Below are positions 1-64,000 of a stretch of DNA of 64,000 nucleotides, in pieces (positions within the stretch are counted from its first letter, which is position 1; every line of letters starts with the position of its first letter). The DNA lies in the NCBI GenBank assembly GCA_024281055.1, contig JAMXLF010000015.1, forward strand, positions 1 through 64,000, given 5' to 3'. Under the pieces are notes generated by a model, which had not been told where the DNA came from, did not search any database, and was given only the letters and a program-made list of their open reading frames with translations. The translations under genes and the position numbers were made by a program. The DNA comes from Geobacteraceae bacterium. Lineage in GTDB: Bacteria; Desulfobacterota; Desulfuromonadia; Geobacterales; Geobacteraceae.

Positions 1-1115
<1,115 letters not shown>

Positions 1116-1164
1116 ATATACCTCGGCAGAGAACTGTTACATCACATGACATAAGAAAAAACGT

Positions 1165-1292
1165 TATCCACGAAAAACACGAAAGTCACGAAAATAGATC
1201 GGCGTAAAACGGAAATATTCACCAAAAACGATGCATCATCTACGTGGATTTCAGTGTTCTGTTCGTGTGTTTTCGTGTCTTTCGTGGATAAG
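1165..1292. repeat. Intergenic CACGAAA inverted repeat
   Basis: Arms rich in CACGAAA (1165-1197) and TTTCGTG (1258-1292) face each other between etfA and the downstream oxidoreductase gene. The same repeat family recurs at 3675-3783. The function is unknown; it could form a long imperfect hairpin in the mRNA. Confidence 0.7.
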
Positions 1293-1309
1293 ATGGTTCC
1301 GGTTATCGC

Positions 1310-2644
1310 TTATGCGACCTTTTTCTGCTGCCCGGCTTTGAGATCCCGCAGCCTCCTCGTGATAGCCGGGACGATCTGAAAGAGGTCCCCCACGATGCCA
1401 TAGGTGGCCACCTCGAATATCGGTGCCTCCCGGTCGCGGTTGATGGCGATGATCGTGTCCGAGTCCTGCATCCCCACCAGGTGCTGGATGGCGCCGGAGA
1501 TGCCGCAGGCGATGTAGACCTTGGGGCGTACGGTCTTCCCCGTCTGCCCCACCTGGCGCTCGGCTGGCATCCAGCCGGCATCCACGGCACTGCGCGAAGC
1601 GCCCACCACCCCGCCCAGCTCGTCGGCCAACTCCTGGAGCATGGCGAAGTTCTCCTTCGCCATCAGCCCCCGGCCGCCGGAGACGATGAACTCGGCGCCC
1701 GCGATGTCGATCCCTTCCTTCCCCGACCGGTCGCCGATCACCTCCAGGACCTTGACGAGGATATCCTCTTCCCGCACAGGGCAGCTCTCGCGCACGACCT
1801 TCCCCGCCCGCCCCGGCTGGCACTCCGGCATGGCCATGACGTGGGGACGCACGGTCGCCATCTGGGGACGGAACCGGTCGCACATGATGGTGGCCATGAT
1901 ATTGCCCCCGAAGGCGGGGCGGGTCTGCATGAGGTTTCTCTTGTCGTCGATGGCGAGCCCCGTGCAGTCGGCAGTGAGCCCCGTCTTCAGTACCGTGGCC
2001 ACCGCGCCGGCGAGGTCGCGCCCGAGTCCCGTGGCTCCCATGAGGATCACCTCCGGCTTGTGGCGCTCAACAAGATGGCAGACCGCCTTCAGGTACGCCT
2101 CGGTCCGGTAGTGGCGATAGACCGGATCATCCACGAGATAGGCCGTGTCGGCACCGTAGGAGAAGGCCTCGTGGCAGAGGTGCGCAACGTTTTCGCCAAT
2201 AATGACCGCGGCGAGCTCCGTGCCAAGGGCTCCGGCCAACTCGCGCCCCTTGCCGAGGAGCTCCCAGGAAACCCTGGCCGCCTCGCCGGCGGTCTGCTCC
2301 ACGAAGACCCAGACGCCTCGGTAGGCGGCCAAGGCCTTCGCCAAGGCCACCGCCTCTTCGTCCACCTCCTCCGAGGCTGCGCCTCCGACCGCCGCGAGAT
2401 TGGCGAGAATCTTTTGCTCCTCGGGGGTGAAGAACATCTCGATCGCCTGGGCCGGGCAGACCTTCACGCATTTCGCGCAACCGATGCACGTGCCGGTGTC
2501 GATAATCGGCTCGTTCGCCTCGGTCATCTCGACTGCGTTCACCGGGCAAGCGCTCTGACAGCGGGCGCCGCAGGCGATGCATTTCCCCTCCAGCAGACAC
2601 GCCCTGCCGCGGGGCTTCTTGATTGGTTTCTTCGGTTCGGTCAT
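1310..2644 (-). CDS. etfA: Electron transfer flavoprotein alpha subunit with N-terminal ferredoxin domain
   Basis: The FAD-binding ETF subunit, which accepts electrons from acyl-CoA dehydrogenases and hands them to a quinone oxidoreductase. It has 444 residues against about 300-330 for plain EtfA (compare 303 residues for the copy at 8953-9864). The extra ~75 N-terminal residues hold two 4Fe-4S motifs, [13 protein letters not shown] near 21-33 and [12 protein letters not shown] near 54-65. The C-terminal FAD domain shows the family signatures [22 protein letters not shown] and [10 protein letters not shown]. It sits downstream of etfB (2748-3560) and upstream of the partial oxidoreductase gene, probably as one operon. 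The built-in ferredoxin suggests an extra electron entry or exit point not present in the second ETF. Confidence 0.93.
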
Positions 2645-2676
2645 GGATGGTTTCCTTACTGTCGGTGATTGAATCG

Positions 2677-2750
2677 AACCCCTCCCCCGCCTCCCCTTGT
2701 CAGGGGAGGTGCTATCATCCCCCCTGACAAGGGGGGACCGAGGGGGGTTA
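2677..2750. repeat. GC-rich inverted repeat between etfB and etfA
   Basis: Opposed CCCCTCCC / GGGGGG tracts around CCTTGTCAGGGGAGG and CCTGACAAGGGGGG form two hairpins. The repeat touches the stop codon of etfB and is one of about ten such elements in the first 25 kb. Confidence 0.75.
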
Positions 2751-3560
2751 CAGCGGCAGCAGATCTTTAGCGAGGAGCCGCTCGATGAGCAGCCCCGCCG
2801 TCCCCTCCGGGTCGCCCACCCCGTTGCCGATGATCTCCCCCTTCTCCCGCTCGGGGGAGAATATCCCGCTCACCCAGGTGGGGGAACCCTTGAGGCCGAT
2901 CCCCTGCTCGTCGAGTTTGAGGACCGCGTTGTTCCAGACCTGGACAGGGGCTTCGTCGGAGGCAAGCCGCATGGGGACCGTCGGATAGCGCGGCCGGTTC
3001 AGCTCCCGCACCACGGTAAGGAGTGCGGGAAGGGGTGCCTCGACGATCTCGTGGCGCCCCTCCAGTTTCCGCCGCACCCGAATACGCCTTCCCGCCGGAT
3101 CGATCTCCTCGACCCGGTCCACGAGCGTCAGCTGCGTGTAGCCGAGCCGGGTGGCGATCCCCGGCCCCACCTGGGCCGTGTCGCCGTCGATGGTCTGCTT
3201 GCCGCAGATGACGAGTCCCACCTCTTCCTCTTCGGCGAGCCGCCGGATAGCTGCAGCAAGGACGCTGGAGGTGGCCAGCGTGTCGGCCCCCCCGAAGACC
3301 CGGTCGGAGAGGAGGATCGCCTCGTCCACCCCGAGGGCGAGCGCCTTCCGGAGCGCCGCCTCGGCGTTGGGGGGCCCCATGGAGAGCGCCGCCACCCGGA
3401 ACCCGAACCGGTCCTTCAGCTGCAGCGCCTCCTCCAACGCATGGGTGTCGTAAGGATTCACGATGAACGGGATCCCCTCCCGCACCAGAGTGTTCGTCAC
3501 CGGGTCGATCTGTACCTGGGTCGTGTCCGGTACCTGCTTGATGCACGCGACTACGAGCAT
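2748..3560 (-). CDS. etfB: Electron transfer flavoprotein beta subunit (copy 1)
   Basis: The AMP-binding partner of EtfA in the ETF heterodimer. The 270 residues match the family length. It starts LVVACIKQVPDT, the usual EtfB opening, and carries the conserved CGKQTIDGDTAQVG segment near residue 135 that lies at the FAD/AMP interface. An AGGGGTG ribosome site precedes the ATG at 3558-3560. First gene of the etfB-etfA-oxidoreductase unit; the operator-like sequence GTTTAC-6-GTAAAC lies 22 bases upstream. Confidence 0.93.
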   Translation of the reverse strand: MLVVACIKQVPDTTQVQIDPVTNTLVREGIPFIVNPYDTHALEEALQLKDRFGFRVAALSMGPPNAEAALRKALALGVDEAILLSDRVFGGADTLATSSVLAAAIRRLAEEEEVGLVICGKQTIDGDTAQVGPGIATRLGYTQLTLVDRVEEIDPAGRRIRVRRKLEGRHEIVEAPLPALLTVVRELNRPRYPTVPMRLASDEAPVQVWNNAVLKLDEQGIGLKGSPTWVSGIFSPEREKGEIIGNGVGDPEGTAGLLIERLLAKDLLPL

Positions 3561-3582
3561 GCTTCACCCCTGAGAGAACTAG

Positions 3583-3598
3583 TTTACTTTTACGTAAA
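3583..3598. promoter_or_regulatory. Operator-like palindrome upstream of etfB (copy 1)
   Basis: TTTACTTTTACGTAAA; with flanking bases it reads GTTTAC-6-GTAAAC (3582-3599). It resembles the ACGTAAA sequences at 17435-17444, 28902-28915, 29025-29036 and 29174-29184. Candidate site for the MerR-family protein encoded at 29194-29604. No clear -35/-10 pair was seen beside it. Confidence 0.55.
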
Positions 3599-3674
3599 CT
3601 GTTTAGCGTGACTAAAAAAATACCCTTCTGAAAAGGGGGCACAATTCCTGGGATACGTGGTTACCCAAAAAATC

Positions 3675-3783
3675 AAATGGCATTCGGTCCACGAAACACA
3701 CGAAATACACGAAACACAACCCATATCATCCGAAAATTATTCCTGGTTTCGTTCGTGTCTTTCGTGCCTTTCGTGGACAATGG
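3675..3783. repeat. Intergenic CACGAAA inverted repeat, second copy
   Basis: CACGAAACACACGAAATACACG on the left and TTCGTGTCTTTCGTGCCTTTCG on the right face each other, as in the repeat at 1165-1292. It fills the gap between the DUF2889 gene and the etfB operon. Confidence 0.7.
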
Positions 3784-3792
3784 TTTACCGGT

Positions 3793-4248
3793 TCATGCCT
3801 CCCGCTTCACCGGGTTGGCATACCCGGCGCAGGTGCCGCGAAGCTTCTCGTGGATGGCATCGAGCATCTCCCGCTCGTCCGTGAAGCCGGCGCTGGCCTT
3901 GACGTTCATCGCCAGGGGGAGAAGACCGAGGAGGAGGTTGCGGATGTTGCCGCACCCCTCCCCGCCGCCGAGGACCTCCATCAGCTTCCGGTTGAGCCCC
4001 TTACCGATGGTGACGCCGACCAGGCCGTCCAGCCTCGCGGCGACGTTGCGGCAGTCGAGCGTCGGCGACTTGCGAACATCGACACCGGCGGCGGTGATCA
4101 CCAGGGTGTCGAGGTCAGCGACCACCTCCACCTCGATGTCGTGGAAGCGGTCACGGAGGAGGGCGGTCAGGCTGACCCGGCCATCCTCCCGTTTCAGTGC
4201 CCGGTAAGAGATGTCCCGCTGGAAGTCCTCCATGGTGTTTCGCTGCAT
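3793..4248 (-). CDS. DUF2889 family protein
   Basis: A 151-residue protein that I assign to DUF2889 from its pattern (a YRALKREDGR start, a central RKSPTLDCRNVAARLDG segment and a glycine-rich GGGEGCGNIRNLLLG stretch). The C-terminal ~110 residues may be a ligand or metal pocket with conserved Cys near 97 and 139. No function is known to me. It begins 9 bases after the CoA-transferase subunit B stop, so it is the last gene of the thiolase-to-CoA-transferase operon. By context it may process or bind a CoA-thioester substrate; that is inference only. Confidence 0.7.
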   Translation of the reverse strand: MQRNTMEDFQRDISYRALKREDGRVSLTALLRDRFHDIEVEVVADLDTLVITAAGVDVRKSPTLDCRNVAARLDGLVGVTIGKGLNRKLMEVLGGGEGCGNIRNLLLGLLPLAMNVKASAGFTDEREMLDAIHEKLRGTCAGYANPVKREA

Positions 4249-4257
4249 CGTGTCGCC

Positions 4258-5079
4258 CTACCCCTTTTTCACCTTGGGAATGAAGATCTGCTCCGGGTCG
4301 AGCACCTCGTGGATCAGGTGGAGCTCTTCCCGGGTCGGGGGGAGAGTTTCGCCGGAAACGCGGCTGATGTCAAGGTCGAAATGGCACATCTCCCGGATCT
4401 CCTCCGGGCTCTTCCCGGGATGGCAGGTGTCGAGGTAAATCCGCCCGGTTTCGGCGTCGAAGCGGAAAACCCCGGCCGTGCTGATCACCGCCGACGGCCC
4501 ACCGCGAAAGGCCGCGCCGTAAAGCTCTTTCCGGTGGACGAACTCCCCGCCGGGCCACTTTTTGACCCGCCACCCCGGGCTCGTGATGTAGCTCACGTTC
4601 GGGGTGAAACGGCGCTTCTCGTGGACCATGATGAAGACGGTCCTCCTGGCGAAGGAGTTGATGTCCGGGTTCCCGCCGCTCCCCGTGAGCCGGAGCTCGG
4701 GATCGAGGTAGTCGCCGATGCAGGTAGTGTTCACGTTCCCATACTCGTCCACCTCGGCGCCACCCAGAAAGCCAAGGTCCACGTAGCCCCGCTGGGCGAT
4801 GGAGAAGGCGTCGTAGAGCCCCGAGGCCCGGGAGGCCCCCATCTCACAGCGGGCGTCCCCGACAGAGGTGGGGATTTCGGGAGGACGGCCGTCCAGGGTA
4901 CCTGCCTCGAAGATGAGCTTCAGGTTCGGGGCGTGGGTCTTCTGCGCCAGCATGATCGCCACCATGGGGAGGCCGGTACCGGCGAAGACGATCTCGTTGT
5001 CCTGCACCTCGCGGGAGGCCGCACAGCAGAGAAGATCTGCCAAGCCGAATTCTTCCGGATTTGCGTAGTCCCTGGTCAT
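4258..5079 (-). CDS. CoA-transferase subunit B (glutaconate CoA-transferase-like)
   Basis: Small subunit of a two-component family I CoA-transferase; such enzymes move CoA between an acyl-CoA and a free organic acid. 273 residues, the usual size. Visible signatures are the nucleotide/CoA-binding loop VFAGTGLPMVA near residue 35 and LGFLGGAEVDEYGNVN near 105, typical of glutaconate CoA-transferase B. It overlaps almost end to start with subunit A (5081-6046). In this operon it could activate the growth substrate (a short or branched fatty acid, or a dicarboxylate) at the expense of acetyl-CoA. The substrate cannot be read from sequence. Confidence 0.85.
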   Translation of the reverse strand: MTRDYANPEEFGLADLLCCAASREVQDNEIVFAGTGLPMVAIMLAQKTHAPNLKLIFEAGTLDGRPPEIPTSVGDARCEMGASRASGLYDAFSIAQRGYVDLGFLGGAEVDEYGNVNTTCIGDYLDPELRLTGSGGNPDINSFARRTVFIMVHEKRRFTPNVSYITSPGWRVKKWPGGEFVHRKELYGAAFRGGPSAVISTAGVFRFDAETGRIYLDTCHPGKSPEEIREMCHFDLDISRVSGETLPPTREELHLIHEVLDPEQIFIPKVKKG

Positions 5080-5080
5080 G

Positions 5081-6046
5081 TCATTGCCCCCTTTTCACGC
5101 CGGTGGAGTAGTTGAGCGCCGTGTTGGCCCTGAGGTTCATCATCCGGGGCCAGCCGAGCTTATCCAAGTAGCTCATGTGGTCGTGGCCGAAGATCCACTC
5201 CTTGGCAAAGGCGTCGAACCCTTCCTGGGTGCGAGTCTTGGCGTAGAAGTCCTTCAGGAAGGCGCCATCCACGTCGTAACGGCCGAACATGCCGGTGGGG
5301 TGCGCCCCGAAGGGACACTCCAGAATGTAGTCCACCTCGAAGCTCGTGATGGTGTTACGGTCGCTCTCCCGGCGCAGGTACTCCTCGGGAACAACCTCCT
5401 CGGCCATCACTATGGTGATGTCGGCCGCCCGGGCAGCCTCCGGGTCGGAGTAGTACTGGCCGGCAACCCGCACCGTCCCCTCCTCCCCTACCTGCTGGAC
5501 GCACATGACCGCCACGTCCACCTTGGCCGCCGGGACGAGCACCTGGGGACCGGCGCCGAAGAAGGGATCATCGGTGAAGACGTACTTCTGCTTCGGAAAG
5601 CGCTTGCCGTCCCGCAGGCCCGCCCGGCCGAGGGTGTCGTATGCCGGGTTGTGGATATCGGTCCCGAGTGAGGTCTGCGTCACGGCGTAGGGGGCGCCGG
5701 AGGCCGCAGCGGCAAAGCGGAAGAGCATCTCCGCGTGGCTGTAATCCTCCACGAGGATTTCCTTTTTTCCCACCTTGCGGGAGAGGTTGGCGCCGTACTT
5801 GCCGTACAGCTCGTGCCCCACCCAGCACGACTCCCAGATGTCGACGCAGCCGGCACCCACGAGAAACTCCGTCTGGGGGCCGCCGTTCACCTCGATGAGG
5901 TGGAGCCCCTTCCTCCCCTGGCGGATCAGCTCATAGACGATGGCAAAGGGTCGGCGCCAGATGGTAAAGCCGGAAAAAGTGAGGCTGGAGCCGTCCTTGA
6001 TGATTTCGGCCGCCTGCTGCAGGGTGATGCGCTTACTGTTACTCAT
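5081..6046 (-). CDS. CoA-transferase subunit A (glutaconate CoA-transferase-like)
   Basis: Large subunit of the same CoA-transferase. 321 residues from the ATG at 6044-6046 (MSNSKRITLQQAAEI). The open frame continues upstream to 6154 only because the GC-rich repeat there has no stop codon, so the longer start is rejected. Features: SLTFSGFTIWRRP near residue 20 and an EVDYILECPFGAHPTGM segment near 265. It lies directly upstream of subunit B with a one-base gap, implying translational coupling, and 130 bases downstream of an acyl-CoA dehydrogenase gene. Confidence 0.85.
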   Translation of the reverse strand: MSNSKRITLQQAAEIIKDGSSLTFSGFTIWRRPFAIVYELIRQGRKGLHLIEVNGGPQTEFLVGAGCVDIWESCWVGHELYGKYGANLSRKVGKKEILVEDYSHAEMLFRFAAAASGAPYAVTQTSLGTDIHNPAYDTLGRAGLRDGKRFPKQKYVFTDDPFFGAGPQVLVPAAKVDVAVMCVQQVGEEGTVRVAGQYYSDPEAARAADITIVMAEEVVPEEYLRRESDRNTITSFEVDYILECPFGAHPTGMFGRYDVDGAFLKDFYAKTRTQEGFDAFAKEWIFGHDHMSYLDKLGWPRMMNLRANTALNYSTGVKRGQ

Positions 6047-6063
6047 TGCTACCCCCTTATTAC

Positions 6064-6165
6064 TTTCCCCCTCCCTTGATGGGGGAGGGCCAGGGTGGGG
6101 GTGAGAGCAGCCCGCTGCAGGACTTTCACCCTCCCCCTCGCCCCCTCCCATCAAGGGAGGGGGAA
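6064..6165. repeat. GC-rich inverted repeat pair
   Basis: Two hairpin-forming units, CCCTCCCTTGATGGGGGAGGG and CCCTCCCATCAAGGGAGGG, lie between the acyl-CoA dehydrogenase and CoA-transferase genes. Same family as at 15155, 16131, 19427 and 24024. Confidence 0.8.
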
Positions 6166-6178
6166 TTGAATTGATCCG

Positions 6179-7336
6179 TTACGCGAAGTTCCTAAGTATC
6201 TCCCGCGATATGATCACCCGCTGGATCTCGTTCGTCCCCTCGTAGATGGCCGTGATGCGGGCGTCCCGGGCGTAGCGCTCCACGGGAAAGTCCCGGGTGT
6301 AGCCATAGCCGCCGAGCATCTGGAGCGCCTTGTAGCAGGCGCGGTTGGCCGCCTCGGTGGCGAACATCTTGGCCATGGAGGCCTCCTTGGCGAAGGACTT
6401 CCCCTGCTCCTTCCGGAAGGCAGCGTTCATCAGGAGCAAGCGGGCCGCCTCCAGCTCGGTGTAGCCGTCGGCGATCATCCATTGGATCGCCTGGAAGGTG
6501 CTGATCTTCTGGCCGAACTGGGCCCGCTCCGTGGTGTATTTCGTGGCGTAGTCCATGGCCGCGAGCCCCACCCCGAGCCCCAGCGACCCGATGCCGATCC
6601 GGCCGCCGGCCAGTTCCCCCACGGCGGTGCGGAAACCGTCGTTCAGCCGCCCCATGAGCGCCGACTTGGGGATGCGGCAATCGGCGAAGAGGACCTCGTT
6701 GGTGGCCGAGGCGTGCTGCCCCATCTTCTTCTCCTCCTTGCCGATCACGAGCCCCGGGGTCCCCGCCTCCACGAGGAAGCAGCTGATCCCCTTCCCCTTC
6801 GGGGCATCTTTGTCCGTGACCGCCCAGACCACGAAGACGCCGGCGTAGGGGGCGCTCGTGATGAAGATCTTCGCGCCGTTCAGGACGAAGGAATCGCCGT
6901 CGTCCACCGCCTGGGTCGTCATCCCCGAGGGGTCGGAACCGGCGCCGGTCTCGGTGAGAGCGAAGCTCGCGGCCGCAAACTCGCCGGAGCAGATTTTCGG
7001 AATGTAAGCCCGCTTCTGTTCCTCGGAGCCGATCGCCTGAATCACCTCGCAGACCATGTTGTTCACGGAAACGGTCACCGCCGTGGAGGCGCAGGCCCGG
7101 GCGATCTCGGTCATGGCAACGCTGAAGGCGACGGTGCCCGCGGCGGCGCCACCCAAGTCCTCCCGGATGTTCAGCCCCATGAAGCCCAGCTCCGCCAGCT
7201 TCTTCAGGTTGGCAAGCAACGGCCCCCGGTCGTCACTCCCGTCGAGCTCCGCCGCCACCGGCGCAAGCTCGGCAGCGGCGAACTCCCGCGCAGTCTCCTG
7301 GATAAGTTTCTGCTCTTCGGTCAGTTCGAGAAACAT
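6179..7336 (-). CDS. Acyl-CoA dehydrogenase
   Basis: FAD enzyme that introduces the alpha-beta double bond into acyl-CoA and reduces ETF. 385 residues, normal for the family. It shows FALTETGAGSD near residue 130, MGQHASATNEVLF near 205 and the C-terminal catalytic block IYEGTNEIQRVIISREIL with the catalytic Glu near 364. Specificity (butyryl, isovaleryl, glutaryl and so on) cannot be decided; I saw no decarboxylase-type signature. Part of the thiolase operon, and a paralogue of the enzyme at 13128-14267. Confidence 0.92.
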   Translation of the reverse strand: MFLELTEEQKLIQETAREFAAAELAPVAAELDGSDDRGPLLANLKKLAELGFMGLNIREDLGGAAAGTVAFSVAMTEIARACASTAVTVSVNNMVCEVIQAIGSEEQKRAYIPKICSGEFAAASFALTETGAGSDPSGMTTQAVDDGDSFVLNGAKIFITSAPYAGVFVVWAVTDKDAPKGKGISCFLVEAGTPGLVIGKEEKKMGQHASATNEVLFADCRIPKSALMGRLNDGFRTAVGELAGGRIGIGSLGLGVGLAAMDYATKYTTERAQFGQKISTFQAIQWMIADGYTELEAARLLLMNAAFRKEQGKSFAKEASMAKMFATEAANRACYKALQMLGGYGYTRDFPVERYARDARITAIYEGTNEIQRVIISREILRNFA

Positions 7337-7370
7337 GGTCTACTCCTTTGCTGTACTAAGCCACGCTTGC

Positions 7371-7453
7371 ACCCTCCCCCAGCCCCTCCCATCGAAGGGA
7401 GGGGAACCTAAAGTCCCCTCTCCCCTGGTGGGAGAGGGCTAGGGAGAGGGGGA
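7371..7453. repeat. GC-rich inverted repeat pair
   Basis: CCCCTCCCATCGAAGGGAGGGG and CCTCTCCCCTGGTGGGAGAGG hairpins lie between the CaiB-type gene and the acyl-CoA dehydrogenase gene. Confidence 0.8.
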
Positions 7454-7487
7454 AAAACGCAGACTGTGAAAGCACTGCCGTACCGTG

Positions 7488-8315
7488 TCAAAATGCTGCG
7501 ACGGCCACGATGGGAATATCCTGCGCCTGCGCCCACTGCTCCCACTCGGCGGAGCTCTTGCCCAGGAAGGCGGCCTGGTACTCCTCGCGGCTCCTCGCCG
7601 CCAGCGACTCTTCCAGCCGCTCCTTGAAGTGGGGCTCGAGCGCCGCCACGGCCACCCAGCCGTCGCTCGTCTGGTAGATGTTGTATTCGGGAATCCCTCC
7701 GCCCAGGATTGCTCCGGGGCTCGTGGTCCGGTAGCGGAGCGGTTCGGCCATGGCCGCTGCAGCCTCGGAGAGAGACACTTCGGCGTAGCCGCCCCCCTTC
7801 CCCCGCTCCCGCGCCAGCAGAAGCGTCAGGGCTGAGGAGACGGTCTGCTCGGCACCGGCCATGTCGGCCAGCAGGGTACGCGGCATGTGGGGGGGCGCCA
7901 GGAGCCCGAGGGTCGCCTGGTAGGTAAGGTCGTGACCGGCTTCGTTCTCCCGAGGCGCAGGGTACCCGACGATCGCCACCTGGCAGAGCCGCGGATAGCG
8001 AGCCAGCAGGCGCGGCCAGTCGAGACCGAGCCGCGCCATGGCTGCCGGTCTGGTGGCCGTGATGAGGAGATCGGCCTGGGCGAGGAGGTGATGGAGGCAG
8101 GCACGCCCCTCCTCGGTCTTGAGGTCGATGCGCACCACCGCATGGCCTGCCGCCATGTCGCGATACCAGGCATTATGGTAGCGCTCCATCGGGTCACCAG
8201 TGGGAGGCTCCACCTTGATCACCTCCGCCCCCAGCTCGTGGAACCGCCGCGCCGCGGCCGGCCCGGGGAGATTGAGGGCCAGGTTGAGGACCCGTATGCC
8301 GTCGAGAGGTTTCAT
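7488..8315 (-). CDS. CaiB/BaiF (family III) CoA-transferase-like protein, short
   Basis: Family III CoA-transferase or alpha-methylacyl-CoA racemase fold. I start it at the ATG at 8313-8315 (MKPLDGIRVLNLALNLPGP); the frame open to 8429 only reads the GC-rich repeat. The expected catalytic Asp lies in LLADMAGAEQTVSSAL near residue 150, and KVEPPTGDPMERY near 37 is the CoA loop. At 275 residues it lacks about 80-120 residues present in most family members and ends soon after the WEQWAQAQDIPIVAV segment. It may be a natural short racemase-like form or a C-terminally truncated protein. A racemase would fit 2-methyl-branched acyl-CoA breakdown. Confidence 0.75.
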   Translation of the reverse strand: MKPLDGIRVLNLALNLPGPAAARRFHELGAEVIKVEPPTGDPMERYHNAWYRDMAAGHAVVRIDLKTEEGRACLHHLLAQADLLITATRPAAMARLGLDWPRLLARYPRLCQVAIVGYPAPRENEAGHDLTYQATLGLLAPPHMPRTLLADMAGAEQTVSSALTLLLARERGKGGGYAEVSLSEAAAAMAEPLRYRTTSPGAILGGGIPEYNIYQTSDGWVAVAALEPHFKERLEESLAARSREEYQAAFLGKSSAEWEQWAQAQDIPIVAVAAF

Positions 8316-8337
8316 TGTTTGCTCCGTGAGGTTATAT

Positions 8338-8416
8338 TCCCCCTCTCCCTTGCCCTCTCCCACCAGGGGAGAGGGAATTTCCCCCCTCCCTTCGATGGGA
8401 GGGGCTGGGGGAGGGT
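8338..8416. repeat. GC-rich inverted repeat pair
   Basis: CCCTCTCCCACCAGGGGAGAGG and CCCTCCCTTCGATGGGAGGGG hairpins lie upstream of the CaiB-type gene. Confidence 0.8.
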
Positions 8417-8425
8417 GCCGCGTTC

Positions 8426-8956
8426 TCACTTTTCAATTCCAATTCGGGCCTGCACCCCCTGCTGGAAGTAATGCTTTACCTCCCGCATCTCCGTCACCAG
8501 GTCGGCTGCGGCCATGACCCGCTCGTCGGCGCTCCGCCCCGTGAGCACCAGCTCCACGTTGTCAGGCTTTTCCGCCATGAGCGCCAGGATCTCGTCGACC
8601 TCCACCAGCCCGAACCAGGCGGCGCCGTTGATCTCGTCGAGGATCACCAGGTCGTACCCGTTGCACGCCAGGGCCTTGTGCGCCAGGTCGAGGGCGAGCC
8701 GCGCTTGGCCAATGTCCTCGGGGTGGGGGTCGCCCTTCTTCACCCAGCCGTTGCGGCCGGTCTGGTGGATGGTCAGGTAGGGGAAGAGCGCCTCCGCCGC
8801 CAGGTGCTCGCCGTAGGGGTCTCCGCCCTTCATGAACTGGACCATGCAGACCTTGAGCTGCCGCCCCGCGGCGCGCATCGCCAGCCCGAGGGACGCGGTG
8901 GTCTTTCCCTTGCCGTTTCCCGTGTAGACCTGGACCATCCCCCGCTCGAGGCTCAT
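8426..8956 (-). CDS. cobO: Cob(I)yrinic acid a,c-diamide adenosyltransferase
   Basis: ATP:corrinoid adenosyltransferase (CobO/BtuR family), which makes adenosylcobalamin from cob(I)alamin. 176 residues. The P-loop GNGKGKTTASLGLAMRA near residue 12 and the Walker B-like LVILDEINGA near 104 are intact. Its ATG overlaps the etfA stop (ATGA at 8953-8956), so it is translationally coupled to etfA. Its place in this operon is best explained by the AdoCbl-dependent mutase IcmF at 20755-24000; that link is inference. Confidence 0.92.
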   Translation of the reverse strand: MSLERGMVQVYTGNGKGKTTASLGLAMRAAGRQLKVCMVQFMKGGDPYGEHLAAEALFPYLTIHQTGRNGWVKKGDPHPEDIGQARLALDLAHKALACNGYDLVILDEINGAAWFGLVEVDEILALMAEKPDNVELVLTGRSADERVMAAADLVTEMREVKHYFQQGVQARIGIEK

Positions 8957-9864
8957 TTGGCGAGCCTCGCCGTGAGGGCCGGCGCGAACTGCAGCACGTC
9001 GGCGACAACGAGGACGTCGGCCACCTCGCCGATGGGAGCATCCTTGTCCTTGTTAATGGCGACGATGAAGTCGGATTTCTTCATCCCGGCCAGGTGCTGG
9101 ATGGCGCCGCTGATGCCACAGGCAACGTAGAGTTTCGGGCTCACCGTCTGCCCCGTGGTTCCCACCTGGTGGCTGTGGTCAACCCAGCCGGCGTCAACCA
9201 CAGGCCGGCTCGCTCCGAGCTCGCCGCCGAGCGCCTTGGCCAGGGCGGCGATGACCGGCACGTTTTCCTTCTTCCCGACCCCCCGGCCCGCGCTGACGAT
9301 CACCTCGGCCCGGGTGAGGTCAACCCCCTTCGCCTCGGCCGGCTCGTAGCCGACGAACTCCAGGGTGCCGCTTCCCTCCGCGGCCAGCCGCTCCACCCGG
9401 GGAGTGCCGCCCGGCCGCGTCACCGGGAACGCCCCCGCCTGGATGGTAAGGACCGCCTTAGAGGTGGCGGGCTTCACCGTGCGGCGCATCTTGGCGTTGC
9501 AGCACCCCACTTCGAAGCCGCCGTCGGCAAGGGCGACGATCTCGGAGACCTGTGCGGCCTTGAGGGCTGCCGCCACGCGGGGCGCCAGGTCCCAGCCGTA
9601 GGAGGAATGAACGAAGACGACGTAGTCGGGGTTCTCCCGCGCCACCGTCTCGAGGATCAGTTTCTTGTGGAGGTCAGGGTTGTATTCGCCGCAGGCAGCA
9701 GCGTCCGCCAGGTAGAGGGTGCCACCGTAGTCCGGCAGCTGGCCCTCGGAGCCGACGAGAAGCATGGCGCTCTCGCCCCCCAGCTGGGCGGCAAAGCCGC
9801 ACAGTTCGTAGGTGGTGTCGAGGAGTTTTCCCTCCCGGTATTCGCCGATCAATAGTGCTTTCAT
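8953..9864 (-). CDS. etfA: Electron transfer flavoprotein alpha subunit (copy 2)
   Basis: FAD-binding ETF subunit, 303 residues, without the ferredoxin extension of copy 1. Family signatures: VDAGWVDHSHQVGTTGQTV near residue 225 and [23 protein letters not shown] near 250. It lies downstream of etfB (9988-10764) across a GC-rich repeat and is coupled to cobO by a 4-base overlap. Together with etfB and the oxidoreductase at 10782-12878 it should carry electrons from the two acyl-CoA dehydrogenases to menaquinone. Confidence 0.93.
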   Translation of the reverse strand: MKALLIGEYREGKLLDTTYELCGFAAQLGGESAMLLVGSEGQLPDYGGTLYLADAAACGEYNPDLHKKLILETVARENPDYVVFVHSSYGWDLAPRVAAALKAAQVSEIVALADGGFEVGCCNAKMRRTVKPATSKAVLTIQAGAFPVTRPGGTPRVERLAAEGSGTLEFVGYEPAEAKGVDLTRAEVIVSAGRGVGKKENVPVIAALAKALGGELGASRPVVDAGWVDHSHQVGTTGQTVSPKLYVACGISGAIQHLAGMKKSDFIVAINKDKDAPIGEVADVLVVADVLQFAPALTARLAK

Positions 9865-9880
9865 GTAAGTCTCCTTTATA

Positions 9881-9957
9881 ACCCCTCCCGGCCTCCCCTT
9901 ACCTAAGGGGAGGAGAGTTTGGCCCCCTCTTAAGTTAAGAGGGGGTGGGGGGAGTTA
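9881..9957. repeat. GC-rich inverted repeat pair
   Basis: Hairpin units CTCCCCTTACCTAAGGGGAG and CCCCCTCTTAAGTTAAGAGGGGG lie between etfB and etfA. The same subtype recurs at 20661-20746. Confidence 0.8.
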
Positions 9958-9987
9958 TGTTCGAGCAAGTCTTAACCTCTGCCTGCT

Positions 9988-10764
9988 TCATCTCAATACC
10001 GCGGTCTTGTCCTTGAGTATCCCCACCAGCTGGTCCACGAGCGCCCCCACCTCCCCTTCGAGGACGATGCCGCCACCTTTCTTGGCGGGAGGATGGAAAC
10101 TGGCCGTGGCCGTGCGCGCCTCTTCCCGGAGGAGATCGCCCACCGGGATCGCTTCGATCTCCTTCTTCTTCGCCTTCATAATGTTGGGGAGGGTCGGGTA
10201 GCGAGGGACGTTGAGCCCCAGTTGGCAGGTGACGAGGGCCGGGGTCTTGACCCGCACCACCCCCTTGACGCCCCCTTCGAGTTCGCGCTTGGCGGTGATG
10301 GTGCCGTTGTCATAGGCAAAGCCGACCAGGGTGGTGGTGCAGGGAAGCCCCAGGTCCTCGGCCACCGTCACCCCGACCTGGGCCGAGCCCCGGTCCTGGG
10401 ACTGCATGCCGGTGAAGATCAGGTCGAACCCCTTGTCCCGGGCGTAGGCGGCGATGATCGCGGCGATCTGCCACGGGTCCTTGAGGGAGGCGGCCGGGTC
10501 CTGGACATGCACCCCCCGGTCGCACCCCATGGCGAGCGCCTTCTTGATCGCCTCCACCACCCGGTCGGGGCCGATGGAGAGGACCGTCACCTCATGGGCG
10601 TCCCCCAGCTGTTCCTTGAGGCGCACCGCCTGCTCGACGGCGTACTCGTCGTATTCGTTCATCCGGAAGGCGAGGTCGGTCTCCTCGAACCAGACCCCGC
10701 TGCCGTTGGGTTTGAACCGGGACTCCATGTCCGGCACCTGCTTGATACATACCAGTATCTTCAT
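9988..10764 (-). CDS. etfB: Electron transfer flavoprotein beta subunit (copy 2)
   Basis: ETF beta subunit, 258 residues from the ATG at 10762-10764 (MKILVCIKQVPD). The frame is open to 10854, but that extension reads the end of the neighbouring oxidoreductase gene. It shows the interface segment TGMQSQDRGSAQVG near residue 120 and VPRYPTLPNIMKAKKK near 195, typical of EtfB. It begins 17 bases after the oxidoreductase stop and is co-directional with it. Confidence 0.93.
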   Translation of the reverse strand: MKILVCIKQVPDMESRFKPNGSGVWFEETDLAFRMNEYDEYAVEQAVRLKEQLGDAHEVTVLSIGPDRVVEAIKKALAMGCDRGVHVQDPAASLKDPWQIAAIIAAYARDKGFDLIFTGMQSQDRGSAQVGVTVAEDLGLPCTTTLVGFAYDNGTITAKRELEGGVKGVVRVKTPALVTCQLGLNVPRYPTLPNIMKAKKKEIEAIPVGDLLREEARTATASFHPPAKKGGGIVLEGEVGALVDQLVGILKDKTAVLR

Positions 10765-10781
10765 ACGATCCTCCGCTTTCG

Positions 10782-12878
10782 TTACTGTGACAGACCTATC
10801 CGCGCGACGAGACCGTACCCTGCGTCTTCCGCAGCGCTGTCTTCGGCGAAGCACTCTTCCACGTGGATCACCTGCCCGTGCCGGTGTGAGTTCGCATGGG
10901 CGAGCCGTTCGGCGACGATCTCGGCCAGGTCGCGGACCCGCAATTCTCCTTCGCAGTCGGCCATCTTGATGCCGTCCTCGAACATGGTGAGACAGAAGGG
11001 GCAGTTGGAGACCAGGAGCGGTGCGCCGGTCTCCCGGGCCATTCCCACCCGCGCCACGCTGATGCGGCTCCCCAGCTTCTCCTCAGCCATGATCCGGCCG
11101 CCGCCCGCACCGCAGCAGAAGCTCTCGTACCCCGATTTCGCCATCTCGGTAAGGCGCCCGCCGGCCGCGGCCAGCACGGTGCGCGGCGCCTCGAAGATGT
11201 CCATGTAGCGGCCGAGATAGCAGGAGTCGTGATAGGTGAAGTCGAACCGGTCGGGGACGAGCGAGAGCCGCTCCTCAGCCAGGAGCCGGCCGATGAAGGT
11301 GGTGTAGTGCTCCACCGGGACGTCGAGGCCCAGGTCGCGGTAGTCGCGCCCCAGCGTGTTGAAGCAGTGGGGGCAGGTGGTGACGATCCGCTTCACCCCG
11401 TATGCCTTGATGGTTTCGATGTTCTCCCGGGCCGTCATCTGGTAGAGGTACTCGTTCCCCAGCTTGCGGACCGGCTCGCCGCAGCACTTCTCCTCCTTGC
11501 CGAGGATGCCGACCTTCACGCCGGCGGCCGCGCAGATCTTCACGAAGTTTTGCGCCACCTCGCGGTTCCGCTTGTCGAAGGAGGCGTAGCAGCCGACGAA
11601 ATAGAGGATATCCACATCGCTGTCCCGCTCCATGAGCGTCACGTCGAGCCCTTCGGCCCATTCCCCGCGGGCGGCGTAGGCCAAGCCGAAGGGGTTGCCG
11701 TTTACTTCCACGTTCCCCACGGCAGTGCGCACCTCGTCGCCTGGGAACGCCCCCTCCATGAGGGTGAGGTTGCGGCGCATCTCGATGATCTTGTTCACGT
11801 GCTCGATGTTCGCCGGGCAGATCTCCTGGCAGGCCCGGCAGGTGGTGCAGGACCAGAGGACGTCCTGGGTGACCGCCTCGCAGAGGTTCGCCTCTGGTGC
11901 TCCGAAGGCGGCCTCTCCCACCTGCTTCACCACCTTCATGGGGGAGAGGGGCTTCTCCGTGGCATAGGCCGGACAGCGGTCCTGGCAGCGCTTGCAGGAG
12001 GTGCAGGCGTCGGCGTCGAAGATGTCCTTCCAGGTGAGGTCGGTCACCCGGGCGGCACCGAACTGCTCGATGCTCTCGTCCTCCAGGTCGATGGTGGCGA
12101 TGGTCCCCTTCGGCTCCAGGGGAGCGAAGAAGCTGTTCACGGCGGTGGTAACCATATGGCGCAGCTTGGTGCGGGGAATGGCACAGAAAAAGCCGAGCAC
12201 CAGGGCGAAATGGACCCACCAGAAGACCTTGTGGGCGGTCTTGATGGACGGAGTGTCGTAGCCCGTGAAGAGCTGGGCCGCCAGGTACCCCACCGGCGAG
12301 AAGCGGGCCAGCTCCGGATTCTGCTGCAGCTCGGTCACGGCCATCCGCGCCCCCTCGATCAGGAAGCCGGTGATGAGGATGGCGAAGAGGAGGACATGCA
12401 CGCGGTAATCGTCGTCCACCACCTCCAGCCCCGCCGGCTTCACCACGAAGCGGCGGATGAAGAGGCCGGCCAGCATCAGGATAGCAAGAAGGCCGGCGCA
12501 GTCGAGGACGAAGGAGTAGGCCTTGTAGAACTCGCCGGAGAGCAGATTCACATGCATGAGAGGGGTGAAGAAATCCGCCTGGAACATGACGATGATCGTC
12601 CCGGCGAACAGGGTGAGGAACCCCCAGAAGAAGAAGGCGTGGGGGATGCCCCCGTCCTTCACCCGGGCCACCTTCACCTGGCCGAATACGTCGGCGAGGA
12701 GCCGGCCGATCCGCTCGTCGTAGCGGTCGAACCGGTTCAGGGGCTTACCCTGGCGGTAGACCTGCAGCCGCTTCACGAAGCCCCAGGCCAGGAACCCGAA
12801 GGCGGCCAGGGTGAGGCAGTACATGGGGAGGACGACTCCGTGGCCGATGTTCCAATAGATTTCGCGGGTTGCTTCCAT
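10782..12878 (-). CDS. Membrane ETF:menaquinone oxidoreductase-like Fe-S protein
   Basis: Full-length 698-residue relative of the partial protein at 1-1115. The N-terminal ~240 residues hold about six hydrophobic spans (NarI-like, possibly haem-binding). The ferredoxin segment has CTSCKRCQDRCP near 285 and CTTCRACQEICP near 340. Two cysteine-rich CCG domains of the HdrD type follow, with EKCCGEPVRKLGN near 460 and FCCGAGGGR near 605. Its position next to etfB/etfA and two acyl-CoA dehydrogenase genes suits electron transfer from ETF to menaquinone, the hard step when saturated acyl-CoA oxidation is coupled to respiration. Confidence 0.9.
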   Translation of the reverse strand: MEATREIYWNIGHGVVLPMYCLTLAAFGFLAWGFVKRLQVYRQGKPLNRFDRYDERIGRLLADVFGQVKVARVKDGGIPHAFFFWGFLTLFAGTIIVMFQADFFTPLMHVNLLSGEFYKAYSFVLDCAGLLAILMLAGLFIRRFVVKPAGLEVVDDDYRVHVLLFAILITGFLIEGARMAVTELQQNPELARFSPVGYLAAQLFTGYDTPSIKTAHKVFWWVHFALVLGFFCAIPRTKLRHMVTTAVNSFFAPLEPKGTIATIDLEDESIEQFGAARVTDLTWKDIFDADACTSCKRCQDRCPAYATEKPLSPMKVVKQVGEAAFGAPEANLCEAVTQDVLWSCTTCRACQEICPANIEHVNKIIEMRRNLTLMEGAFPGDEVRTAVGNVEVNGNPFGLAYAARGEWAEGLDVTLMERDSDVDILYFVGCYASFDKRNREVAQNFVKICAAAGVKVGILGKEEKCCGEPVRKLGNEYLYQMTARENIETIKAYGVKRIVTTCPHCFNTLGRDYRDLGLDVPVEHYTTFIGRLLAEERLSLVPDRFDFTYHDSCYLGRYMDIFEAPRTVLAAAGGRLTEMAKSGYESFCCGAGGGRIMAEEKLGSRISVARVGMARETGAPLLVSNCPFCLTMFEDGIKMADCEGELRVRDLAEIVAERLAHANSHRHGQVIHVEECFAEDSAAEDAGYGLVARIGLSQ

Positions 12879-12882
12879 GATC

Positions 12883-13110
12883 TGTTCCTTCCTTTACGGC
12901 CCTTCGGGCCGCCCGGTTTCCCCCTTCGCCGCAGCCGAGTGAGCAAGGGTGCGGCGGGAAAAGGTCGCCGACTGTCTGAGCGAAGCGAGTTTCGGCGACC
13001 GCCGCCGCGCCCGGCGGAGCGAGGGAAGTCCCGCAGGGACCTGTGGCGTCAGGGGCGCCGTTTTCTTTGCCTTCTTTCTTTTGGGCGAGCAAAAGAAAGA
13101 AGGTGGGTGT
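12883..13110. repeat. Intergenic complex repeat region
   Basis: The 249-base gap between an acyl-CoA dehydrogenase and the oxidoreductase gene is filled with short inverted repeats: GGCCCTTCGGGCC near 12898, GGTCGCCGAC...CGGCGACC near 12963-13002, and TTTCTTTTGGGCGAGCAAAAGAAAG near 13075. No gene was seen in it. Confidence 0.6.
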
Positions 13111-13127
13111 GGGCAAAGCCCACGGTT

Positions 13128-14267
13128 CTAAGCAAGAAGCATTTTGGAGATGACGACGCGCTGGACCTCGTTGGTTCCTTCGTAAATCTCCGTGATCTTC
13201 GCATCGCGGTACATTCTTTCCACCTCGTAATCGGCGATGTACCCGTACCCGCCGTGGATCTGCACCGCCTCCTTGGTAACGTATGTGGCGGTCTCCGATG
13301 CGCACATCTTGCACATGGCCGACTCCATGGCGAAGTTCATCTTGTTGTCCTTCATCCAGGCCGCCTTGTAGGTGATAAGCTTCGCCATCTCGATGCGGGA
13401 ATACATGTCGGCCAGCTTGAACTGGATCGCCTGCAGGTCGCAGATGGGGGCGCCGAACTGCTTGCGCTCCTTCGAGTAGGCGAGCGCCCGGTCGAAAGCC
13501 CCGCCTGCGATGCCGAGCGCCTGGGAGGCGATGCCGATCCGGCCGCCGTTCAGAGTCTCCATGGCGATTTTGAACCCCTGCCCCTCGGAGCCCAGGAGGT
13601 TCGCCGCCGGGATACGCAGGTCGTCGAAGGCGAAGGCGGTTGTGTAGCTGCCGCGGATCCCCATCTTCACCTCGTTCTTGAGGATGGTCACCCCGGGAGA
13701 TTTGAGATCCACGATGAAGGCGGAGATCCCCTTGTGCTTGAGGCTCTTGTCGTGAGTGGCGAAGAGGATGCCGGTCCCGAGGCAGCCGCCGTTGGTGATG
13801 AAGGTCTTGCCGCCATTGATGACGATCTCGTCCCCTTCCCGCTTGTACATGGTCGACATGCCGGAGACGTCGCTCCCCACGTCCGGCTCGGTGAGGAGGA
13901 TGCAGCCGATCTTGCGGCCGGTCGCCAGGTCCGGGAGGAACTGCTTCTTCTGCTCCTCCGTGCCGAAGCGGTAGATGGGGTCACAGGCCAGCGAGGTGTG
14001 CGCGGAGATGAGGACCCCGCTGGAGCCGCACGCCTTGGAGACCTCCTCCACGACGATGGCGTAGGAAAGCATGTCGAGCCCGGCCCCCTCGTATTCCTCC
14101 GGGATGTAGCTCCCCATGAAGCCCATCTCGCTCATCTTCGCGATGAGTTCCTCCGGAATCCTGTGCTCCTCATCGATCTTTATGGCCAGCGGCTTGATCT
14201 CCTTCTCGACGAAGTCACGCACCGAGTCGCGCAATACTTTGTGGTCCTGGCTCAGCTCGAAATTCAT
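13128..14267 (-). CDS. Acyl-CoA dehydrogenase (second copy)
   Basis: FAD-dependent acyl-CoA dehydrogenase, 379 residues from the ATG at 14265-14267 (MNFELSQDHKVLRDSV). The frame remains open to 14630 through a repeat and the next gene, so the longer start is rejected. ILLTEPDVGSDVSGM near residue 125, MGIRGSYTTAF near 205 and the terminal IYEGTNEVQRVVISKMLL with the catalytic Glu near 365 are present. It lies between the crotonase and the oxidoreductase/ETF genes. Confidence 0.92.
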   Translation of the reverse strand: MNFELSQDHKVLRDSVRDFVEKEIKPLAIKIDEEHRIPEELIAKMSEMGFMGSYIPEEYEGAGLDMLSYAIVVEEVSKACGSSGVLISAHTSLACDPIYRFGTEEQKKQFLPDLATGRKIGCILLTEPDVGSDVSGMSTMYKREGDEIVINGGKTFITNGGCLGTGILFATHDKSLKHKGISAFIVDLKSPGVTILKNEVKMGIRGSYTTAFAFDDLRIPAANLLGSEGQGFKIAMETLNGGRIGIASQALGIAGGAFDRALAYSKERKQFGAPICDLQAIQFKLADMYSRIEMAKLITYKAAWMKDNKMNFAMESAMCKMCASETATYVTKEAVQIHGGYGYIADYEVERMYRDAKITEIYEGTNEVQRVVISKMLLA

Positions 14268-14282
14268 GGTCTCCTCCAAATT

Positions 14283-14347
14283 GTTTGTGTAGGGGCAACC
14301 CCATGTGGTTGCCCTTATAACGGGCGGCCACACGGGGCCGCCCCTAC
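14283..14347. repeat. GTAGGGGCRACC-family double hairpin
   Basis: GTAGGGGCAACCCCATGTGG followed by GGGCGGCCACACGGGGCCGCCC and CCTAC gives two stem-loops between crotonase and acyl-CoA dehydrogenase genes. Related units occur near 24725, 27244 and 53296. Confidence 0.75.
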
Positions 14348-14352
14348 GAAAC

Positions 14353-15135
14353 CTATTTCTCTGTAAACACTGCCTTTCGCTTCTCGACGAAGGCAGCCAT
14401 CCCCTCTTTCTGGTCATCTGTAGCGAAGAGAACCCCGAAAAGTGAGGCCTCGTAGCGGAAGCCGTCTTCCTTGCCCATATTGAGGCCGTTGGCGATAGCA
14501 TCCTTGGCATAGGCAACCCCGAGGGTCCCCACGCCGGCGATGGCCGCCGCCGCTTCCCGCGCCTTGGCGAGGAGCTCATCCGGGGCGAACACCTCGTTGA
14601 CGATCCCCCAGGCGAGCGCCTTCTCCGCATCGATCATCTTTCCGGTGAAGATCATCTCGTTGGCCCTGTTGGGGCCGATCAACCGGGCAAGGTTCTGGGT
14701 GCCGCCGAAGCCGGGCATGATGCCGAGGGTCACCTCGGGGAAACCGACCTTTGCCCTGGTGGAGGCATAGATGAAGTCGCACGCCAGGGCCAGCTCCAGC
14801 CCGCCCCCCAAGGCGTAGCCGTTGACCGCGGCGATGACCGGCTTCGTCATCTTCTCGATCAGCATCATCACCCGCTGCCCCTTGAGGCCGAACCGGTGCC
14901 CCTCGTGAGCGGTCATCGTCGCCATCTCCTTGATGTCGGCGCCGGCCACGAACGCCTTCTCGCCGGCCCCAGTCAGTATGACGGCCTTCACAGCATCGTT
15001 CAGGTTCAATTCAAACAGGGCGCACTCCAGCTCCCCCAGCACCTCGCTGTTCAGGGCGTTCAGGGTGCGGGGGCTGTTAATGGTGAGCGTGGCAACGCCG
15101 TCGGCCGTTTCGATGAGCAGATTCTTGAATTCCAT
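14353..15135 (-). CDS. Enoyl-CoA hydratase (crotonase family)
   Basis: Hydrates trans-2-enoyl-CoA to 3-hydroxyacyl-CoA. 260 residues. The oxyanion-hole segment GAGEKAFVAGADI lies near residue 55. The two catalytic glutamates are visible in ALGGGLELALACD near 110 and GFPEVTLGIMPGFGGTQ near 130. It sits between hydroxyacyl-CoA dehydrogenase and acyl-CoA dehydrogenase genes in a beta-oxidation operon. Confidence 0.93.
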   Translation of the reverse strand: MEFKNLLIETADGVATLTINSPRTLNALNSEVLGELECALFELNLNDAVKAVILTGAGEKAFVAGADIKEMATMTAHEGHRFGLKGQRVMMLIEKMTKPVIAAVNGYALGGGLELALACDFIYASTRAKVGFPEVTLGIMPGFGGTQNLARLIGPNRANEMIFTGKMIDAEKALAWGIVNEVFAPDELLAKAREAAAAIAGVGTLGVAYAKDAIANGLNMGKEDGFRYEASLFGVLFATDDQKEGMAAFVEKRKAVFTEK

Positions 15136-15154
15136 GGTTCACTCCTCGCTTGAA

Positions 15155-15244
15155 TTCCCCCTCCCTTGATGGGAGGGGGCAAGGGGGAGGGTGAAAGCGT
15201 TGCCCCCTCTCCCCGACCCTCTCCCACAAGGGGAGAGGGAGGAA
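15155..15244. repeat. GC-rich inverted repeat pair
   Basis: CCCTCCCTTGATGGGAGGG and CCCTCTCCCACAAGGGGAGAGG hairpins lie between the hydroxyacyl-CoA dehydrogenase and crotonase genes. Confidence 0.8.
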
Positions 15245-15248
15245 AACT

Positions 15249-16094
<846 letters not shown>

Positions 16095-16130
16095 ATGTTC
16101 CTCCTGAGGGAAATATCTCGCTAAGAATCT

Positions 16131-16212
16131 TCACCCTCCCCCTCGCCCCCTCCCATCAAGGGAGGGAAAAACACTCCCTCTCCCCTCGTGGGAGAGGGCT
16201 GGGGTGAGGGGC
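16131..16212. repeat. GC-rich inverted repeat pair
   Basis: CCCTCCCATCAAGGGAGGG and CCCTCTCCCCTCGTGGGAGAGGG hairpins lie between thiolase and hydroxyacyl-CoA dehydrogenase genes. Confidence 0.8.
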
Positions 16213-16215
16213 GTT

Positions 16216-17391
16216 TTATACTCTCTCGAATATCACTGCCACCGCTTCTCCCCCGCCGATGCAGAGCGTCGCAAGGCCGTAGCGAGCCTTTCTCCGGTGC
16301 AGCTCACGGATCACCGTGGCCGCCAGACGACCACCACTGGCCCCGATGGGGTGGCCGATGGCGCAGGCGCCGCCGTTGACGTTGACCTTCTCCAGGGGGA
16401 GGCCCAGCCCCTTGACCGCCAGGAGGGCCACGGAGGCGAAGGCCTCGTTGATCTCGAACAGGTCGATGTCGCCCACGGCGAGCCCGGCCCGGGCGCAGAC
16501 CTTTTCGATGGCGGCCACCGGAGCCTCGGGGAAGTTGTCGGGATGCATGCTGGCCGTGGCCGAGGCGACGATCCGCGCCCGGGCGGTAAGGTTATGCCGT
16601 TTCAGCCCCTCCGCGTCGGTCAGAAGCGCCAGGGCCGCGCCGTCGTTGATGGTGGAGGCGTTGCCGGCGGTGATGGTGCCGTCCTTCTTGAAGACCGCCT
16701 TAAGCTGCGGCAGCTTGGCCGGGTCCCCCCGGAACGGTTCCTCGTCGTCACTCAGGGTTTCGTCACCTTTTTTCCCCTTTTTCACCACCGGCACAATTTC
16801 GTCGCGGAACACCCCCTCCTTGACCGCCGCCTGGGCCAACTGGTAGGAGCGCTGGGCAAAGGCGTCCTGCTCTTCCCGCGTCAGGCCGCCGCGCTCCGCG
16901 CTCGCCTCGCCGATGTCTCCCATGTGCCGGCCGGTAAAGGGGTCCTGCAGTCCGTCATAGATCATCAGGTCGAGGAGCTCGCCATGCCCCATCCGGTAGC
17001 CGGCACGGGCCTTCTTCATGATGTAGGGTGCCAGGGACATGTTCTCCATGCCGCCGGCGATCACCACCCGGGAGTTGCCGAGCCGGATCGCGTCCGCGCC
17101 GAGCATGATCGCCTTCAGGCCGCTGCCGCACACCTTGTTGATGGTCAGGGCATGGGCCGCATCAGGAATGCCGGCCGCCCGCATCGCCTGTCGCGCCGGA
17201 GCCTGCCCTGCGCCCCCTGACAGCACCTGGCCGACGATCACTTCATCCACTACGCCGGCATCGAGGCCGGTCTTCTCCACAAGCTTCTGCATGACCGCTG
17301 CCGCCAGCTTCGGCGCCTCTATATCGGCAAGCATCCCACCCAGGGAGCCGAACGGCGTACGCAACGCTTCCACCACAAAGACATCATTCAT
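16216..17391 (-). CDS. Acetyl-CoA acetyltransferase (thiolase)
   Basis: Thiolytic cleavage of acetoacetyl- or 3-ketoacyl-CoA to acetyl-CoA. 391 residues from the ATG at 17389-17391 (MNDVFVVEALRTPFGS). The upstream in-frame start at 17424 lies inside the -10 element and is therefore rejected. Catalytic Cys is in INKVCGSGLKAIM near residue 88, the His in GHPIGASGGR near 350 and the second Cys in CIGGGEAVAV near 380. First gene of the long operon that runs down to the DUF2889 gene. Confidence 0.94.
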   Translation of the reverse strand: MNDVFVVEALRTPFGSLGGMLADIEAPKLAAAVMQKLVEKTGLDAGVVDEVIVGQVLSGGAGQAPARQAMRAAGIPDAAHALTINKVCGSGLKAIMLGADAIRLGNSRVVIAGGMENMSLAPYIMKKARAGYRMGHGELLDLMIYDGLQDPFTGRHMGDIGEASAERGGLTREEQDAFAQRSYQLAQAAVKEGVFRDEIVPVVKKGKKGDETLSDDEEPFRGDPAKLPQLKAVFKKDGTITAGNASTINDGAALALLTDAEGLKRHNLTARARIVASATASMHPDNFPEAPVAAIEKVCARAGLAVGDIDLFEINEAFASVALLAVKGLGLPLEKVNVNGGACAIGHPIGASGGRLAATVIRELHRRKARYGLATLCIGGGEAVAVIFERV

Positions 17392-17422
17392 CGCTTCCCT
17401 CCACCGAGGTAATTTTGGTTCC

Positions 17423-17451
17423 ACTATACATACAGTTTACGTACATGTCAA
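17423..17451 (-). promoter_or_regulatory. Promoter of the thiolase operon with embedded operator
   Basis: On the minus strand a -35 TTGACA (17446-17451), a 17-base spacer and a -10 TATAGT (17423-17428) make an excellent sigma-70 promoter. The spacer holds GTACGTAAAC. The plus-strand string GTTTACGTACATGTCAA (17435-17451) differs by one base from 29029-29045 at the CoA-transferase promoter, which suggests a common regulator. Confidence 0.8.
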
Positions 17452-17649
17452 CCATTTTTATAACACGTTTATACAATATTTAATTTTGCGTGCTTTAGAG
17501 CTACCCCCACTCTTACCACGCAACCCGTGTCAGCCGCCGCTGTGTCGTCTGCGCGCCGTATATAAAAAAGTTTTTTAATGATGTTTATTGTCACACATAA
17601 AAGCCGTGGGTGTGGACTGATCGCCCGAAATAAGTGACGCTCTATGGAC
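17452..17649. other. AT-rich intergenic stretch
   Basis: Part of a 312-base gap between the thiolase and M24 peptidase genes. Apart from the flanking promoter and terminator I see only AT-rich sequence, including ATAAAAAAGTTTTTTAAT near 17563, which could be a weak additional hairpin. Confidence 0.5.
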
Positions 17650-17677
17650 GAAAAAAGGGCAGCCCGTCGGCCGCCCC
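17650..17677 (-). terminator. Rho-independent terminator after the M24 peptidase gene
   Basis: On the minus strand GGGCGGCC-GACG-GGCTGCCC forms an 8-bp stem with one G-U pair, followed by TTTTTT. It closes the long operon that begins at the CoA-transferase promoter near 29040. Confidence 0.8.
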
Positions 17678-17703
17678 CACTCCATCACCCTGGCAGACAC
17701 GCA

Positions 17704-18870
17704 TTACAGATGAACGATCCCGTCGGGGATATCGGTGAGCTTGACGCCACCCCCCTCGCTGACGGCAAAGGTGTTCTCGATGCCGATCACCCCCTGCCCC
17801 GGGATGACGAACTTCGGCTCGATGGCGATGGTCTGCCCCGCCTGGAGCGGCACCTTGAATCCCTGGGCGAGGACCGGGAACTCGTCCAGTTCCAGCCCGA
17901 CCCCGTGGCCGACGAACTTTGCGTTTTCCCCCGGCGCCCCCATGAAGTTCCGGCCGAGCCCGGCCCCCTCCGCCATCTCCAGCGCCTTGAAGAAGAGCTC
18001 TTCGCAGATTGCTCCCGGCTTGAGGTTGGCGGCCAGCCAGTCCTGAATGGCGCACGCGGTAGCGAAGGCCCGTTCCAGCGCGGGGACAAGCTTCCCGATG
18101 ACGAACATCCGCGTCATGTCCACGATGTAACCGTCGAAGACACCGGTGTAATCGATGAGAACCGGCGTGTCGGCGGCGATCGGCTCGATGGAGGCGCCGT
18201 GGGGCGCGGCTGCGGAAAGTCCGCGGCCGGTCACCGGCCCGTCGAAGAAGCCTGGGTCACCCGCCGTGGCCGAAACCGCCAGACCCTGGAAGAGCTCCTG
18301 GTTGAAGGCGCGCATCCGGACATACCCTTCGCCCCCCGCCTTACGCAATCGGCACTCAAACTCCGCCGCCAGGTCGAGCTCCCGCATCCCTACTTTCAGA
18401 AACTCCGGCACCTGCCGGAACACCTTGCCGAGGGCGGCCCCGCTCCGGTGCATCCGCTCCAGCTCCCAAGGGGACTTAACCGAGCGGAGTTCCCGGTTGA
18501 TGACGGAGACGTCCACGAACTCCCGCCCCGGCAGGAGCTTGGCGTAGTAGTTGTACTGCTGGACCGGCAACACGTCGAAGGTGAATCCAACCGTGCGGAC
18601 ATCCTCGCCGAAGAGCTGCGGGAACTCCTTGCTGGACGGGAACGGCCCGGTATCCTCGATGCAGCTCTCTTCCCGGGCACGGGAGAGACTCTTACGAACG
18701 AAGAGGCGAGCATCGCCCCTCGCCGGCACCCAGAGGGTCGCATTCTGGCGCGTGCCGCTGAAGTAGTAGACATCGATGGGATGGACGAGGAGCGCCCCGT
18801 CGATCCCCTTCCCTTGCAAGGCCTCCTGCAGACGGCCGATCCGCTGTGCCACTTCCGTTTTCGTCAGCAT
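17704..18870 (-). CDS. M24 family metallopeptidase (Xaa-Pro aminopeptidase-like)
   Basis: Creatinase/prolidase-fold protein, 388 residues, starting MLTKTEVAQRIGRLQEAL at 18870. The N-terminal ~140-residue domain is followed by the pita-bread catalytic domain. Metal ligands appear in order: the first Asp in VLIDYTGVFDGYIVDMTR near 225-242, the His in FVGHGVGLELDEFP near 305, a Glu in AIEPKFV near 340 and a Glu in GIENTFAV near 352. It overlaps the nitroreductase gene by 7 bases, which implies coupling. Its role in an acyl-CoA operon is unclear. Confidence 0.85.
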   Translation of the reverse strand: MLTKTEVAQRIGRLQEALQGKGIDGALLVHPIDVYYFSGTRQNATLWVPARGDARLFVRKSLSRAREESCIEDTGPFPSSKEFPQLFGEDVRTVGFTFDVLPVQQYNYYAKLLPGREFVDVSVINRELRSVKSPWELERMHRSGAALGKVFRQVPEFLKVGMRELDLAAEFECRLRKAGGEGYVRMRAFNQELFQGLAVSATAGDPGFFDGPVTGRGLSAAAPHGASIEPIAADTPVLIDYTGVFDGYIVDMTRMFVIGKLVPALERAFATACAIQDWLAANLKPGAICEELFFKALEMAEGAGLGRNFMGAPGENAKFVGHGVGLELDEFPVLAQGFKVPLQAGQTIAIEPKFVIPGQGVIGIENTFAVSEGGGVKLTDIPDGIVHL

Positions 18871-19400
18871 TGAGCGCACCCCCATTCGTTGAAGTAGGCG
18901 ATCTCCGCCAGGTCCTTGCGCGGCCGCGCCTTCGGCTCCTGGTCCGGGTAGCCGAGGGGGGTGATCCCCACGACCCGCACGCCAGCCGGGATGCCGAGGG
19001 CACGGCTCACGACGGCCTCGTCGTACAGCCCCATCCAGCAGCTGCCAAGCCCCAGGGCATGGGCAGCAAGGCAGAGGTGCTCGAAGGCGATGGCGGTGTC
19101 GGCGACGAAGTAGTCGATACCGTTCTCCACCCCCGAGTCGGCGGGGTCGGCACAGACGACGATCACCACCGGCGCCGAGGCGATCGCCCTCTTCCCCGGG
19201 TTGTCGTCGGGGAAGGCCGCCAGGAGCGCCTCCCGCTCCTCCATCCCGGTGAGGACGAGAAAGCGCCAGCACTGCATGTTCTTCCACGAGGGGGCGAGCC
19301 GGGCTGCGTCTAGCACCTGCTCGATCTTCGCCCACTCCACCGGAGTATCCTTGTACTTGCGGATGCTGCGGCGGTCTCTGATTACCTCAAAGATATCCAT
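18864..19400 (-). CDS. Nitroreductase family protein
   Basis: FMN-dependent oxidoreductase of the nitroreductase fold, 178 residues from the ATG at 19398-19400 (MDIFEVIRDRRSIRKYKD). The frame open to 19550 reads only the GC-rich repeat. The FMN phosphate-binding RRSIRKY lies at 9-15, and PSWKNMQCWRFLV near 38 and LGLGSCWMG near 120 are typical. The physiological substrate is unknown. It is immediately upstream of, and overlaps, the M24 peptidase gene. Confidence 0.87.
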   Translation of the reverse strand: MDIFEVIRDRRSIRKYKDTPVEWAKIEQVLDAARLAPSWKNMQCWRFLVLTGMEEREALLAAFPDDNPGKRAIASAPVVIVVCADPADSGVENGIDYFVADTAIAFEHLCLAAHALGLGSCWMGLYDEAVVSRALGIPAGVRVVGITPLGYPDQEPKARPRKDLAEIAYFNEWGCAQC

Positions 19401-19426
19401 AAACGAAATCCTCCCTGAAAAACGAT

Positions 19427-19531
19427 TCCCTCCCCCTTGATGGGGGAGGGTCAGGGTGGGGGTGAGCTGGCAGTTTCGCACCAACACATTTTCACCCTCC
19501 CCCTCACCCCCTCCCATCAAGGGAGGGGGAA
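19427..19531. repeat. GC-rich inverted repeat pair
   Basis: CCCTCCCCCTTGATGGGGGAGGG and CCCTCCCATCAAGGGAGGG-type hairpins lie between the thioesterase and nitroreductase genes. Confidence 0.8.
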
Positions 19532-19536
19532 CTCTC

Positions 19537-20583
19537 TCAAATAATCGCATGATGCCCCACGACCGACCGGTAACTGCGGTGCGCCGCCAGGTAGCGGGTG
19601 TCCTCGGCGTAGGTGGACGGGTAGATTGGGGGCACCGGCTGGTGGTTGAGCTCCCGGTCGACGTTCACGAAGGTGAAGAGGCACGAGTTGGAGAGGGCCT
19701 TGGTGGTACGGTCGCGGCTGATCCGCTCGATGCTCGCCTCCACGCAGACAAAGCTGCCGCTGGTGTAGACGACCCGGGAGGTAAAGTGGAGCTTGTCACC
19801 CATCCGCACGGGGTGGAAGAAGTTGATCCGGTTCACCGCCGCGATGATGGAGCGGCTGGAGGCGACGAGCTCCGAGCAGATGGCGGAGAGCTCGTAGGCC
19901 CGGCGGATCAGGTAGCCACCGAAGATCTTCTGGGGGACGTTCTCCTGCTCCGGGTACATCCGCTCCCAGGCGTCGGTGACGAGCCGGCCGGCAAGGTGTC
20001 CCGCAAGGCCCGGCTCCTCCTGGGCCTCGTGAAGGGCTGCGAGCGTCTCGTATTCCTCCCTGCTCGGGGGTTCGTGGAGGGCCGCCTGCTGGTGCCGGTA
20101 CTCCTCGCGCCCGGCGATTGCCTTTTGCGCCCGGGACTTTTCCTTTTCATCCAGGTACTCCAGCGGCGGCAGCGACACGCTCACCGCCCCGTCCCCCATG
20201 CCGGAGCGGGCGACCATGGTGAAGTAGCAGGAGGCAATGTGATTGGCCGGCTCGCCCGGCTGCTCCACCCGGATACCGATGACCAGCGAACTCCTTCCCA
20301 CATGGTTGATCCGGGCATGAAAGGCGATGTCGCGGTTCACGTCGGCCGCGTGGCGGACGAAGATATTGTCGATGGCCGCCGTCACCACCCGCGCCTCAGG
20401 GTGAAAGCGGTTCACGTAATTGAGGGCGGTTCGCTCGGCCACGAGGTCGAGGATCTCCAGCAGGAGGCCGAACCGGAGGTTCCCCGGCAGGTCTTCATCA
20501 ACCACCATGTGGCGGCGCCGCAGCGCCGGGTCGCTCCCCAGGGGGAGAGTTTCGTAGTACGAGGTGTCATTAGGACGGGTCAT
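19537..20583 (-). CDS. Acyl-CoA thioesterase with two hotdog domains
   Basis: Hydrolyses acyl-CoA to free acid and CoA. 348 residues from the ATG at 20581-20583, which has AAAGGAG seven bases upstream; the TTG at 20601 is rejected. Two hotdog domains are visible, roughly residues 20-130 (HMVVDEDLPGNLRFGLLLE) and 210-320 (QKIFGGYLIRRAYELS, RMGDKLHFTSRVVYTSGS). The arrangement resembles ACOT9/BFIT-type thioesterases. In this operon it may free CoA when acyl-CoA accumulates. Confidence 0.85.
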   Translation of the reverse strand: MTRPNDTSYYETLPLGSDPALRRRHMVVDEDLPGNLRFGLLLEILDLVAERTALNYVNRFHPEARVVTAAIDNIFVRHAADVNRDIAFHARINHVGRSSLVIGIRVEQPGEPANHIASCYFTMVARSGMGDGAVSVSLPPLEYLDEKEKSRAQKAIAGREEYRHQQAALHEPPSREEYETLAALHEAQEEPGLAGHLAGRLVTDAWERMYPEQENVPQKIFGGYLIRRAYELSAICSELVASSRSIIAAVNRINFFHPVRMGDKLHFTSRVVYTSGSFVCVEASIERISRDRTTKALSNSCLFTFVNVDRELNHQPVPPIYPSTYAEDTRYLAAHRSYRSVVGHHAII

Positions 20584-20660
20584 TCCACAACTCCTTTGCA
20601 ACGGTTTTTCTGATCGAGTATAGCCGCAATCCGGTATTGGTAAAGGTGGATGCGCACATA

Positions 20661-20746
20661 ACCCCTCCCGACCTCCCCTTACCTTAAGGGGAGGAGAAAG
20701 TCACCCCCCTCTTAAGCTAAGAGGGGGGCTGGGGGGGGGAGTTATG
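20661..20746. repeat. GC-rich inverted repeat pair
   Basis: CTCCCCTTACCTTAAGGGGAG and CCCCCCTCTTAAGCTAAGAGGGGG hairpins; the same subtype as 9881-9957. Confidence 0.8.
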
Positions 20747-20754
20747 ACAAATTC

Positions 20755-23700
20755 TCACATGTTTCTCCGGTACTTGCCGCCAACCTCGTAGAGGGCTCTG
20801 GTGACCTGCCCCAGCGACGCCACCTTCACCGTCTCCATCAGCTCGGCAAAGATATTCCCCCCTGCCACCGCTACCTCCTGGAGCCGCTTGAGGGCCGCTG
20901 GCGCCGTCTCCCGGTTCCGCTCCTGGAATGCGCGGAGATTGGTGATCTGCTGCTCCTTCTCCTCCTTCGTAGCCCGGGCCAGTTCTCCCGGCACTTCGTA
21001 CCCCTCCTCCCCCGCCCGGGGGTTGAGGAAACAGTTAACGCCGATGATGGGGAGCTCCCCAGAATGCTTCCGGTGTTCGTACAGCATGGACTCGTCCTGG
21101 ATCTTCGAGCGCTGGTACTGGGTCTCCATGGCGCCGAGCACCCCGCCCCGCTGGTCGATCCGCTCGAACTCGGCGAGGACCGCCTCCTCCACGAGGTCCG
21201 TCAGCTCCTCGATGATGAAGGAGCCCTGGCTGGCGTTCTCGTTCTTCGTCAGGCCGAACTCGCGGCCGATGATCATCTGGATCGCCATGGCACGGCGCAC
21301 CGACTCCTCCGTGGGCGTGGTGACCGCCTCGTCGTAAGCGTTGGTATGAAGCGAGTTGCAGTTGTCGTAGATGGCGGTGAGAGCCTGGAGCGTGGTGCGG
21401 ATGTCGTTGAAGTCCATCTCCTGGGCGTGGAGCGAGCGGCCGCTCGTCTGGATGTGGTATTTCAGCTTCTGGCTCCGCTCGTTGGCGCCGTACTTCTCCC
21501 GCATCACCACGGCCCAGATGCGCCGGGCCACCCGGCCGATGACTGTGTACTCCGGGTCAAGGCCGTTACTGAAGAAGTAGGAGAGGTTCGGGGCGAAGTC
21601 GTCGATGTGCATGCCCCGGGAGAGGTAGTACTCGACATACGTGAAGCCGTTTGCCAGCGTGAAGGCCAGCTGGGAGATGGGGTTTGCCCCCGCCTCGGCG
21701 ATGTGATAGCCGCTGATGGAGACCGAGTAGTAGTTCCGCACCTTCCTGTCGATGAAGTACTGCTGGATGTCCCCCATCATCTTGAGGGCGAACTCGGTGG
21801 AGAAGATGCAGGTGTTCTGCCCCTGGTCCTCCTTGAGGATGTCGGCCTGGACCGTGCCGCGCACCGTCTGGAGCGTGCAGTCGCGGATCTCCTCGTACTC
21901 CGCCGGGGTCGGCTCACGCCCCTCCTTCTGCCGGAACACGTCTACCTGCTGGTCGATGGCGGCGTTGAAAAAGAAAGCGAGCATCATGGGGGCCGGGCCG
22001 TTGATGGTGATGGAGACGCTCGTGTTCGGGGCGCAGAGGTCGAACCCGGCGTAGAGTTTCTTCATGTCCTCCACCGTGCAGATGGAGACGCCGCTCTCCC
22101 CCACCTTCCCGTAGATGTCGGGGGGGTAGTCCGGGTCCTCGCCGTAGAGGGTCACGCTGTCGAAGGCGGTGGAGAGGCGCTTCGCGTCGTCGTCCTTGCA
22201 GAGGTAGTGGAAGCGGCGGTTGGTCCGCTCCGGGGTCCCCTCGCCGGCGAACTGGCGCTTCGGGTCCTCCTCGGCCCGCTTGAAGGGAAAGACCCCGGCG
22301 GTGTAGGGAAAGAAGCCCGGTGCGTTCTCCAGCATGCTCCAGCGCACGATCTCCCCCCAGTCGGCGAAGTCGGGAAGACAGACCTTGGGGATGCGGGTCC
22401 CGGAAAGGGTCGTGGTGTAGAGGTCGCTCCGGATCTCCTTGTCCCGCACCTTGGTGACGAGCTGGTCCTTGCGGTAGGTCTCCTTGAGGCAGGGCCACTC
22501 CTTGAGGATCTTCTTCGGCTCCTCGTGGAGCTTCTCCTCGTGGCAGGCTATCTGTTTGTCGAGCTCCGCCACGGCGGCATCACCCAGCACCTCTTTCGCA
22601 CCTTCGAGCTGAAAAAGACGGCGGGCGACCCCCGCCTGCTCCAGGACGCGCTTGCGGTAGCCGCGCGCGGCATGGACGAGCTCCCCCAGGTAGTGGACCC
22701 GGTCGGGGGGGATGATGTACTTCTTCAGGCTCTCCTTCTCCGTGACCTCGAGGGTAGATTCAAGCGCGAGCCCCTTCTTCCCGGTGATGGCGTCGATGAG
22801 GGCCCGGTAGAGGACATTGGTCCCGGGATCGTTGAACTGGGCGGCGATGGTGCCGAAGACCGGGAGCTCCTCATCGGAAACGTCGAAGAGGTTGCGGTTC
22901 CGGCGGTACTGCTTCCGCACGTTTCGCAGGGCGTCCTCGGCTCCCTTCCGCTCGAACTTGTTCAGGGCCACCAGGTCGGCGAAGTCGAGCATGTCGATCT
23001 TCTCCAGCTGGGTCGGGGCGCCGAACTCGCAGGTCATGACGTAGAGGGAGATGTCGGCGATCTCCACGATCCGGGCGTCCCCCTGGCCGATGCCAGAAGT
23101 CTCCACGATCACGAGGTCGAAACCCGCCGCCCGGACAACGTCGATGGCGTCCTGGATGGCGGCGGAGAGCTCCGAGTGGGAGTCGCGGGTGGCAAGCGAC
23201 CGCATGTAGACCCGGTTCGTGTTGATGGCGTTCATCCGGATGCGGTCCCCGAGGAGGGCGCCGCCGGTCCGCTGCCGCGACGGGTCAACGGCCAGAATGG
23301 CGACGCTCTTCCCGGGGAAGTCGCGCATGAAGCGGCGCACGAGCTCATCGGTGAGGGAACTCTTCCCGGCGCCGCCGGTCCCGGTGATCCCCACCACGGG
23401 CACATCCCGCCCAAGGGCTCGGATGCGGTCCCGCACCGCGGCGTACCCCTCTGAATGCTCGTGCACCGCCTGCTCCGCCAGCGTGACGAGGGTGTTCACC
23501 GCACGGATGTCCTGGTGCTGGAGCTTGCCGATCTCCTCGTCGATCACGCGCTCCGGGGCGAAGTCGCACAGCTCCAGCATGTGGTTCACCATCCCCTGGA
23601 GCCCCATGCGACGGCCATCCTCGGGGGAAAAGATCTTCGAGACGCCGTACCCCTCGATCTCCTGGATCTCGTCGGGAATGATCACCCCGCCCCCGCCGCC

Positions 23701-24000
23701 GAAGACACGGATATGTCCGGCTCCCCGCTCGTCAAGGCAGTCGCGGATGTACTTGAAGAACTCCACGTGCCCGCCCTGGTAACAGCTGACCGCGATCCCC
23801 TGGGCATCCTCCTGAATGGCGGCGGTGACAATCTCCTCCACCGAGCGGTTGTGTCCAAGGTGGATCACCTCTGCCCCCGAGGACTGGAGGATACGACGGA
23901 TGATGTTGGTGGAAGCGTCGTGGCCGTCGAAGAGGCTCGTGGCGGTTACGAAGCGGATCTTGTGGGTGGATTTATAGGGTGCAGCAGCTGTCGTGTGCAT
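20755..24000 (-). CDS. icmF: Fused isobutyryl-CoA mutase (IcmF)
   Basis: AdoCbl-dependent mutase that interconverts isobutyryl-CoA and butyryl-CoA (some members also act on pivalyl- or isovaleryl-CoA). 1081 residues from the ATG at 23998-24000. Domain order is that of IcmF: an N-terminal B12-binding domain ([17 protein letters not shown] near 20, with the lower-ligand His), a MeaB-like G-protein chaperone ([21 protein letters not shown]-loop near 205, [14 protein letters not shown] near 325), then the substrate-binding TIM barrel ([20 protein letters not shown] near 660, [12 protein letters not shown] near 855). Plain methylmalonyl-CoA mutase lacks the internal G domain. It feeds branched C4 acyl-CoA into the beta-oxidation genes downstream. 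Confidence 0.93.
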
Positions 24001-24023
24001 AGCGGTTCTCCTCCGAGGATCTA

Positions 24024-24108
24024 CTCCCCCTCCCTCGATGGGAGGGGGTTGGGGGGAGGGTGATCGCATCACCCCCACCCTGACCCTCCCCCATCAAGGG
24101 GGAGGGAA
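24024..24108. repeat. GC-rich inverted repeat pair
   Basis: CCCTCCCTCGATGGGAGGG and CCCTCCCCCATCAAGGGGGAGGG hairpins lie between the DUF6125-like gene and icmF. No cobalamin riboswitch was recognised here. Confidence 0.8.
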
Positions 24109-24118
24109 ATCAATGAAA

Positions 24119-24694
24119 TTACCCCTCCACCACAAACTCCCAGGCACACCAGAATCTGTCTGGATGGGCATCCGGCGGGCAGGCGATGCACCGGGTCTTT
24201 ATACGCGGGTCTATTGTTTTTGCGAACTCGGCGTACTCCACGAGCCCCACATTCTTGCACGGGAAGTCGTCGAGACCCTTCCGCTTCCGGGCCGACTGCA
24301 CGCGGCAGTCGAGCATCCGGAACACCACCCGGCTCTCGCTCTGCTCGATCACGTCCTGGAGATTCAGGCGGGCGTAGAGCCGGTGCTTGAGGCACTCTAC
24401 CAGGGCGGGAATACCGCCCCCCGGCTGCATCCCCAGCCGTTCCATGATCCGCTTCGCCTCGATGACGGTGAAGTACCGCCAGGCCTCGATGTCCGCCTCA
24501 ATGGCCACGTCGATGCCGTAGCGCTTCTCCACCGCCTGGAACCAGAGGCCGTCGTGGGCGAGCCAGTTCTTGGCGTCATCCACGATGATCTTCACCAGCT
24601 CTTCCTTGGAAAGATCGTACAGGAGCTTTATTCCCTCATCTCCGGCCGCCGATGATTCCACGGCATACCGGTCAAAAGCCTCACCCTGACCCAT
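24119..24694 (-). CDS. DUF6125-like cytosolic protein
   Basis: A 191-residue protein of unknown function; the DUF6125 assignment is from memory of similar proteins. AAGGAGG lies one base before the ATG at 24698-24700 but seven bases before the ATG at 24692-24694, so I choose the second (MGQGEAFDRYAV). Visible parts are a helical N-terminal half with KNWLAHDGLWFQAVEKRYG near 45 and a C-terminal half with conserved cysteines (VFRMLDCRVQSARKRKGLDDFPC near 130, TRCIACPPD near 170). The pattern recalls L-2-amino-thiazoline hydrolase-like folds. It sits between actP and icmF. Confidence 0.65.
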   Translation of the reverse strand: MGQGEAFDRYAVESSAAGDEGIKLLYDLSKEELVKIIVDDAKNWLAHDGLWFQAVEKRYGIDVAIEADIEAWRYFTVIEAKRIMERLGMQPGGGIPALVECLKHRLYARLNLQDVIEQSESRVVFRMLDCRVQSARKRKGLDDFPCKNVGLVEYAEFAKTIDPRIKTRCIACPPDAHPDRFWCAWEFVVEG

Positions 24695-24720
24695 CGTCAT
24701 ACCTCCTTGATAATTTGCAA

Positions 24721-24750
24721 AGAGAGGGCGAGGCAAGCCTCGCCCCTACA
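24721..24750. repeat. Short GTAGGGGCGA-type hairpin
   Basis: GGGCGAGGCAAGCCTCGCCCCTAC is a near-perfect stem-loop downstream of actP, related to the units at 14283, 27244 and 53296. Confidence 0.7.
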
Positions 24751-24786
24751 AAACCCACTTCAATTGAAAAGTACGTGTTTGGCATA

Positions 24787-24912
24787 CCGGGTGCGGAATT
24801 TCGGCCGAATCGTCGCCGGCCCGCAGAAGCTGCGCTGAGGCGTAGCAGCGCTACGTCGAAGCGGAGATTCGAGGACACGACGGCGAGGCGGTCGGAAGGC
24901 CGCGCCCGCATC
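24787..24912. repeat. ~125-bp dispersed repeat, copy A
   Basis: Starting GGTGCGGAATTTCGG and ending GGCCGCGCCCGC, it matches 53340-53496 over most of its length (shared blocks GAGGCGTAG, CAGCGCTACGTCGA, TTCGAGGAC, CGGCGAG). It ends within a few bases of the actP stop codon. I saw no coding potential; the internal CGTAGCAGCGCTACG is palindromic. Confidence 0.8.
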
Positions 24913-26899
24913 AGTGATCAGAGGCTTTGGCTATTCCAAGGCCAGTGATTTGTCGCACTTCAATTTCATCGAACATCTCCTCGCTCCTCCGGCTCCTGAA
25001 CATCAGCGTCCCCACGATGGCCGCCAGGAGCCCCAGCGGTGCCGAGACGATGCCGGGGTTCTTGAGCGGGAATATCGGTGCCTTGAGGCCGACCATGGAG
25101 GTACCGCCGTCGTTCTTCTTGAAGTCGGCCCGGGCCTTGTCCAGCGCCTTCTGGTCCTTGTCGGCAAGCACAGCCCCCTCGGCCTGCCTCTTCTCCAGAG
25201 TGACGATGATCTTCTTGGCGTCGTCGGCGATCTTCTGGGGATAGGTCATGACCGGCGAGATCATCACGAGGGCCAGGGCCGACACCGTCCCCACCACCAG
25301 GGCGGAGACCACGCCGGCCGTGTTGAAGCGCCGCCAGAAGAGGGAGAGCATGACCGCCGGGAAGTTCCCCGAGGCGGCCACGGCAAAGGCGAGGGCCACC
25401 AGCGCCACGACGTTCTCCTTCTCCGCGGCGAGTCCCATGACGATGGCGGCGATGCCGACGAAGAGGGAGGTGAGTCGGGCCACCCGGACCTGAGTCTGCT
25501 GGTCGGCCTTGCCATCCTTGATGATGTTCACGTAGACGTCGTGGGCGATGGCGGCCGAGGCAGCCAGCACGAGGCCGGAGACGACCGCCAGGATCGTGGC
25601 GAAGGCAACCGCGCAGATGAAGGCGAGGAAGAGGTCGCCGCCAAAGGAGCCGGCACCGCCGCCGAGTTTCTGGGCCAGGAGCAGCGTCGCCATGTTCCCC
25701 CCCTTGTCCGCCGAGCTGATGAGCTGCGGGGTGAGGTAGAGGGCGGCGCCGAAGCCGATGAGGTTGATGAGGAAGAAGAAGGTGGAATTGATGAAAAGGG
25801 CAATGACGATGGACTTGCGCGCCTCCTGGGCGTTGGGAACGGTGAAGAAGCGCATCAGGATGTGGGGAAGCCCGGCGGCCCCAAGGGCCCAGGCGATCCC
25901 GAGAGAGACCTGGTCGAGGGGGTTCTTGAGGAAGAGCCCCGGCTCCATGAAGCGCTGGCCGTAGTCGAACCCCGGCTTGGGAAGAGGGTCCTTGAGGACG
26001 TTCATCCGCACGTGGTCCTGGACGAACTGGCTGTTCACCACTGACTCGAAGAAGGAGAAGGGGTTGAACCCCGCCTTCGCCATCACGAGAAAGGCCAGGA
26101 GCACGGTGCCGCTCATGAGGAGGCCGGCCTTGATGATCTGCACCCAGGTTGTGGCCTTCATGCCGCCGAAGACCACGTACCCCACCATGAGGACGCCGAC
26201 GCCGATGACCGAGAAGCGGTACGGGATGTCGAGGAGGACCTGCATGAGCTTTCCGGCCCCCACCATCTGGGCGATGAGGTAGAAGAGTGAGACGGTGACC
26301 GTGGAGAGGGCCGCCACGGCCCGCACCGGCTTGGGCGAGGCGCGGAAGGAGAGGATGTCCCCCAGGGTGTACTTGCCGGCGTTGCGGCACGGCTCCGCCA
26401 CCACGAGGAGGATGGCGATGAAGGAGAACATGGGGCCCACCGCGTACATGAAGCCGTCGATCCCGTACAGGGAGATAAGCCCCGACATCCCGAGGAACGA
26501 GGCGGCCGACATATAGTCGCCGGCAATGGCCCAGCCGTTCTGAAGTCCCGTGATGCCGCCGCCGGCGGCGTAAAAGTCGGCGGCCGACGTGGTCCGCTTG
26601 GCGGCCCAAACCACGACGCAGAGGGTGATGCCGATGATGGCGAGGAACATGGTGCTGGTGATCACGCGGTTCGGCTTCACCCGGGCGGGGGCAGCCGGGG
26701 CCGCCGGTGCCGCGGCCTTCGCTGCGGTGGCCGCTGATGTCCCTTGAGTCGTTTGTGTCGTTTGCGTCCCCTGTGTCCCTTGGGTCCCCTGCGCAACAGC
26801 AGGGGGTGCCGGTGCGGCAGGCTTTGCCGGTTCGGCACAGAACCCGGCCGTGGTCACCAGCAGTGTGAGCGTCATTGCCAACAGAGCCTGTTTCAACAT
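24911..26899 (-). CDS. actP: Cation/acetate symporter (sodium:solute symporter family)
   Basis: Sodium:solute symporter, ActP/acetate permease group, in the inner membrane. 662 residues from the ATG at 26897-26899. A signal-like N-terminus (MLKQALLAMTLTLLVTTAGFCAE) is followed by a Thr/Gln/Ala-rich linker (residues 35-75) and about 13 membrane spans. SSS features include ADFYAAGGGITGLQNGWAIAGDYMSAASFLG near 110. An insert of ~60 charged residues (near 565-625) sits before the last span. The DUF485 partner lies 11 bases upstream. Next to the CoA-transferase gene at 27281-28840, it points to acetate uptake and activation. Confidence 0.9.
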   Translation of the reverse strand: MLKQALLAMTLTLLVTTAGFCAEPAKPAAPAPPAVAQGTQGTQGTQTTQTTQGTSAATAAKAAAPAAPAAPARVKPNRVITSTMFLAIIGITLCVVVWAAKRTTSAADFYAAGGGITGLQNGWAIAGDYMSAASFLGMSGLISLYGIDGFMYAVGPMFSFIAILLVVAEPCRNAGKYTLGDILSFRASPKPVRAVAALSTVTVSLFYLIAQMVGAGKLMQVLLDIPYRFSVIGVGVLMVGYVVFGGMKATTWVQIIKAGLLMSGTVLLAFLVMAKAGFNPFSFFESVVNSQFVQDHVRMNVLKDPLPKPGFDYGQRFMEPGLFLKNPLDQVSLGIAWALGAAGLPHILMRFFTVPNAQEARKSIVIALFINSTFFFLINLIGFGAALYLTPQLISSADKGGNMATLLLAQKLGGGAGSFGGDLFLAFICAVAFATILAVVSGLVLAASAAIAHDVYVNIIKDGKADQQTQVRVARLTSLFVGIAAIVMGLAAEKENVVALVALAFAVAASGNFPAVMLSLFWRRFNTAGVVSALVVGTVSALALVMISPVMTYPQKIADDAKKIIVTLEKRQAEGAVLADKDQKALDKARADFKKNDGGTSMVGLKAPIFPLKNPGIVSAPLGLLAAIVGTLMFRSRRSEEMFDEIEVRQITGLGIAKASDH

Positions 26900-26910
26900 G
26901 GATCCCCTCC

Positions 26911-27219
26911 TCACTGGATTTCTCTGACCAGTTCCGCTGTCAGGCGGTCGAAATCGTTGTTGGCCACCCGGGTGTAGTAGATCGCCACGAAGATCGCCAC
27001 GACGAACTGGGAGAGGATGAACAGGTAGCCGAAGTTGATGGCGCCGACGATCCTTATCCTGAACAGATCGGGCACATAGCCGGAAAGGATCGGCAGCAGG
27101 AAGTAGTAGACCGACGCGAAGATCCACCAGCCGAACAGAAAACTCCTCTTTTTGCTCTTCAGTTGCAGGTACTTGGGATGCTGCGCTATCTCGTTCCAGT
27201 TGTAGCTCGTTGCCGCCAT
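26911..27219 (-). CDS. DUF485 small membrane protein
   Basis: A 102-residue protein with two hydrophobic spans (SFLFGWWIFASVYYFLLPIL near 27 and NFGYLFILSQFVVAIFVAIYY near 62). DUF485 proteins are almost always encoded directly upstream of actP-type permeases, as here (11-base gap), and are thought to be an accessory subunit. Confidence 0.88.
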   Translation of the reverse strand: MAATSYNWNEIAQHPKYLQLKSKKRSFLFGWWIFASVYYFLLPILSGYVPDLFRIRIVGAINFGYLFILSQFVVAIFVAIYYTRVANNDFDRLTAELVREIQ

Positions 27220-27243
27220 ACCGTCCTCCTTTTTTCGTGTTTG

Positions 27244-27271
27244 GTAGGGGCGACCGGCCGGTCGCCCCTAC
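27244..27271. repeat. Perfect 28-nt palindrome
   Basis: GTAGGGGCGACCGG and its exact complement CCGGTCGCCCCTAC form a perfect inverted repeat between the CoA-transferase and DUF485 genes. Same family as 14283-14347 and 53296. It might act as an mRNA stabiliser or partial terminator. Confidence 0.8.
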
Positions 27272-27280
27272 TGTCGACGC

Positions 27281-28840
27281 TCAATCCCAGTTCGCGATTT
27301 TCATGGTCCCCCGTTCCGCCAAGTGCTGCTGCATCTTGAACACCTTGAATAGCATGTGGGGCTCGTGGCCGATCGCCTTCCCGCAGCACTCGTGCCGGGC
27401 ACGCTCGAAGTACTCCTCCATAATCGGCCGGTAGTCGGGATGGACGCATCTGGCGATGATCTCCTTCGCCCGCTCCCGCGGGGAGAGACCGCGCAGGTCG
27501 GCGAGCCCCTGCTCGGTCACGAGCACATCGAGGTCGTGCTCGGTATGGTCCACGTGGGTGGCAAACGGCACCACGCAGGTGATGCCGGTCGGGTCGGTCT
27601 TGGAAGGCCGCGTCGACGGGGAGTGCATGATGGAGAGGTAGGCGTTGCGAAGGAAATCGCCGGAGCCACCGATCCCGTTGATCATCCGGCTGCCGTTCAC
27701 GAGGGTCGAGTTGGCGTGGCCGTAGATGTCGAACTCCACCGGAGTGTTCATGGCGATCACCCCGAGGCGGCGAATCGACTCCGGATGGTTGCTGTACTGG
27801 ATCGGCCGCAGCACCACCCTGCTCGTGTACTTGTCCCAGTTCTCGTAGAGCCGCTTGAAGCCCGGCTCGGAGAGGGAAAGCGACGTGGAGGAGGCAAAGC
27901 TCAGCTTCCCCGAGTCGAAGAAGTCGAGCATGGTATCCTGGAGCACTTCGGTCCAGACGTTCACGTCGGAGAAGGGCCCCTTCACCAGCCCCCCCACCAC
28001 GGCGTTAGCGATGTTTCCCACCCCCGACTGGAGGGGCAGGAGGTTCTTCGGCAGCCGGCCCGCCTTCACCTCGAACTGGAAGAAATCGAGGATGTTGGCG
28101 GCGATCTGCTCGGACATCTCGTCGGGAGGGGAAAGCGGCCGCCCCTTGTCCGTCTCCCGCGATTCGACGATGGCGATGATCTTGTCCGGGTCGCATGGCA
28201 CGTAGAAGGAGCCCACCCGGTCGTCGACCCGCGTCACCAGGTAAGGACGCTTGAAGGGGGGCTTCTCATTCATGACGATGTCGTGCAGTCCCTCGAATGA
28301 GGGGATGGCGGTGTTGATCTCGACGATGAGCTTGTCCGAATTCTGGATCACCTCCGGTGCCACCCCCACCGAGCCGCAGAGGATGATGGCGCCGTCTTCG
28401 GTGATGCCCGACGCCTCGATGAGGCCCATGTCGAAGCCGCCCCCCCGCTCCTTGGTATAGAAGCCGTAGGCGAGGTCCTGGGCATAGAGGGAGAGATGCT
28501 TGTCCCCCATGCGCACCGTCCCGTCGTTCACCTGCTGCTGCACCACCTTCCCCGTCTGGTAGGGCCAGCGCTTGTCGGTCATGCGCAGGGAGGCCCAGCG
28601 GTCCTCCACGTCACCGCCGATGGAGGCACCGATGAAGAGGTTGAAGCGCATCTTCCCCTGGAGGTTGTTCTTCTCCACGTAATCCGCCAGGGCCAGGGGG
28701 ACGACCTTGGGGTAGCCGACCGGGGTGAACCCGGACCACCCCAGGTCCATGCCGTCGCGAAAAAAGGGGATGGTATCCTCGGCCTTCATGATCCGTGCGT
28801 GCAAACTGGTCCTTCTGATCCTCTTCAGCAACTCCGACAT
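27281..28840 (-). CDS. Acetyl-CoA hydrolase/transferase family protein (probable succinyl-CoA:acetate CoA-transferase)
   Basis: Family I CoA-transferase of the Ach1/AarC group, 519 residues from the ATG at 28838-28840 (MSELLKRIRRTSLHARIM). In acetate-oxidising Geobacter such enzymes transfer CoA from succinyl-CoA to acetate, replacing succinyl-CoA synthetase in the TCA cycle. Visible signatures: LFIGASIGGDVEDRWA near 70, LQSGVGNIANAVVGGL near 275, NVWTEVLQDTMLDFF near 300 with the likely catalytic Glu, and NGIGGSGDFLRNAYLS near 395. Head of the operon continuing into DUF485/actP and icmF. Plain acetyl-CoA hydrolase activity cannot be excluded. Confidence 0.87.
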   Translation of the reverse strand: MSELLKRIRRTSLHARIMKAEDTIPFFRDGMDLGWSGFTPVGYPKVVPLALADYVEKNNLQGKMRFNLFIGASIGGDVEDRWASLRMTDKRWPYQTGKVVQQQVNDGTVRMGDKHLSLYAQDLAYGFYTKERGGGFDMGLIEASGITEDGAIILCGSVGVAPEVIQNSDKLIVEINTAIPSFEGLHDIVMNEKPPFKRPYLVTRVDDRVGSFYVPCDPDKIIAIVESRETDKGRPLSPPDEMSEQIAANILDFFQFEVKAGRLPKNLLPLQSGVGNIANAVVGGLVKGPFSDVNVWTEVLQDTMLDFFDSGKLSFASSTSLSLSEPGFKRLYENWDKYTSRVVLRPIQYSNHPESIRRLGVIAMNTPVEFDIYGHANSTLVNGSRMINGIGGSGDFLRNAYLSIMHSPSTRPSKTDPTGITCVVPFATHVDHTEHDLDVLVTEQGLADLRGLSPRERAKEIIARCVHPDYRPIMEEYFERARHECCGKAIGHEPHMLFKVFKMQQHLAERGTMKIANWD

Positions 28841-28901
28841 GACATACCTCCGTTGTGAAAAATTTCGGCATCCGAGCAACATTCGCAAAACAACGGTTTT
28901 A

Positions 28902-28915
28902 TTACGTCAACGTAA
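28902..28915. promoter_or_regulatory. Operator-like palindrome TTACGTCAACGTAA
   Basis: A perfect inverted repeat (TTACGT-CA-ACGTAA) in the leader of the CoA-transferase gene, 62 bases before its start codon. It matches the ACGTAAA theme of the other candidate MerR-regulator sites. Confidence 0.65.
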
Positions 28916-29014
28916 AGATGACCTTGCACCGCCTACAGAAATTGTAATCTCGCCTATCACACCAAGATTAAAAGATGTTACAAAACAAAACGTTGTCTCA
29001 CTTATAGGCAGTGC

Positions 29015-29045
29015 TTACGTTATATTACGTTTACGTGCATGTCAA
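29015..29045 (-). promoter_or_regulatory. Promoter and operator cluster of the CoA-transferase operon
   Basis: Minus-strand -35 TTGACA (29040-29045) with TAACGT (29017-29022, 17-base spacer) or TATAAC (29019-29024, 15-base spacer) as -10. The interval contains three TTACGT hexamers (29015, 29025, 29031). GTTTACGTGCATGTCAA at 29029-29045 is nearly identical to the thiolase promoter. Confidence 0.65.
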
Positions 29046-29134
29046 GTATTTTTAAAACATTTTTTTAGCGTTTAAAGACTTTTCGGGTGAACAGCGTTTT
29101 CGCCCCTTGATCCGACGAAAAACGCTCATACCGA

Positions 29135-29163
29135 TTGACAAATCGGGACAACTGCCTTAATGT
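29135..29163 (+). promoter_or_regulatory. Promoter of the MerR-family gene
   Basis: TTGACA (29135-29140), a 17-base spacer and TAATGT (29158-29163). TTTAACGTAAA at 29174-29184, downstream of the -10, is a candidate autoregulatory site. Confidence 0.7.
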
Positions 29164-29193
29164 TTGCTGAATATTTAACGTAAAGGAAAAGGC

Positions 29194-29604
29194 ATGAACG
29201 AACTGAGGGAGAGCGAAGAGATCGAATCGATCGGTGATCTGGCAAAAGAACTGGGGCTGACCACCAGGACCTTGCGCTACTGGGAAGAGGTGGCAATCAT
29301 AGAATCGGTGCAGCGGGCCGACGGAGCCACCCGGGGCTACACCCCTTATTACGTCCGGCGCATCAAATTCATCATGAAATTGAAGGAACTGGGGCTCACC
29401 ATCAAGGAGCTGCAGGACCTGTACATCGCTTACGGCGAAGCGAAACAGACAGAAAAAATGATCCCGAAGCTTGTGGAGATACTCGATGACCATATCCACA
29501 AGGTCGACGAAAAGATGGCAAAACTGGCCTCGTTGCGCAAGGAGCTCGTGGATTACCGCCAGCGGATGATGACGAAATTCAATCTGCCGAAAGAAAACGT
29601 CTGA
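29194..29604 (+). CDS. MerR-family transcriptional regulator
   Basis: A 136-residue DNA-binding protein. The winged helix spans about residues 12-80 (SIGDLAKELGLTTRTLRYWEE, then RGYTPYYVRRIKFIMKLKELGLTIKEL) and a coiled-coil dimer helix covers 88-125. There is no C-terminal metal- or drug-binding domain. The length and acyl-CoA context recall LiuR-type MerR proteins that control branched-chain and fatty acid catabolism in proteobacteria. It is the only plus-strand gene in the first 34 kb and is divergent from the operon it probably controls. Repeated ACGTAAA sites at three operon heads make it the likely common regulator. Confidence 0.85.
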   Translation: MNELRESEEIESIGDLAKELGLTTRTLRYWEEVAIIESVQRADGATRGYTPYYVRRIKFIMKLKELGLTIKELQDLYIAYGEAKQTEKMIPKLVEILDDHIHKVDEKMAKLASLRKELVDYRQRMMTKFNLPKENV

Positions 29605-29663
29605 GGATAGTTACAGACTCAAAGGATGTTTTGAAACGCCGCCCCAGCCTGTGGCGATAAAAG

Positions 29664-29690
29664 AAAAGCCCCGTTCTCGCGGGGCTTTTT
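29664..29690 (+). terminator. Bidirectional terminator after the MerR gene
   Basis: AAAAGCCCCG-TTCT-CGCGGGGCTTTTT: a strong stem with A and T tracts on either side. It can serve both the MerR gene and the convergent TPR gene. Confidence 0.85.
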
Positions 29691-29728
29691 GCGTGTCCTT
29701 TCTTACAACTGCTGACAATCCGAAGACG

Positions 29729-30151
29729 CTACTTCTGCTCCTTGAGCTTGGCCACATTAGCGCAGCCGTTCTGGTTCTTCAGGGTGCAGGACTTCTGGAA
29801 ATCGGCCAGCGCCTTCTCCTTCTCGCCCTTGCCGACGTAGGCAACCCCCCGGTTGTTGTATGCCTCGGCGTTGTCAGGCTTGAGCACTACGGCCCGGCTC
29901 AGGTCGCGGATGGACTCGTCGAGCTGGCCGTTTTGCCGGTAGGCCCGGCCCCTGACGTAATACAAGTCGGCCGAATCATTCTTGAGGGCGATGGCCTTGC
30001 TGTACTGCTCGATCGCCTTGGCGTACGCCCCTTGCTTGTTGTACTCCACCCCCCGCCGGTAGAATTGCTTGTAATCACCATTGGCGGCTACGGCGCTGCC
30101 GACGGTGACCACCAGGTAAACCAGCGCTACGGTCATTCTGCTCCACGACAT
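29729..30151 (-). CDS. Secreted TPR-repeat protein
   Basis: 140 residues with an N-terminal signal peptide (hydrophobic MTVALVYLVVTVGSAVAA, likely cut after AVAA) followed by three TPR units: YNKQGAYAKAIEQYSKAIAL near 34, YVRGRAYRQNGQLDESIRDL near 66 and NNRGVAYVGKGEKEKALADF near 100. A scaffold protein of the periplasm; the partner is unknown. It converges with the MerR gene and appears monocistronic. Confidence 0.85.
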   Translation of the reverse strand: MSWSRMTVALVYLVVTVGSAVAANGDYKQFYRRGVEYNKQGAYAKAIEQYSKAIALKNDSADLYYVRGRAYRQNGQLDESIRDLSRAVVLKPDNAEAYNNRGVAYVGKGEKEKALADFQKSCTLKNQNGCANVAKLKEQK

Positions 30152-30260
30152 CTGTTACCTCCTCGATCGTCCATAATCCGCGCCCCCCTGGAGGGGCCGT
30201 CACGCGGCTGGCCGCCAGTATACATGAATGGGCGGGAAATTCAACCTTTGGGCACTTCCC

Positions 30261-30518
30261 TCACCAGTCGCCGAGGGGAGAGCAGGCCAGAAGCCGTTTC
30301 TCGGCACGGTTCAGCTTCTTTATCTCAGCCTCTCGCCTGCCGGCACTGCTCCGGGTATGCCCGGTCTCCAGATATACCACCTTTTCCGGCCGCCGGCCAC
30401 GGAAATACCTGGCGCCCTTCCCCTCTGCGTGCATGCGCAGGCGCCGGGCCAGGTCGGTTGTGATGCCGGTGTAGAGGGAGTTGTCCGAGCAGAGAATGAT
30501 ATAGACCTGCCAGTTCAT
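30261..30518 (-). CDS. GIY-YIG nuclease family protein
   Basis: 85 residues from the ATG at 30516-30518. The GIY-YIG motif appears as VYIILCSDNSLYTGITTDLARRL (residues 5-27), with RYFRGRRPEKVVYLE near 38 and the downstream Glu in REAEIKKLNRAEK near 66. UPF0213/YhbQ-like; the cellular role is not established. Stand-alone gene downstream of the cstA terminator. Confidence 0.88.
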   Translation of the reverse strand: MNWQVYIILCSDNSLYTGITTDLARRLRMHAEGKGARYFRGRRPEKVVYLETGHTRSSAGRREAEIKKLNRAEKRLLACSPLGDW

Positions 30519-30623
30519 GGATGGGGATGCCTCGGAAAGGTGATTGCCATCGCTGAAAAGTATCACGTAACGGCGACCAGGACAACAGGAACGACAGAGG
30601 GACCGACAGCCCGTCAAAAAACC

Positions 30624-30664
30624 GGGGCCAGGCCCGATCATCGGCTGATCGATGCCTGGCCCCT
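30624..30664 (-). terminator. Terminator of cstA
   Basis: GGGGCCAGGC and GCCTGGCCCC make a 10-bp stem; on the minus strand it is followed by GG and TTTTTT. Confidence 0.8.
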
Positions 30665-30695
30665 TGTCAGTTGGCGGAGGCGGAGCGGTGGCCGG

Positions 30696-32507
30696 CTATT
30701 CCTCCACAACCTGCAGCACGGGCTCTCCGTACTGATCGCGCACCGTTTCCTTCACCCCGAGGAGGCCGTACCACTTACGGAACGCCTCGATGAAGACGAT
30801 CGCCATAAGTATCATGAGTACCACCGACAGGACCGCCAGGAGCATGAGTCCCTTGGGCAGGTAGTTCCGCGTGATGTTGAGGTAGCCGGCGGACATGGTG
30901 ACCGGGATCATGAAGATGCCGGGGACTGCGGTGATCCAGGCGTATCGTGCCTTGCCGAGCCTGATCAGCATGGTGGTGCAGATGATGAGCCCGCTGGTGG
31001 CCAAAAGCTGGTTGCTCATGCCGAACAGCGGCCAGATGGTGGTGATGTCACCGGTGTAGACCAGGTACCCCCAGGAAAAGGTGAAGAGGAGACTGGTGAT
31101 GACGATGCCCGGCTTCCACTTGGGCTCGGCGAAGCGGGGCACCACCTTCCCCAGCATCTCCTGGAGCATGTACCGCCCGACCCGGGTGCCGGTGTCGACG
31201 GCGGTGAGGATGAAGACCGCCTCGAACATGATGGCAAAATGGTACCAGTAGGCCATCATCCCTTTCATGAAGGGGATGGAGGAGAAGATGTAGGCCATCC
31301 CCACCGCCAGGGAGACGGCGCCGCCGGGGCGCCCCTGGACCTGTTCCCCCACCTGCTGGGCCAGTTGCGGGAGGTGCACCGGGGCCATGCCGAGGGTCTG
31401 GTAGACCTTGGGGGCAGCGTTGATGGCGAAGTAGTCGGAGGGCACCAGCACGCAGGCCGCGATCAGGGCCATGATCGCCACGAATCCCTCGGTCAGCATG
31501 GCGCCGTAGCCCACGAACAGGACATCCCGCTCGCTGCCGATCATCTTCGGGGTGGTGCCGGTGCCGATGACGGCGTGGAAGCCGGAGAGCGCCCCGCAGG
31601 CGATGGTGATGAAGACGAAGGGGAAGACCGCCCCGGGGATGATGGGACCGCCTCCGGCAACGTACTTCGTGACCGGCTCCATGGCCAGCTGCGGGTGGAC
31701 CGCGACGATCCCCAGGGCCAGCATGACGATGGTGCCGATCTTGAGGTAGGTGGAGAGGTAGTCCCGCGGGCAGAGGAGGAGCCACACCGGCAGCACCGAG
31801 GCGAGGAAACCGTAGATCGGGATGAAGACGGCGATCTCTTTCTTGGTGAAGGTGAACATCTTCGCCAGGGTCGGGTCGGCGGCGATGTACGGGCCCGACA
31901 CGATGGCCAGGAAGAGGAGGACCACGCCGATCACGCTCGCCCCCGTGACGTCGCCGGGGCGGACCTTGTGCAGGTAGAGCCCCATCAGGAGCGCGATGGG
32001 AATGGTGCAGACCACGGTGTACGTGCCCCAGGGGCTGGAGAACATGGCGTTCACGACGGCGATGGAGAGGCCGGCGAGGGTAAGGATGAGGATGAACAGG
32101 ATGGCGAAGGAGGCGACCGTGCCGGCCACCCTGCCGATTTCGTACTCGGCGATCCGGGAGAGGCTTTTCCCCTTGTGCCGCACCGAGGCGAACAGCACGA
32201 CCATGTCGTGGACCGCGCCGGCGACGACGCAGCCGATGATGATCCAGAGCGCGCCGGGGAGGAAGCCGAACTGGGCGGCGAGGACCGGGCCGAGAAGCGG
32301 CCCGGCCGCGGCGATGGCGGCGAAGTGGTGGCCGAACAGAACGTACTTGTTCGTCTTGACGTAGTCGTGGCCGTCGGCGAGCTTCACCGAGGGTGGTTCC
32401 CGCTCCTGGTTCAGGACCAGGACCTTTTGGGCGATGAACAGGCCGTAGAACCTGTAGGCGAGAGCGAATACACAGAGCGCAACGAAAACCAGAGTCAGAG
32501 CATTCAT
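30696..32507 (-). CDS. cstA: Carbon starvation protein CstA-type transporter
   Basis: A large inner-membrane transporter (603 residues, about 16 spans) of the CstA family, whose members import pyruvate or peptides. AGGAGG precedes the ATG at 32505-32507. Typical features: DGHDYVKTNKYVLFGHHFAAIAAAGPL near 50, GPVLAAQFGFLPG near 75, and the SGFHAVIGTGTTPKMIGSE segment near 315. Monocistronic, with its own promoter at 32635-32663 and terminator at 30624-30664. Confidence 0.92.
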   Translation of the reverse strand: MNALTLVFVALCVFALAYRFYGLFIAQKVLVLNQEREPPSVKLADGHDYVKTNKYVLFGHHFAAIAAAGPLLGPVLAAQFGFLPGALWIIIGCVVAGAVHDMVVLFASVRHKGKSLSRIAEYEIGRVAGTVASFAILFILILTLAGLSIAVVNAMFSSPWGTYTVVCTIPIALLMGLYLHKVRPGDVTGASVIGVVLLFLAIVSGPYIAADPTLAKMFTFTKKEIAVFIPIYGFLASVLPVWLLLCPRDYLSTYLKIGTIVMLALGIVAVHPQLAMEPVTKYVAGGGPIIPGAVFPFVFITIACGALSGFHAVIGTGTTPKMIGSERDVLFVGYGAMLTEGFVAIMALIAACVLVPSDYFAINAAPKVYQTLGMAPVHLPQLAQQVGEQVQGRPGGAVSLAVGMAYIFSSIPFMKGMMAYWYHFAIMFEAVFILTAVDTGTRVGRYMLQEMLGKVVPRFAEPKWKPGIVITSLLFTFSWGYLVYTGDITTIWPLFGMSNQLLATSGLIICTTMLIRLGKARYAWITAVPGIFMIPVTMSAGYLNITRNYLPKGLMLLAVLSVVLMILMAIVFIEAFRKWYGLLGVKETVRDQYGEPVLQVVEE

Positions 32508-32634
32508 AATACCTCCTGTCAATTGGTGAGGCTGTCCTTATGGCTCTTCCGCGACCCTCCTGGCTGTTTTTTACGCCACTCCCTCGATTCGGATTTAATA
32601 AGGCAAGGCAGGATGTTAATTAAACATTAATAAA

Positions 32635-32663
32635 ACTATATGCCAACGCATCTTCATTGTCAA
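32635..32663 (-). promoter_or_regulatory. Promoter of cstA
   Basis: Minus-strand TTGACA (32658-32663), a 17-base spacer and TATAGT (32635-32640). The transcript would have a leader of ~120 bases rich in TTAAT motifs. Confidence 0.75.
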
Positions 32664-32698
32664 TATCTCTCCCCTCGTCCAGCCTGCAGCTTTGGGTA

Positions 32699-33043
32699 TC
32701 AGTACGGCCGCAGCTGGGCACCCGCACCGATGTGCCAGTGGAGGTGCTTGGAGGACTGGTACGCCCCCAGATTGGTATAGACGCGGGCCGCCCCGAAGCG
32801 GGCCATGAAATCACCGGCGATCAGCTTCGCGGCCTGCATCAGCTCCAGGAGCAGCTCGTTGTCCGACTCCTCCAGGGCAAGGAGGGATTCGACGTGCTTT
32901 CTGGGGAGGAGGACGACGTGGTTCTCCCACAGGGGGTTCGTGTGGTAAAAGGCGAAGACCCGCTCGTTCTCGAAGTAGACCGGGACGTCGAGAAGGCCCT
33001 TCAGGATCTTGCCGCAGTAAAAATCACAGGTGGGGTCGGTCAT
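32699..33043 (-). CDS. HIT-family nucleotide hydrolase
   Basis: 114 residues from the ATG at 33041-33043. The HIT signature HLHWH lies near residue 101 in SSKHLHWHIGAG, and an LPRKHVESL segment lies near 45. HIT enzymes hydrolyse nucleotide phosphoramidates and AMP conjugates. Its start overlaps the doc stop (ATGA), so it is coupled to the AbrB-Doc pair. Whether that link is functional is open. The C-terminal half seems short compared with Hint proteins. Confidence 0.88.
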   Translation of the reverse strand: MTDPTCDFYCGKILKGLLDVPVYFENERVFAFYHTNPLWENHVVLLPRKHVESLLALEESDNELLLELMQAAKLIAGDFMARFGAARVYTNLGAYQSSKHLHWHIGAGAQLRPY

Positions 33044-33444
33044 GGTGTGTGGGTTCCTCCTCGACTGCCGCGTGTATGACGGCGCAGCCATTCCTCCGCA
33101 TCCTTCGCCTTGGCCTTGCCCGTAGCCATCGCCATCGTGAACCGGTACAACTCGTCCTGGGATGTCTCGATCGGGGAGCCGCGCCGGGCGAGGAAAATGC
33201 CGGCCGCGGTGATCGCGGTGCGTTTGTTGCCGTCAACAAATGGATGATTCGTGATGATCGATTCCATGAGGGCGGCGGCTTTGGCAAAGATGTCCGGGTA
33301 GAGATCGTCGCCGTCGAAGGTGGCATCGGGCCGCGCTGCGGCCGCCTGCAACGCACCCAGGTCACGGACACCGTGGGCGCCGCCCGTCGCCTCGATGAGC
33401 CGGTAATGGATGAACAGGAGCTGCTGGGACGTCAGGGAATCCAT
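33040..33444 (-). CDS. doc: Doc/Fic-family toxin
   Basis: Death-on-curing-type protein, 134 residues. The Fic core HPFVDGNKRTAITAAGIFL near residue 67 has the Doc version of the motif (HxFxDxNKR), which in phage P1 Doc phosphorylates EF-Tu. It starts directly at the stop codon of the AbrB-type antitoxin gene and overlaps the HIT gene by 4 bases, forming a three-gene operon. Confidence 0.9.
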   Translation of the reverse strand: MDSLTSQQLLFIHYRLIEATGGAHGVRDLGALQAAAARPDATFDGDDLYPDIFAKAAALMESIITNHPFVDGNKRTAITAAGIFLARRGSPIETSQDELYRFTMAMATGKAKAKDAEEWLRRHTRGSRGGTHTP

Positions 33445-33690
33445 CTACTCAGCCAGTTTCTTCAATGCCGGGCCATACTGCTCGATAAAATCGTTGACCT
33501 GGGCAGCGAACTCCGCATCCACTCCTTCGGCATAGTCAGCCCGCTTTACCGGCTCGATCACGATCCGCCCATGTTCCTCGTCCAGCTGGACCTCGACCTC
33601 GGAGCCGACCGCCAGTTTAAGCTTCGTCAGGGCCTCGACCGGCAAGGATATCCCACGGCTGTTGCCGATCGCACATATCTTGCGGCGCAT
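33445..33690 (-). CDS. AbrB/MazE-type antitoxin of Doc
   Basis: 81 residues from the ATG at 33688-33690. The N-terminal swapped-hairpin DNA-binding segment is CAIGNSRGISLPVEALTKLKL (residues 5-25), followed by an acidic tail that would bind Doc. GGAGG lies upstream of the ATG. It probably represses the operon through the palindrome at 33708-33726. Confidence 0.87.
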   Translation of the reverse strand: MRRKICAIGNSRGISLPVEALTKLKLAVGSEVEVQLDEEHGRIVIEPVKRADYAEGVDAEFAAQVNDFIEQYGPALKKLAE

Positions 33691-33707
33691 TGTTTCCTCC
33701 TGCACAC

Positions 33708-33747
33708 GTTATAACCGGATTATAACAGACAAGAATCGAAGCCTCAA
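33708..33747 (-). promoter_or_regulatory. Promoter and operator of the AbrB-Doc-HIT operon
   Basis: Minus-strand TTGAGG (33742-33747), a 17-base spacer and TATAAT (33719-33724). A perfect inverted repeat GTTATAA-5-TTATAAC (33708-33726) overlaps the -10, as expected for toxin-antitoxin autorepression. Confidence 0.78.
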
Positions 33748-33785
33748 ACGAAAAAAGGAAAGGCCCAAAAGGTTCTCAACAAAAC

Positions 33786-33915
33786 CCGGCACACGGATGA
33801 CACGGATTTTACGGATAAAATCTGATCAATCGAAAACTTTCTTTTGAAATAAATTCCAGAAAAGGGTTTATCCGCCTTGATCCGTCCAATCCGTTAAATC
33901 CGTGTGAAACGCCTT
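33786..33915. repeat. ATCCGTGT repeat element R0
   Basis: CACACGGATGACACGGATTT on the left and ATCCGTTAAATCCGTGTGAAA on the right form a long imperfect inverted repeat. The right-hand ATCCGCCTTGATCCGTCCAAT block is the same one that precedes the HNH-tail repeats at 36844, 37838, 38806 and 39549. With the promoters around it, this accounts for the 346-base gap between the antitoxin and pyrophosphatase genes. Confidence 0.8.
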
Positions 33916-33962
33916 TTCTCATCAAATCCTTCTACCTCCCCGTGTCAGGGATGCTTAGAGAT

Positions 33963-33991
33963 TTGACAATGCTCCGGGGGCTCTCTATACT
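33963..33991 (+). promoter_or_regulatory. Promoter of the pyrophosphatase gene
   Basis: TTGACA (33963-33968), 17 bases, TATACT (33986-33991). A GGAGAG ribosome site lies before the ATG at 34037. Confidence 0.8.
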
Positions 33992-34036
33992 TCCAGTTCG
34001 CGGTCACGACACCGCCAGATCGGAAGGAGAGCCGCA

Positions 34037-35683
34037 ATGGAGAAAACCATCTACGTGATCGGGCACAGGAATCCCGACATCGATTCCGTCGCATCGGCCA
34101 TCGCCTATGCCGCACTGAAGCGCGAACTCGGCCAGACGAACGTCGTGGCCGCCATGGCGGGCGAGCCGAACCCGCAGACCCTCTACGTCCTCGACCGCCT
34201 CGGGCTGGAGCCACCCCGCTACCTTGCGGATGTGCGCCCCAAGGTCCGCGACATCCTCAACCGCCAGCCGGTCACCGCCGGCGAGGAAATGCCCCTCAGG
34301 GACGCGCTGGAGCTCTTCCACCAGCACACGATCCGGGTCCTGCCGGTGATCGACCGGGGGAATGTACCTGTCGGCGTCGTATCGCTCCTCAAGCTCTCCG
34401 AGAAGTACCTGGTGGCGGGCACGGACCGGAAACGGGGGATCGATGCCTCGCTCCGCTCCCTCGCCTCCTGCCTCGCCGGGGAATTCCTCACCGGCGCCCC
34501 GGGCGACACGGTGGAGCACCTGCACCTCTTCATCGGGGCCATGGTCGAGGAGTCGTTCTCCAGCAGGATCGAAGGGCACGACCCGGCAACCCTCCTGATC
34601 ATGACCGGCGACCGGCCGTCCATCCAGCAGGCGGCCATCGAGAAGGGGGTGCGGCTCCTCGTGGTGACCGGGGGGCTGGCGGTCGCCGCCGACCTCCTGG
34701 CCCGGGCCCGCGAGCTCGGCGTCACCGTGCTCTCCACTCCCCACGACACGGCCACCGCCGCCTGGCTGGCCCGGCTCGCCACTCCCCTCTCCCGCTTCGT
34801 CGAGCCCCGATTCGAGAAGATCGGCGTCGCCGAGACCTTCGAGCACCTCCGCCTGAAGCTCCTCCACTCGGGAGAACCGGCGGTGATCGCCGTGGAGGAG
34901 GACGGGACCATCGCCGGGGTCGCCACCAAGTCGTCGCTCCTGGCGCCCATGCCCTACGCGCTCATCCTGGTGGACCACAACGAGCTGAGCCAGGCGGTGC
35001 CGGGGGCCGAGGCAGTGGAGATCCTGGAAGTGATCGACCACCACAAGCTCGGCAACCCTCCCACCAGCCAGCCGATCACCTTCATGGCGGCGCCGGTGGG
35101 GAGCACCTGCACCGTGATCGCCTCCCTCTACCGCGAGCGGGGCCTCTCGCCGACCGCGCAGATCGCCACGCTCCTCCTGGCCGGCATCCTCTCCGACACC
35201 GTCATCCTCAAGTCGCCGACGACCACCGAGCGCGACCGGGAGATGGTCTCCTGGCTGGAGGGGCTCGCCGGAACGGGGCACGTGGAGTTCGGCCGGGAGA
35301 TCTTCGCCTCCTGCAGCGGCTTCGGCGCCCACGGCTCGCCCGAGAAGGCCATCCGGGCCGATTTCAAGCAGTTCTCGGCCGCCGGCGTCCTCTTCGGGGT
35401 CGGCCAGGTGGAGGTGGTCGGTTTCGACGAGTTCTTCGAGCTCAAGGAAAGGCTGCGGGAGGAGCTGAGGCGGGTGAAGGAGGCGGATCGCCTGGAACTG
35501 GCGGGGTTGATGGTGACCGACATCCATACCGAGACGACGCTCTTCCTGGCGGAGGGGAAGAACGAGCTGGCCCACGTCATGGGCTATCCCCAGCTTGAGC
35601 CGCACCTGTATGAGCTCAAGGGGGTCATGTCGCGCAAGAAGCAGATGGTGCCCCATCTGATGAACGTGCTGGCGAAGCTCTAG
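34037..35683 (+). CDS. Manganese-dependent inorganic pyrophosphatase with CBS/DRTGG regulatory insert
   Basis: Family II pyrophosphatase of the DHH superfamily, hydrolysing PPi to phosphate. 548 residues, well above the ~310 of the plain enzyme. The metal motif GHRNPDIDSVASA lies at residues 8-20. The insert from about 70 to 295 contains CBS halves (AVTAGEEMPLRDALELF-like segment near 85; HSGEPAVIAVEEDGTIAGV near 275) and a DRTGG-type domain between them. VIDHHKLGN near 334 is the DHH motif. CBS-PPases are usually controlled by adenine nucleotides. Likely monocistronic. Confidence 0.92.
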   Translation: MEKTIYVIGHRNPDIDSVASAIAYAALKRELGQTNVVAAMAGEPNPQTLYVLDRLGLEPPRYLADVRPKVRDILNRQPVTAGEEMPLRDALELFHQHTIRVLPVIDRGNVPVGVVSLLKLSEKYLVAGTDRKRGIDASLRSLASCLAGEFLTGAPGDTVEHLHLFIGAMVEESFSSRIEGHDPATLLIMTGDRPSIQQAAIEKGVRLLVVTGGLAVAADLLARARELGVTVLSTPHDTATAAWLARLATPLSRFVEPRFEKIGVAETFEHLRLKLLHSGEPAVIAVEEDGTIAGVATKSSLLAPMPYALILVDHNELSQAVPGAEAVEILEVIDHHKLGNPPTSQPITFMAAPVGSTCTVIASLYRERGLSPTAQIATLLLAGILSDTVILKSPTTTERDREMVSWLEGLAGTGHVEFGREIFASCSGFGAHGSPEKAIRADFKQFSAAGVLFGVGQVEVVGFDEFFELKERLREELRRVKEADRLELAGLMVTDIHTETTLFLAEGKNELAHVMGYPQLEPHLYELKGVMSRKKQMVPHLMNVLAKL

Positions 35684-35707
35684 AACTACCGGATTGCTGC
35701 CGTGGAA

Positions 35708-35730
35708 TATTCTACTCCAACTGTAGAATA
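35708..35730. promoter_or_regulatory. Inverted repeat TATTCTAC-7-GTAGAATA
   Basis: Perfect 8-bp arms lie between the pyrophosphatase stop and the small cysteine-rich gene. It is AT-rich with no T tract, so it looks more like an operator than a terminator. Confidence 0.45.
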
Positions 35731-35870
35731 GTGTACTTTGAGGCTGGTGGATCTGGTGGCCCGATGTCATAACCGGCTGAAATAAGGGCCTTTCTCGAAT
35801 TGGCACGTTATATGGAATAGACCTGATAGAACCGGGAAATCCGGACTAACACTATCGGAGGTCACTCGTC

Positions 35871-36017
35871 ATGAAAAAGAAAACCGTTCTGATCGCTGCC
35901 GCAATAACCGCCCTCACCCTCGGCGCCGCCACGTTCGCGGTCGCCGCGAAAACCGGCTACACATGCTGCAGCCCTGCCCAGGCATGCTGCCAGGTGAAGC
36001 AGGCCTGCTGCCAGTAA
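35871..36017 (+). CDS. Small secreted peptide with three Cys-Cys pairs
   Basis: A 48-residue gene with GGAGG nine bases upstream of the ATG. Residues 1-26 form a signal peptide (KKK, then a long hydrophobic run ending FAVAA). The ~22-residue mature part, KTGYTCCSPAQACCQVKQACC plus Q, holds six cysteines in three adjacent pairs spaced by 6-7 residues. I do not recognise the family. Metal binding or redox-stabilised peptide functions are possible. It has its own terminator, so it is probably a discrete transcript. Confidence 0.75.
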   Translation: MKKKTVLIAAAITALTLGAATFAVAAKTGYTCCSPAQACCQVKQACCQ

Positions 36018-36037
36018 CCGGCAGCACAAGGAAGGAC

Positions 36038-36063
36038 AAGGGGCGGGTGACCGCCCCTTTATT
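36038..36063 (+). terminator. Terminator of the small Cys-rich peptide gene
   Basis: GGGGCGG-GTGA-CCGCCCC followed by TTTATTT: a perfect 7-bp GC stem. Confidence 0.82.
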
Positions 36064-36102
36064 TCATTCAGCCCAGGCACCAAAAAGCCTGCATGCGCGC
36101 TG

Positions 36103-36185
36103 CATTCAGCTGCCGAGGAACTTGTGGGTGCGGTGCCAGGAGAGGTGCTGCTGCGCCGGCCGGTGGGTGGGGTTTGCGGGGACGC
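36103..36185 (-). pseudogene. HNH endonuclease 3'-end fragment, repeat copy R1
   Basis: Read on the minus strand it encodes VPANPTHRPAQQHLSWHRTH then KFLGS and a stop. This is the C-terminal end of the HNH family seen in longer form at 39696-39976. It starts at the very base after the VapC stop codon. Confidence 0.8.
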
Positions 36186-36560
36186 CTACTGTTTCGGGAA
36201 ATACTGCACGCCGGGGATGCCGCGGAAATGCTCATCCTGGGTCCAGAGGACCGCATCGTGAAGCCGGGCCGTCGCCAGTATGATGCTGTCGGCCATGGGG
36301 AGCGCCAGTTCCAGGCTCGTCTTTGCTGCGACCATCGCCAGGGACGGCGACAGCTCCACAGCTCTTCCCTGCTGCATGAGGGCTGCCGCCTGCAGGGCGG
36401 CGTCTTCTCCACGCTGGCGACACACCACTTTGAACACCTCGTAGATGGTGACCGTCGGGACGATGAGCGACGCCCGGTCAGCGAGAGGAAGAGCGAATTC
36501 CCCCGCATTCGGTCCGTCCGCGAAAAATTCCAGCCAGGCGGAAGAGTCAACGACGTTCAT
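36186..36560 (-). CDS. vapC: VapC-type PIN-domain toxin
   Basis: PIN-domain ribonuclease toxin, 124 residues from the ATG at 36558-36560. Acidic active-site residues are visible: Asp in MNVVDSSAWLEFF (residue 5), Glu in TIYEVFK near 41, Asp in LPMADSIILATA near 90 and Asp in LWTQDEHFRGI near 108. It overlaps the antitoxin stop by 4 bases. Its stop codon abuts repeat copy R1. Confidence 0.88.
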   Translation of the reverse strand: MNVVDSSAWLEFFADGPNAGEFALPLADRASLIVPTVTIYEVFKVVCRQRGEDAALQAAALMQQGRAVELSPSLAMVAAKTSLELALPMADSIILATARLHDAVLWTQDEHFRGIPGVQYFPKQ

Positions 36561-36763
36561 ACGCGGTCCGGCTCCCGCTCCACGGCGGTATCGATACCTT
36601 TCAGGAACCCGCGCATGTCCGCGATTTCCCGCTCCGGGATCAGCTCGATCCGGTTGCCGTAGGCGACGACCTGCATCCGCTGGCCAGCCACCAGGTGCAG
36701 CTTTTCCCGCACTTCGCGGGGAATGACGACCTGGAATTTCGGGGAAATTTTTACTGCTTCCAT
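36557..36763 (-). CDS. vapB: AbrB-type antitoxin (VapB)
   Basis: 68 residues with the looped-hinge hairpin DNA-binding motif KISPKFQVVIPREVREKLHL (residues 5-24) and an acidic C-terminal tail with ADMRGFLKGIDTAVERE for toxin binding. First gene of the vapBC pair, coupled to vapC by ATGA. Confidence 0.87.
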   Translation of the reverse strand: MEAVKISPKFQVVIPREVREKLHLVAGQRMQVVAYGNRIELIPEREIADMRGFLKGIDTAVEREPDRV

Positions 36764-36794
36764 ACACCCTCACTATCGATGATGTTTTCGTAAA

Positions 36795-36823
36795 ACGATA
36801 TACCTGTCGATGCGTGTTGTCAA
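36795..36823 (-). promoter_or_regulatory. Promoter of vapBC
   Basis: Minus-strand TTGACA (36818-36823), a 17-base spacer and TATCGT (36795-36800), about 32 bases upstream of vapB. Confidence 0.6.
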
Positions 36824-36843
36824 GCTAATGCGCCAGGGAAGGG

Positions 36844-37041
36844 ATTATCCGTCTTGATCAGTTCAATCCGTCAGATCCGTGTGAAAGGTTTTATCGGGCA
36901 GGGCATTCAGCTACCGAGGAACTTGTGGGTGCGGTGTCATACGAGGTGGTGCTGCGCCGGTCCGTGGGCGGGGTTTGCGGGGATGGGTGATTTTCCTGTC
37001 TTTCATGCGGGCGAGGAGGCGTTTTCGGCTGGCGCAGGCTT
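36844..37041 (-). pseudogene. HNH endonuclease 3'-end fragment with ATCCGTGT block, repeat copy R2
   Basis: The plus strand begins TTATCCGTCTTGATCAGTTC and CATTCAG lies at 36904. The minus strand encodes a degenerate, frameshifted HNH tail (a LLARMKDRKIT part is still readable), longer than R1. It ends at the stop codon of the HEPN pseudogene. Confidence 0.75.
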
Positions 37042-37390
37042 CTAGTCGGTCATATTGTCCAGTGCATGCTCAAGCTGTCGCATCAATTCAGGGATTCTGA
37101 CCGATACAACATCCCAGATAATGTCTTCGTCAATGCCGAAGTAGTTCATGCACGACGATGTCCCGTAATCCGGCCATTTTCTTCCATTCCACGGCTGGAT
37201 ATCTGCGCCAAACGTCGGCCGGAATCTTCTTCGACGCCTCGCCGATGATTGCCAGGTTACGCATGACCGCGTCCACGGTCTTCGAATCGCGAAAGAACTC
37301 TTCGCGCCCCATGGCGCCCACGTAGTCAACGATCCGTGTGGCACAGTCGTGAATATCCTTGAAGAACAGGCGCCAGTCGCGCTCAGACAT
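37042..37390 (-). pseudogene. HEPN-domain toxin, frameshifted
   Basis: DUF86/HepT-like HEPN protein. The first frame (37390 down to 37130) reads from MSERDWRLFFKDIHDCA through the catalytic RDIVVH near residue 77, then stops after HELLRH. The natural C-terminus (YFGIDEDIIWDVVSVRIPEL to DNMTD) continues in another frame down to 37042. One extra base near 37145, around CATGAACTAC, would explain it. The intact homologue at 38045-38386 shows the expected RDKLIHQYFGVD join. The MNT partner gene overlaps it by 8 bases. Confidence 0.82.
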
Positions 37391-37688
37391 GGACCGCCTC
37401 GCGGAAGATCTTTGTCTTGAGCTCCCCTCGCACCGAGTCCTTGAGGACCAGATCTACCTTTCCCCCGACGGCGCGGCTCAGGAAGAACTTCAGCTCCATA
37501 TAGTTGTCGAATGTCTTGTGGGACTTGTCCAGTTCTACAAGGATATCGACGTCGCTCCGCTTTTTCTGCAGCTCTTTCGCATAGGAGCCGAACACAGCCA
37601 GATCGATCACGCCAAAGCGCTCGGTAAGCCCCTCCTTGCACGACCTCAGCACGGCAAGCAGCTCTTCCTTTGTCTGCACCTTTCTCAT
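37383..37688 (-). CDS. MNT-type nucleotidyltransferase antitoxin
   Basis: Minimal nucleotidyltransferase partner of HEPN toxins; MNT antitoxins can AMPylate HepT. 101 residues from the ATG at 37686-37688. The motif GSYAKELQKKRSDVDILVEL near residue 38 gives GSx10DxD with both Asp residues present. A longer start at 37721 is possible. It probably now lacks a functional partner in cis because the HEPN gene is frameshifted. Confidence 0.82.
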   Translation of the reverse strand: MRKVQTKEELLAVLRSCKEGLTERFGVIDLAVFGSYAKELQKKRSDVDILVELDKSHKTFDNYMELKFFLSRAVGGKVDLVLKDSVRGELKTKIFREAVHV

Positions 37689-37727
37689 CCGACCGTCTCC
37701 GACCCCCCTGAATGTCGCCATTCTCTC

Positions 37728-37800
37728 AAGACACATAAGATTTTATTGCTGGAATTGCTGGAATTATACAGAAATACCGCGAGAAATCAAATCTTCAGTC
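37728..37800 (-). promoter_or_regulatory. Duplicated MNT leader and promoter, copy 1
   Basis: Minus-strand TTGATT (37785-37790), 16 bases, TATAAT (37763-37768). The ~70-base stretch is nearly the same as 38697-38768 upstream of the second MNT gene. Confidence 0.72.
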
Positions 37801-37837
37801 CGGCCACACGACAGACCATGACCATGAAAAAGGTTTC

Positions 37838-38044
37838 AATCTGCCTTGATCCGTCCAATCCGTGTTGATCCGTGTGAAAGGTGTTTATCGGGCGGGGCAT
37901 TCAGCTGCCGAGGGATTTGTGGGTGCGGTGCCAGGCGAGGTGGTGCTGTGCCGGCAGGGGGGGCGGGGTTTGCGGGGAGAGCAGGAGGGCGGATTGGTCG
38001 GCTTCGAAAAAGTGTCGTTCGGCGACAAGGACGGTGAAGGGAGC
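37838..38044 (-). pseudogene. HNH endonuclease 3'-end fragment with ATCCGTGT block, repeat copy R3
   Basis: CATTCAG lies at 37898. On the minus strand FTVLVAERHFFEADQSALLL is readable, followed by an in-frame gap relative to R5 and then AQHHLAWHRTHKSLGS with a stop. The fragment joins the HEPN stop codon directly. Confidence 0.8.
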
Positions 38045-38386
38045 TCAGGAATTTGTAGCGAGAATGCCATTAATCTCCCTTTTGAGGGAGGGAAGGTCTT
38101 GGGTAATCGTCGCCCATATGGCAGCAATATCAACGCCGAAATACTGATGAATCAGCTTGTCCCGCATGCCGGCCATGTCCTTCCATGGTATATCCGGGAA
38201 CCGTTCTCTAATATCCGGGGAAAGGTTCTTCGTTGCCTCGCCGATGATCTCGAACTGGCGTATCACCGCGTCCTGAACGAGCCTTGAGTCCAAAAAGCCA
38301 CCCTGATCCATGCCCGCGACATACGCTTCGATCTGTTTGATGGCGTCCAGTATGTGACGCAGGTAGATAGTGTCGTCCTTGATCAC
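38045..38386 (-). CDS. HEPN-domain toxin (HepT-like, DUF86), intact
   Basis: 113 residues, helical. The catalytic Rx4-6H motif is RDKLIH near residue 79 in KDMAGMRDKLIHQYFGVDI. The N-terminal part has LRHILDAIKQIEAYVAG near 10 and IIGEATKNLSPDIRERFP near 47. A ribonuclease toxin neutralised by the MNT protein encoded upstream (4-base overlap at 38383-38386). Confidence 0.86.
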   Translation of the reverse strand: MIKDDTIYLRHILDAIKQIEAYVAGMDQGGFLDSRLVQDAVIRQFEIIGEATKNLSPDIRERFPDIPWKDMAGMRDKLIHQYFGVDIAAIWATITQDLPSLKREINGILATNS

Positions 38387-38670
38387 TGGTAGATCACCCT
38401 GAGTTCGGATTTGACGCGGTCTATGAGATATGGGCTGATCGCCTGCTCGGTCAGAAGATCGACCTTGATGCCGAGGCTTTCCGAAAGCTCGCGCTCGATG
38501 CGCACCAGCGTGAGCAGGCTCTTTCCGTCCGTAAATTCTACCAACAGGTCCAGATCGCTGTCGGGGCGCTCGTCCCCGCGGGCGTACGAGCCGAACAAGC
38601 CAATTTTACGCGCGCCGTATCGCCCCAAAATGGAAATCACGGTGGCTTCTATTTCCTCGCGGCTCATCAT
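38383..38670 (-). CDS. MNT-type nucleotidyltransferase antitoxin
   Basis: 95 residues. The signature GLFGSYARGDERPDSDLDLL near residue 23 contains the GS and DxD catalytic elements. Pairs with the intact HEPN gene. It is a homologue of the protein at 37383-37688, and the two share upstream leaders, so the modules arose by duplication or from a common donor. Confidence 0.87.
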   Translation of the reverse strand: MMSREEIEATVISILGRYGARKIGLFGSYARGDERPDSDLDLLVEFTDGKSLLTLVRIERELSESLGIKVDLLTEQAISPYLIDRVKSELRVIYQ

Positions 38671-38696
38671 GAAACTCCTTGTCCATCGTTTCCATC

Positions 38697-38768
38697 AAGA
38701 CACACAAGACCTTATTGACAGGAATGCTGGCATTATACAGAAATACCAAGAGAAATCAAATCTTCAGT
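38697..38768 (-). promoter_or_regulatory. Duplicated MNT leader and promoter, copy 2
   Basis: Minus-strand TTGATT (38754-38759), 16 bases, TATAAT (38732-38737). Matches 37728-37800, including GAGAAATCAAATCTTCAGTC. Confidence 0.72.
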
Positions 38769-38805
38769 CCCGTAGCGCTATAACCCAGACCATGTAAAAA
38801 GGGGT

Positions 38806-38949
38806 TCAATCCGCCTTGAGCTGTCCAATCCGTGTAAATCCGTGTGAAAGGTTTTTATCGGGCAGGGCATTCAGCAGCCGAGGAACTTGTGGGTGCGGTG
38901 CCAGGCGAGGTGCTGCTTGGCAGGCCGGTGGGCGAGGAGGGTGCGGACA
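38806..38949 (-). pseudogene. HNH endonuclease 3'-end fragment with ATCCGTGT block, repeat copy R4
   Basis: CATTCAG lies at 38868. The minus strand encodes AHRPAKQHLAWHRTHKFLG and a stop, the shortest tail together with R1. It abuts the stop of the BrnA-like antitoxin gene. Confidence 0.78.
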
Positions 38950-39225
38950 CTAGTGTCCGTGTCCCTCGTGCAGCTTCTCGTGGAGCCAGATCTTTATGAG
39001 CGACTGATAGGGGACATCCTTGCTGTTGGCGGCGGATTTGATCCCCTCCAGCAGGGAAACCGGCAACCGCAGGGAAATCGACTGGGTCGTCGGCTTCAGA
39101 TTGGGGAGGGCAACCCGTTTCGCCTGCGTCCAATCGACGTACTCGCTGGAATCATGCGTCTCCCAGAATTCCCGTTCTTCCTGCTCACTGGCGAATGCAG
39201 GGATTTTTTTACCTTGTCTTTTCAT
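38950..39225 (-). CDS. brnA: CopG/BrnA-type antitoxin
   Basis: 91 residues. The N-terminal SEQEEREFWETHDSSEYVDW (residues 13-32) and the ribbon-helix-helix part SISLRLPVSLLEGIKSAA near 49 to YQSLIKIWLHEKL near 73 match the CopG antitoxin family. It overlaps brnT by 17 bases and is the distal gene of the pair. Confidence 0.85.
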   Translation of the reverse strand: MKRQGKKIPAFASEQEEREFWETHDSSEYVDWTQAKRVALPNLKPTTQSISLRLPVSLLEGIKSAANSKDVPYQSLIKIWLHEKLHEGHGH

Positions 39226-39508
39226 AGACAGCTCGCTCCTTGCGGTGCATGTCCCGCGCTGAAATCACCCGGAGGCGGGTGTCGTCGAAGCGCAGGGTAA
39301 AGGTTATGTGCAAAAGTCTCCCCTCGTCCGTGGCGCCGAGGGCGTGGAACCGCGGCTCGTGGCTGCTGTGTCCGATATCCGCGAGCACCACGAGTGGCTC
39401 ATTGAAAAAGACCTGCTCGGCTTCCGCTTGGGAAACCCCGTGCTTCTCATTCTTGCGGGCATTACCGCTGTCCCAGTCAAAGGCCGTTATCCGGTGCAGG
39501 TCAATCAT
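39209..39508 (-). CDS. brnT: BrnT-type ribonuclease toxin
   Basis: 99 residues. BrnT signatures: FDWDSGNARKNEKHGVSQAEAEQVF (residues 10-34, broken here into FDWD, N-KHGVS and A-VF parts), RFHALGATDEGRLLHITFTLR near 53, and the ending ISARDMHRKERAVYE near 82. RelE-like RNase fold. Upstream of brnA, as is usual for this pair. Confidence 0.88.
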   Translation of the reverse strand: MIDLHRITAFDWDSGNARKNEKHGVSQAEAEQVFFNEPLVVLADIGHSSHEPRFHALGATDEGRLLHITFTLRFDDTRLRVISARDMHRKERAVYEKTR

Positions 39509-39510
39509 AA

Positions 39511-39533
39511 TTGTATACTACCATAATATACAA
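39511..39533 (-). promoter_or_regulatory. Operator of brnTA
   Basis: The inverted repeat TTGTATA-9-TATACAA lies immediately upstream of brnT and would cover its promoter. Typical of BrnTA autorepression. Confidence 0.65.
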
Positions 39534-39548
39534 ACAGAAACAAGTGAG

Positions 39549-39979
39549 ACAAGACCAGCACACGGATGGACACGGATTTAACGGATAAAATCAGATCAAT
39601 CGAAAAACTGCCTGTTACAGCAAACCCAGATGAAGGGTTTTATCCGCCTTGATCCGTCCGATCCGTGTAAATCCGTGTGAAAGATGTTTATCGGGCAGGG
39701 CATTCAGTTGCCGAGGGACTTGTGGGTGCGGTGCCAGGCGAGATGCTGCCGGGCGGGCCGGTGGGCGGGGTTTGCGGGGAGGGTGATTTTTCGGTCTTTC
39801 AGGCGGGCGAGCAGGAGGGCGGATTCGCCGGCTTCGGAGAAGTGCCGTTCGGCGACGAAGACGGTGTAGTCGTCGCTGATGGACCAGAGGCCGTTGTCGA
39901 AGAGCCAGTGGGCGTTTTTGGAAAGGGCGATGCCGTTGGTCAGGTCGTTGTTGCGGCTACGGGCGAACTCTGTAGTTGA
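39549..39979 (-). pseudogene. HNH endonuclease 3'-end fragment with ATCCGTGT block, repeat copy R5 (longest)
   Basis: CATTCAG lies at 39701. The minus strand from about 39976 to 39696 is open and reads NDLTNGIALSKNAHWLFDNG, then a variable part, then HRPARQHLAWHRTH, KSLGN and a stop, about 93 codons. This is the C-terminal half of an HNH endonuclease, aligning with NDDVRNGMALCRTCHWGFDE onward in the protein at 41038-42021. The 5' part, including the catalytic HNH core, is missing and replaced by the end of the Mrr-type gene. The left part (39549-39700) is the ATCCGTGT inverted repeat seen at R0. Confidence 0.85.
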
Positions 39980-41014
39980 CTATTCTGCCTTGTAAATTAG
40001 CGTCTGTTTGCACCGGGGATACCGGACACATCCCCAAAACTGCTCCCCGGCGTTTCGGCCTTTTTTCGACTCCCGCAGTTTCATCTTGATGTCGCACTGA
40101 GGACAAGTAGGCGTCCGACAATCGCCTTCCAACGCGATTTCCAGGAGCCTTTGTTGCTTTTCCTCGGGCAGTTTGCGGATATACTCGAGAAATTTCCAAC
40201 CGGGGATCAGCATGATTTTCTCTTTGGCAAATTCTTCAGCCTCCGAGGTAAATGTTCCTGATGTAATCAACATGCCATTTTTGATCTTCTCGGCAGCCAT
40301 GACACCGTATAGCTCACGTACCGGCTTTACGCCAACCCTATAGGTATTCCAAGCTTTACACTGGACGATGCCCTGAAAGGCATCAGTCCCCCGCTTCGTC
40401 ACACGGATATCGACACCGCCGTCCGCGCCCACCTTTGTTTCATGGGCGTCATATCCAGTCATGGTCAGGAATTCCCGAGTGACAGTCTCGAATCGCTTCC
40501 ACTCGATCATCTGCAGGACTGACTCACTCCAATGCTGAGGTAAAGGTTCAGCATGGGGGGGCTCGGCTACCGGATCACTGAATCCCTTTGAAAGCTCGTG
40601 CTGGAAATTCTGCTTGGCTGCGCTGTATGAGGCCGCATGTGGCATCGAAGCAGGAAGTTCCGTCGACACTCGTTTTCTGGGAGCCGGTGCAGCATCAAGG
40701 TGGTTTGACACAAAGATACCGTTTTGCATCTTTCGATACCCGTTTATACCCGAAAGGATGGCAGCAAAGACAAACGTGCCGGGTAAAATAATTTGGCCAA
40801 ACATCGCCAGCGTTGTAACCATGCCGTTGGCAACCGCGTTTCCCATTTGTCCTGGTGTCACCGTCTTCGGCATTATAGGGCGCGAGGATATTGCGTGGAG
40901 TATCACAAACGAAAGAAGCCCCAACAAAAGACACCCCCACCACGGGAGTCGGCTCGCCAGAATGATCAGATCTTCGAATGGACTTGTGCGCTGAGATCGG
41001 CTTCTTCTACCCAT
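39980..41014 (-). CDS. Membrane-anchored Mrr-type restriction endonuclease with zinc finger
   Basis: 344 residues from the ATG at 41012-41014. Two hydrophobic spans lie near residues 24-45 and 65-90, so the enzyme is probably anchored with its nuclease in the cytoplasm. The Mrr-like PD-(D/E)xK core follows: WKRFETVTREFLTMTGYDAHETKVGADGGVDI (residues ~170-200, the Asp) and GIVQCKAW near 215 (the QxK). A C-terminal topoisomerase-type zinc ribbon, CPQCDIKMKLRESKKGR to FWGCVRYPRC, ends the protein. Mrr relatives cut modified DNA; the target here is unknown. Confidence 0.82.
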   Translation of the reverse strand: MGRRSRSQRTSPFEDLIILASRLPWWGCLLLGLLSFVILHAISSRPIMPKTVTPGQMGNAVANGMVTTLAMFGQIILPGTFVFAAILSGINGYRKMQNGIFVSNHLDAAPAPRKRVSTELPASMPHAASYSAAKQNFQHELSKGFSDPVAEPPHAEPLPQHWSESVLQMIEWKRFETVTREFLTMTGYDAHETKVGADGGVDIRVTKRGTDAFQGIVQCKAWNTYRVGVKPVRELYGVMAAEKIKNGMLITSGTFTSEAEEFAKEKIMLIPGWKFLEYIRKLPEEKQQRLLEIALEGDCRTPTCPQCDIKMKLRESKKGRNAGEQFWGCVRYPRCKQTLIYKAE

Positions 41015-41037
41015 TGAAAATATCCTTTCAGTAAGGG

Positions 41038-42021
41038 TTACATCCGCCACTGCCACCGGTGCTTGGCAAGATACTCCTGCGCCGGCCAAAGATCACGATC
41101 TACAGGCGGGATGATGCCGCGGCCAGAAAGCATGGAAAGCAGGCCGGGGAAGTTTGGGTCGATGCCGATGGCGCGGGAGGTGATGACCGTGTAGTTGTCA
41201 GACACGCCGAGCATCCCTTCGTCGAAGCCCCAGTGGCAGGTGCGGCAAAGGGCCATGCCGTTGCGAACGTCGTCGTTCCGGCTCTCTCGCCATGGGACGA
41301 TGTGGGCCGCCTCCACCACCGTGTGGCCGTCTGGCGTGACGATGCGAATGCCGCACAGGGCGCAGCGATGGTCGTAGGCCGTGGTCACCACCTTACGGAA
41401 CGCCTGGTCACGCGCCGCCGGACGATAGTTGTCCGCCTCCACGATCTCTTTCACCAACGGCATGTGGGCCTGCTCCTCCAGCAGCCGGCTGTACTCGAAC
41501 GCCTCCCGGTTGATGACCGACTGCTCCCGCAACTGCGCCGACGCCTCTGCCGAAAAGCAGGAGAAGAGTAGCGTTTCCCGCAGCGCTTCCCGTCCCTCCC
41601 CGCTCTGCATAAGCTGAAACAATCCGTCGTCCAGTTTCGCGCCCAGGGCGTACTTGCGCAGGTAGCTGACGGAGGAGGTGTTGTTGATGTCCACGTCGGT
41701 AATGGCTTTGTCCGGCTGGGGGACCAGTTCCCAGAATGGTTCGCGGGAGAGGCGGGAGAAAGGGAAGGCAATGCTGCTGGTCTGGCTTAAGGGGACGATC
41801 CGCCGCCAGTAGAGGTTGAACAGCTCGTTCAACTCTATCAAGTCGCCGGTGACATCGATGAATCGGGAGGTTATGGCACCCCGAGCAACCAAATCCAGTA
41901 CAGACAGAAGCAGGATGGGCTTATGAGGAGCGCGCTTCTTCGTGCTTTCGGTCCACATCTGCCCCGGCGCCCTGTTGAGTCTGGCAAACTGCTTGATATA
42001 GGTTTCGAGCTCCGTCATCAT
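41038..42021 (-). CDS. HNH endonuclease (defence-type)
   Basis: 327 residues. The N-terminal ~190 residues contain RAPHKPILLLSVLDLV near 31 (a DUF-like restriction-associated region). The C-terminal zinc-binding HNH core has CALCGIRI near 220, VEAAHIVPW near 235 and NGMALCRTCHWGFDEG near 251. The last part, SDNYTVITSRAIG to AKHRWQW, is the region duplicated as fragments R1-R5. Its ATGATGA start overlaps the HIT stop, so it belongs to one operon with HIT and the helicase. Confidence 0.88.
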   Translation of the reverse strand: MMTELETYIKQFARLNRAPGQMWTESTKKRAPHKPILLLSVLDLVARGAITSRFIDVTGDLIELNELFNLYWRRIVPLSQTSSIAFPFSRLSREPFWELVPQPDKAITDVDINNTSSVSYLRKYALGAKLDDGLFQLMQSGEGREALRETLLFSCFSAEASAQLREQSVINREAFEYSRLLEEQAHMPLVKEIVEADNYRPAARDQAFRKVVTTAYDHRCALCGIRIVTPDGHTVVEAAHIVPWRESRNDDVRNGMALCRTCHWGFDEGMLGVSDNYTVITSRAIGIDPNFPGLLSMLSGRGIIPPVDRDLWPAQEYLAKHRWQWRM

Positions 42022-42413
42022 TTCTTCCAGTAAGGTGCCTTTTCAGGCATGATCCACCGCACCCCGCCGCGCGGGTCTTCCGTGTCGCCGGTGTAGCGCG
42101 GGATTAGGTGGATGTGCAGGTGCATGATAGTCTGGCCGGCGGCAGTGCCGTCGTTGATGCCGATGTTGAAACCGTCGGGGCTTCTCTCTTTCAGCAAAAG
42201 CTGACGTATTTCGGTCAGCAGGTCGAGCATTGCCGCCTGCTCTTCACCGGTTGCTTCGAAGAAGGAGGCAATGTGCCGCTTAGGGACTATCAGGCTATGG
42301 CCCGGCGTCACGGGGAAGCCGTCATAGATAGCCATTGCGTGGTCGTTGGCAACGATGACTCGGGATTTGTCCGGATTGCAAAAGGGGCAGATGTGATGAT
42401 TGGCGATCTCCAT
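42018..42413 (-). CDS. HIT-family hydrolase in the helicase/HNH operon
   Basis: 131 residues. CPFCNPDKSRV near 9 (zinc-binding Cys pair), TPGHSLIVPKRHIASFF near 36 and the HIT motif MHLHIHLIPRY near 96. Relatives hydrolyse AMP or other nucleotide conjugates. Placed between the PLD-helicase gene (47-base gap) and HNH gene (overlap), an arrangement that suggests it is part of the same system. Confidence 0.88.
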   Translation of the reverse strand: MEIANHHICPFCNPDKSRVIVANDHAMAIYDGFPVTPGHSLIVPKRHIASFFEATGEEQAAMLDLLTEIRQLLLKERSPDGFNIGINDGTAAGQTIMHLHIHLIPRYTGDTEDPRGGVRWIMPEKAPYWKK

Positions 42414-42460
42414 TTGTCATTGTCTCATGTCTGGGGCTGACCCCGCACTTTCTTGCTCAC

Positions 42461-45400
42461 CTATCCACCCCGCCGATTATCCTCAAACATCTCCACCGGC
42501 ATGGCATACCTGAGCCGCCAGACCATCTTGATCGGCCGCTCGCTCTCATAACTCACCATATCCACCGGTCCAAGGTAGGTGAACGGCACCGTCACATTGT
42601 TCCGCTTCTTCTGCCCACGGGCAAAGACCAGAATCGTGTAACCCCGCTCCTGATGGTGAATCAGGTTCCGCCCGTCGGCGTGGTGCTGGGCGGTGTTGGC
42701 CTGTGACTCCCAGTGCAGCAGTTCCCGGCTGATGGGGTAATCCGCATACATGGTGCTGGGGGAGAACTCCTTTTCCGTCTTCTGGAAGGTCACCAGCAGG
42801 GCATAGGCCTTGATGTCGGCAAAGTGGAACGAACCGACCCCGGTTTGACCGGCGCTTTCCAGATTGGCCCGGCCAAAGGCGGCTTGGATCTCCTTGTTGC
42901 CGTACTGGGCGTGCAGCTCCAGCGGCACGGTAGCCGGAAACTCCAGAGAGGTTCCTGCTACCTCGGTGCTATCCAGCGACCAGGCCAGTATCTCATCCAG
43001 ATCGGCGCAGACCGTTGGGTTGGCAGCCAGTCGTTGGAAGGCATCCGCCAGCGACGCTACCCCCACTTTCACCGCCTTATCCCCCCAGATACGGTAATAG
43101 AGCAGCATGGCCGATAAACCGGACAGCTCAAGCGCCTCAGCCACCTGTCCGGCCGCAAGCATGGTCAGCATCTGCCGCAGCAGTGCCGCTTCCCGTGGCC
43201 CATTGATGAAGGCGGCCCGGAGCAGCGCTTTCTTCAGGCGCGCCAGATCGGGATCGACCGGGATCGGTGCCAGTTGGGCCTTGGCTTTCCACTCGCTCCA
43301 CGATTCCTTGGCCAGCAGCACCTCCGGCTCATAATCGTGGTAGCGGATAAAGTTGCCAAAGGTGAGCTCCTGACCCGTTTCGTTTGTAAAGGTCTGGAGC
43401 CGGTCCGGCACCTGAACGGCCAGCCGGCCGAGGTTTTCATGGATGTTCTCCAACACATACTGGCGGGAGAGCCGATCGAGCTGGATGGCGCAGCCGGCCG
43501 GGAGGTGGGGGAAATCCTGCTCCACTTCCTTGTCGATGGAGAAGCGGTGCCGGGGGAGAAGCGCTTTCAGTTTGGTGTCGATGCGGTAGCGGCGGTGGGC
43601 CTGACCGACAAAGTCGAGCACGGTGAGGCAGTCCTTCTCCGGGGCATGGCGCAGGCCGCGGCCGAGCTGCTGGAGAAAGACCGTCAGGCTCTCGGTGGGG
43701 CGCAGGAAGAGGACGGTGTTAATCTCCGGCACGTCCACCCCTTCACTCAGCTTGTCCACAGTGAAGAGGAAGGTGAGCTGGCCGTTCTTCAGCCGGGCCA
43801 GCAGGTCAGCACACTGGTCGCTGTCGCTATTGGAGGTAAAAGCGGCTGACGGGATGCCGTGCTGGCTGAACTGCTCGGCCATGTATTCGGCATGGCGGAT
43901 AGTGACGCAGAAGCCGATCCCCTTGAGGCTCGCCACGTCCGGCTCGTAGCAGTGCAGGGCGGTGATGATCGCCGCCACCCGCTGGCGGGCGCGAGCCGGG
44001 TCTAGCACGTAGACATTCTCCAACGCGGCAGCATCGTACTTGCCGCTCTTCCAGAACTGGTCGCCGTTGATAGCGATGGGGTCGGCAATGCCGAAGTAGT
44101 GGAACGGGCAGAGAAGCTTTTCCTCCAGCGCTTCGGGGAGGCGGATCTCGGCGGCAAAGCGGTTGCCGAAGTCGGCGGCCACGTTGTCGCCGTCCATCCG
44201 CTCCGGGGTAGCAGTGAGGCCGAGGAGAATCTGCGGGGTGAAGTGGTCGAATATGGGGCGATAGCTGCTGGCGGTGCCGTGGTGGGCCTCGTCAACGACG
44301 ATGTAGTCGTAGAAGCCTCTCCCTACCTGCTCCCAGAGCCGGCGGGAGGCGAGCATGCCAACGGAGCAGAAGAGGTGCTCCAGGCGGGTGGCTTCAAAGG
44401 GGCCGACCTGCAGCTCGCCGAAGTTCTGGTCCCGCAGGATATTGCGGAAGGTGCCGAGCGCCTGCTGGAGAATCTCCTGCCGGTGGGCAAGAAAGAGCAG
44501 CCGCGCCTGGCGCTGGCGCTGGTCAAAGAAGCGCTTGAAGTCGAAGGCCGCCACCACGGTCTTGCCGGTGCCGGTGGCGGCAATGACCAGATTGCGCCAG
44601 CGGTCGTGGGCGCTCCGCTCCCGCTCCAGCGCCTCCAGAATCCGCTCCTGAAACGGGTGCGGGGTAAGATCGAAGAAGACCGGCGGGCCGCTGGCATCTC
44701 TGTTTTTGGCGCGGGCCAGGGCACTGCGAAACTGCTCCGGGTCAAAGGGGGCAAACTCCCGGCTGTTCCAGTAGGTCTCGAACTCGACAGAGAACTTCTC
44801 CAGCACATGGGCCATGTCCTGGGCGGTGACTTTCAGGTTCCACTCCAACCCGCTGGTGATGGCCGCCTGGGACATGTTGGCCGAACCGATGTAGGCGGTG
44901 GTGAAGCCGCTCTGGCGCCGGAAATGGTAGGCCTTGGCATGGAGCCGGGTCCGCTCGGTGTCGTAGGAGACCCGCACCTGCACATTGGGGAGCTTGGCCA
45001 GCCACTCCACCGCGGGGGCATCGGACGCCCCCATGTAGGAGGTTGTAATCAGCCGCACCGGCACCTGCCGGTCGCGCAGGTCCTCAAAGGCCGGCATCAG
45101 CAGCCGCAGGCCCGACCATTTGATGAACGACACCAAAATGTCCACACCGTCGGCGGAGCGCATCTCCTCCAGCAGTTCATGAGCCAGTTGCGGTTCCTGA
45201 GGGGAGCCGGTAAAGAGGCTGCTTTCGGCAAGGGAAGTGTGGGGTCGGGGGAGGCCGGATTGGCCATAATTTGGAGGTGTAATTTCGAGGAGAAGCGGCT
45301 TCTTTTCCGGGACGAGGCGATGCTTTTCAAGGTGCCTACGACCCGGGTCGCTGGCAACCTGAGCTAGAATTCGGTTGCAGAGCACCAACCTCTGTTCAGG

Positions 45401-45580
45401 GTCCGATTCCTCTCTTAGTGCCTGTTCCAGAACTTTAGACACGAAAGCGGCATAGCGGGCAGGCTGTTCCTCCGGATCCAATTTACCAAAAACAGTCCTC
45501 AGTTCCGGATGTCGTGACAAGATGTCATGCAGACATTCGTCAATGAGTGCTTCGTATATGCCGGAAGTTATTTGCATCAT
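42461..45580 (-). CDS. PLD nuclease - DEAD/DEAH helicase - DUF3427 protein
   Basis: 1039 residues. Order: helical N-terminus (1-110); PLD-like nuclease domain (about 130-265) with the HKD-type signature HAKAYHFRRQ and GSANMSQ near 212-233; superfamily 2 helicase with Walker A AATGTGKTVVAAF near 333, DEAH box VVDEAHHG near 425 and motif VI QQLGRGLRHAP near 635; then DUF3427 (about 690-1030). Such proteins are common in defence islands and are thought to act on phage DNA. First gene of an operon with HIT and HNH. It is driven by a promoter-leader shared with hicBA. Confidence 0.9.
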   Translation of the reverse strand: MMQITSGIYEALIDECLHDILSRHPELRTVFGKLDPEEQPARYAAFVSKVLEQALREESDPEQRLVLCNRILAQVASDPGRRHLEKHRLVPEKKPLLLEITPPNYGQSGLPRPHTSLAESSLFTGSPQEPQLAHELLEEMRSADGVDILVSFIKWSGLRLLMPAFEDLRDRQVPVRLITTSYMGASDAPAVEWLAKLPNVQVRVSYDTERTRLHAKAYHFRRQSGFTTAYIGSANMSQAAITSGLEWNLKVTAQDMAHVLEKFSVEFETYWNSREFAPFDPEQFRSALARAKNRDASGPPVFFDLTPHPFQERILEALERERSAHDRWRNLVIAATGTGKTVVAAFDFKRFFDQRQRQARLLFLAHRQEILQQALGTFRNILRDQNFGELQVGPFEATRLEHLFCSVGMLASRRLWEQVGRGFYDYIVVDEAHHGTASSYRPIFDHFTPQILLGLTATPERMDGDNVAADFGNRFAAEIRLPEALEEKLLCPFHYFGIADPIAINGDQFWKSGKYDAAALENVYVLDPARARQRVAAIITALHCYEPDVASLKGIGFCVTIRHAEYMAEQFSQHGIPSAAFTSNSDSDQCADLLARLKNGQLTFLFTVDKLSEGVDVPEINTVLFLRPTESLTVFLQQLGRGLRHAPEKDCLTVLDFVGQAHRRYRIDTKLKALLPRHRFSIDKEVEQDFPHLPAGCAIQLDRLSRQYVLENIHENLGRLAVQVPDRLQTFTNETGQELTFGNFIRYHDYEPEVLLAKESWSEWKAKAQLAPIPVDPDLARLKKALLRAAFINGPREAALLRQMLTMLAAGQVAEALELSGLSAMLLYYRIWGDKAVKVGVASLADAFQRLAANPTVCADLDEILAWSLDSTEVAGTSLEFPATVPLELHAQYGNKEIQAAFGRANLESAGQTGVGSFHFADIKAYALLVTFQKTEKEFSPSTMYADYPISRELLHWESQANTAQHHADGRNLIHHQERGYTILVFARGQKKRNNVTVPFTYLGPVDMVSYESERPIKMVWRLRYAMPVEMFEDNRRGG

Positions 45581-45624
45581 CTGAAATTGGAGCTATACAT
45601 TTCAAGTTGAATTGATAAAATGAA

Positions 45625-45778
45625 AAAGCCGCTTCATCAGCTCTTCCACTGACAAAACAGCCTCGTTACCTCTTCCGCTCCCGCGTATGTTCCCCGCGTT
45701 CCCACCACATTAAAGCGCCCCTCATAACATCGCAAAATTACTAGTCTTTAATACGCCGTTTATATCCATTAGTCAAGG
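45625..45778 (-). promoter_or_regulatory. Promoter-leader module of the helicase operon (copy 1 of duplicated ~155 bp)
   Basis: Minus-strand TTGACT (45771-45776), 17 bases, TATTAA (45748-45753), then a leader of roughly 165 bases containing tandem GGAAGAG..TAACGAGGC and GGAAGAGCTGATGAAGC units around GTTTTGTCAGTG. Nearly the same sequence precedes hicB at 46447-46606. Confidence 0.7.
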
Positions 45779-45990
45779 ATGAACCTGTCACGCCGCCTCC
45801 TTCCACTTCTTCTCCCGAAGCTCCAGCAACATCGCCCGCGCTTGAACACCTTCTTCCTGGCCGCTTCATGCCGCTGATAATCCTCGATTCTTAAAGGATG
45901 AAGTATGAATGATGAATTATGAAAAATAAACCTGCGACAGGCCAAAGGAGGAAGGATAAAACTCACCCTTCTATTTCAACACATGAATTG
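45779..45990 (-). pseudogene. Possible gene relic and repeat region
   Basis: The minus strand carries a readable tail ARAMLLELREKKWKEAA with a stop (45787-45845) in one frame and DYQRHEAARKKVFK in another, as if a small helical protein gene had been frameshifted. AAGGATGAAGTATGAATG (45895-45912) is an AAGGATGAAG-type repeat. No intact gene is visible. Confidence 0.35.
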
Positions 45991-46233
45991 CTAAGACTTC
46001 TTTTTCCGTTTCTTATGCTTGAGAAAATCTTCTTTCGTCAGCTCCACGTCCCGCAATATCTTTGAAAATAGGCCGGGACCGATTATCTCGCCTGCATGCA
46101 CTGGGACTACCGTAGCCCGGCCGTCTTCGTGTTTCATAAAAATGTGGCTCCCTCGCTGACGGTCAATGAGAAAGCCGCATCCTTCCAGTATTTCGACAAT
46201 TTCCTTGCCCTCGTATGCCGGAAACCGCGTCAT
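45991..46233 (-). CDS. hicA: HicA-type toxin
   Basis: 80 residues, the dsRBD-like mRNA interferase. GKEIVEILEGCGFLIDRQRGSHIFM (residues 9-33) contains the catalytic His in RGSH; VVPVHAGEIIGPGLFSKIL near 42 is typical. It overlaps hicB by 4 bases; the basic C-terminus ends KHKKRKKKS. Confidence 0.9.
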   Translation of the reverse strand: MTRFPAYEGKEIVEILEGCGFLIDRQRGSHIFMKHEDGRATVVPVHAGEIIGPGLFSKILRDVELTKEDFLKHKKRKKKS

Positions 46234-46439
46234 ACGGCGATCCTTTGCACTCCCACCAGGTGCTTGCGCGGCCGCTTCGTTTTGTCGGCCTCACGGCAAA
46301 GCTCGATTGCCTCTCGCACCCGTTCCATTAGCTCATCAAGAGATTTCGCCTGTGTGTGGCAACCATAAAGCTCCGGCACCTCGGCCACGTAATAACCGGC
46401 CTCATCCTGCTCGATAATGACGGTGTATTCCCTTTTCAT
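46230..46439 (-). CDS. hicB: HicB-type antitoxin
   Basis: 69 residues. The partial RNase H-like HicB fold is visible as YTVIIEQDEAGYYVAEVPEL (residues 5-24), then GCHTQAKSLDELMERVREAIELC near 26. There is no separate DNA-binding tail. First gene of the hicBA pair. Confidence 0.9.
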   Translation of the reverse strand: MKREYTVIIEQDEAGYYVAEVPELYGCHTQAKSLDELMERVREAIELCREADKTKRPRKHLVGVQRIAV

Positions 46440-46446
46440 GCTGAAC

Positions 46447-46606
46447 CCCTATATACCGCCCCATCAGCTCTCCCACTGACAAAACGGCTCCGTTAGCTCT
46501 TCCGCTTATGCGTATGACACCCGCGCTCCCACTCCATAACCACACCCCACATAACATCGCAAAATTATCTGATTTTAATATATGATTTATTCTTGATAGT
46601 CAAGGA
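46447..46606 (-). promoter_or_regulatory. Promoter-leader module of hicBA (copy 2 of duplicated ~155 bp)
   Basis: Minus-strand TTGACT (46598-46603), 17 bases, TATTAA (46575-46580), then a leader matching 45625-45778 (shared AACATCGCAAAATTA, CACTGACAAAAC and ATCAGCTCT blocks on the plus strand). Confidence 0.72.
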
Positions 46607-46612
46607 CCGATT

Positions 46613-47075
46613 GATCACGCGACGCCGCAACGACGCGACGAGAAACTTTTAAGTTCCCAATCCGTTGACCACCCGCTTGAAACCGTCCTTCAGCAGGTTT
46701 TCGCCGAAATTTATCAACAAACCGAGGCGACATCCGGTTAACCGCAGATATGTGAGGAGTTGCTTCGAATGAACCGGTTGCAGACGCTCAACGGATTTCA
46801 ATTCTATGATGACTTTCTGCTCGACAAAAAGATCGGCCCTGAACCCTTCATCGAAGGCAATCCCCTGAAAACTGATCGGAATGGGAAACTGGCGCTCGAC
46901 AGCCAGGCCCATATCGGCCAGCTGCTTCGCCAGTATAATTTCATAGACACTTTCCAACAGCCCCGGACCAAGTTCCCGATGGATCAAAAATGCCGCATCC
47001 ATGACTCTGTCAGCTATAGCATTTTCATTCATCAGGTTAAGCCTTTCGTTGCGTCGTCGCGGCGTCGCGTGAAGA
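46613..47075. mobile_element. GxxExxY element with ~30-bp terminal inverted repeats (full copy)
   Basis: The left end GATCACGCGACGCCGCAACG (46613 on) and the right end complement TTCACGCGACGCCGCGACG (47046-47075) form inverted repeats of about 30 bases that bracket the GxxExxY gene with little spare sequence. A deletion derivative with the same ends lies at 47924-48108. No transposase is inside. Confidence 0.7.
46649..47032 (-). CDS. GxxExxY protein
   Basis: 127 residues. The name-giving motif is GPGLLESVYEIIL (residues 22-34). FRADLFVEQKVIIELKSVERL (64-84) resembles a PD-(D/E)xK nuclease core with Asp and ExK. The protein function is not established. It sits inside the inverted-repeat element and shows no operon partner. 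Confidence 0.82.
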   Translation of the reverse strand: MNENAIADRVMDAAFLIHRELGPGLLESVYEIILAKQLADMGLAVERQFPIPISFQGIAFDEGFRADLFVEQKVIIELKSVERLQPVHSKQLLTYLRLTGCRLGLLINFGENLLKDGFKRVVNGLGT

Positions 47076-47206
47076 TTTTATCGGTTTCCAGCGCCTTCGG
47101 CAGAGCCAAACACATCCGAACCACTCAATCGCCATTCCTTCGTCCGTTCTATTAGGCCATTACTTCATCCTTCATAATTCATCCTTGCCTCTTTCATCCT
47201 TGTCCC

Positions 47207-47548
47207 TCAAGCCGCGTCCCGCACATAACGTTCGAGGATGTCGGCAATATATTTGTTGATAGTGAGCCCCTTGCTGGCGGCGCTTGCCGCGATCCGCTGA
47301 TGCAGTTGCGGGCTGATCCGGACATTGAAACTCCCCTTGAACGGCTTCTCGGGCTGCTTTCCCTGCTCCGCACAGGTCTGCAGGTAATCGTCGACCGCTT
47401 CCTGGAATGCCTGCCGCAACGTGGCCACGTCAGTCCCTTCATAACTGACCAGGGCCCGGATGAACTCGACCCTGCCGTAGAATACGTTGTCTTCGTCGCT
47501 GAAATGAACCGACCCGAAATAATCCTTGTAGCGCATCATGTCTTTCAT
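47207..47548 (-). CDS. hicB: HicB-family antitoxin with RHH domain
   Basis: 113 residues. The N-terminal HicB fold has DYFGSVHFSDEDNVFYGRVEFI (residues 9-30) and LRQAFQEAVDDYLQTC near 43. The C-terminal ribbon-helix-helix segment is FNVRISPQLHQRIAASAASKGLTINKYI near 73, split here by variable residues. It overlaps the upstream HicA gene by 4 bases. Confidence 0.87.
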   Translation of the reverse strand: MKDMMRYKDYFGSVHFSDEDNVFYGRVEFIRALVSYEGTDVATLRQAFQEAVDDYLQTCAEQGKQPEKPFKGSFNVRISPQLHQRIAASAASKGLTINKYIADILERYVRDAA

Positions 47549-47799
47549 AGCAGTCCCTCATTTCTCAAAATCTCGGCAATCTGCTCCATCTGGTAACGCT
47601 TGAGCACCGGCGTCGGATGAGGTTTGTGCAGGATGATGGGCGGCAACGTTTCGTGCAGGAATTTGACCCTGCTGCCGGAGGTCGCTCCCGAAGAGGAAAG
47701 CTCGTAGCCGAAACCGGCAAGCATTACCACCAGTTCCTGCCAGGCAAAGTCCCGTGGCATGGCGAGGAAGCGTTGCACCAGCTTTTCCCGTTTGCTCAT
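47545..47799 (-). CDS. hicA: HicA-type toxin (second pair)
   Basis: 84 residues. WQELVVMLAGFGYELSSSGA near 20 and GSRVKFLHETLPPIILHKPH near 42 are characteristic of the longer HicA group; the usual catalytic His position is replaced by the SGSRVKF context. It precedes its antitoxin, the reverse of the gene order in the first pair. Confidence 0.85.
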   Translation of the reverse strand: MSKREKLVQRFLAMPRDFAWQELVVMLAGFGYELSSSGATSGSRVKFLHETLPPIILHKPHPTPVLKRYQMEQIAEILRNEGLL

Positions 47800-47837
47800 T
47801 CGTCCTCCAGGTAATTATAAAGGGTGTACCTAAACTA

Positions 47838-47888
47838 TGCAACTAATTTTAGTTGCAAACAAATACAGCATATCGGTGGGAAAGTCAA
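47838..47888 (-). promoter_or_regulatory. Promoter and operator of the second hicAB pair
   Basis: Minus-strand TTGACT (47883-47888), 17 bases, TATTTG (47860-47865). A perfect 20-base palindrome TGCAACTAATTTTAGTTGCA (47838-47857) directly follows the -10. Confidence 0.75.
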
Positions 47889-47923
47889 CACTTACAAAGG
47901 ATGAAGTATGAAGGATGAATTAT

Positions 47924-48108
47924 GATCACGCGACGACGCAACGACGCGACGGGAACCTTTTTAGAATCCAGCCCGTTAACTACCCCTTGAAACCATCTTG
48001 CGGCAGTTTGCGGTGAATAAAAAAGGCCGCATCCATGACCCTGTCAGCAATGGCATTCTCATTTATCAGGGCAAGGCCTTTCGTTGCGTCGTCGCGGCGT
48101 CGCGTGAG
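47924..48108. mobile_element. Deletion derivative of the GxxExxY element (MITE-like)
   Basis: Ends GATCACGCGACGACGCAACG (47924 on) and CGTTGCGTCGTCGCGGCGTC (48082 on) match the full element. Inside, the minus strand still encodes the first ~20 residues (ENAIADRVMDAAFLIHR) fused to the last ~12 (DGF-K...LTG); the middle ~280 bases are deleted. Confidence 0.75.
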
Positions 48109-48119
48109 AATGGTTCTGC

Positions 48120-48148
48120 TTGACTGTAGTGCCCATATATGCAATACA
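48120..48148 (+). promoter_or_regulatory. Possible promoter of the PDZ lipoprotein gene
   Basis: TTGACT (48120-48125), 17 bases, AATACA (48143-48148). It lies a few bases outside the right end of the GxxExxY-derived element, so the insertion may have affected it. Confidence 0.4.
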
Positions 48149-48177
48149 TTAGCCCATCCTTACAGAGGTAAACAAAA

Positions 48178-49035
48178 GTGAACTATGCCACGTGTGTGAC
48201 CTCAGCCGCATTGTTTTCCCTTTCATTCGGCTGCAGCACTGTTTCCGATCAACAGAAACTGCGCTGGATGGAAACGACACCCGTCTGCTTTTCCAAGCCC
48301 GATTGCGACATGAAGTGGGAGGCCAGCAGAAAGTGGATACGGAATAATTCGTTTTACGAGATTCAGATAGACTCCGTTGACTCGCTACAGACCTCCGACC
48401 CCCAGCCCTACGATACCCACCTGGCGGCAAGCGTAACCCGGATCGCAGTACCTATCGCCAAAGGCGAGCAGCCATACGCCATCAAGATCAGACCGCGATG
48501 CGCCAGCAAGTTCGGGTGCGTGCCTCCCGTCGACGAATTCATCCTCAGCTTCAATGAGTATGTCAGCAATGCCACAAGCAACGATATCGCCTGTTACCTG
48601 GATATGCTGGAAAACGACAAACCACAGCTGGGATTCAACCCCGTCTGGTCGAAGGAGACCGGCCGGTATATCGTCAAGCGGGTATGCAGCGGTTCACCGG
48701 CGGAAAAAGCCGGCCTGAAGCCCAACGACGTTCTGCTGAAGATCGACAATACCGACCTTGGCGCAGAGGGAACCCTCGCCAATGACTTCAGGTCCGGCGA
48801 AGCGGTAATCCTCGAAGTTCTCAGGGGCGATGCCAGGCATGTTTTGAAAGCAACGTGTGCAACCCATGAAGAAATCCTGGCGCTGAAGCCGGAATTGGTA
48901 AAAGAAAAGATACGGCAGGAACACAGGCTGATGGCCGAGGAAAGGCTCGAAGCCCTGTCGCGCAAGCTGCAGAAGGGCTTGATCACGCAACAGGAATACG
49001 ACGCCATCAAAAAAGATCTGCTGGAAGAAAAGTAA
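48178..49035 (+). CDS. PDZ-domain lipoprotein with SHOCT-like C-terminus
   Basis: 285 residues from a GTG start at 48178 with AGAGG upstream. Signal peptide with lipobox SLSFGC (lipidated Cys near residue 19). A PDZ core near 150-225 is seen in QLGFNPVWSKETGRYIVKRV, SPAEKAGLKPNDVLLKID and GEAVILEVLRG. The last ~35 residues (LSRKLQKGLITQQEYDAIKK) match the short SHOCT oligomerisation motif. Probably an envelope protein that binds protein termini; no partner is apparent. Confidence 0.82.
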   Translation: MNYATCVTSAALFSLSFGCSTVSDQQKLRWMETTPVCFSKPDCDMKWEASRKWIRNNSFYEIQIDSVDSLQTSDPQPYDTHLAASVTRIAVPIAKGEQPYAIKIRPRCASKFGCVPPVDEFILSFNEYVSNATSNDIACYLDMLENDKPQLGFNPVWSKETGRYIVKRVCSGSPAEKAGLKPNDVLLKIDNTDLGAEGTLANDFRSGEAVILEVLRGDARHVLKATCATHEEILALKPELVKEKIRQEHRLMAEERLEALSRKLQKGLITQQEYDAIKKDLLEEK

Positions 49036-49099
49036 CGTCACACAAGCCAAGCGAATTGTAACATTCTGATCACGCCCCCCACGCAACATCCTTGATTCT

Positions 49100-49118
49100 T
49101 CCTCATTTTCTCCTCATT
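49100..49118 (+). promoter_or_regulatory. Direct repeat TCCTCATT with 11-base period
   Basis: Two TCCTCATT copies (49100-49107 and 49111-49118), one helical turn apart, lie about 65 bases before the Spy-like gene. This spacing is typical of OmpR-type response-regulator sites. Confidence 0.45.
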
Positions 49119-49180
49119 CGGCTGGTAGAGTTTTCATCATCGGGAACCACACATATCAAAAAGCAGAAAAGGAGAACAAA

Positions 49181-49696
49181 ATGCGAAGAATCGTGAGATC
49201 GTCCCTGTTGATCGCCTGTCTCTTCTCGACCATGGCTCTGGGCAGCCAACTCGCCCTTGCCGACGACGCAGCTCCCGCTCCCGGACCAGAACAGTTCCAG
49301 GGGGGACATGGCGGGCACCACCGCCGGGGGCACTTTTTCAAGAGGATGATAAAAGAGCTCGGACTTTCCGACCAGCAGAAAACCCAGGCAAAGGCCCTGT
49401 TCAAGAGCAGCCGGGAGGCGAACAAACCGCTCTTCGTGAACCTGATCACCGCGAAACACAAGCTCGAAACGCTCGTCGCTTCGGGAACCGCCGACCCGGC
49501 GGCGGTCCAGACCCAGGCTGCCGCAGTCGTCACCGCCGAAACGAGCCTGGCGGTACAGAGGGCGCAGAATACCAAGCAATTCCTCGCCCTGCTGACCCCG
49601 GATCAGGTGACAAAATACAATGCCATCCAGGCGAAGCGCGAAGCCAGATTCCAGGCGTTTGTCTCCCGCATGTCGGCTCCCCCGCAGGGCGAGTAG
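49181..49696 (+). CDS. Spy/CpxP-like periplasmic protein
   Basis: 171 residues, signal peptide ending GSQLALADD (about 28 residues), then a His/Gly-rich stretch GGHGGHHRRGHFF near 41 and a helical body with KELGLSDQQKTQAKALF near 57 and LLTPDQVTKYNAIQAKR near 137 (the LTxxQ repeats of the Spy/CpxP fold). Envelope chaperone or metal-stress protein. AAAGGAG lies upstream of the ATG. Confidence 0.86.
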   Translation: MRRIVRSSLLIACLFSTMALGSQLALADDAAPAPGPEQFQGGHGGHHRRGHFFKRMIKELGLSDQQKTQAKALFKSSREANKPLFVNLITAKHKLETLVASGTADPAAVQTQAAAVVTAETSLAVQRAQNTKQFLALLTPDQVTKYNAIQAKREARFQAFVSRMSAPPQGE

Positions 49697-49742
49697 TTTA
49701 ACCGGCAGGCCTCGCGATTCCGGGTATGACGCCCACATGAAA

Positions 49743-49787
49743 AAGAACGCAGCGGATCCCTGCGCATCGGGGTCCACTGCGTTCTTC
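49743..49787 (+). terminator. Hairpin after the Spy-like gene
   Basis: AGAACGCAG and CTGCGTTCT form a 9-bp stem extended by GGATCCC and GGGGTCC. The T tract is weak (TTCTTCT), so termination strength is uncertain. Confidence 0.5.
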
Positions 49788-50240
49788 TGGTCACGATCGC
49801 TTCATCACGCTCCTTGTCTCCCTCATCCTTTTCCTTACCGCGTATCACCTGACATCCGGCACGAAAGCCGGCTAACCGGCCGGGAAAATTCCCGGCTGAA
49901 CCCGTCAAATAATTATCATGCAGCTAAAAACCCAAGGAAAATCTTCAGATAGCTCGAAGTGGACCGTCAACGGATTGTCGCATTTCGAAACGATTACAAG
50001 AAAGTGGATAAATTTTTTCTAGTCGGAGGTAGATGCTTTATTTGCAGGGCTGCATATCAACAAAAACTGTGGATACTTCTGTGGATAACATCTTTTCTAC
50101 CGGGGCACCAGATGAGATTTTCGCGATTTTTAACTATCTGCACAAAATAGCGGCACACCATGCCGGCAACAAAAGGCATGGCGGGCCGCCTGAAAACGGC
50201 TTGGGAGAGTTCGCGGTGAGGCAGGGAGGATATCCGAGCC
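49788..50240. other. Intergenic region with DnaA-box-like sequences
   Basis: I see no convincing gene. It contains CCGGCCGGGAAAATTCCCGG near 49877 and three DnaA-box-like nonamers: AGTGGATAA (50003), TGTGGATAC (50069) and a perfect TGTGGATAA (50080). Small open frames here lack ribosome sites. Confidence 0.5.
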
Positions 50241-50441
50241 TTACAGGGTGTGCTGAACCACGGTCCTTCTCTCAGCTTCGACCGGCCTGGCGTCCTTTTG
50301 CCGAATCGGGTCGCTGCCGATGGTGGCCCACCCGGTCGAGCGCTCGAAGGCGAGAATCTTGCGGGTCTTTATCAGGTGCTCCAGGTCACATGCATTCACC
50401 AAACCCTGCCCGTCGTCGGCATAGATCACCTTGATTATCAT
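50241..50441 (-). CDS. Small conserved-type protein of unknown function
   Basis: 66 residues. The pattern IKVIYADDGQGLVNACDLEH then IKTRKILAFERSTGWATIGSDPIR looks like a compact beta-rich domain that I recall as recurring in Geobacter genomes, but I cannot name it. AAGGGG lies eight bases before the ATG at 50439-50441. Monocistronic between the DnaA-box region and the HD-GYP gene. Confidence 0.65.
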   Translation of the reverse strand: MIIKVIYADDGQGLVNACDLEHLIKTRKILAFERSTGWATIGSDPIRQKDARPVEAERRTVVQHTL

Positions 50442-50529
50442 GGCTGATCCCCTTCAGGTGGAATATTAGAATGCACTTAGCATTGTAGCAACAAAACCGT
50501 GGCATGCAAGCGCCAAAAAAATCGGGCGA

Positions 50530-51708
50530 TCATCCTGATTCACCCGCCAGGCTCTCGTAAATTTTTTCGAACATCCGCTCCGTCCGGAAAAAGGTTTCCA
50601 GGAGACGCGAATCGAAGTGCGCCCGGGGGTTGACCCGCTCATCCCCTTCCCTGAAGACCCGCAGCACCTCGGAGTGGCTCATGGGGGGTTTGTAGCTTCG
50701 TCTGGAGCGCAGGGCGTCGTACACGTCGGCCACCTTGACGATCCGTCCCGCCAGGGGAATGCCCTCCCCTTTCAGGCCGTAGGGATAGCCGCTGCCGTCC
50801 CAGTTCTCGTGATGGGCGATGGCCACCTCCCGGGCCACTTGCAGGCGCGGCGAATCGCCGAGGATCTGTTCCCCGTAGACAGGGTGCATCCTGATGGCTG
50901 CCTCCTCCTGCGGAGTCAGCGCACCCTCCTTCAGGAGGATGGCGGCCGGTATCTTGATCTTTCCCACATCGTGCATCTGGGCAGAGTAGGCAATGGTGGC
51001 CACGAACTCGTCGCCGAGCCCCATGTTGGCGGCAAGGGCGCCCGCGTACCGGTTGACCCGGAGGATATGGTGCCCCGTCTCCTCTTCGGCAGCCTCACAG
51101 GCCCTTGCCAGCGCCTCGATGGTGTAGATGAAGGCCTTCTCTGTCTCCCGGACTTCGTTGGAAAGGGTCACCAGCGACCCGATGACCACCGCCAGACTGC
51201 GCAACACCTCCGCGTCGTAGTCCGTCGCCTCGCCGGGGTAGTTGATGGCGATCATGGCGCCCGGCCGCTCGCCCCCGATGCGGGTGCAGACAAAGTTCTT
51301 GATGGGAACCTGCACGAAGTCCTTGACCCGGGGGTCGAAATTCCCCTGGTACGCCTCGACGGTCTCGCAGGTATCGCCCCAGTTGGAGAGTACCAACTCG
51401 GCCTCGGGGATGTGAATGGCGTAGATGGACGCGTAGTCGATGGCGATCTCGTCGGACATCTCCACCATCTCACCTTCCCGGAGCTGGTAGACCCGGCCGG
51501 TGTAGACACGGCGCTCGCTGTCCTCGAAGATGACGAAGATGTTGCGGGGGCCCCGCCGCCCCTTGCCCCCCAGAACCTTCCCCAAGGCCTCTGAATAAAG
51601 CTCTTCACTCGTGAAACGCCTGCAGCAGATCTCCCTGAGGGTGGCATCGGTGAGACGGAGGAGTTCCCGGGTCTGCCGGAGGGACATTTCGCACTGTTCC
51701 TGGCTCAT
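50530..51708 (-). CDS. HD-GYP domain protein (probable cyclic-di-GMP phosphodiesterase)
   Basis: 392 residues. N-terminal ~190 residues are a sensor region, GAF-like with APGAMIAINYPGE-type strands near 150. The C-terminal HD-GYP domain has HHILRVNRYAGALA near 213, the HD in MHDVGKIKIPAAIL near 244, and HHENWDGSGYPYGLKGEGIP near 298 with the GYP triplet intact. A predicted metal-dependent c-di-GMP hydrolase. No other signalling gene is adjacent. Confidence 0.9.
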   Translation of the reverse strand: MSQEQCEMSLRQTRELLRLTDATLREICCRRFTSEELYSEALGKVLGGKGRRGPRNIFVIFEDSERRVYTGRVYQLREGEMVEMSDEIAIDYASIYAIHIPEAELVLSNWGDTCETVEAYQGNFDPRVKDFVQVPIKNFVCTRIGGERPGAMIAINYPGEATDYDAEVLRSLAVVIGSLVTLSNEVRETEKAFIYTIEALARACEAAEEETGHHILRVNRYAGALAANMGLGDEFVATIAYSAQMHDVGKIKIPAAILLKEGALTPQEEAAIRMHPVYGEQILGDSPRLQVAREVAIAHHENWDGSGYPYGLKGEGIPLAGRIVKVADVYDALRSRRSYKPPMSHSEVLRVFREGDERVNPRAHFDSRLLETFFRTERMFEKIYESLAGESG

Positions 51709-51731
51709 GGTCTCTCGATTCCCCGGTCTTT

Positions 51732-52367
51732 TCAGGTCAGCACGTCGTCGGGCAGCTCGTTGCGATCATCGGGCGTTTTCGGAAAATGCCCCGCAAGGAG
51801 CTCGCCGCAGCGCGCGACCACCGTACAGAGGGACTCGCAGGCACGACCCTCCCTGATGCCGGCGGAAAGCTCACGGGCAAGGCCATTCCAGACATGGGCG
51901 GGTATCTTGTCATGTATGCCCCGGTCACCCAGAATCCAGACCTTGCGCTCCAGCAGCGAGATGAAGATGAGCACCCCGTTCTGCTGCCGGGTGTGGTGGA
52001 GTTCCTTTTCGAAAAAGGCACGTACGGCACGGTCCCGGACCGCGTGGACAAGCCGCCGTCTGCCGACGAAGGAGAGCTTGAGCCGGGGAAACCTGCGGAA
52101 CAGGTAGCGGGCAGGATAGAATGCCAGGAAAACGAGCGGAATGTACGACCAGATGGTCACATGGTGGAAGACCACGCAGACAACGACCGCCACGAACCCG
52201 GCTACCAGCACCCCGCCGAGGACGGCGGCCTCCGGGTAGCCGTCGCTGTGGTCGACCACCATGGTAGCGATCTCGCCGGAGGTTCCGGCCTCGGCGTTTT
52301 CCACCGCTGTCCGGATCGCTGCCCGTTCAGTTTCCGAAAAAAAGTCGTGTGCGCGTTTTCTTTTCAT
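51732..52367 (-). CDS. TPM-domain membrane protein
   Basis: 211 residues from the ATG at 52365-52367 (MKRKRAHDFFSETERAAI); a start at 52388 within the GGTGAATG repeat is possible. The N-terminal GTSGEIATMVV segment near 24 and the later ELHHTRQQNGVLIFISLLERKV near 115 belong to the TPM fold, here split around two membrane spans (about 45-85). Forms a cluster with the TPM protein at 52411 and LemA, a known association. Confidence 0.82.
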   Translation of the reverse strand: MKRKRAHDFFSETERAAIRTAVENAEAGTSGEIATMVVDHSDGYPEAAVLGGVLVAGFVAVVVCVVFHHVTIWSYIPLVFLAFYPARYLFRRFPRLKLSFVGRRRLVHAVRDRAVRAFFEKELHHTRQQNGVLIFISLLERKVWILGDRGIHDKIPAHVWNGLARELSAGIREGRACESLCTVVARCGELLAGHFPKTPDDRNELPDDVLT

Positions 52368-52410
52368 CGGCCGTTCACCATTCACCATTCAGTATTCACC
52401 ATTCACTGTC

Positions 52411-53286
52411 TTACCAGTCCCCCGACGCCCCGCCGCCGCCGAAGTCACCCCCGCCGCCGGAAAATCCCCCGTCGCCGGAACCACCGCCGCCCCCTCCCCC
52501 GAAACCGCCGCCAAAGCCGCCGCCGATGAAGGGACCACCGAATCCTCCCCTCCCGCCTCCTCCCCCGAAGAGAAAGCTCAGGAAGAGGCCGACCGCAAAC
52601 CCGGCCACCGCGAGGCCGAGCAGAAAGACCAGCGCCAGCCCCGGAAAGCTCAGAAGCACGATGATCGGCAGGCCGATGGCCCCTGCCAGTCCGCCGAGCA
52701 CCCGCGACATGGCCCCGAAGAAGACGCAGGCCACGAGAAGGAAAATCAGGAGGGTGAAGACCGGAGGGACGCTTCTTCTGCTCTGCCGCAAGTCGCGCGG
52801 CTGGGCATGGTACTCCCCCTTGACCACGGCCATGATCGCTTCGACGCCGGCCCGGATCCCGCCGGCGAAATCCCCCGCCTTGAACCGCGGTGCAATATCG
52901 CCCCGGATGATCCGGCCGGAGACCAGGTCGGTGAGCTTCCCTTCCAGCCCCCGCCCCACCTCGATCCTGATCTTGCGCTCCTGCTTTGCCACAAGGAGAA
53001 TGGCCCCGTTGTCGAGCCCCTTCTGCCCCACCTTCCAGGCCTCGGCGACCCGGATGGAGAACTCTTCCAGGTTCTCCTCCCCCAGGGTCGGGATCGTCAG
53101 GACGACGATCTGGGTGGAATCGCTTCGCTCGAAGGAGGCCAGCTCCTGCTCAAGCGCCTGCGCCTCCCCCGGCGGGAGGAGGTTGGCATAGTCGTTCACA
53201 TGGCCGCGCAGCTGCGGCACGTCAAGGGCGAGCGCGGGGGTGGATAGGACGAAAAAGGCAAATAAAAAGACAAAGATTGATTTCAT
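52411..53286 (-). CDS. TPM-domain (YgcG-like) protein with Gly-rich tail
   Basis: 291 residues from the ATG at 53284-53286. Signal peptide (MKSIFVFLFAFFVLSTPALA), then the TPM domain: DYANLLPPGEAQALEQEL near 32, QIVVLTIPTL near 59, and GAILLVAKQERKIRIEVG near 95. Two membrane spans lie near 180-240, followed by a glycine-rich tail (about residues 240-290). It lies downstream of lemA, as in many bacteria. The repeat GGTGAATG separates it from the second TPM gene. Confidence 0.87.
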   Translation of the reverse strand: MKSIFVFLFAFFVLSTPALALDVPQLRGHVNDYANLLPPGEAQALEQELASFERSDSTQIVVLTIPTLGEENLEEFSIRVAEAWKVGQKGLDNGAILLVAKQERKIRIEVGRGLEGKLTDLVSGRIIRGDIAPRFKAGDFAGGIRAGVEAIMAVVKGEYHAQPRDLRQSRRSVPPVFTLLIFLLVACVFFGAMSRVLGGLAGAIGLPIIVLLSFPGLALVFLLGLAVAGFAVGLFLSFLFGGGGGRGGFGGPFIGGGFGGGFGGGGGGGSGDGGFSGGGGDFGGGGASGDW

Positions 53287-53339
53287 GAATCTCACCGTAG
53301 GGGCGACGCATGTGTCACCCCCGCGACAACGGGTTTGGA

Positions 53340-53496
53340 AAGGTTTTGCCAATCGGGCGCGAGATTTCGTCCAGATCGTCACCGACCCGCAGAAACCATG
53401 CAGAGGCGTAGTACCCACAGGGCATAAACAGCGCTACGTCGAGGCAGGGTTTCGAGGACGCGGCGGCGAGATGGACGGAACACCGCGCCCGCTTTT
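53340..53496. repeat. ~155-bp dispersed repeat, copy B
   Basis: Homologous to 24787-24912, with an extra ~18 bases (TACCCACAGGGCATAAAC) between GAGGCGTAG and CAGCGCTACG. As in copy A it ends CGCGCCCGC and touches the stop codon of a minus-strand gene, here lemA. A GTAGGGGCGAC unit lies just left of it at 53296. Confidence 0.8.
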
Positions 53497-54079
53497 AAAA
53501 CTTCACTTTTGGAGCCACCTTCGCCCCCTCCTCCGCCTTGAACGGCTCCTTGCGCGCCAGGTGCAGGAGCAGGGAGTTGGTCATGGAGTTCGGGAAGGTC
53601 CGGATGCTCGTGTTGAAGAGTTGCACCGCCTTGTTGTAGCGGACCCTCGCGACGTTGATCCGGTTCTCGGTCCCTTCCAGCTGGTTCTGGAGATCCATGA
53701 AGTTCTGGTTCGCCTTGAGGTCCGGGTAGCGCTCCACCACCACCATGAGCCGGGAGAGAGCGCCGGAAAGCTCCCCTTGGGCCTGCTGGAACTTCTCGAA
53801 GGCCTGCGGGTTGTTGACGAGATCTTTCGACATCTGGATGGAACCGACCTTGGCCCGGGCCTCGGTGACCGCCTTGAGGGTGTCGGCCTCATGCTTGGCG
53901 TATCCCTTTACCACTTCCACCAGGTTGGGTATCAGGTCGGCACGCCGCTGGTAGGCCGCCTCAACGTCCCCCCAGGCGGCGAACACCGCCTCCTCGTTGG
54001 CTTGCATGGTATTGTACCCGCAGCCGGAAAGCACGGCACAGATCGTCAGGACAGCTGTCAGCATCAGCAAGCGATTCAT
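53495..54079 (-). CDS. lemA: LemA-family lipoprotein
   Basis: 194 residues. Signal peptide with lipobox LSGC (Cys near residue 20), then [20 protein letters not shown] near 21, [21 protein letters not shown] near 43 and [21 protein letters not shown] near 117, the standard LemA pattern of long helices. Clustered with two TPM-domain genes. Confidence 0.92.
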
Positions 54080-54093
54080 GATTCCTCCTACAT

Positions 54094-54390
54094 TTATTGA
54101 TTTGACCCAATATAATCACTGGAACAGCTGCTGTCATCCTCCCGGTAGATAATTTTCATCACAATGAGGAGAGTATAGCAGAAAAGGGAGAAGCTGTTCG
54201 CCACAATGAGGGGCAGGTCGTGGATGACGACCCCGTAGATGAGCCACAGGGCCATCCCGGCATCGAGGAGCACCGGCTGCCAGATGGAGACGTCGCGCAG
54301 ACGCCGGGTCCGGTACGACTTGACCACCTGGGGGATGGCTGCCGCACTCGTCAGCGTCCCGGCGAGAAGACCGATGTGGGTGATTGTCAT
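54094..54390 (-). CDS. SemiSWEET-type PQ-loop transporter
   Basis: 98 residues with three membrane helices: [20 protein letters not shown] (residues 3-22, containing the PQ motif), [20 protein letters not shown] near 34 and [20 protein letters not shown] near 61. Dimeric sugar uniporter family. Its start overlaps the stop of the TrmJ-like gene by 4 bases. Confidence 0.87.
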
Positions 54391-55124
54391 GATTTCTTTT
54401 TCCCCTCGAAGGCTGCGGCCGCCCAGTCGATCTGCGACATCAGCCCGCGTAGAACGGCCACTTCCCGCACATCCAGATCGGCGCGGGCAAAAATGCGCCG
54501 GAGAGTCCGCATGAGGTGGGCGGGATTCTGAGGGTTGAGGAAGCCGATGCGAAGCAGCGACTGCTCCATGTGGTGATAGAGCGTCTCCATGTCGTCGCCG
54601 GGGGCAAGCACCCGCGGCTGGGTTGATACCTCGCCCCCCCTTTCCCGGAAGAGCTCGTATGAGAAGATGAGCACCGCCTGCGCCAGGTTGAGGGAGCCAT
54701 ACTCCTCCGCGGTGGGAATGGTCGCCTGCCAGCGGCAGAGGGCCACCTCGTCGGTGGTGAGACCGCTGTCCTCCCGGCCGAAGACGAGCGCCGCCCTGTT
54801 TGTCTCGCTGTCTGCGTGGAGCCGCGCCGCAACCTCGCCGGGAGTGAATATCTCCCGCCGGTACTTGCCGTGCCGCCGGGTGGTAGCGACCGACAGAGGC
54901 ACATCGGCCAGGGCCGCAGCCAGCGTGGGGAACAGTTCCGCCCGTTCGAGCACGTCCTTTGCCGAGACGGCGAACTTCGCCGCATCGGGGTGATCGAGAC
55001 GACAGGGGTTGACAAGCCTGAGCCGCGTCAGGCCCATGTTCTTCATGGCCCGGCAGACCATGCCGACATTGCCAGGATTCTGCGGCTCGACGAGGACAAT
55101 GGCGATGCCGTTGGTGTCAGTCAT
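54387..55124 (-). CDS. trmJ: TrmJ-type RNA methyltransferase (SPOUT)
   Basis: 245 residues. SPOUT fold: VLVEPQNPGNVGMVCRAMKN (variant of motif 1, residues 10-29), ALVFGREDSGLTTDEVALC near 112 (SAM knot, GREDSGL) and SLNLAQAVLIFSYELFRE near 144. The TrmJ group 2'-O-methylates tRNA position 32. A C-terminal helical extension of ~80 residues is present. Sits between the DedA and SemiSWEET genes. Confidence 0.9.
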   Translation of the reverse strand: MTDTNGIAIVLVEPQNPGNVGMVCRAMKNMGLTRLRLVNPCRLDHPDAAKFAVSAKDVLERAELFPTLAAALADVPLSVATTRRHGKYRREIFTPGEVAARLHADSETNRAALVFGREDSGLTTDEVALCRWQATIPTAEEYGSLNLAQAVLIFSYELFRERGGEVSTQPRVLAPGDDMETLYHHMEQSLLRIGFLNPQNPAHLMRTLRRIFARADLDVREVAVLRGLMSQIDWAAAAFEGKKKS

Positions 55125-55749
55125 GATGTGCGCTCCCGTCGCTCTGTCTGCTCCTCATCCTGCGCAGCCTTTCCCGGGCGCGGCGACGATGGCGCCACGA
55201 GTAGGTAAGATGGAAAACCCAGACGCAGGTGATGAGGCCCAGGAGGAGGATGAGGAGATAGTGCTCGTAATGGCCGACATCCTCCACGAAGATTGCGGCG
55301 CTCACGCCAAAAAAATAACCCGCGAGGGAGAAGATGATCGCCCAGCTGAGGGCGCTGGCGAGGTTGAGGCCGCAGAATTTTGCCGCCGGGAACGTGGACA
55401 TGCCGAGAATGATCGGGAGCACGATCCGAAAACCGTAGGTATAGCGGGAGACGAATGCTACGAACGTGCCGTACTTCTCGATGAGACGCAGGGCCTTGCG
55501 GAACTTGCGGGCAATGCGTGTAAAGAGCTTGAGAAGAAACGGCCCTTTCCACTTGCCGACGTAGAAGTAGAACTGGTCGCCGAAAAATGAGCCGGCAAAG
55601 GCGGTGATGATCACCCCGCCAAGGGAGAAATACCCCTCGTAGGCCAGAAAGCCGGCGAGAATGAGTCCCGCCTCCCCTTCCAGGAAGGTCCAGAGGAAGA
55701 GAACCCAGTAGCCGTGCAGCTCGAGGTAGTCTTTAAGATACTGGTGCAC
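55117..55749 (-). CDS. DedA-family membrane protein
   Basis: 210 residues with about five membrane spans. DedA marks: GYWVLFLWTFLEGEAGLILAG (residues 13-33), FGDQFYFYVGKWKGP near 55 and FVSRYTYGFRIVLPIILGM near 100. Members are lipid scramblase-like or export-related. It overlaps the TrmJ-like gene by 8 bases. Confidence 0.9.
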   Translation of the reverse strand: MHQYLKDYLELHGYWVLFLWTFLEGEAGLILAGFLAYEGYFSLGGVIITAFAGSFFGDQFYFYVGKWKGPFLLKLFTRIARKFRKALRLIEKYGTFVAFVSRYTYGFRIVLPIILGMSTFPAAKFCGLNLASALSWAIIFSLAGYFFGVSAAIFVEDVGHYEHYLLILLLGLITCVWVFHLTYSWRHRRRARERLRRMRSRQSDGSAHHD

Positions 55750-55842
55750 CGCCGCTCCTGAGGATGGTGATGGAAGCAGAGCTACCGTTCTGTTCTAGCA
55801 GAATTGTCCCGCATTTTCCACGACAATTTCCGGGTGCACTCG

Positions 55843-55880
55843 ACAAAAAAGCCCGGCAATTGCTTGCCGGGCTCTTCGTT
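55843..55880 (-). terminator. Terminator of the kor operon
   Basis: AGCCCGGCAA-TTGC-TTGCCGGGCT, followed on the minus strand by TTTTTT. It lies just downstream of korC. Confidence 0.85.
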
Positions 55881-55896
55881 CTGCTCGAGGATAAGA

Positions 55897-56445
55897 CTAT
55901 TTCTGTGCCGCCAGCGCCTTTTCATACCCCACATTGAACGCCTTCTTGTTCAGTTCGAGGAATGCCTCGGGGACACGGGCAAGGACTGCCTTTTCAGCAC
56001 TTTCCTTGGATATCACGCCGGTCAGCGCCACCATTGCTCCCAGAGCAACGATGTTGGTGACGATCTCGCGCCCGATTTCATTCTTGGCGGTATTTGTGAT
56101 GTTGAACTTGGTTACCTTGAAATTTCCCACAGGCTCTTTGGTAACGAGGTCCGAGTCGATGAGGAGAATCCCCCCCTCCTTCAGGTCGTGGGAATACTTG
56201 TCGCACGCTTCCTGGGTAAGTGCGAGGAGCGCGTCGACAACGGTTGCTTTCGGGTAATCGATTGGCCCGTCGGAGATGATCACCTCCGACTTGGAGGCCC
56301 CCCCCCGCGCTTCGGGACCATAGCTCTGGGACTGGACAGCCTGTTTGCCGTCATAGATCGAGGCAGCTTCGGCCATGATGACACCAGCCAGAATCAATCC
56401 CTGTCCGCCTGCCCCGGAAAATCTCAGTTCATATCTTCCAGACAT
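55897..56445 (-). CDS. korC: 2-oxoacid:ferredoxin oxidoreductase gamma subunit
   Basis: 182 residues. FSGAGGQGLILAGVIMAEAA (residues 9-28) and SYGPEARGGASKSEVIIS near 41 are the gamma-subunit signatures. With korDAB it forms the four-subunit 2-oxoglutarate:ferredoxin oxidoreductase of the Geobacter TCA cycle, giving succinyl-CoA, CO2 and reduced ferredoxin. Last gene before the terminator. Confidence 0.9.
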   Translation of the reverse strand: MSGRYELRFSGAGGQGLILAGVIMAEAASIYDGKQAVQSQSYGPEARGGASKSEVIISDGPIDYPKATVVDALLALTQEACDKYSHDLKEGGILLIDSDLVTKEPVGNFKVTKFNITNTAKNEIGREIVTNIVALGAMVALTGVISKESAEKAVLARVPEAFLELNKKAFNVGYEKALAAQK

Positions 56446-56468
56446 CTGTCGTTCTCCTTTGCGTGTGA

Positions 56469-57287
56469 TTACTTGGCGCCTTTGGCGCGCTCAATGACCT
56501 TTGCGTACTCAGTTGTATACTCGGGCTTCTCCTGCTTGTAGAGAACGCCAGTGAGTACCTTGCCCTCAAGCTGCTCCGGGGTCATCTTCTCGGCAGCTTT
56601 CACCGGCACGGCAATATCTTTCAACCGGTTCATCATTTCGATGACAGATTTGAACTTGTTCCGGCGGCCGTAGGTGGTCGGACAGTCATCAAGGATTTCC
56701 ACCACGGAGAACCCTTTGTGCTGGATCGCCTCTGCAATCAACTTGTCTATCTGGGTGGCATGATATGCGGTACCGCGGGCCACAAAGGTAGCGCCGGCAC
56801 CGATGGCCAGTTTGGCTACGTCGAAGGCCGGATCGGGATTGCCGTAAGGTGTGGTGGATGCCTTGGCGCCGGTCGGAGTACAGGGAGAGAACTGGCCGCC
56901 GGTCATGCCATAAATGTTGTTGTTCATGATGATGTACGTCATGTCGATGTTGCGGCGACAGGCGTGGATGAAATGGTTGCCGCCGATGGCGGTGCCGTCG
57001 CCGTCACCACCGCAGAGGATCACGTTCATCTCGGGTTTGGCCATCTTCACACCGGTAGCAAAGGCAGCGGCGCGGCCGTGGGCAGTGTGCAGAGTACAGC
57101 AGTCGATATAGCCGGGGAGCCTGGAGGCGCAGCCGATGCCCGAGACGATCGCCGTGTTGTTCTTGTCGAGACCGAGGGAGTCGATGGCCCTGATAAGGCC
57201 CTTCATGACGATGCCGTGGCCGCATCCGGGACACCAGATATGAGGCAGTTTGCCAGGGCGGATATATTTATCGTAATCGAAAGCCAT
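56469..57287 (-). CDS. korB: 2-oxoacid:ferredoxin oxidoreductase beta subunit (TPP-binding)
   Basis: 272 residues. Fe-S ligands begin in WCPGCGHGIVMKGLIRA near 19. TPP-Mg binding is seen in CGGDGDGTAIGGNHFIHACRR near 92 and MNNNIYGMTGGQFSPCTP near 120. It ends with VSGIGCASRLPG near 45 as the pyrimidine-side segment. Adjacent to korA with a one-base gap. Confidence 0.92.
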   Translation of the reverse strand: MAFDYDKYIRPGKLPHIWCPGCGHGIVMKGLIRAIDSLGLDKNNTAIVSGIGCASRLPGYIDCCTLHTAHGRAAAFATGVKMAKPEMNVILCGGDGDGTAIGGNHFIHACRRNIDMTYIIMNNNIYGMTGGQFSPCTPTGAKASTTPYGNPDPAFDVAKLAIGAGATFVARGTAYHATQIDKLIAEAIQHKGFSVVEILDDCPTTYGRRNKFKSVIEMMNRLKDIAVPVKAAEKMTPEQLEGKVLTGVLYKQEKPEYTTEYAKVIERAKGAK

Positions 57288-57288
57288 C

Positions 57289-58428
57289 TTACTTAACCTC
57301 CTTCATCTTGTCGAGTATCTGCCCCGGATTGATCGGTTCACCGTCAACACGGAAGATGCCGTGCACCGGCGCATTGCCTTCTATGCAACCCTTCACCACC
57401 CCCGTGCACATCCCGAGGTTCATTTCAGGGGTGATAAAGGCTTTGACCTTTTTGGATAGTGCGAGAAGTTGTTTTTCCGGGAACGGCCAGAAAGTGATCA
57501 GCCTGAAAAGACCGGCTTTGATTCCCTGCTTGCGCGCCTCGTTCACGGCAAAACGTGCCGAACGTGAAGTAGAGCCAAACGCCACGACAACAATATCGGC
57601 GTCATCCATCAAATACTCTTCGTATTTGATGATATCATCGGCATTGGCTTCAACCTTGCGAACCTGACGCTCTTCCTCTGCCTGGACAATGGCAGCCTTG
57701 GTGGTGGGGAAACCATCTTCCATTTTATTGAGACCGGTTACATGGAAACGGTAGTTGGTACCGAAGGCGGCAAGCGGCGGGACATCACCGAAGCTGGTGT
57801 CGTACGGCTTGTACTTTTCAGGCGGTACACTCGGAGCAGTGCGGTTGATAACCTCAAGTTCGCCCGGCTCGGGAAATACGATCCTCTCTCTCATATGAGC
57901 GACGATTTCGTCCGGCATGATCGTTACCGGAGTGCGGTACTTCTCTGACAGGTTGAAGGCGCGGACCGTCTCCTCGAAAATTTCCTGTACCGACGCCGGG
58001 ACCAGGCATATAGCAGGATGGTCACCGTGAGTGCCCCATTTGGCGCTCATGATGTCGGACTGGCTCGGGCCGGTAGGCATGCCGGTGGAAGGCCCGCCGC
58101 GCATGACATTGAATATGACGCAGGGAACTTCGGTAATGCATGCGTAACCAATGTTCTCCTGCTTGAGGGAAAAACCGGGGCCAGAGGTAGAAGTAAGAGC
58201 TTTGGTTCCGGTTAGCGATGCGCCGATAAGAGCGGCCATTGCACCGATTTCGTCTTCCATCTGGATAAATTTCCCGCCGACCTTGGGAAGCTCGGCTGAC
58301 ATGACCTCAGCTACCTCGGTAGAGGGGGTGATGGGATAACCGGCGAAAAACTTGCAGCCGGCATAGAGGGCGCCATGGGCTCCAGCTTCATTGCCCTGCA
58401 TAAAAGCAACTTTCTTTGCCACTTTCAC
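57289..58428 (-). CDS. korA: 2-oxoacid:ferredoxin oxidoreductase alpha subunit
   Basis: 379 residues. GNEAGAHGALYAGCKFFAGYPITPSTE (residues 12-38, in parts) is the conserved alpha-subunit opening. TSTSGPGFSLKQENIGYA near 80 and RGGPSTGMPTGPSQSD near 110 contact TPP. The assignment to 2-oxoglutarate rather than branched-chain 2-oxoacids rests on the korDABC order and the mdh/icd neighbours. Confidence 0.92.
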   Translation of the reverse strand: MKVAKKVAFMQGNEAGAHGALYAGCKFFAGYPITPSTEVAEVMSAELPKVGGKFIQMEDEIGAMAALIGASLTGTKALTSTSGPGFSLKQENIGYACITEVPCVIFNVMRGGPSTGMPTGPSQSDIMSAKWGTHGDHPAICLVPASVQEIFEETVRAFNLSEKYRTPVTIMPDEIVAHMRERIVFPEPGELEVINRTAPSVPPEKYKPYDTSFGDVPPLAAFGTNYRFHVTGLNKMEDGFPTTKAAIVQAEEERQVRKVEANADDIIKYEEYLMDDADIVVVAFGSTSRSARFAVNEARKQGIKAGLFRLITFWPFPEKQLLALSKKVKAFITPEMNLGMCTGVVKGCIEGNAPVHGIFRVDGEPINPGQILDKMKEVK

Positions 58429-58445
58429 TACCTCCTATTGAATAA

Positions 58446-58640
58446 TTAGGCTGTTACCTTGATTGCGAAGTCGGGACACCGGAGCTCGCACTGCATGCAC
58501 TTGATGCAGGCCTCCAGGTTCTTGACGGCGGCGACGAAGCCCTGCATCTCCAACACCTTGGTCGGGCAGAACTCCACGCAGATATGACACCCTTTGCAGT
58601 ACTTCTCGATGATCTCGATTGTTGGAAGCTTCTTTTCCAT
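58446..58640 (-). CDS. korD: 2-oxoacid:ferredoxin oxidoreductase delta subunit (2x[4Fe-4S])
   Basis: 64 residues with two ferredoxin motifs: CKGCHICVEFCPTKVLEM (residues 16-33) and CIKCMQCELRCPDFAI near 45. First gene of the kor operon; GGAGCG lies upstream of the ATG. Confidence 0.92.
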   Translation of the reverse strand: MEKKLPTIEIIEKYCKGCHICVEFCPTKVLEMQGFVAAVKNLEACIKCMQCELRCPDFAIKVTA

Positions 58641-58705
58641 CTACGTTCGCTCCTTTAATGTGAATGCGCCTTTCAGGCTGGTAAACCCTTGGATAAAACC
58701 GCGTT

Positions 58706-58734
58706 ATTATAGCATGGTATACGCAGAAAGACAA
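58706..58734 (-). promoter_or_regulatory. Promoter of the korDABC operon
   Basis: Minus-strand TTGTCT (58729-58734), 17 bases, TATAAT (58706-58711). A GTATAC half-site sits in the spacer and resembles part of the icd operator. Confidence 0.75.
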
Positions 58735-58796
58735 GAAAGGCTTTTTTATTGAGTTTCGTTCCAGGCACTATCCGAATATTCAGCCTTCACAAAGAC

Positions 58797-58822
58797 AAAA
58801 GAAGGGCGGTTGCCCTTCTTTT
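58797..58822 (-). terminator. Terminator of the icd-mdh operon
   Basis: AAAAGAAGGGC-GGTT-GCCCTTCTTTT: an 11-bp stem ending in a T tract on both strands, downstream of mdh. Confidence 0.87.
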
Positions 58823-58856
58823 GCCTGTCAACCAGTTCTGCCTGCTGCGTAAAATA

Positions 58857-59834
<978 letters not shown>

Positions 59835-59857
59835 TTAGTCTTACTTCTTATTCACTG

Positions 59858-62095
<2,238 letters not shown>

Positions 62096-62217
62096 TTATT
62101 TAATTTGCGCACGGTATCGCTGAAGACTTCCGTAAAGGACACCTGGCAGCTTGCTGGAACAGTATCTGCGGATGCTGAACAGACCGGCCTCGCACCCATT
62201 CTCAGATTAAACGAGTG

Positions 62218-62252
62218 TTGTATACAGTATACAAACCCCCTGGGAGTGTCAA
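62218..62252 (-). promoter_or_regulatory. Promoter of icd-mdh with overlapping operator
   Basis: Minus-strand TTGACA (62247-62252), 17 bases, TACTGT (62224-62229). The perfect palindrome TTGTATACAGTATACAA (62218-62234) covers the -10. This style of palindrome is typical of GntR-family repressors. Confidence 0.8.
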
Positions 62253-62343
62253 GCAAAATGTCATAGATTTTTTTCAGATTTCGTGTGGGAAAGCAGGATG
62301 ATACCGTCGACACAAACGACGGGGGGCACAAATCGGACACTTC

Positions 62344-63047
62344 CTACCGGAGGGGCTTTTCCTGGCCGTAGCGCCGGGCCTCGGCAATATCTTCGCGGCT
62401 CAGATTACGGGGGATGCGGAGTACCTGGCCGGGCCAGATACGTTTCGGGTCCCGTATCTGGTCCCGGTTGGCGCGATAGAGCAGCGGCCAGAGACCAGAG
62501 TCATTGTAAACATCGGGAAGTGCGGCTATCAGGGGCAACGTCTCACCGTGCTTCACCGTGTGATAATTCGGCAACGGCAGGGGGCGTTCTCTTTCCTTCT
62601 TGCGCCGCTCCTTTTCAGCCTGGATCAGGGCAAGGCGCTCCTTCTCTTCGGCCTGGCGACGCTGCACCTCCTCCTGCAAAGCCTTCAACCTGGCCTGCTC
62701 GCGTTGCTCTTCCTCGGCCTTCAGCCGTGCTTCTTCGCTAAGGCGCTGTTTCTCCGTCGCCAGGTCCGTTTCCAGCACCTCTCCCTTCATCAGGGCAAGC
62801 CGGAAAAACTCGTCGGCCCGTTCCACATCTTCCTGGTGCAGCAGGGCTTCACCCTGGAGCAGAGCATCCTCCGCACTGTGGAACTCCGACGGAAGCATAG
62901 TGTCCGCCCCCTCCCGGCGGGCCTTGTCAAGGGCCATCCGGGCTTCTTCCCGCCATTGCGGTGCCGCCGGTGCGCAGCCGGTCACGACAGCAACGAGGAG
63001 TCCGGTTACTATTGCCAACCGTCTGCCCATCCTCCCCCCGGTGATCA

Positions 63048-63048
<1 letters not shown>
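62344..63048 (-). CDS. LysM-domain lipoprotein with coiled coil
   Basis: 234 residues from the ATG at 63046-63048, which overlaps the aspS stop (TGATG). Signal peptide with lipobox VVTGC (Cys near residue 25). TPR-like helical part at 30-90, long charged coiled coil rich in E/R/K (95-160), then a LysM domain (YHTVKHGETLPLIAALPDVY near 163; IWPGQVLRIP near 208). Peptidoglycan-anchored envelope protein. The adjacent GGGGGGAGG is too close to the ATG at 63028-63030 to serve it, which supports the upstream start. Confidence 0.85.

Positions 63049-64000
<952 letters not shown>

Follow-up and report, generated by a model that had tools for sequence, protein, structure and literature searches.

Recurrent coupling of a HIT hydrolase gene to nucleases, seen from a SauUSI-type restriction locus of a Geobacteraceae bacterium

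Two kinds of restriction enzyme and one accessory protein are the closest described counterparts of the genes considered here. SauUSI contains, in this order, a PLD nuclease, an SF2 ATPase and a C-terminal DUF3427/SRA part; its C-terminal target-recognition domain adopts an SRA fold that reads and needs 5mC (PMC7913695), and an earlier proposal had already assigned the reading function to DUF3427 (PMC3874153). The phosphorothioate (PT)-dependent endonucleases EcoWI, SprMcrA and SBD-Hga (NCBIfam model NF045808) join a sulfur-binding domain (SBD) to an HNH nuclease, and the residues of the sulfur pocket have been defined as H, R/K, Y (variable) and P (PMC6224610). In the Thoeris type II system, the HIT protein ThsC is an extra gene found in 2.4% of Thoeris systems, for which a signal role has been suggested (PMC8565338).

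The window, which is the whole stretch of 64,000 nucleotides that was analysed (contig JAMXLF010000015.1, assembly GCA_024281055.1), contains on its minus strand a gene cluster best read as a stack of predicted modification-dependent (type IV) restriction modules. Its features are as follows.

45625..45664, minus strand: terminator-like hairpin of 17 pairs with a T-rich tail, upstream of the helicase gene and between it and the HicAB genes
42461..45580, minus strand: SauUSI-type protein of 1039 aa (PLD nuclease, SF2 ATPase, DUF3427), predicted ATP-dependent, 5mC/5hmC-dependent type IV restriction enzyme (Pfam; PADLOC mREase_IV PDLC03659; PDB 7clg); hereafter the helicase
42414..42460, minus strand: gap of 47 bp from the helicase stop to the HIT ATG, with no terminator-like site on this strand
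42018..42413, minus strand: HIT hydrolase of 131 aa (Pfam HIT), motif HLHIH intact, a recurrent coupled partner of nucleases
42018..42021, minus strand: overlap of 4 bp between HIT stop and HNH start (ATGA within ATGATGA; ORF coordinates)
41038..42021, minus strand: putative SBD-HNH nuclease of 327 aa, with an N-terminal sulfur-binding-type domain (H33-K34, P87) and a C-terminal HNH_2 domain
39980..41014, minus strand: fourth gene, for a membrane-anchored Mrr_cat nuclease with a Top1-type Zn ribbon (Pfam), also found immediately behind the HNH gene in relatives

These coordinates confirm what the first-pass annotation had reported, namely three co-directional ORFs with a 47-bp gap and an ATGATGA overlap; all three are intact. 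The domains that it had assigned are all matched (by PLDc_2, ResIII, Helicase_C and DUF3427; HIT; HNH_2), with intact catalytic motifs, and the surroundings are indeed crowded with toxin-antitoxin (TA) and restriction genes. It had overlooked the fourth co-directional gene, which starts 23 bp past the HNH stop and whose product has hydrophobic segments at the N-terminus. No terminator-like site lies on the minus strand between the helicase, HIT and HNH genes, and the cluster may be expressed as a single transcript. The defence role that had been suggested finds support in the presence of a SauUSI-type type IV restriction enzyme, an SBD-HNH nuclease and an Mrr protein.

The helicase belongs to the SauUSI type of type IV restriction enzymes, and its dependence on 5mC/5hmC is predicted. 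It has the domain order of SauUSI, with Pfam matches to PLDc_2 (E=7e-10), ResIII (2e-32), Helicase_C (7e-12) and DUF3427 (3.6e-20, over 843-1033), and is covered almost entirely by the PADLOC model mREase_IV PDLC03659 (E=1.7e-196). Long sequence similarity links it to the SauUSI structure (PDB 7clg, E=3.8e-82), the C-terminal DUF3427 region aligning weakly to 7clg 833-918. The PLD motif HxK...GSxN is present, RLHAKAYHF...IGSANMS aligning with GFHAKGYIF...IGSSNLT of SauUSI, together with the SF2 ATPase motifs (Walker A ATGTGKT, DEAH, TATPER and QQLGRGLR). More than 30 near full-length copies (69-100% identity) occur among 277 class-mates, and 70 loci were found in named genomes, with Nitrospirota, Chlorobiota, Acidobacteriota, Verrucomicrobiota and Actinomycetota among the phyla represented; such a distribution across several phyla implies that the gene moves between lineages. 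DNA similarity between the window and the helicase relatives ends at the gene borders. The SauUSI-like relatives at L088-L091 (labels in L and G are ours, for loci and genomes) are 1290-1390 aa long, and those of L088 and L091 have a methyltransferase domain at the N-terminus and an S24-peptidase-like domain inside the chain.

Unlike SauUSI as described, the relatives of this helicase are often made together with a NUDIX protein, a MazG protein or, in the window, HIT. Upstream sequence was long enough to judge in about 55 relatives, and in 22 of these the helicase gene is preceded, at no more than 100 bp and mostly with an overlap, by a gene for a MutT/NudG-like NUDIX protein. Such pairs occur in six phyla (Desulfobacterota, Nitrospirota, Chlorobiota, Fibrobacterota, Verrucomicrobiota and Actinomycetota), and the same order is found on plasmids of Hymenobacter and lactobacilli; in L. 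plantarum, a NUDIX, a SauUSI-type enzyme and a MazG-like protein are encoded in a row. The NUDIX label changes many times on the helicase tree, which points to repeated gain or loss with the helicase gene. The nearest relatives of the window's helicase have the upstream NUDIX and the window does not, so that loss, or replacement by HIT, is suggested, though only suggested. A tblastn search of the window with the NUDIX protein gave nothing significant, and the genome itself contains only a chromosomal MutT-like gene at 39%. The PDB relatives of the NUDIX protein include MutT2 and a CTP pyrophosphohydrolase; the entry 2rrk is E. coli NudG. Hydrolysis of 5-methyl-dCTP has been reported for MutT (PMC10742078).

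The first-pass annotation had presented helicase, HIT and HNH as a candidate new operon, in other words as one integrated three-gene defence system. The shared direction, the short gap, the 4-bp overlap and the lack of a terminator between the genes are in keeping with this, as is the fact that five other loci (L166/G257, L169/G106, L058, L084 and L099) have a gene of the same HNH family that runs in the direction of the helicase gene and is no more than about 600 bp away from it. However, among about 60 helicase neighbourhoods HIT adjoins the helicase only in this genome, and G257, from the same order as the window's host, has helicase then HNH, as in the window, without HIT. DNA similarity to the helicase relatives stops at the gene ends, and the nearest of them have NUDIX upstream instead. 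An integrated trio is thus highly improbable, and the trio was rejected as a conserved unit. PADLOC v2.0.0 has no model that joins helicase, HIT and HNH, and no paper describing the trio was found, newer catalogues lying outside the search. Of the grounds for refutation given with the first-pass annotation, a match to something already named applies to the helicase, which is of the SauUSI type, but not to the HIT-HNH pair, which co-occurs widely.

The HNH protein can be read as an SBD-HNH modification-dependent nuclease, on the evidence of alignments and of a predicted fold. Its HNH_2 domain is matched by Pfam (E=1e-12), and the protein aligns by sequence to SBDHga1. The NCBIfam PT-DNA restriction model NF045808 matches it with E=8e-37 and 126.9 bits, below the curated cut-off of 180 bits. 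A structure model built from 8 relatives is confident only over about residues 32-170; the HNH half, with pLDDT <50 from residue 192 on, was left out of the structural comparison. With the predicted N-terminal domain, Foldseek gives as best PDB entry SBD-Hga with PT-DNA (8h0l, TM by target 0.80-0.84), followed by the ScoMcrA SBD (5zmn and 5zmm). The sulfur pocket, aligned with that of SBDHga1, consists of H33, K34, F86 and P87, of which K34 and P87 are invariant in the 8 relatives and H33 is replaced by Y in one. A search for DndC shows that the host genome lacks dndC, which is what a PT-cutting enzyme would lead one to expect. The window's protein thus shares with EcoWI, SprMcrA and SBD-Hga the SBD fold, the H-K and P pocket residues, HNH_2 and a host without dndC; it differs from them by F in place of Y164, by R at the A168 position and by its sub-cut-off NF045808 score. 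Phosphorothioate is the likeliest mark to be read by this protein. HIT and Mrr partners, a further difference, are not mentioned where the EcoWI study (PMC7461809) deals with gene neighbourhoods. On a Chlorohelix plasmid (L232:5001-10939), an HNH relative (41%) is convergent to a dndB-E-D-C cluster, an unusual place for an enzyme expected to cut such DNA; this proximity also counts in favour of the explanation put forward below.

The product of the fourth gene shares the Mrr_cat domain with Mrr-type nucleases but differs from them in being membrane-anchored, in its Zn ribbon and in the absence of a Pfam match to the Mrr N-terminal DNA-binding domain. The HNH-Mrr pair is found again in L064, L167, L174 and L183, and G190 repeats the window's HIT-HNH-Mrr arrangement exactly. 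HIT and SBD-HNH, with or without the membrane Mrr, are therefore best read as a separate recurrent module placed behind the helicase, and it is the coupling of nuclease and hydrolase, not the trio, that gives the locus its interest.

The coupling of HIT genes to nucleases is real and recurrent. The window's protein matches the Pfam HIT family (E=4e-23), and its relatives were counted from class and phylum searches and fetched regions. Of the 74 distinct HIT relatives, 26 have a nuclease gene in the same direction at a distance of no more than 150 bp. These cases include both gene orders and more than one type of nuclease and come from three phyla (Desulfobacterota, Betaproteobacteria and Bacteroidota); HxHxH is kept in all HITs of the count. 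SBD-HNH is downstream of HIT in the window, G041, G042 (twice), G190, G199, G201, G244 and G273, and upstream of it in G018, G110, G114 and G118. Other partners are a nuclease of the NERD type, a fusion of an SBD with an McrB-like NTPase (G222), PLD-helicases with an N-terminal MazG-like (PRA-PH) domain (G191, G241 and G245), and members of two HNH families (L156 and L149 types) that resemble the window's SBD-HNH in sequence little or not at all. A sequence search of the PDB with a second HNH family gave no useful match. Outside Desulfobacterota, HIT-nuclease pairs are carried by plasmids of Polaromonas, Aromatoleum, Hymenobacter and Persicobacter. The viral contigs scanned for carriers of HNH and HIT yielded none.

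It could be argued that a housekeeping HIT gene has simply been shuffled next to nucleases by chance within defence islands. The region is crowded with TA and restriction genes, the contact between helicase and HIT is peculiar to this genome, and 48 of the 74 HIT relatives have no such nuclease adjoining, for example the Geomonas copies located beside a DsbH-type gene. Against this stand the close contacts on one strand, at a few bases or with an ATGA overlap, which recur in both gene orders, with several nuclease families and in three phyla, and the tandem duplication of the HIT-HNH pair in G042. Adjacency at such spacing in so many places would not be expected by chance from gene density, which is our judgement and not a formal probability, and plain island neighbourhood appears unlikely. 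HIT is nonetheless optional: within the class, the majority of SBD-HNH genes lack an adjoining HIT. The distant phylum HITs (L203-L227), a contrast set with short flanks, have none of these partners.

Several individual loci deserve mention. At L172:5544-8754 (G042), the duplication extends over the entire HIT-HNH pair. At L187:3833-6882 (G222), HIT overlaps the gene of the SBD-McrB-like fusion from the upstream side, the common element being the modification-reading domain and not the nuclease. At L175:5422-6594 (G201), the HIT protein, encoded upstream of the HNH gene, has a 240-residue N-terminal domain without a Pfam or NCBIfam match.

The explanation that we tentatively prefer, while granting that it may well be wrong, is that modification-dependent nucleases travel with nucleotide hydrolases and that HIT clears modified nucleotides from the pool. 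In the SauUSI-type enzyme, the DUF3427/SRA part would read 5mC or 5hmC, ATP would drive the SF2 motor and the PLD domain would cut. The SBD would read a modified DNA backbone or base, most likely phosphorothioate, for cutting by the HNH domain. HIT, made together with the nuclease, would be an accessory hydrolase acting most probably on modified or conjugated mononucleotides, either released from destroyed marked DNA or made by the invader. By turning them back into ordinary nucleotides it would keep them out of the host DNA, so that the host is not targeted by its own nuclease. For phosphorothioate DNA, a plausible reaction is dNMPS -> dNMP + H2S, as reported for human HINT1, although HINT1 desulfurates dGMPS far more slowly than GMPS (PMC8775712). 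Three unrelated hydrolase families, HIT, NUDIX and MazG, are tied to modification-dependent nucleases, which suggests one logic, that of keeping modified nucleotides from host DNA. Several points weigh against pool cleaning: HIT substrates are very diverse, most SBD-HNH genes of the class do without HIT and many HIT relatives without such a nuclease, and a nuclease that cuts at few sites frees no mononucleotides, so that other exonucleases must follow. The sub-cut-off match to the NCBIfam PT model also speaks against the explanation as a whole. The part of the earlier proposal in which HIT processes a nucleotide signal or adduct is consistent, as regards nucleotide processing, with the nuclease context of HIT.

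The signal part of that proposal corresponds to another function: by producing or degrading a nucleotide signal, HIT would turn the nuclease on or off, serving as an off-switch or guard in the way suggested for the ThsC protein of Thoeris type II (PMC8565338). ThsC provides a precedent as an extra HIT gene, the window's HIT matches the ThsC model (E=1.3e-12) and partnership with many nuclease types would suit a general regulator. The ThsC match is, however, of ordinary HIT strength. Both proteins are HIT proteins accessory to a defence system, but no ThsA or ThsB is present beside the window's HIT, whose neighbours are the SauUSI-type helicase, HNH and Mrr, and it is partnered by DNA nucleases that have DNA-reading domains themselves. 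The annotated loci of Polaromonas, Aromatoleum, Hymenobacter and Persicobacter show no coupling of the pair to a cyclase, TIR or SIR2 gene, and SBD and SRA sense DNA modification directly, which makes a messenger unneeded. Taken together, a signalling function is a minority prospect.

HIT superfamily enzymes act on AMP conjugates. An aprataxin-like action on DNA ends can be derived from this property, HIT then removing the 5′-adenylates of failed ligation at nuclease breaks and thereby preventing invader repair or protecting host DNA; the fact that all partners are DNA nucleases agrees with it. The window's protein is however a bare HIT of 131 aa without a DNA-binding extension of the aprataxin kind, and the parallel NUDIX and MazG partners would be left unexplained, which makes this action improbable.

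Destroyed modified DNA would release modified nucleotides, and a cell recycling them into its own chromosome would become the target of its own enzyme. No work was found on how type IV systems avoid self-targeting via recycled nucleotides; the coupling of three unrelated hydrolase families to such nucleases makes the question directly testable. It also points to two recurring gene pairs that can be sought and to candidate substrates for otherwise anonymous HIT and NUDIX proteins. A broader proposal, possible but advanced with more reserve, is that modification-dependent restriction nucleases as a class have a metabolic arm, in which co-translated HIT, NUDIX and MazG destroy modified nucleotides coming from or made by the invader and keep the marks out of host DNA; HIT with SBD-HNH (and Mrr) and NUDIX with SauUSI (and MazG) would then be two undescribed system types. 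Helicase and HNH protein belong to known kinds, and the pairing of HIT or NUDIX with nucleases is probably, though not certainly, new. Neither HIT-HNH nor NUDIX-SauUSI is named or described in PADLOC 2.0.0 or in the literature searched, newer catalogues and most subscription papers being outside its scope. No work connecting type IV restriction with HIT or NUDIX was found there, and in the one paper that names both SauUSI and Nudix the passages concerned describe no such link.

The surroundings of the cluster show further features. The HicAB genes, which immediately precede the helicase gene, are bracketed by the two copies of a 151-nt direct repeat (75%; 45629-45779 and 46456-46606). Five dispersed 106-nt repeats (73-100%; 36089-36194, 36890-36995, 37884-37989, 38854-38959 and 39687-39792) each code, on the minus strand, for the C-terminal tail of an HNH endonuclease (ending in RPAQHHLAWHRTHKFLGS and a stop). 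Between successive repeats, 800-1000 bp apart, lie TA modules assigned by eye as AbrB/VapC-like, MNT/HEPN-like (twice) and BrnTA-like, and the whole resembles cassettes punctuated by one same gene end. A truncated HNH_2 remnant (39725-39979, minus strand; Pfam E=7.5e-8) lies in the same frame as the Mrr gene and runs on right past its stop codon, and 5′ or 3′ fragments of the window's HNH family are also present in many relatives. A second, different HIT gene (32699-33091) is located directly after, and overlaps, a Fic/Doc gene (33040-33444), both on the minus strand.
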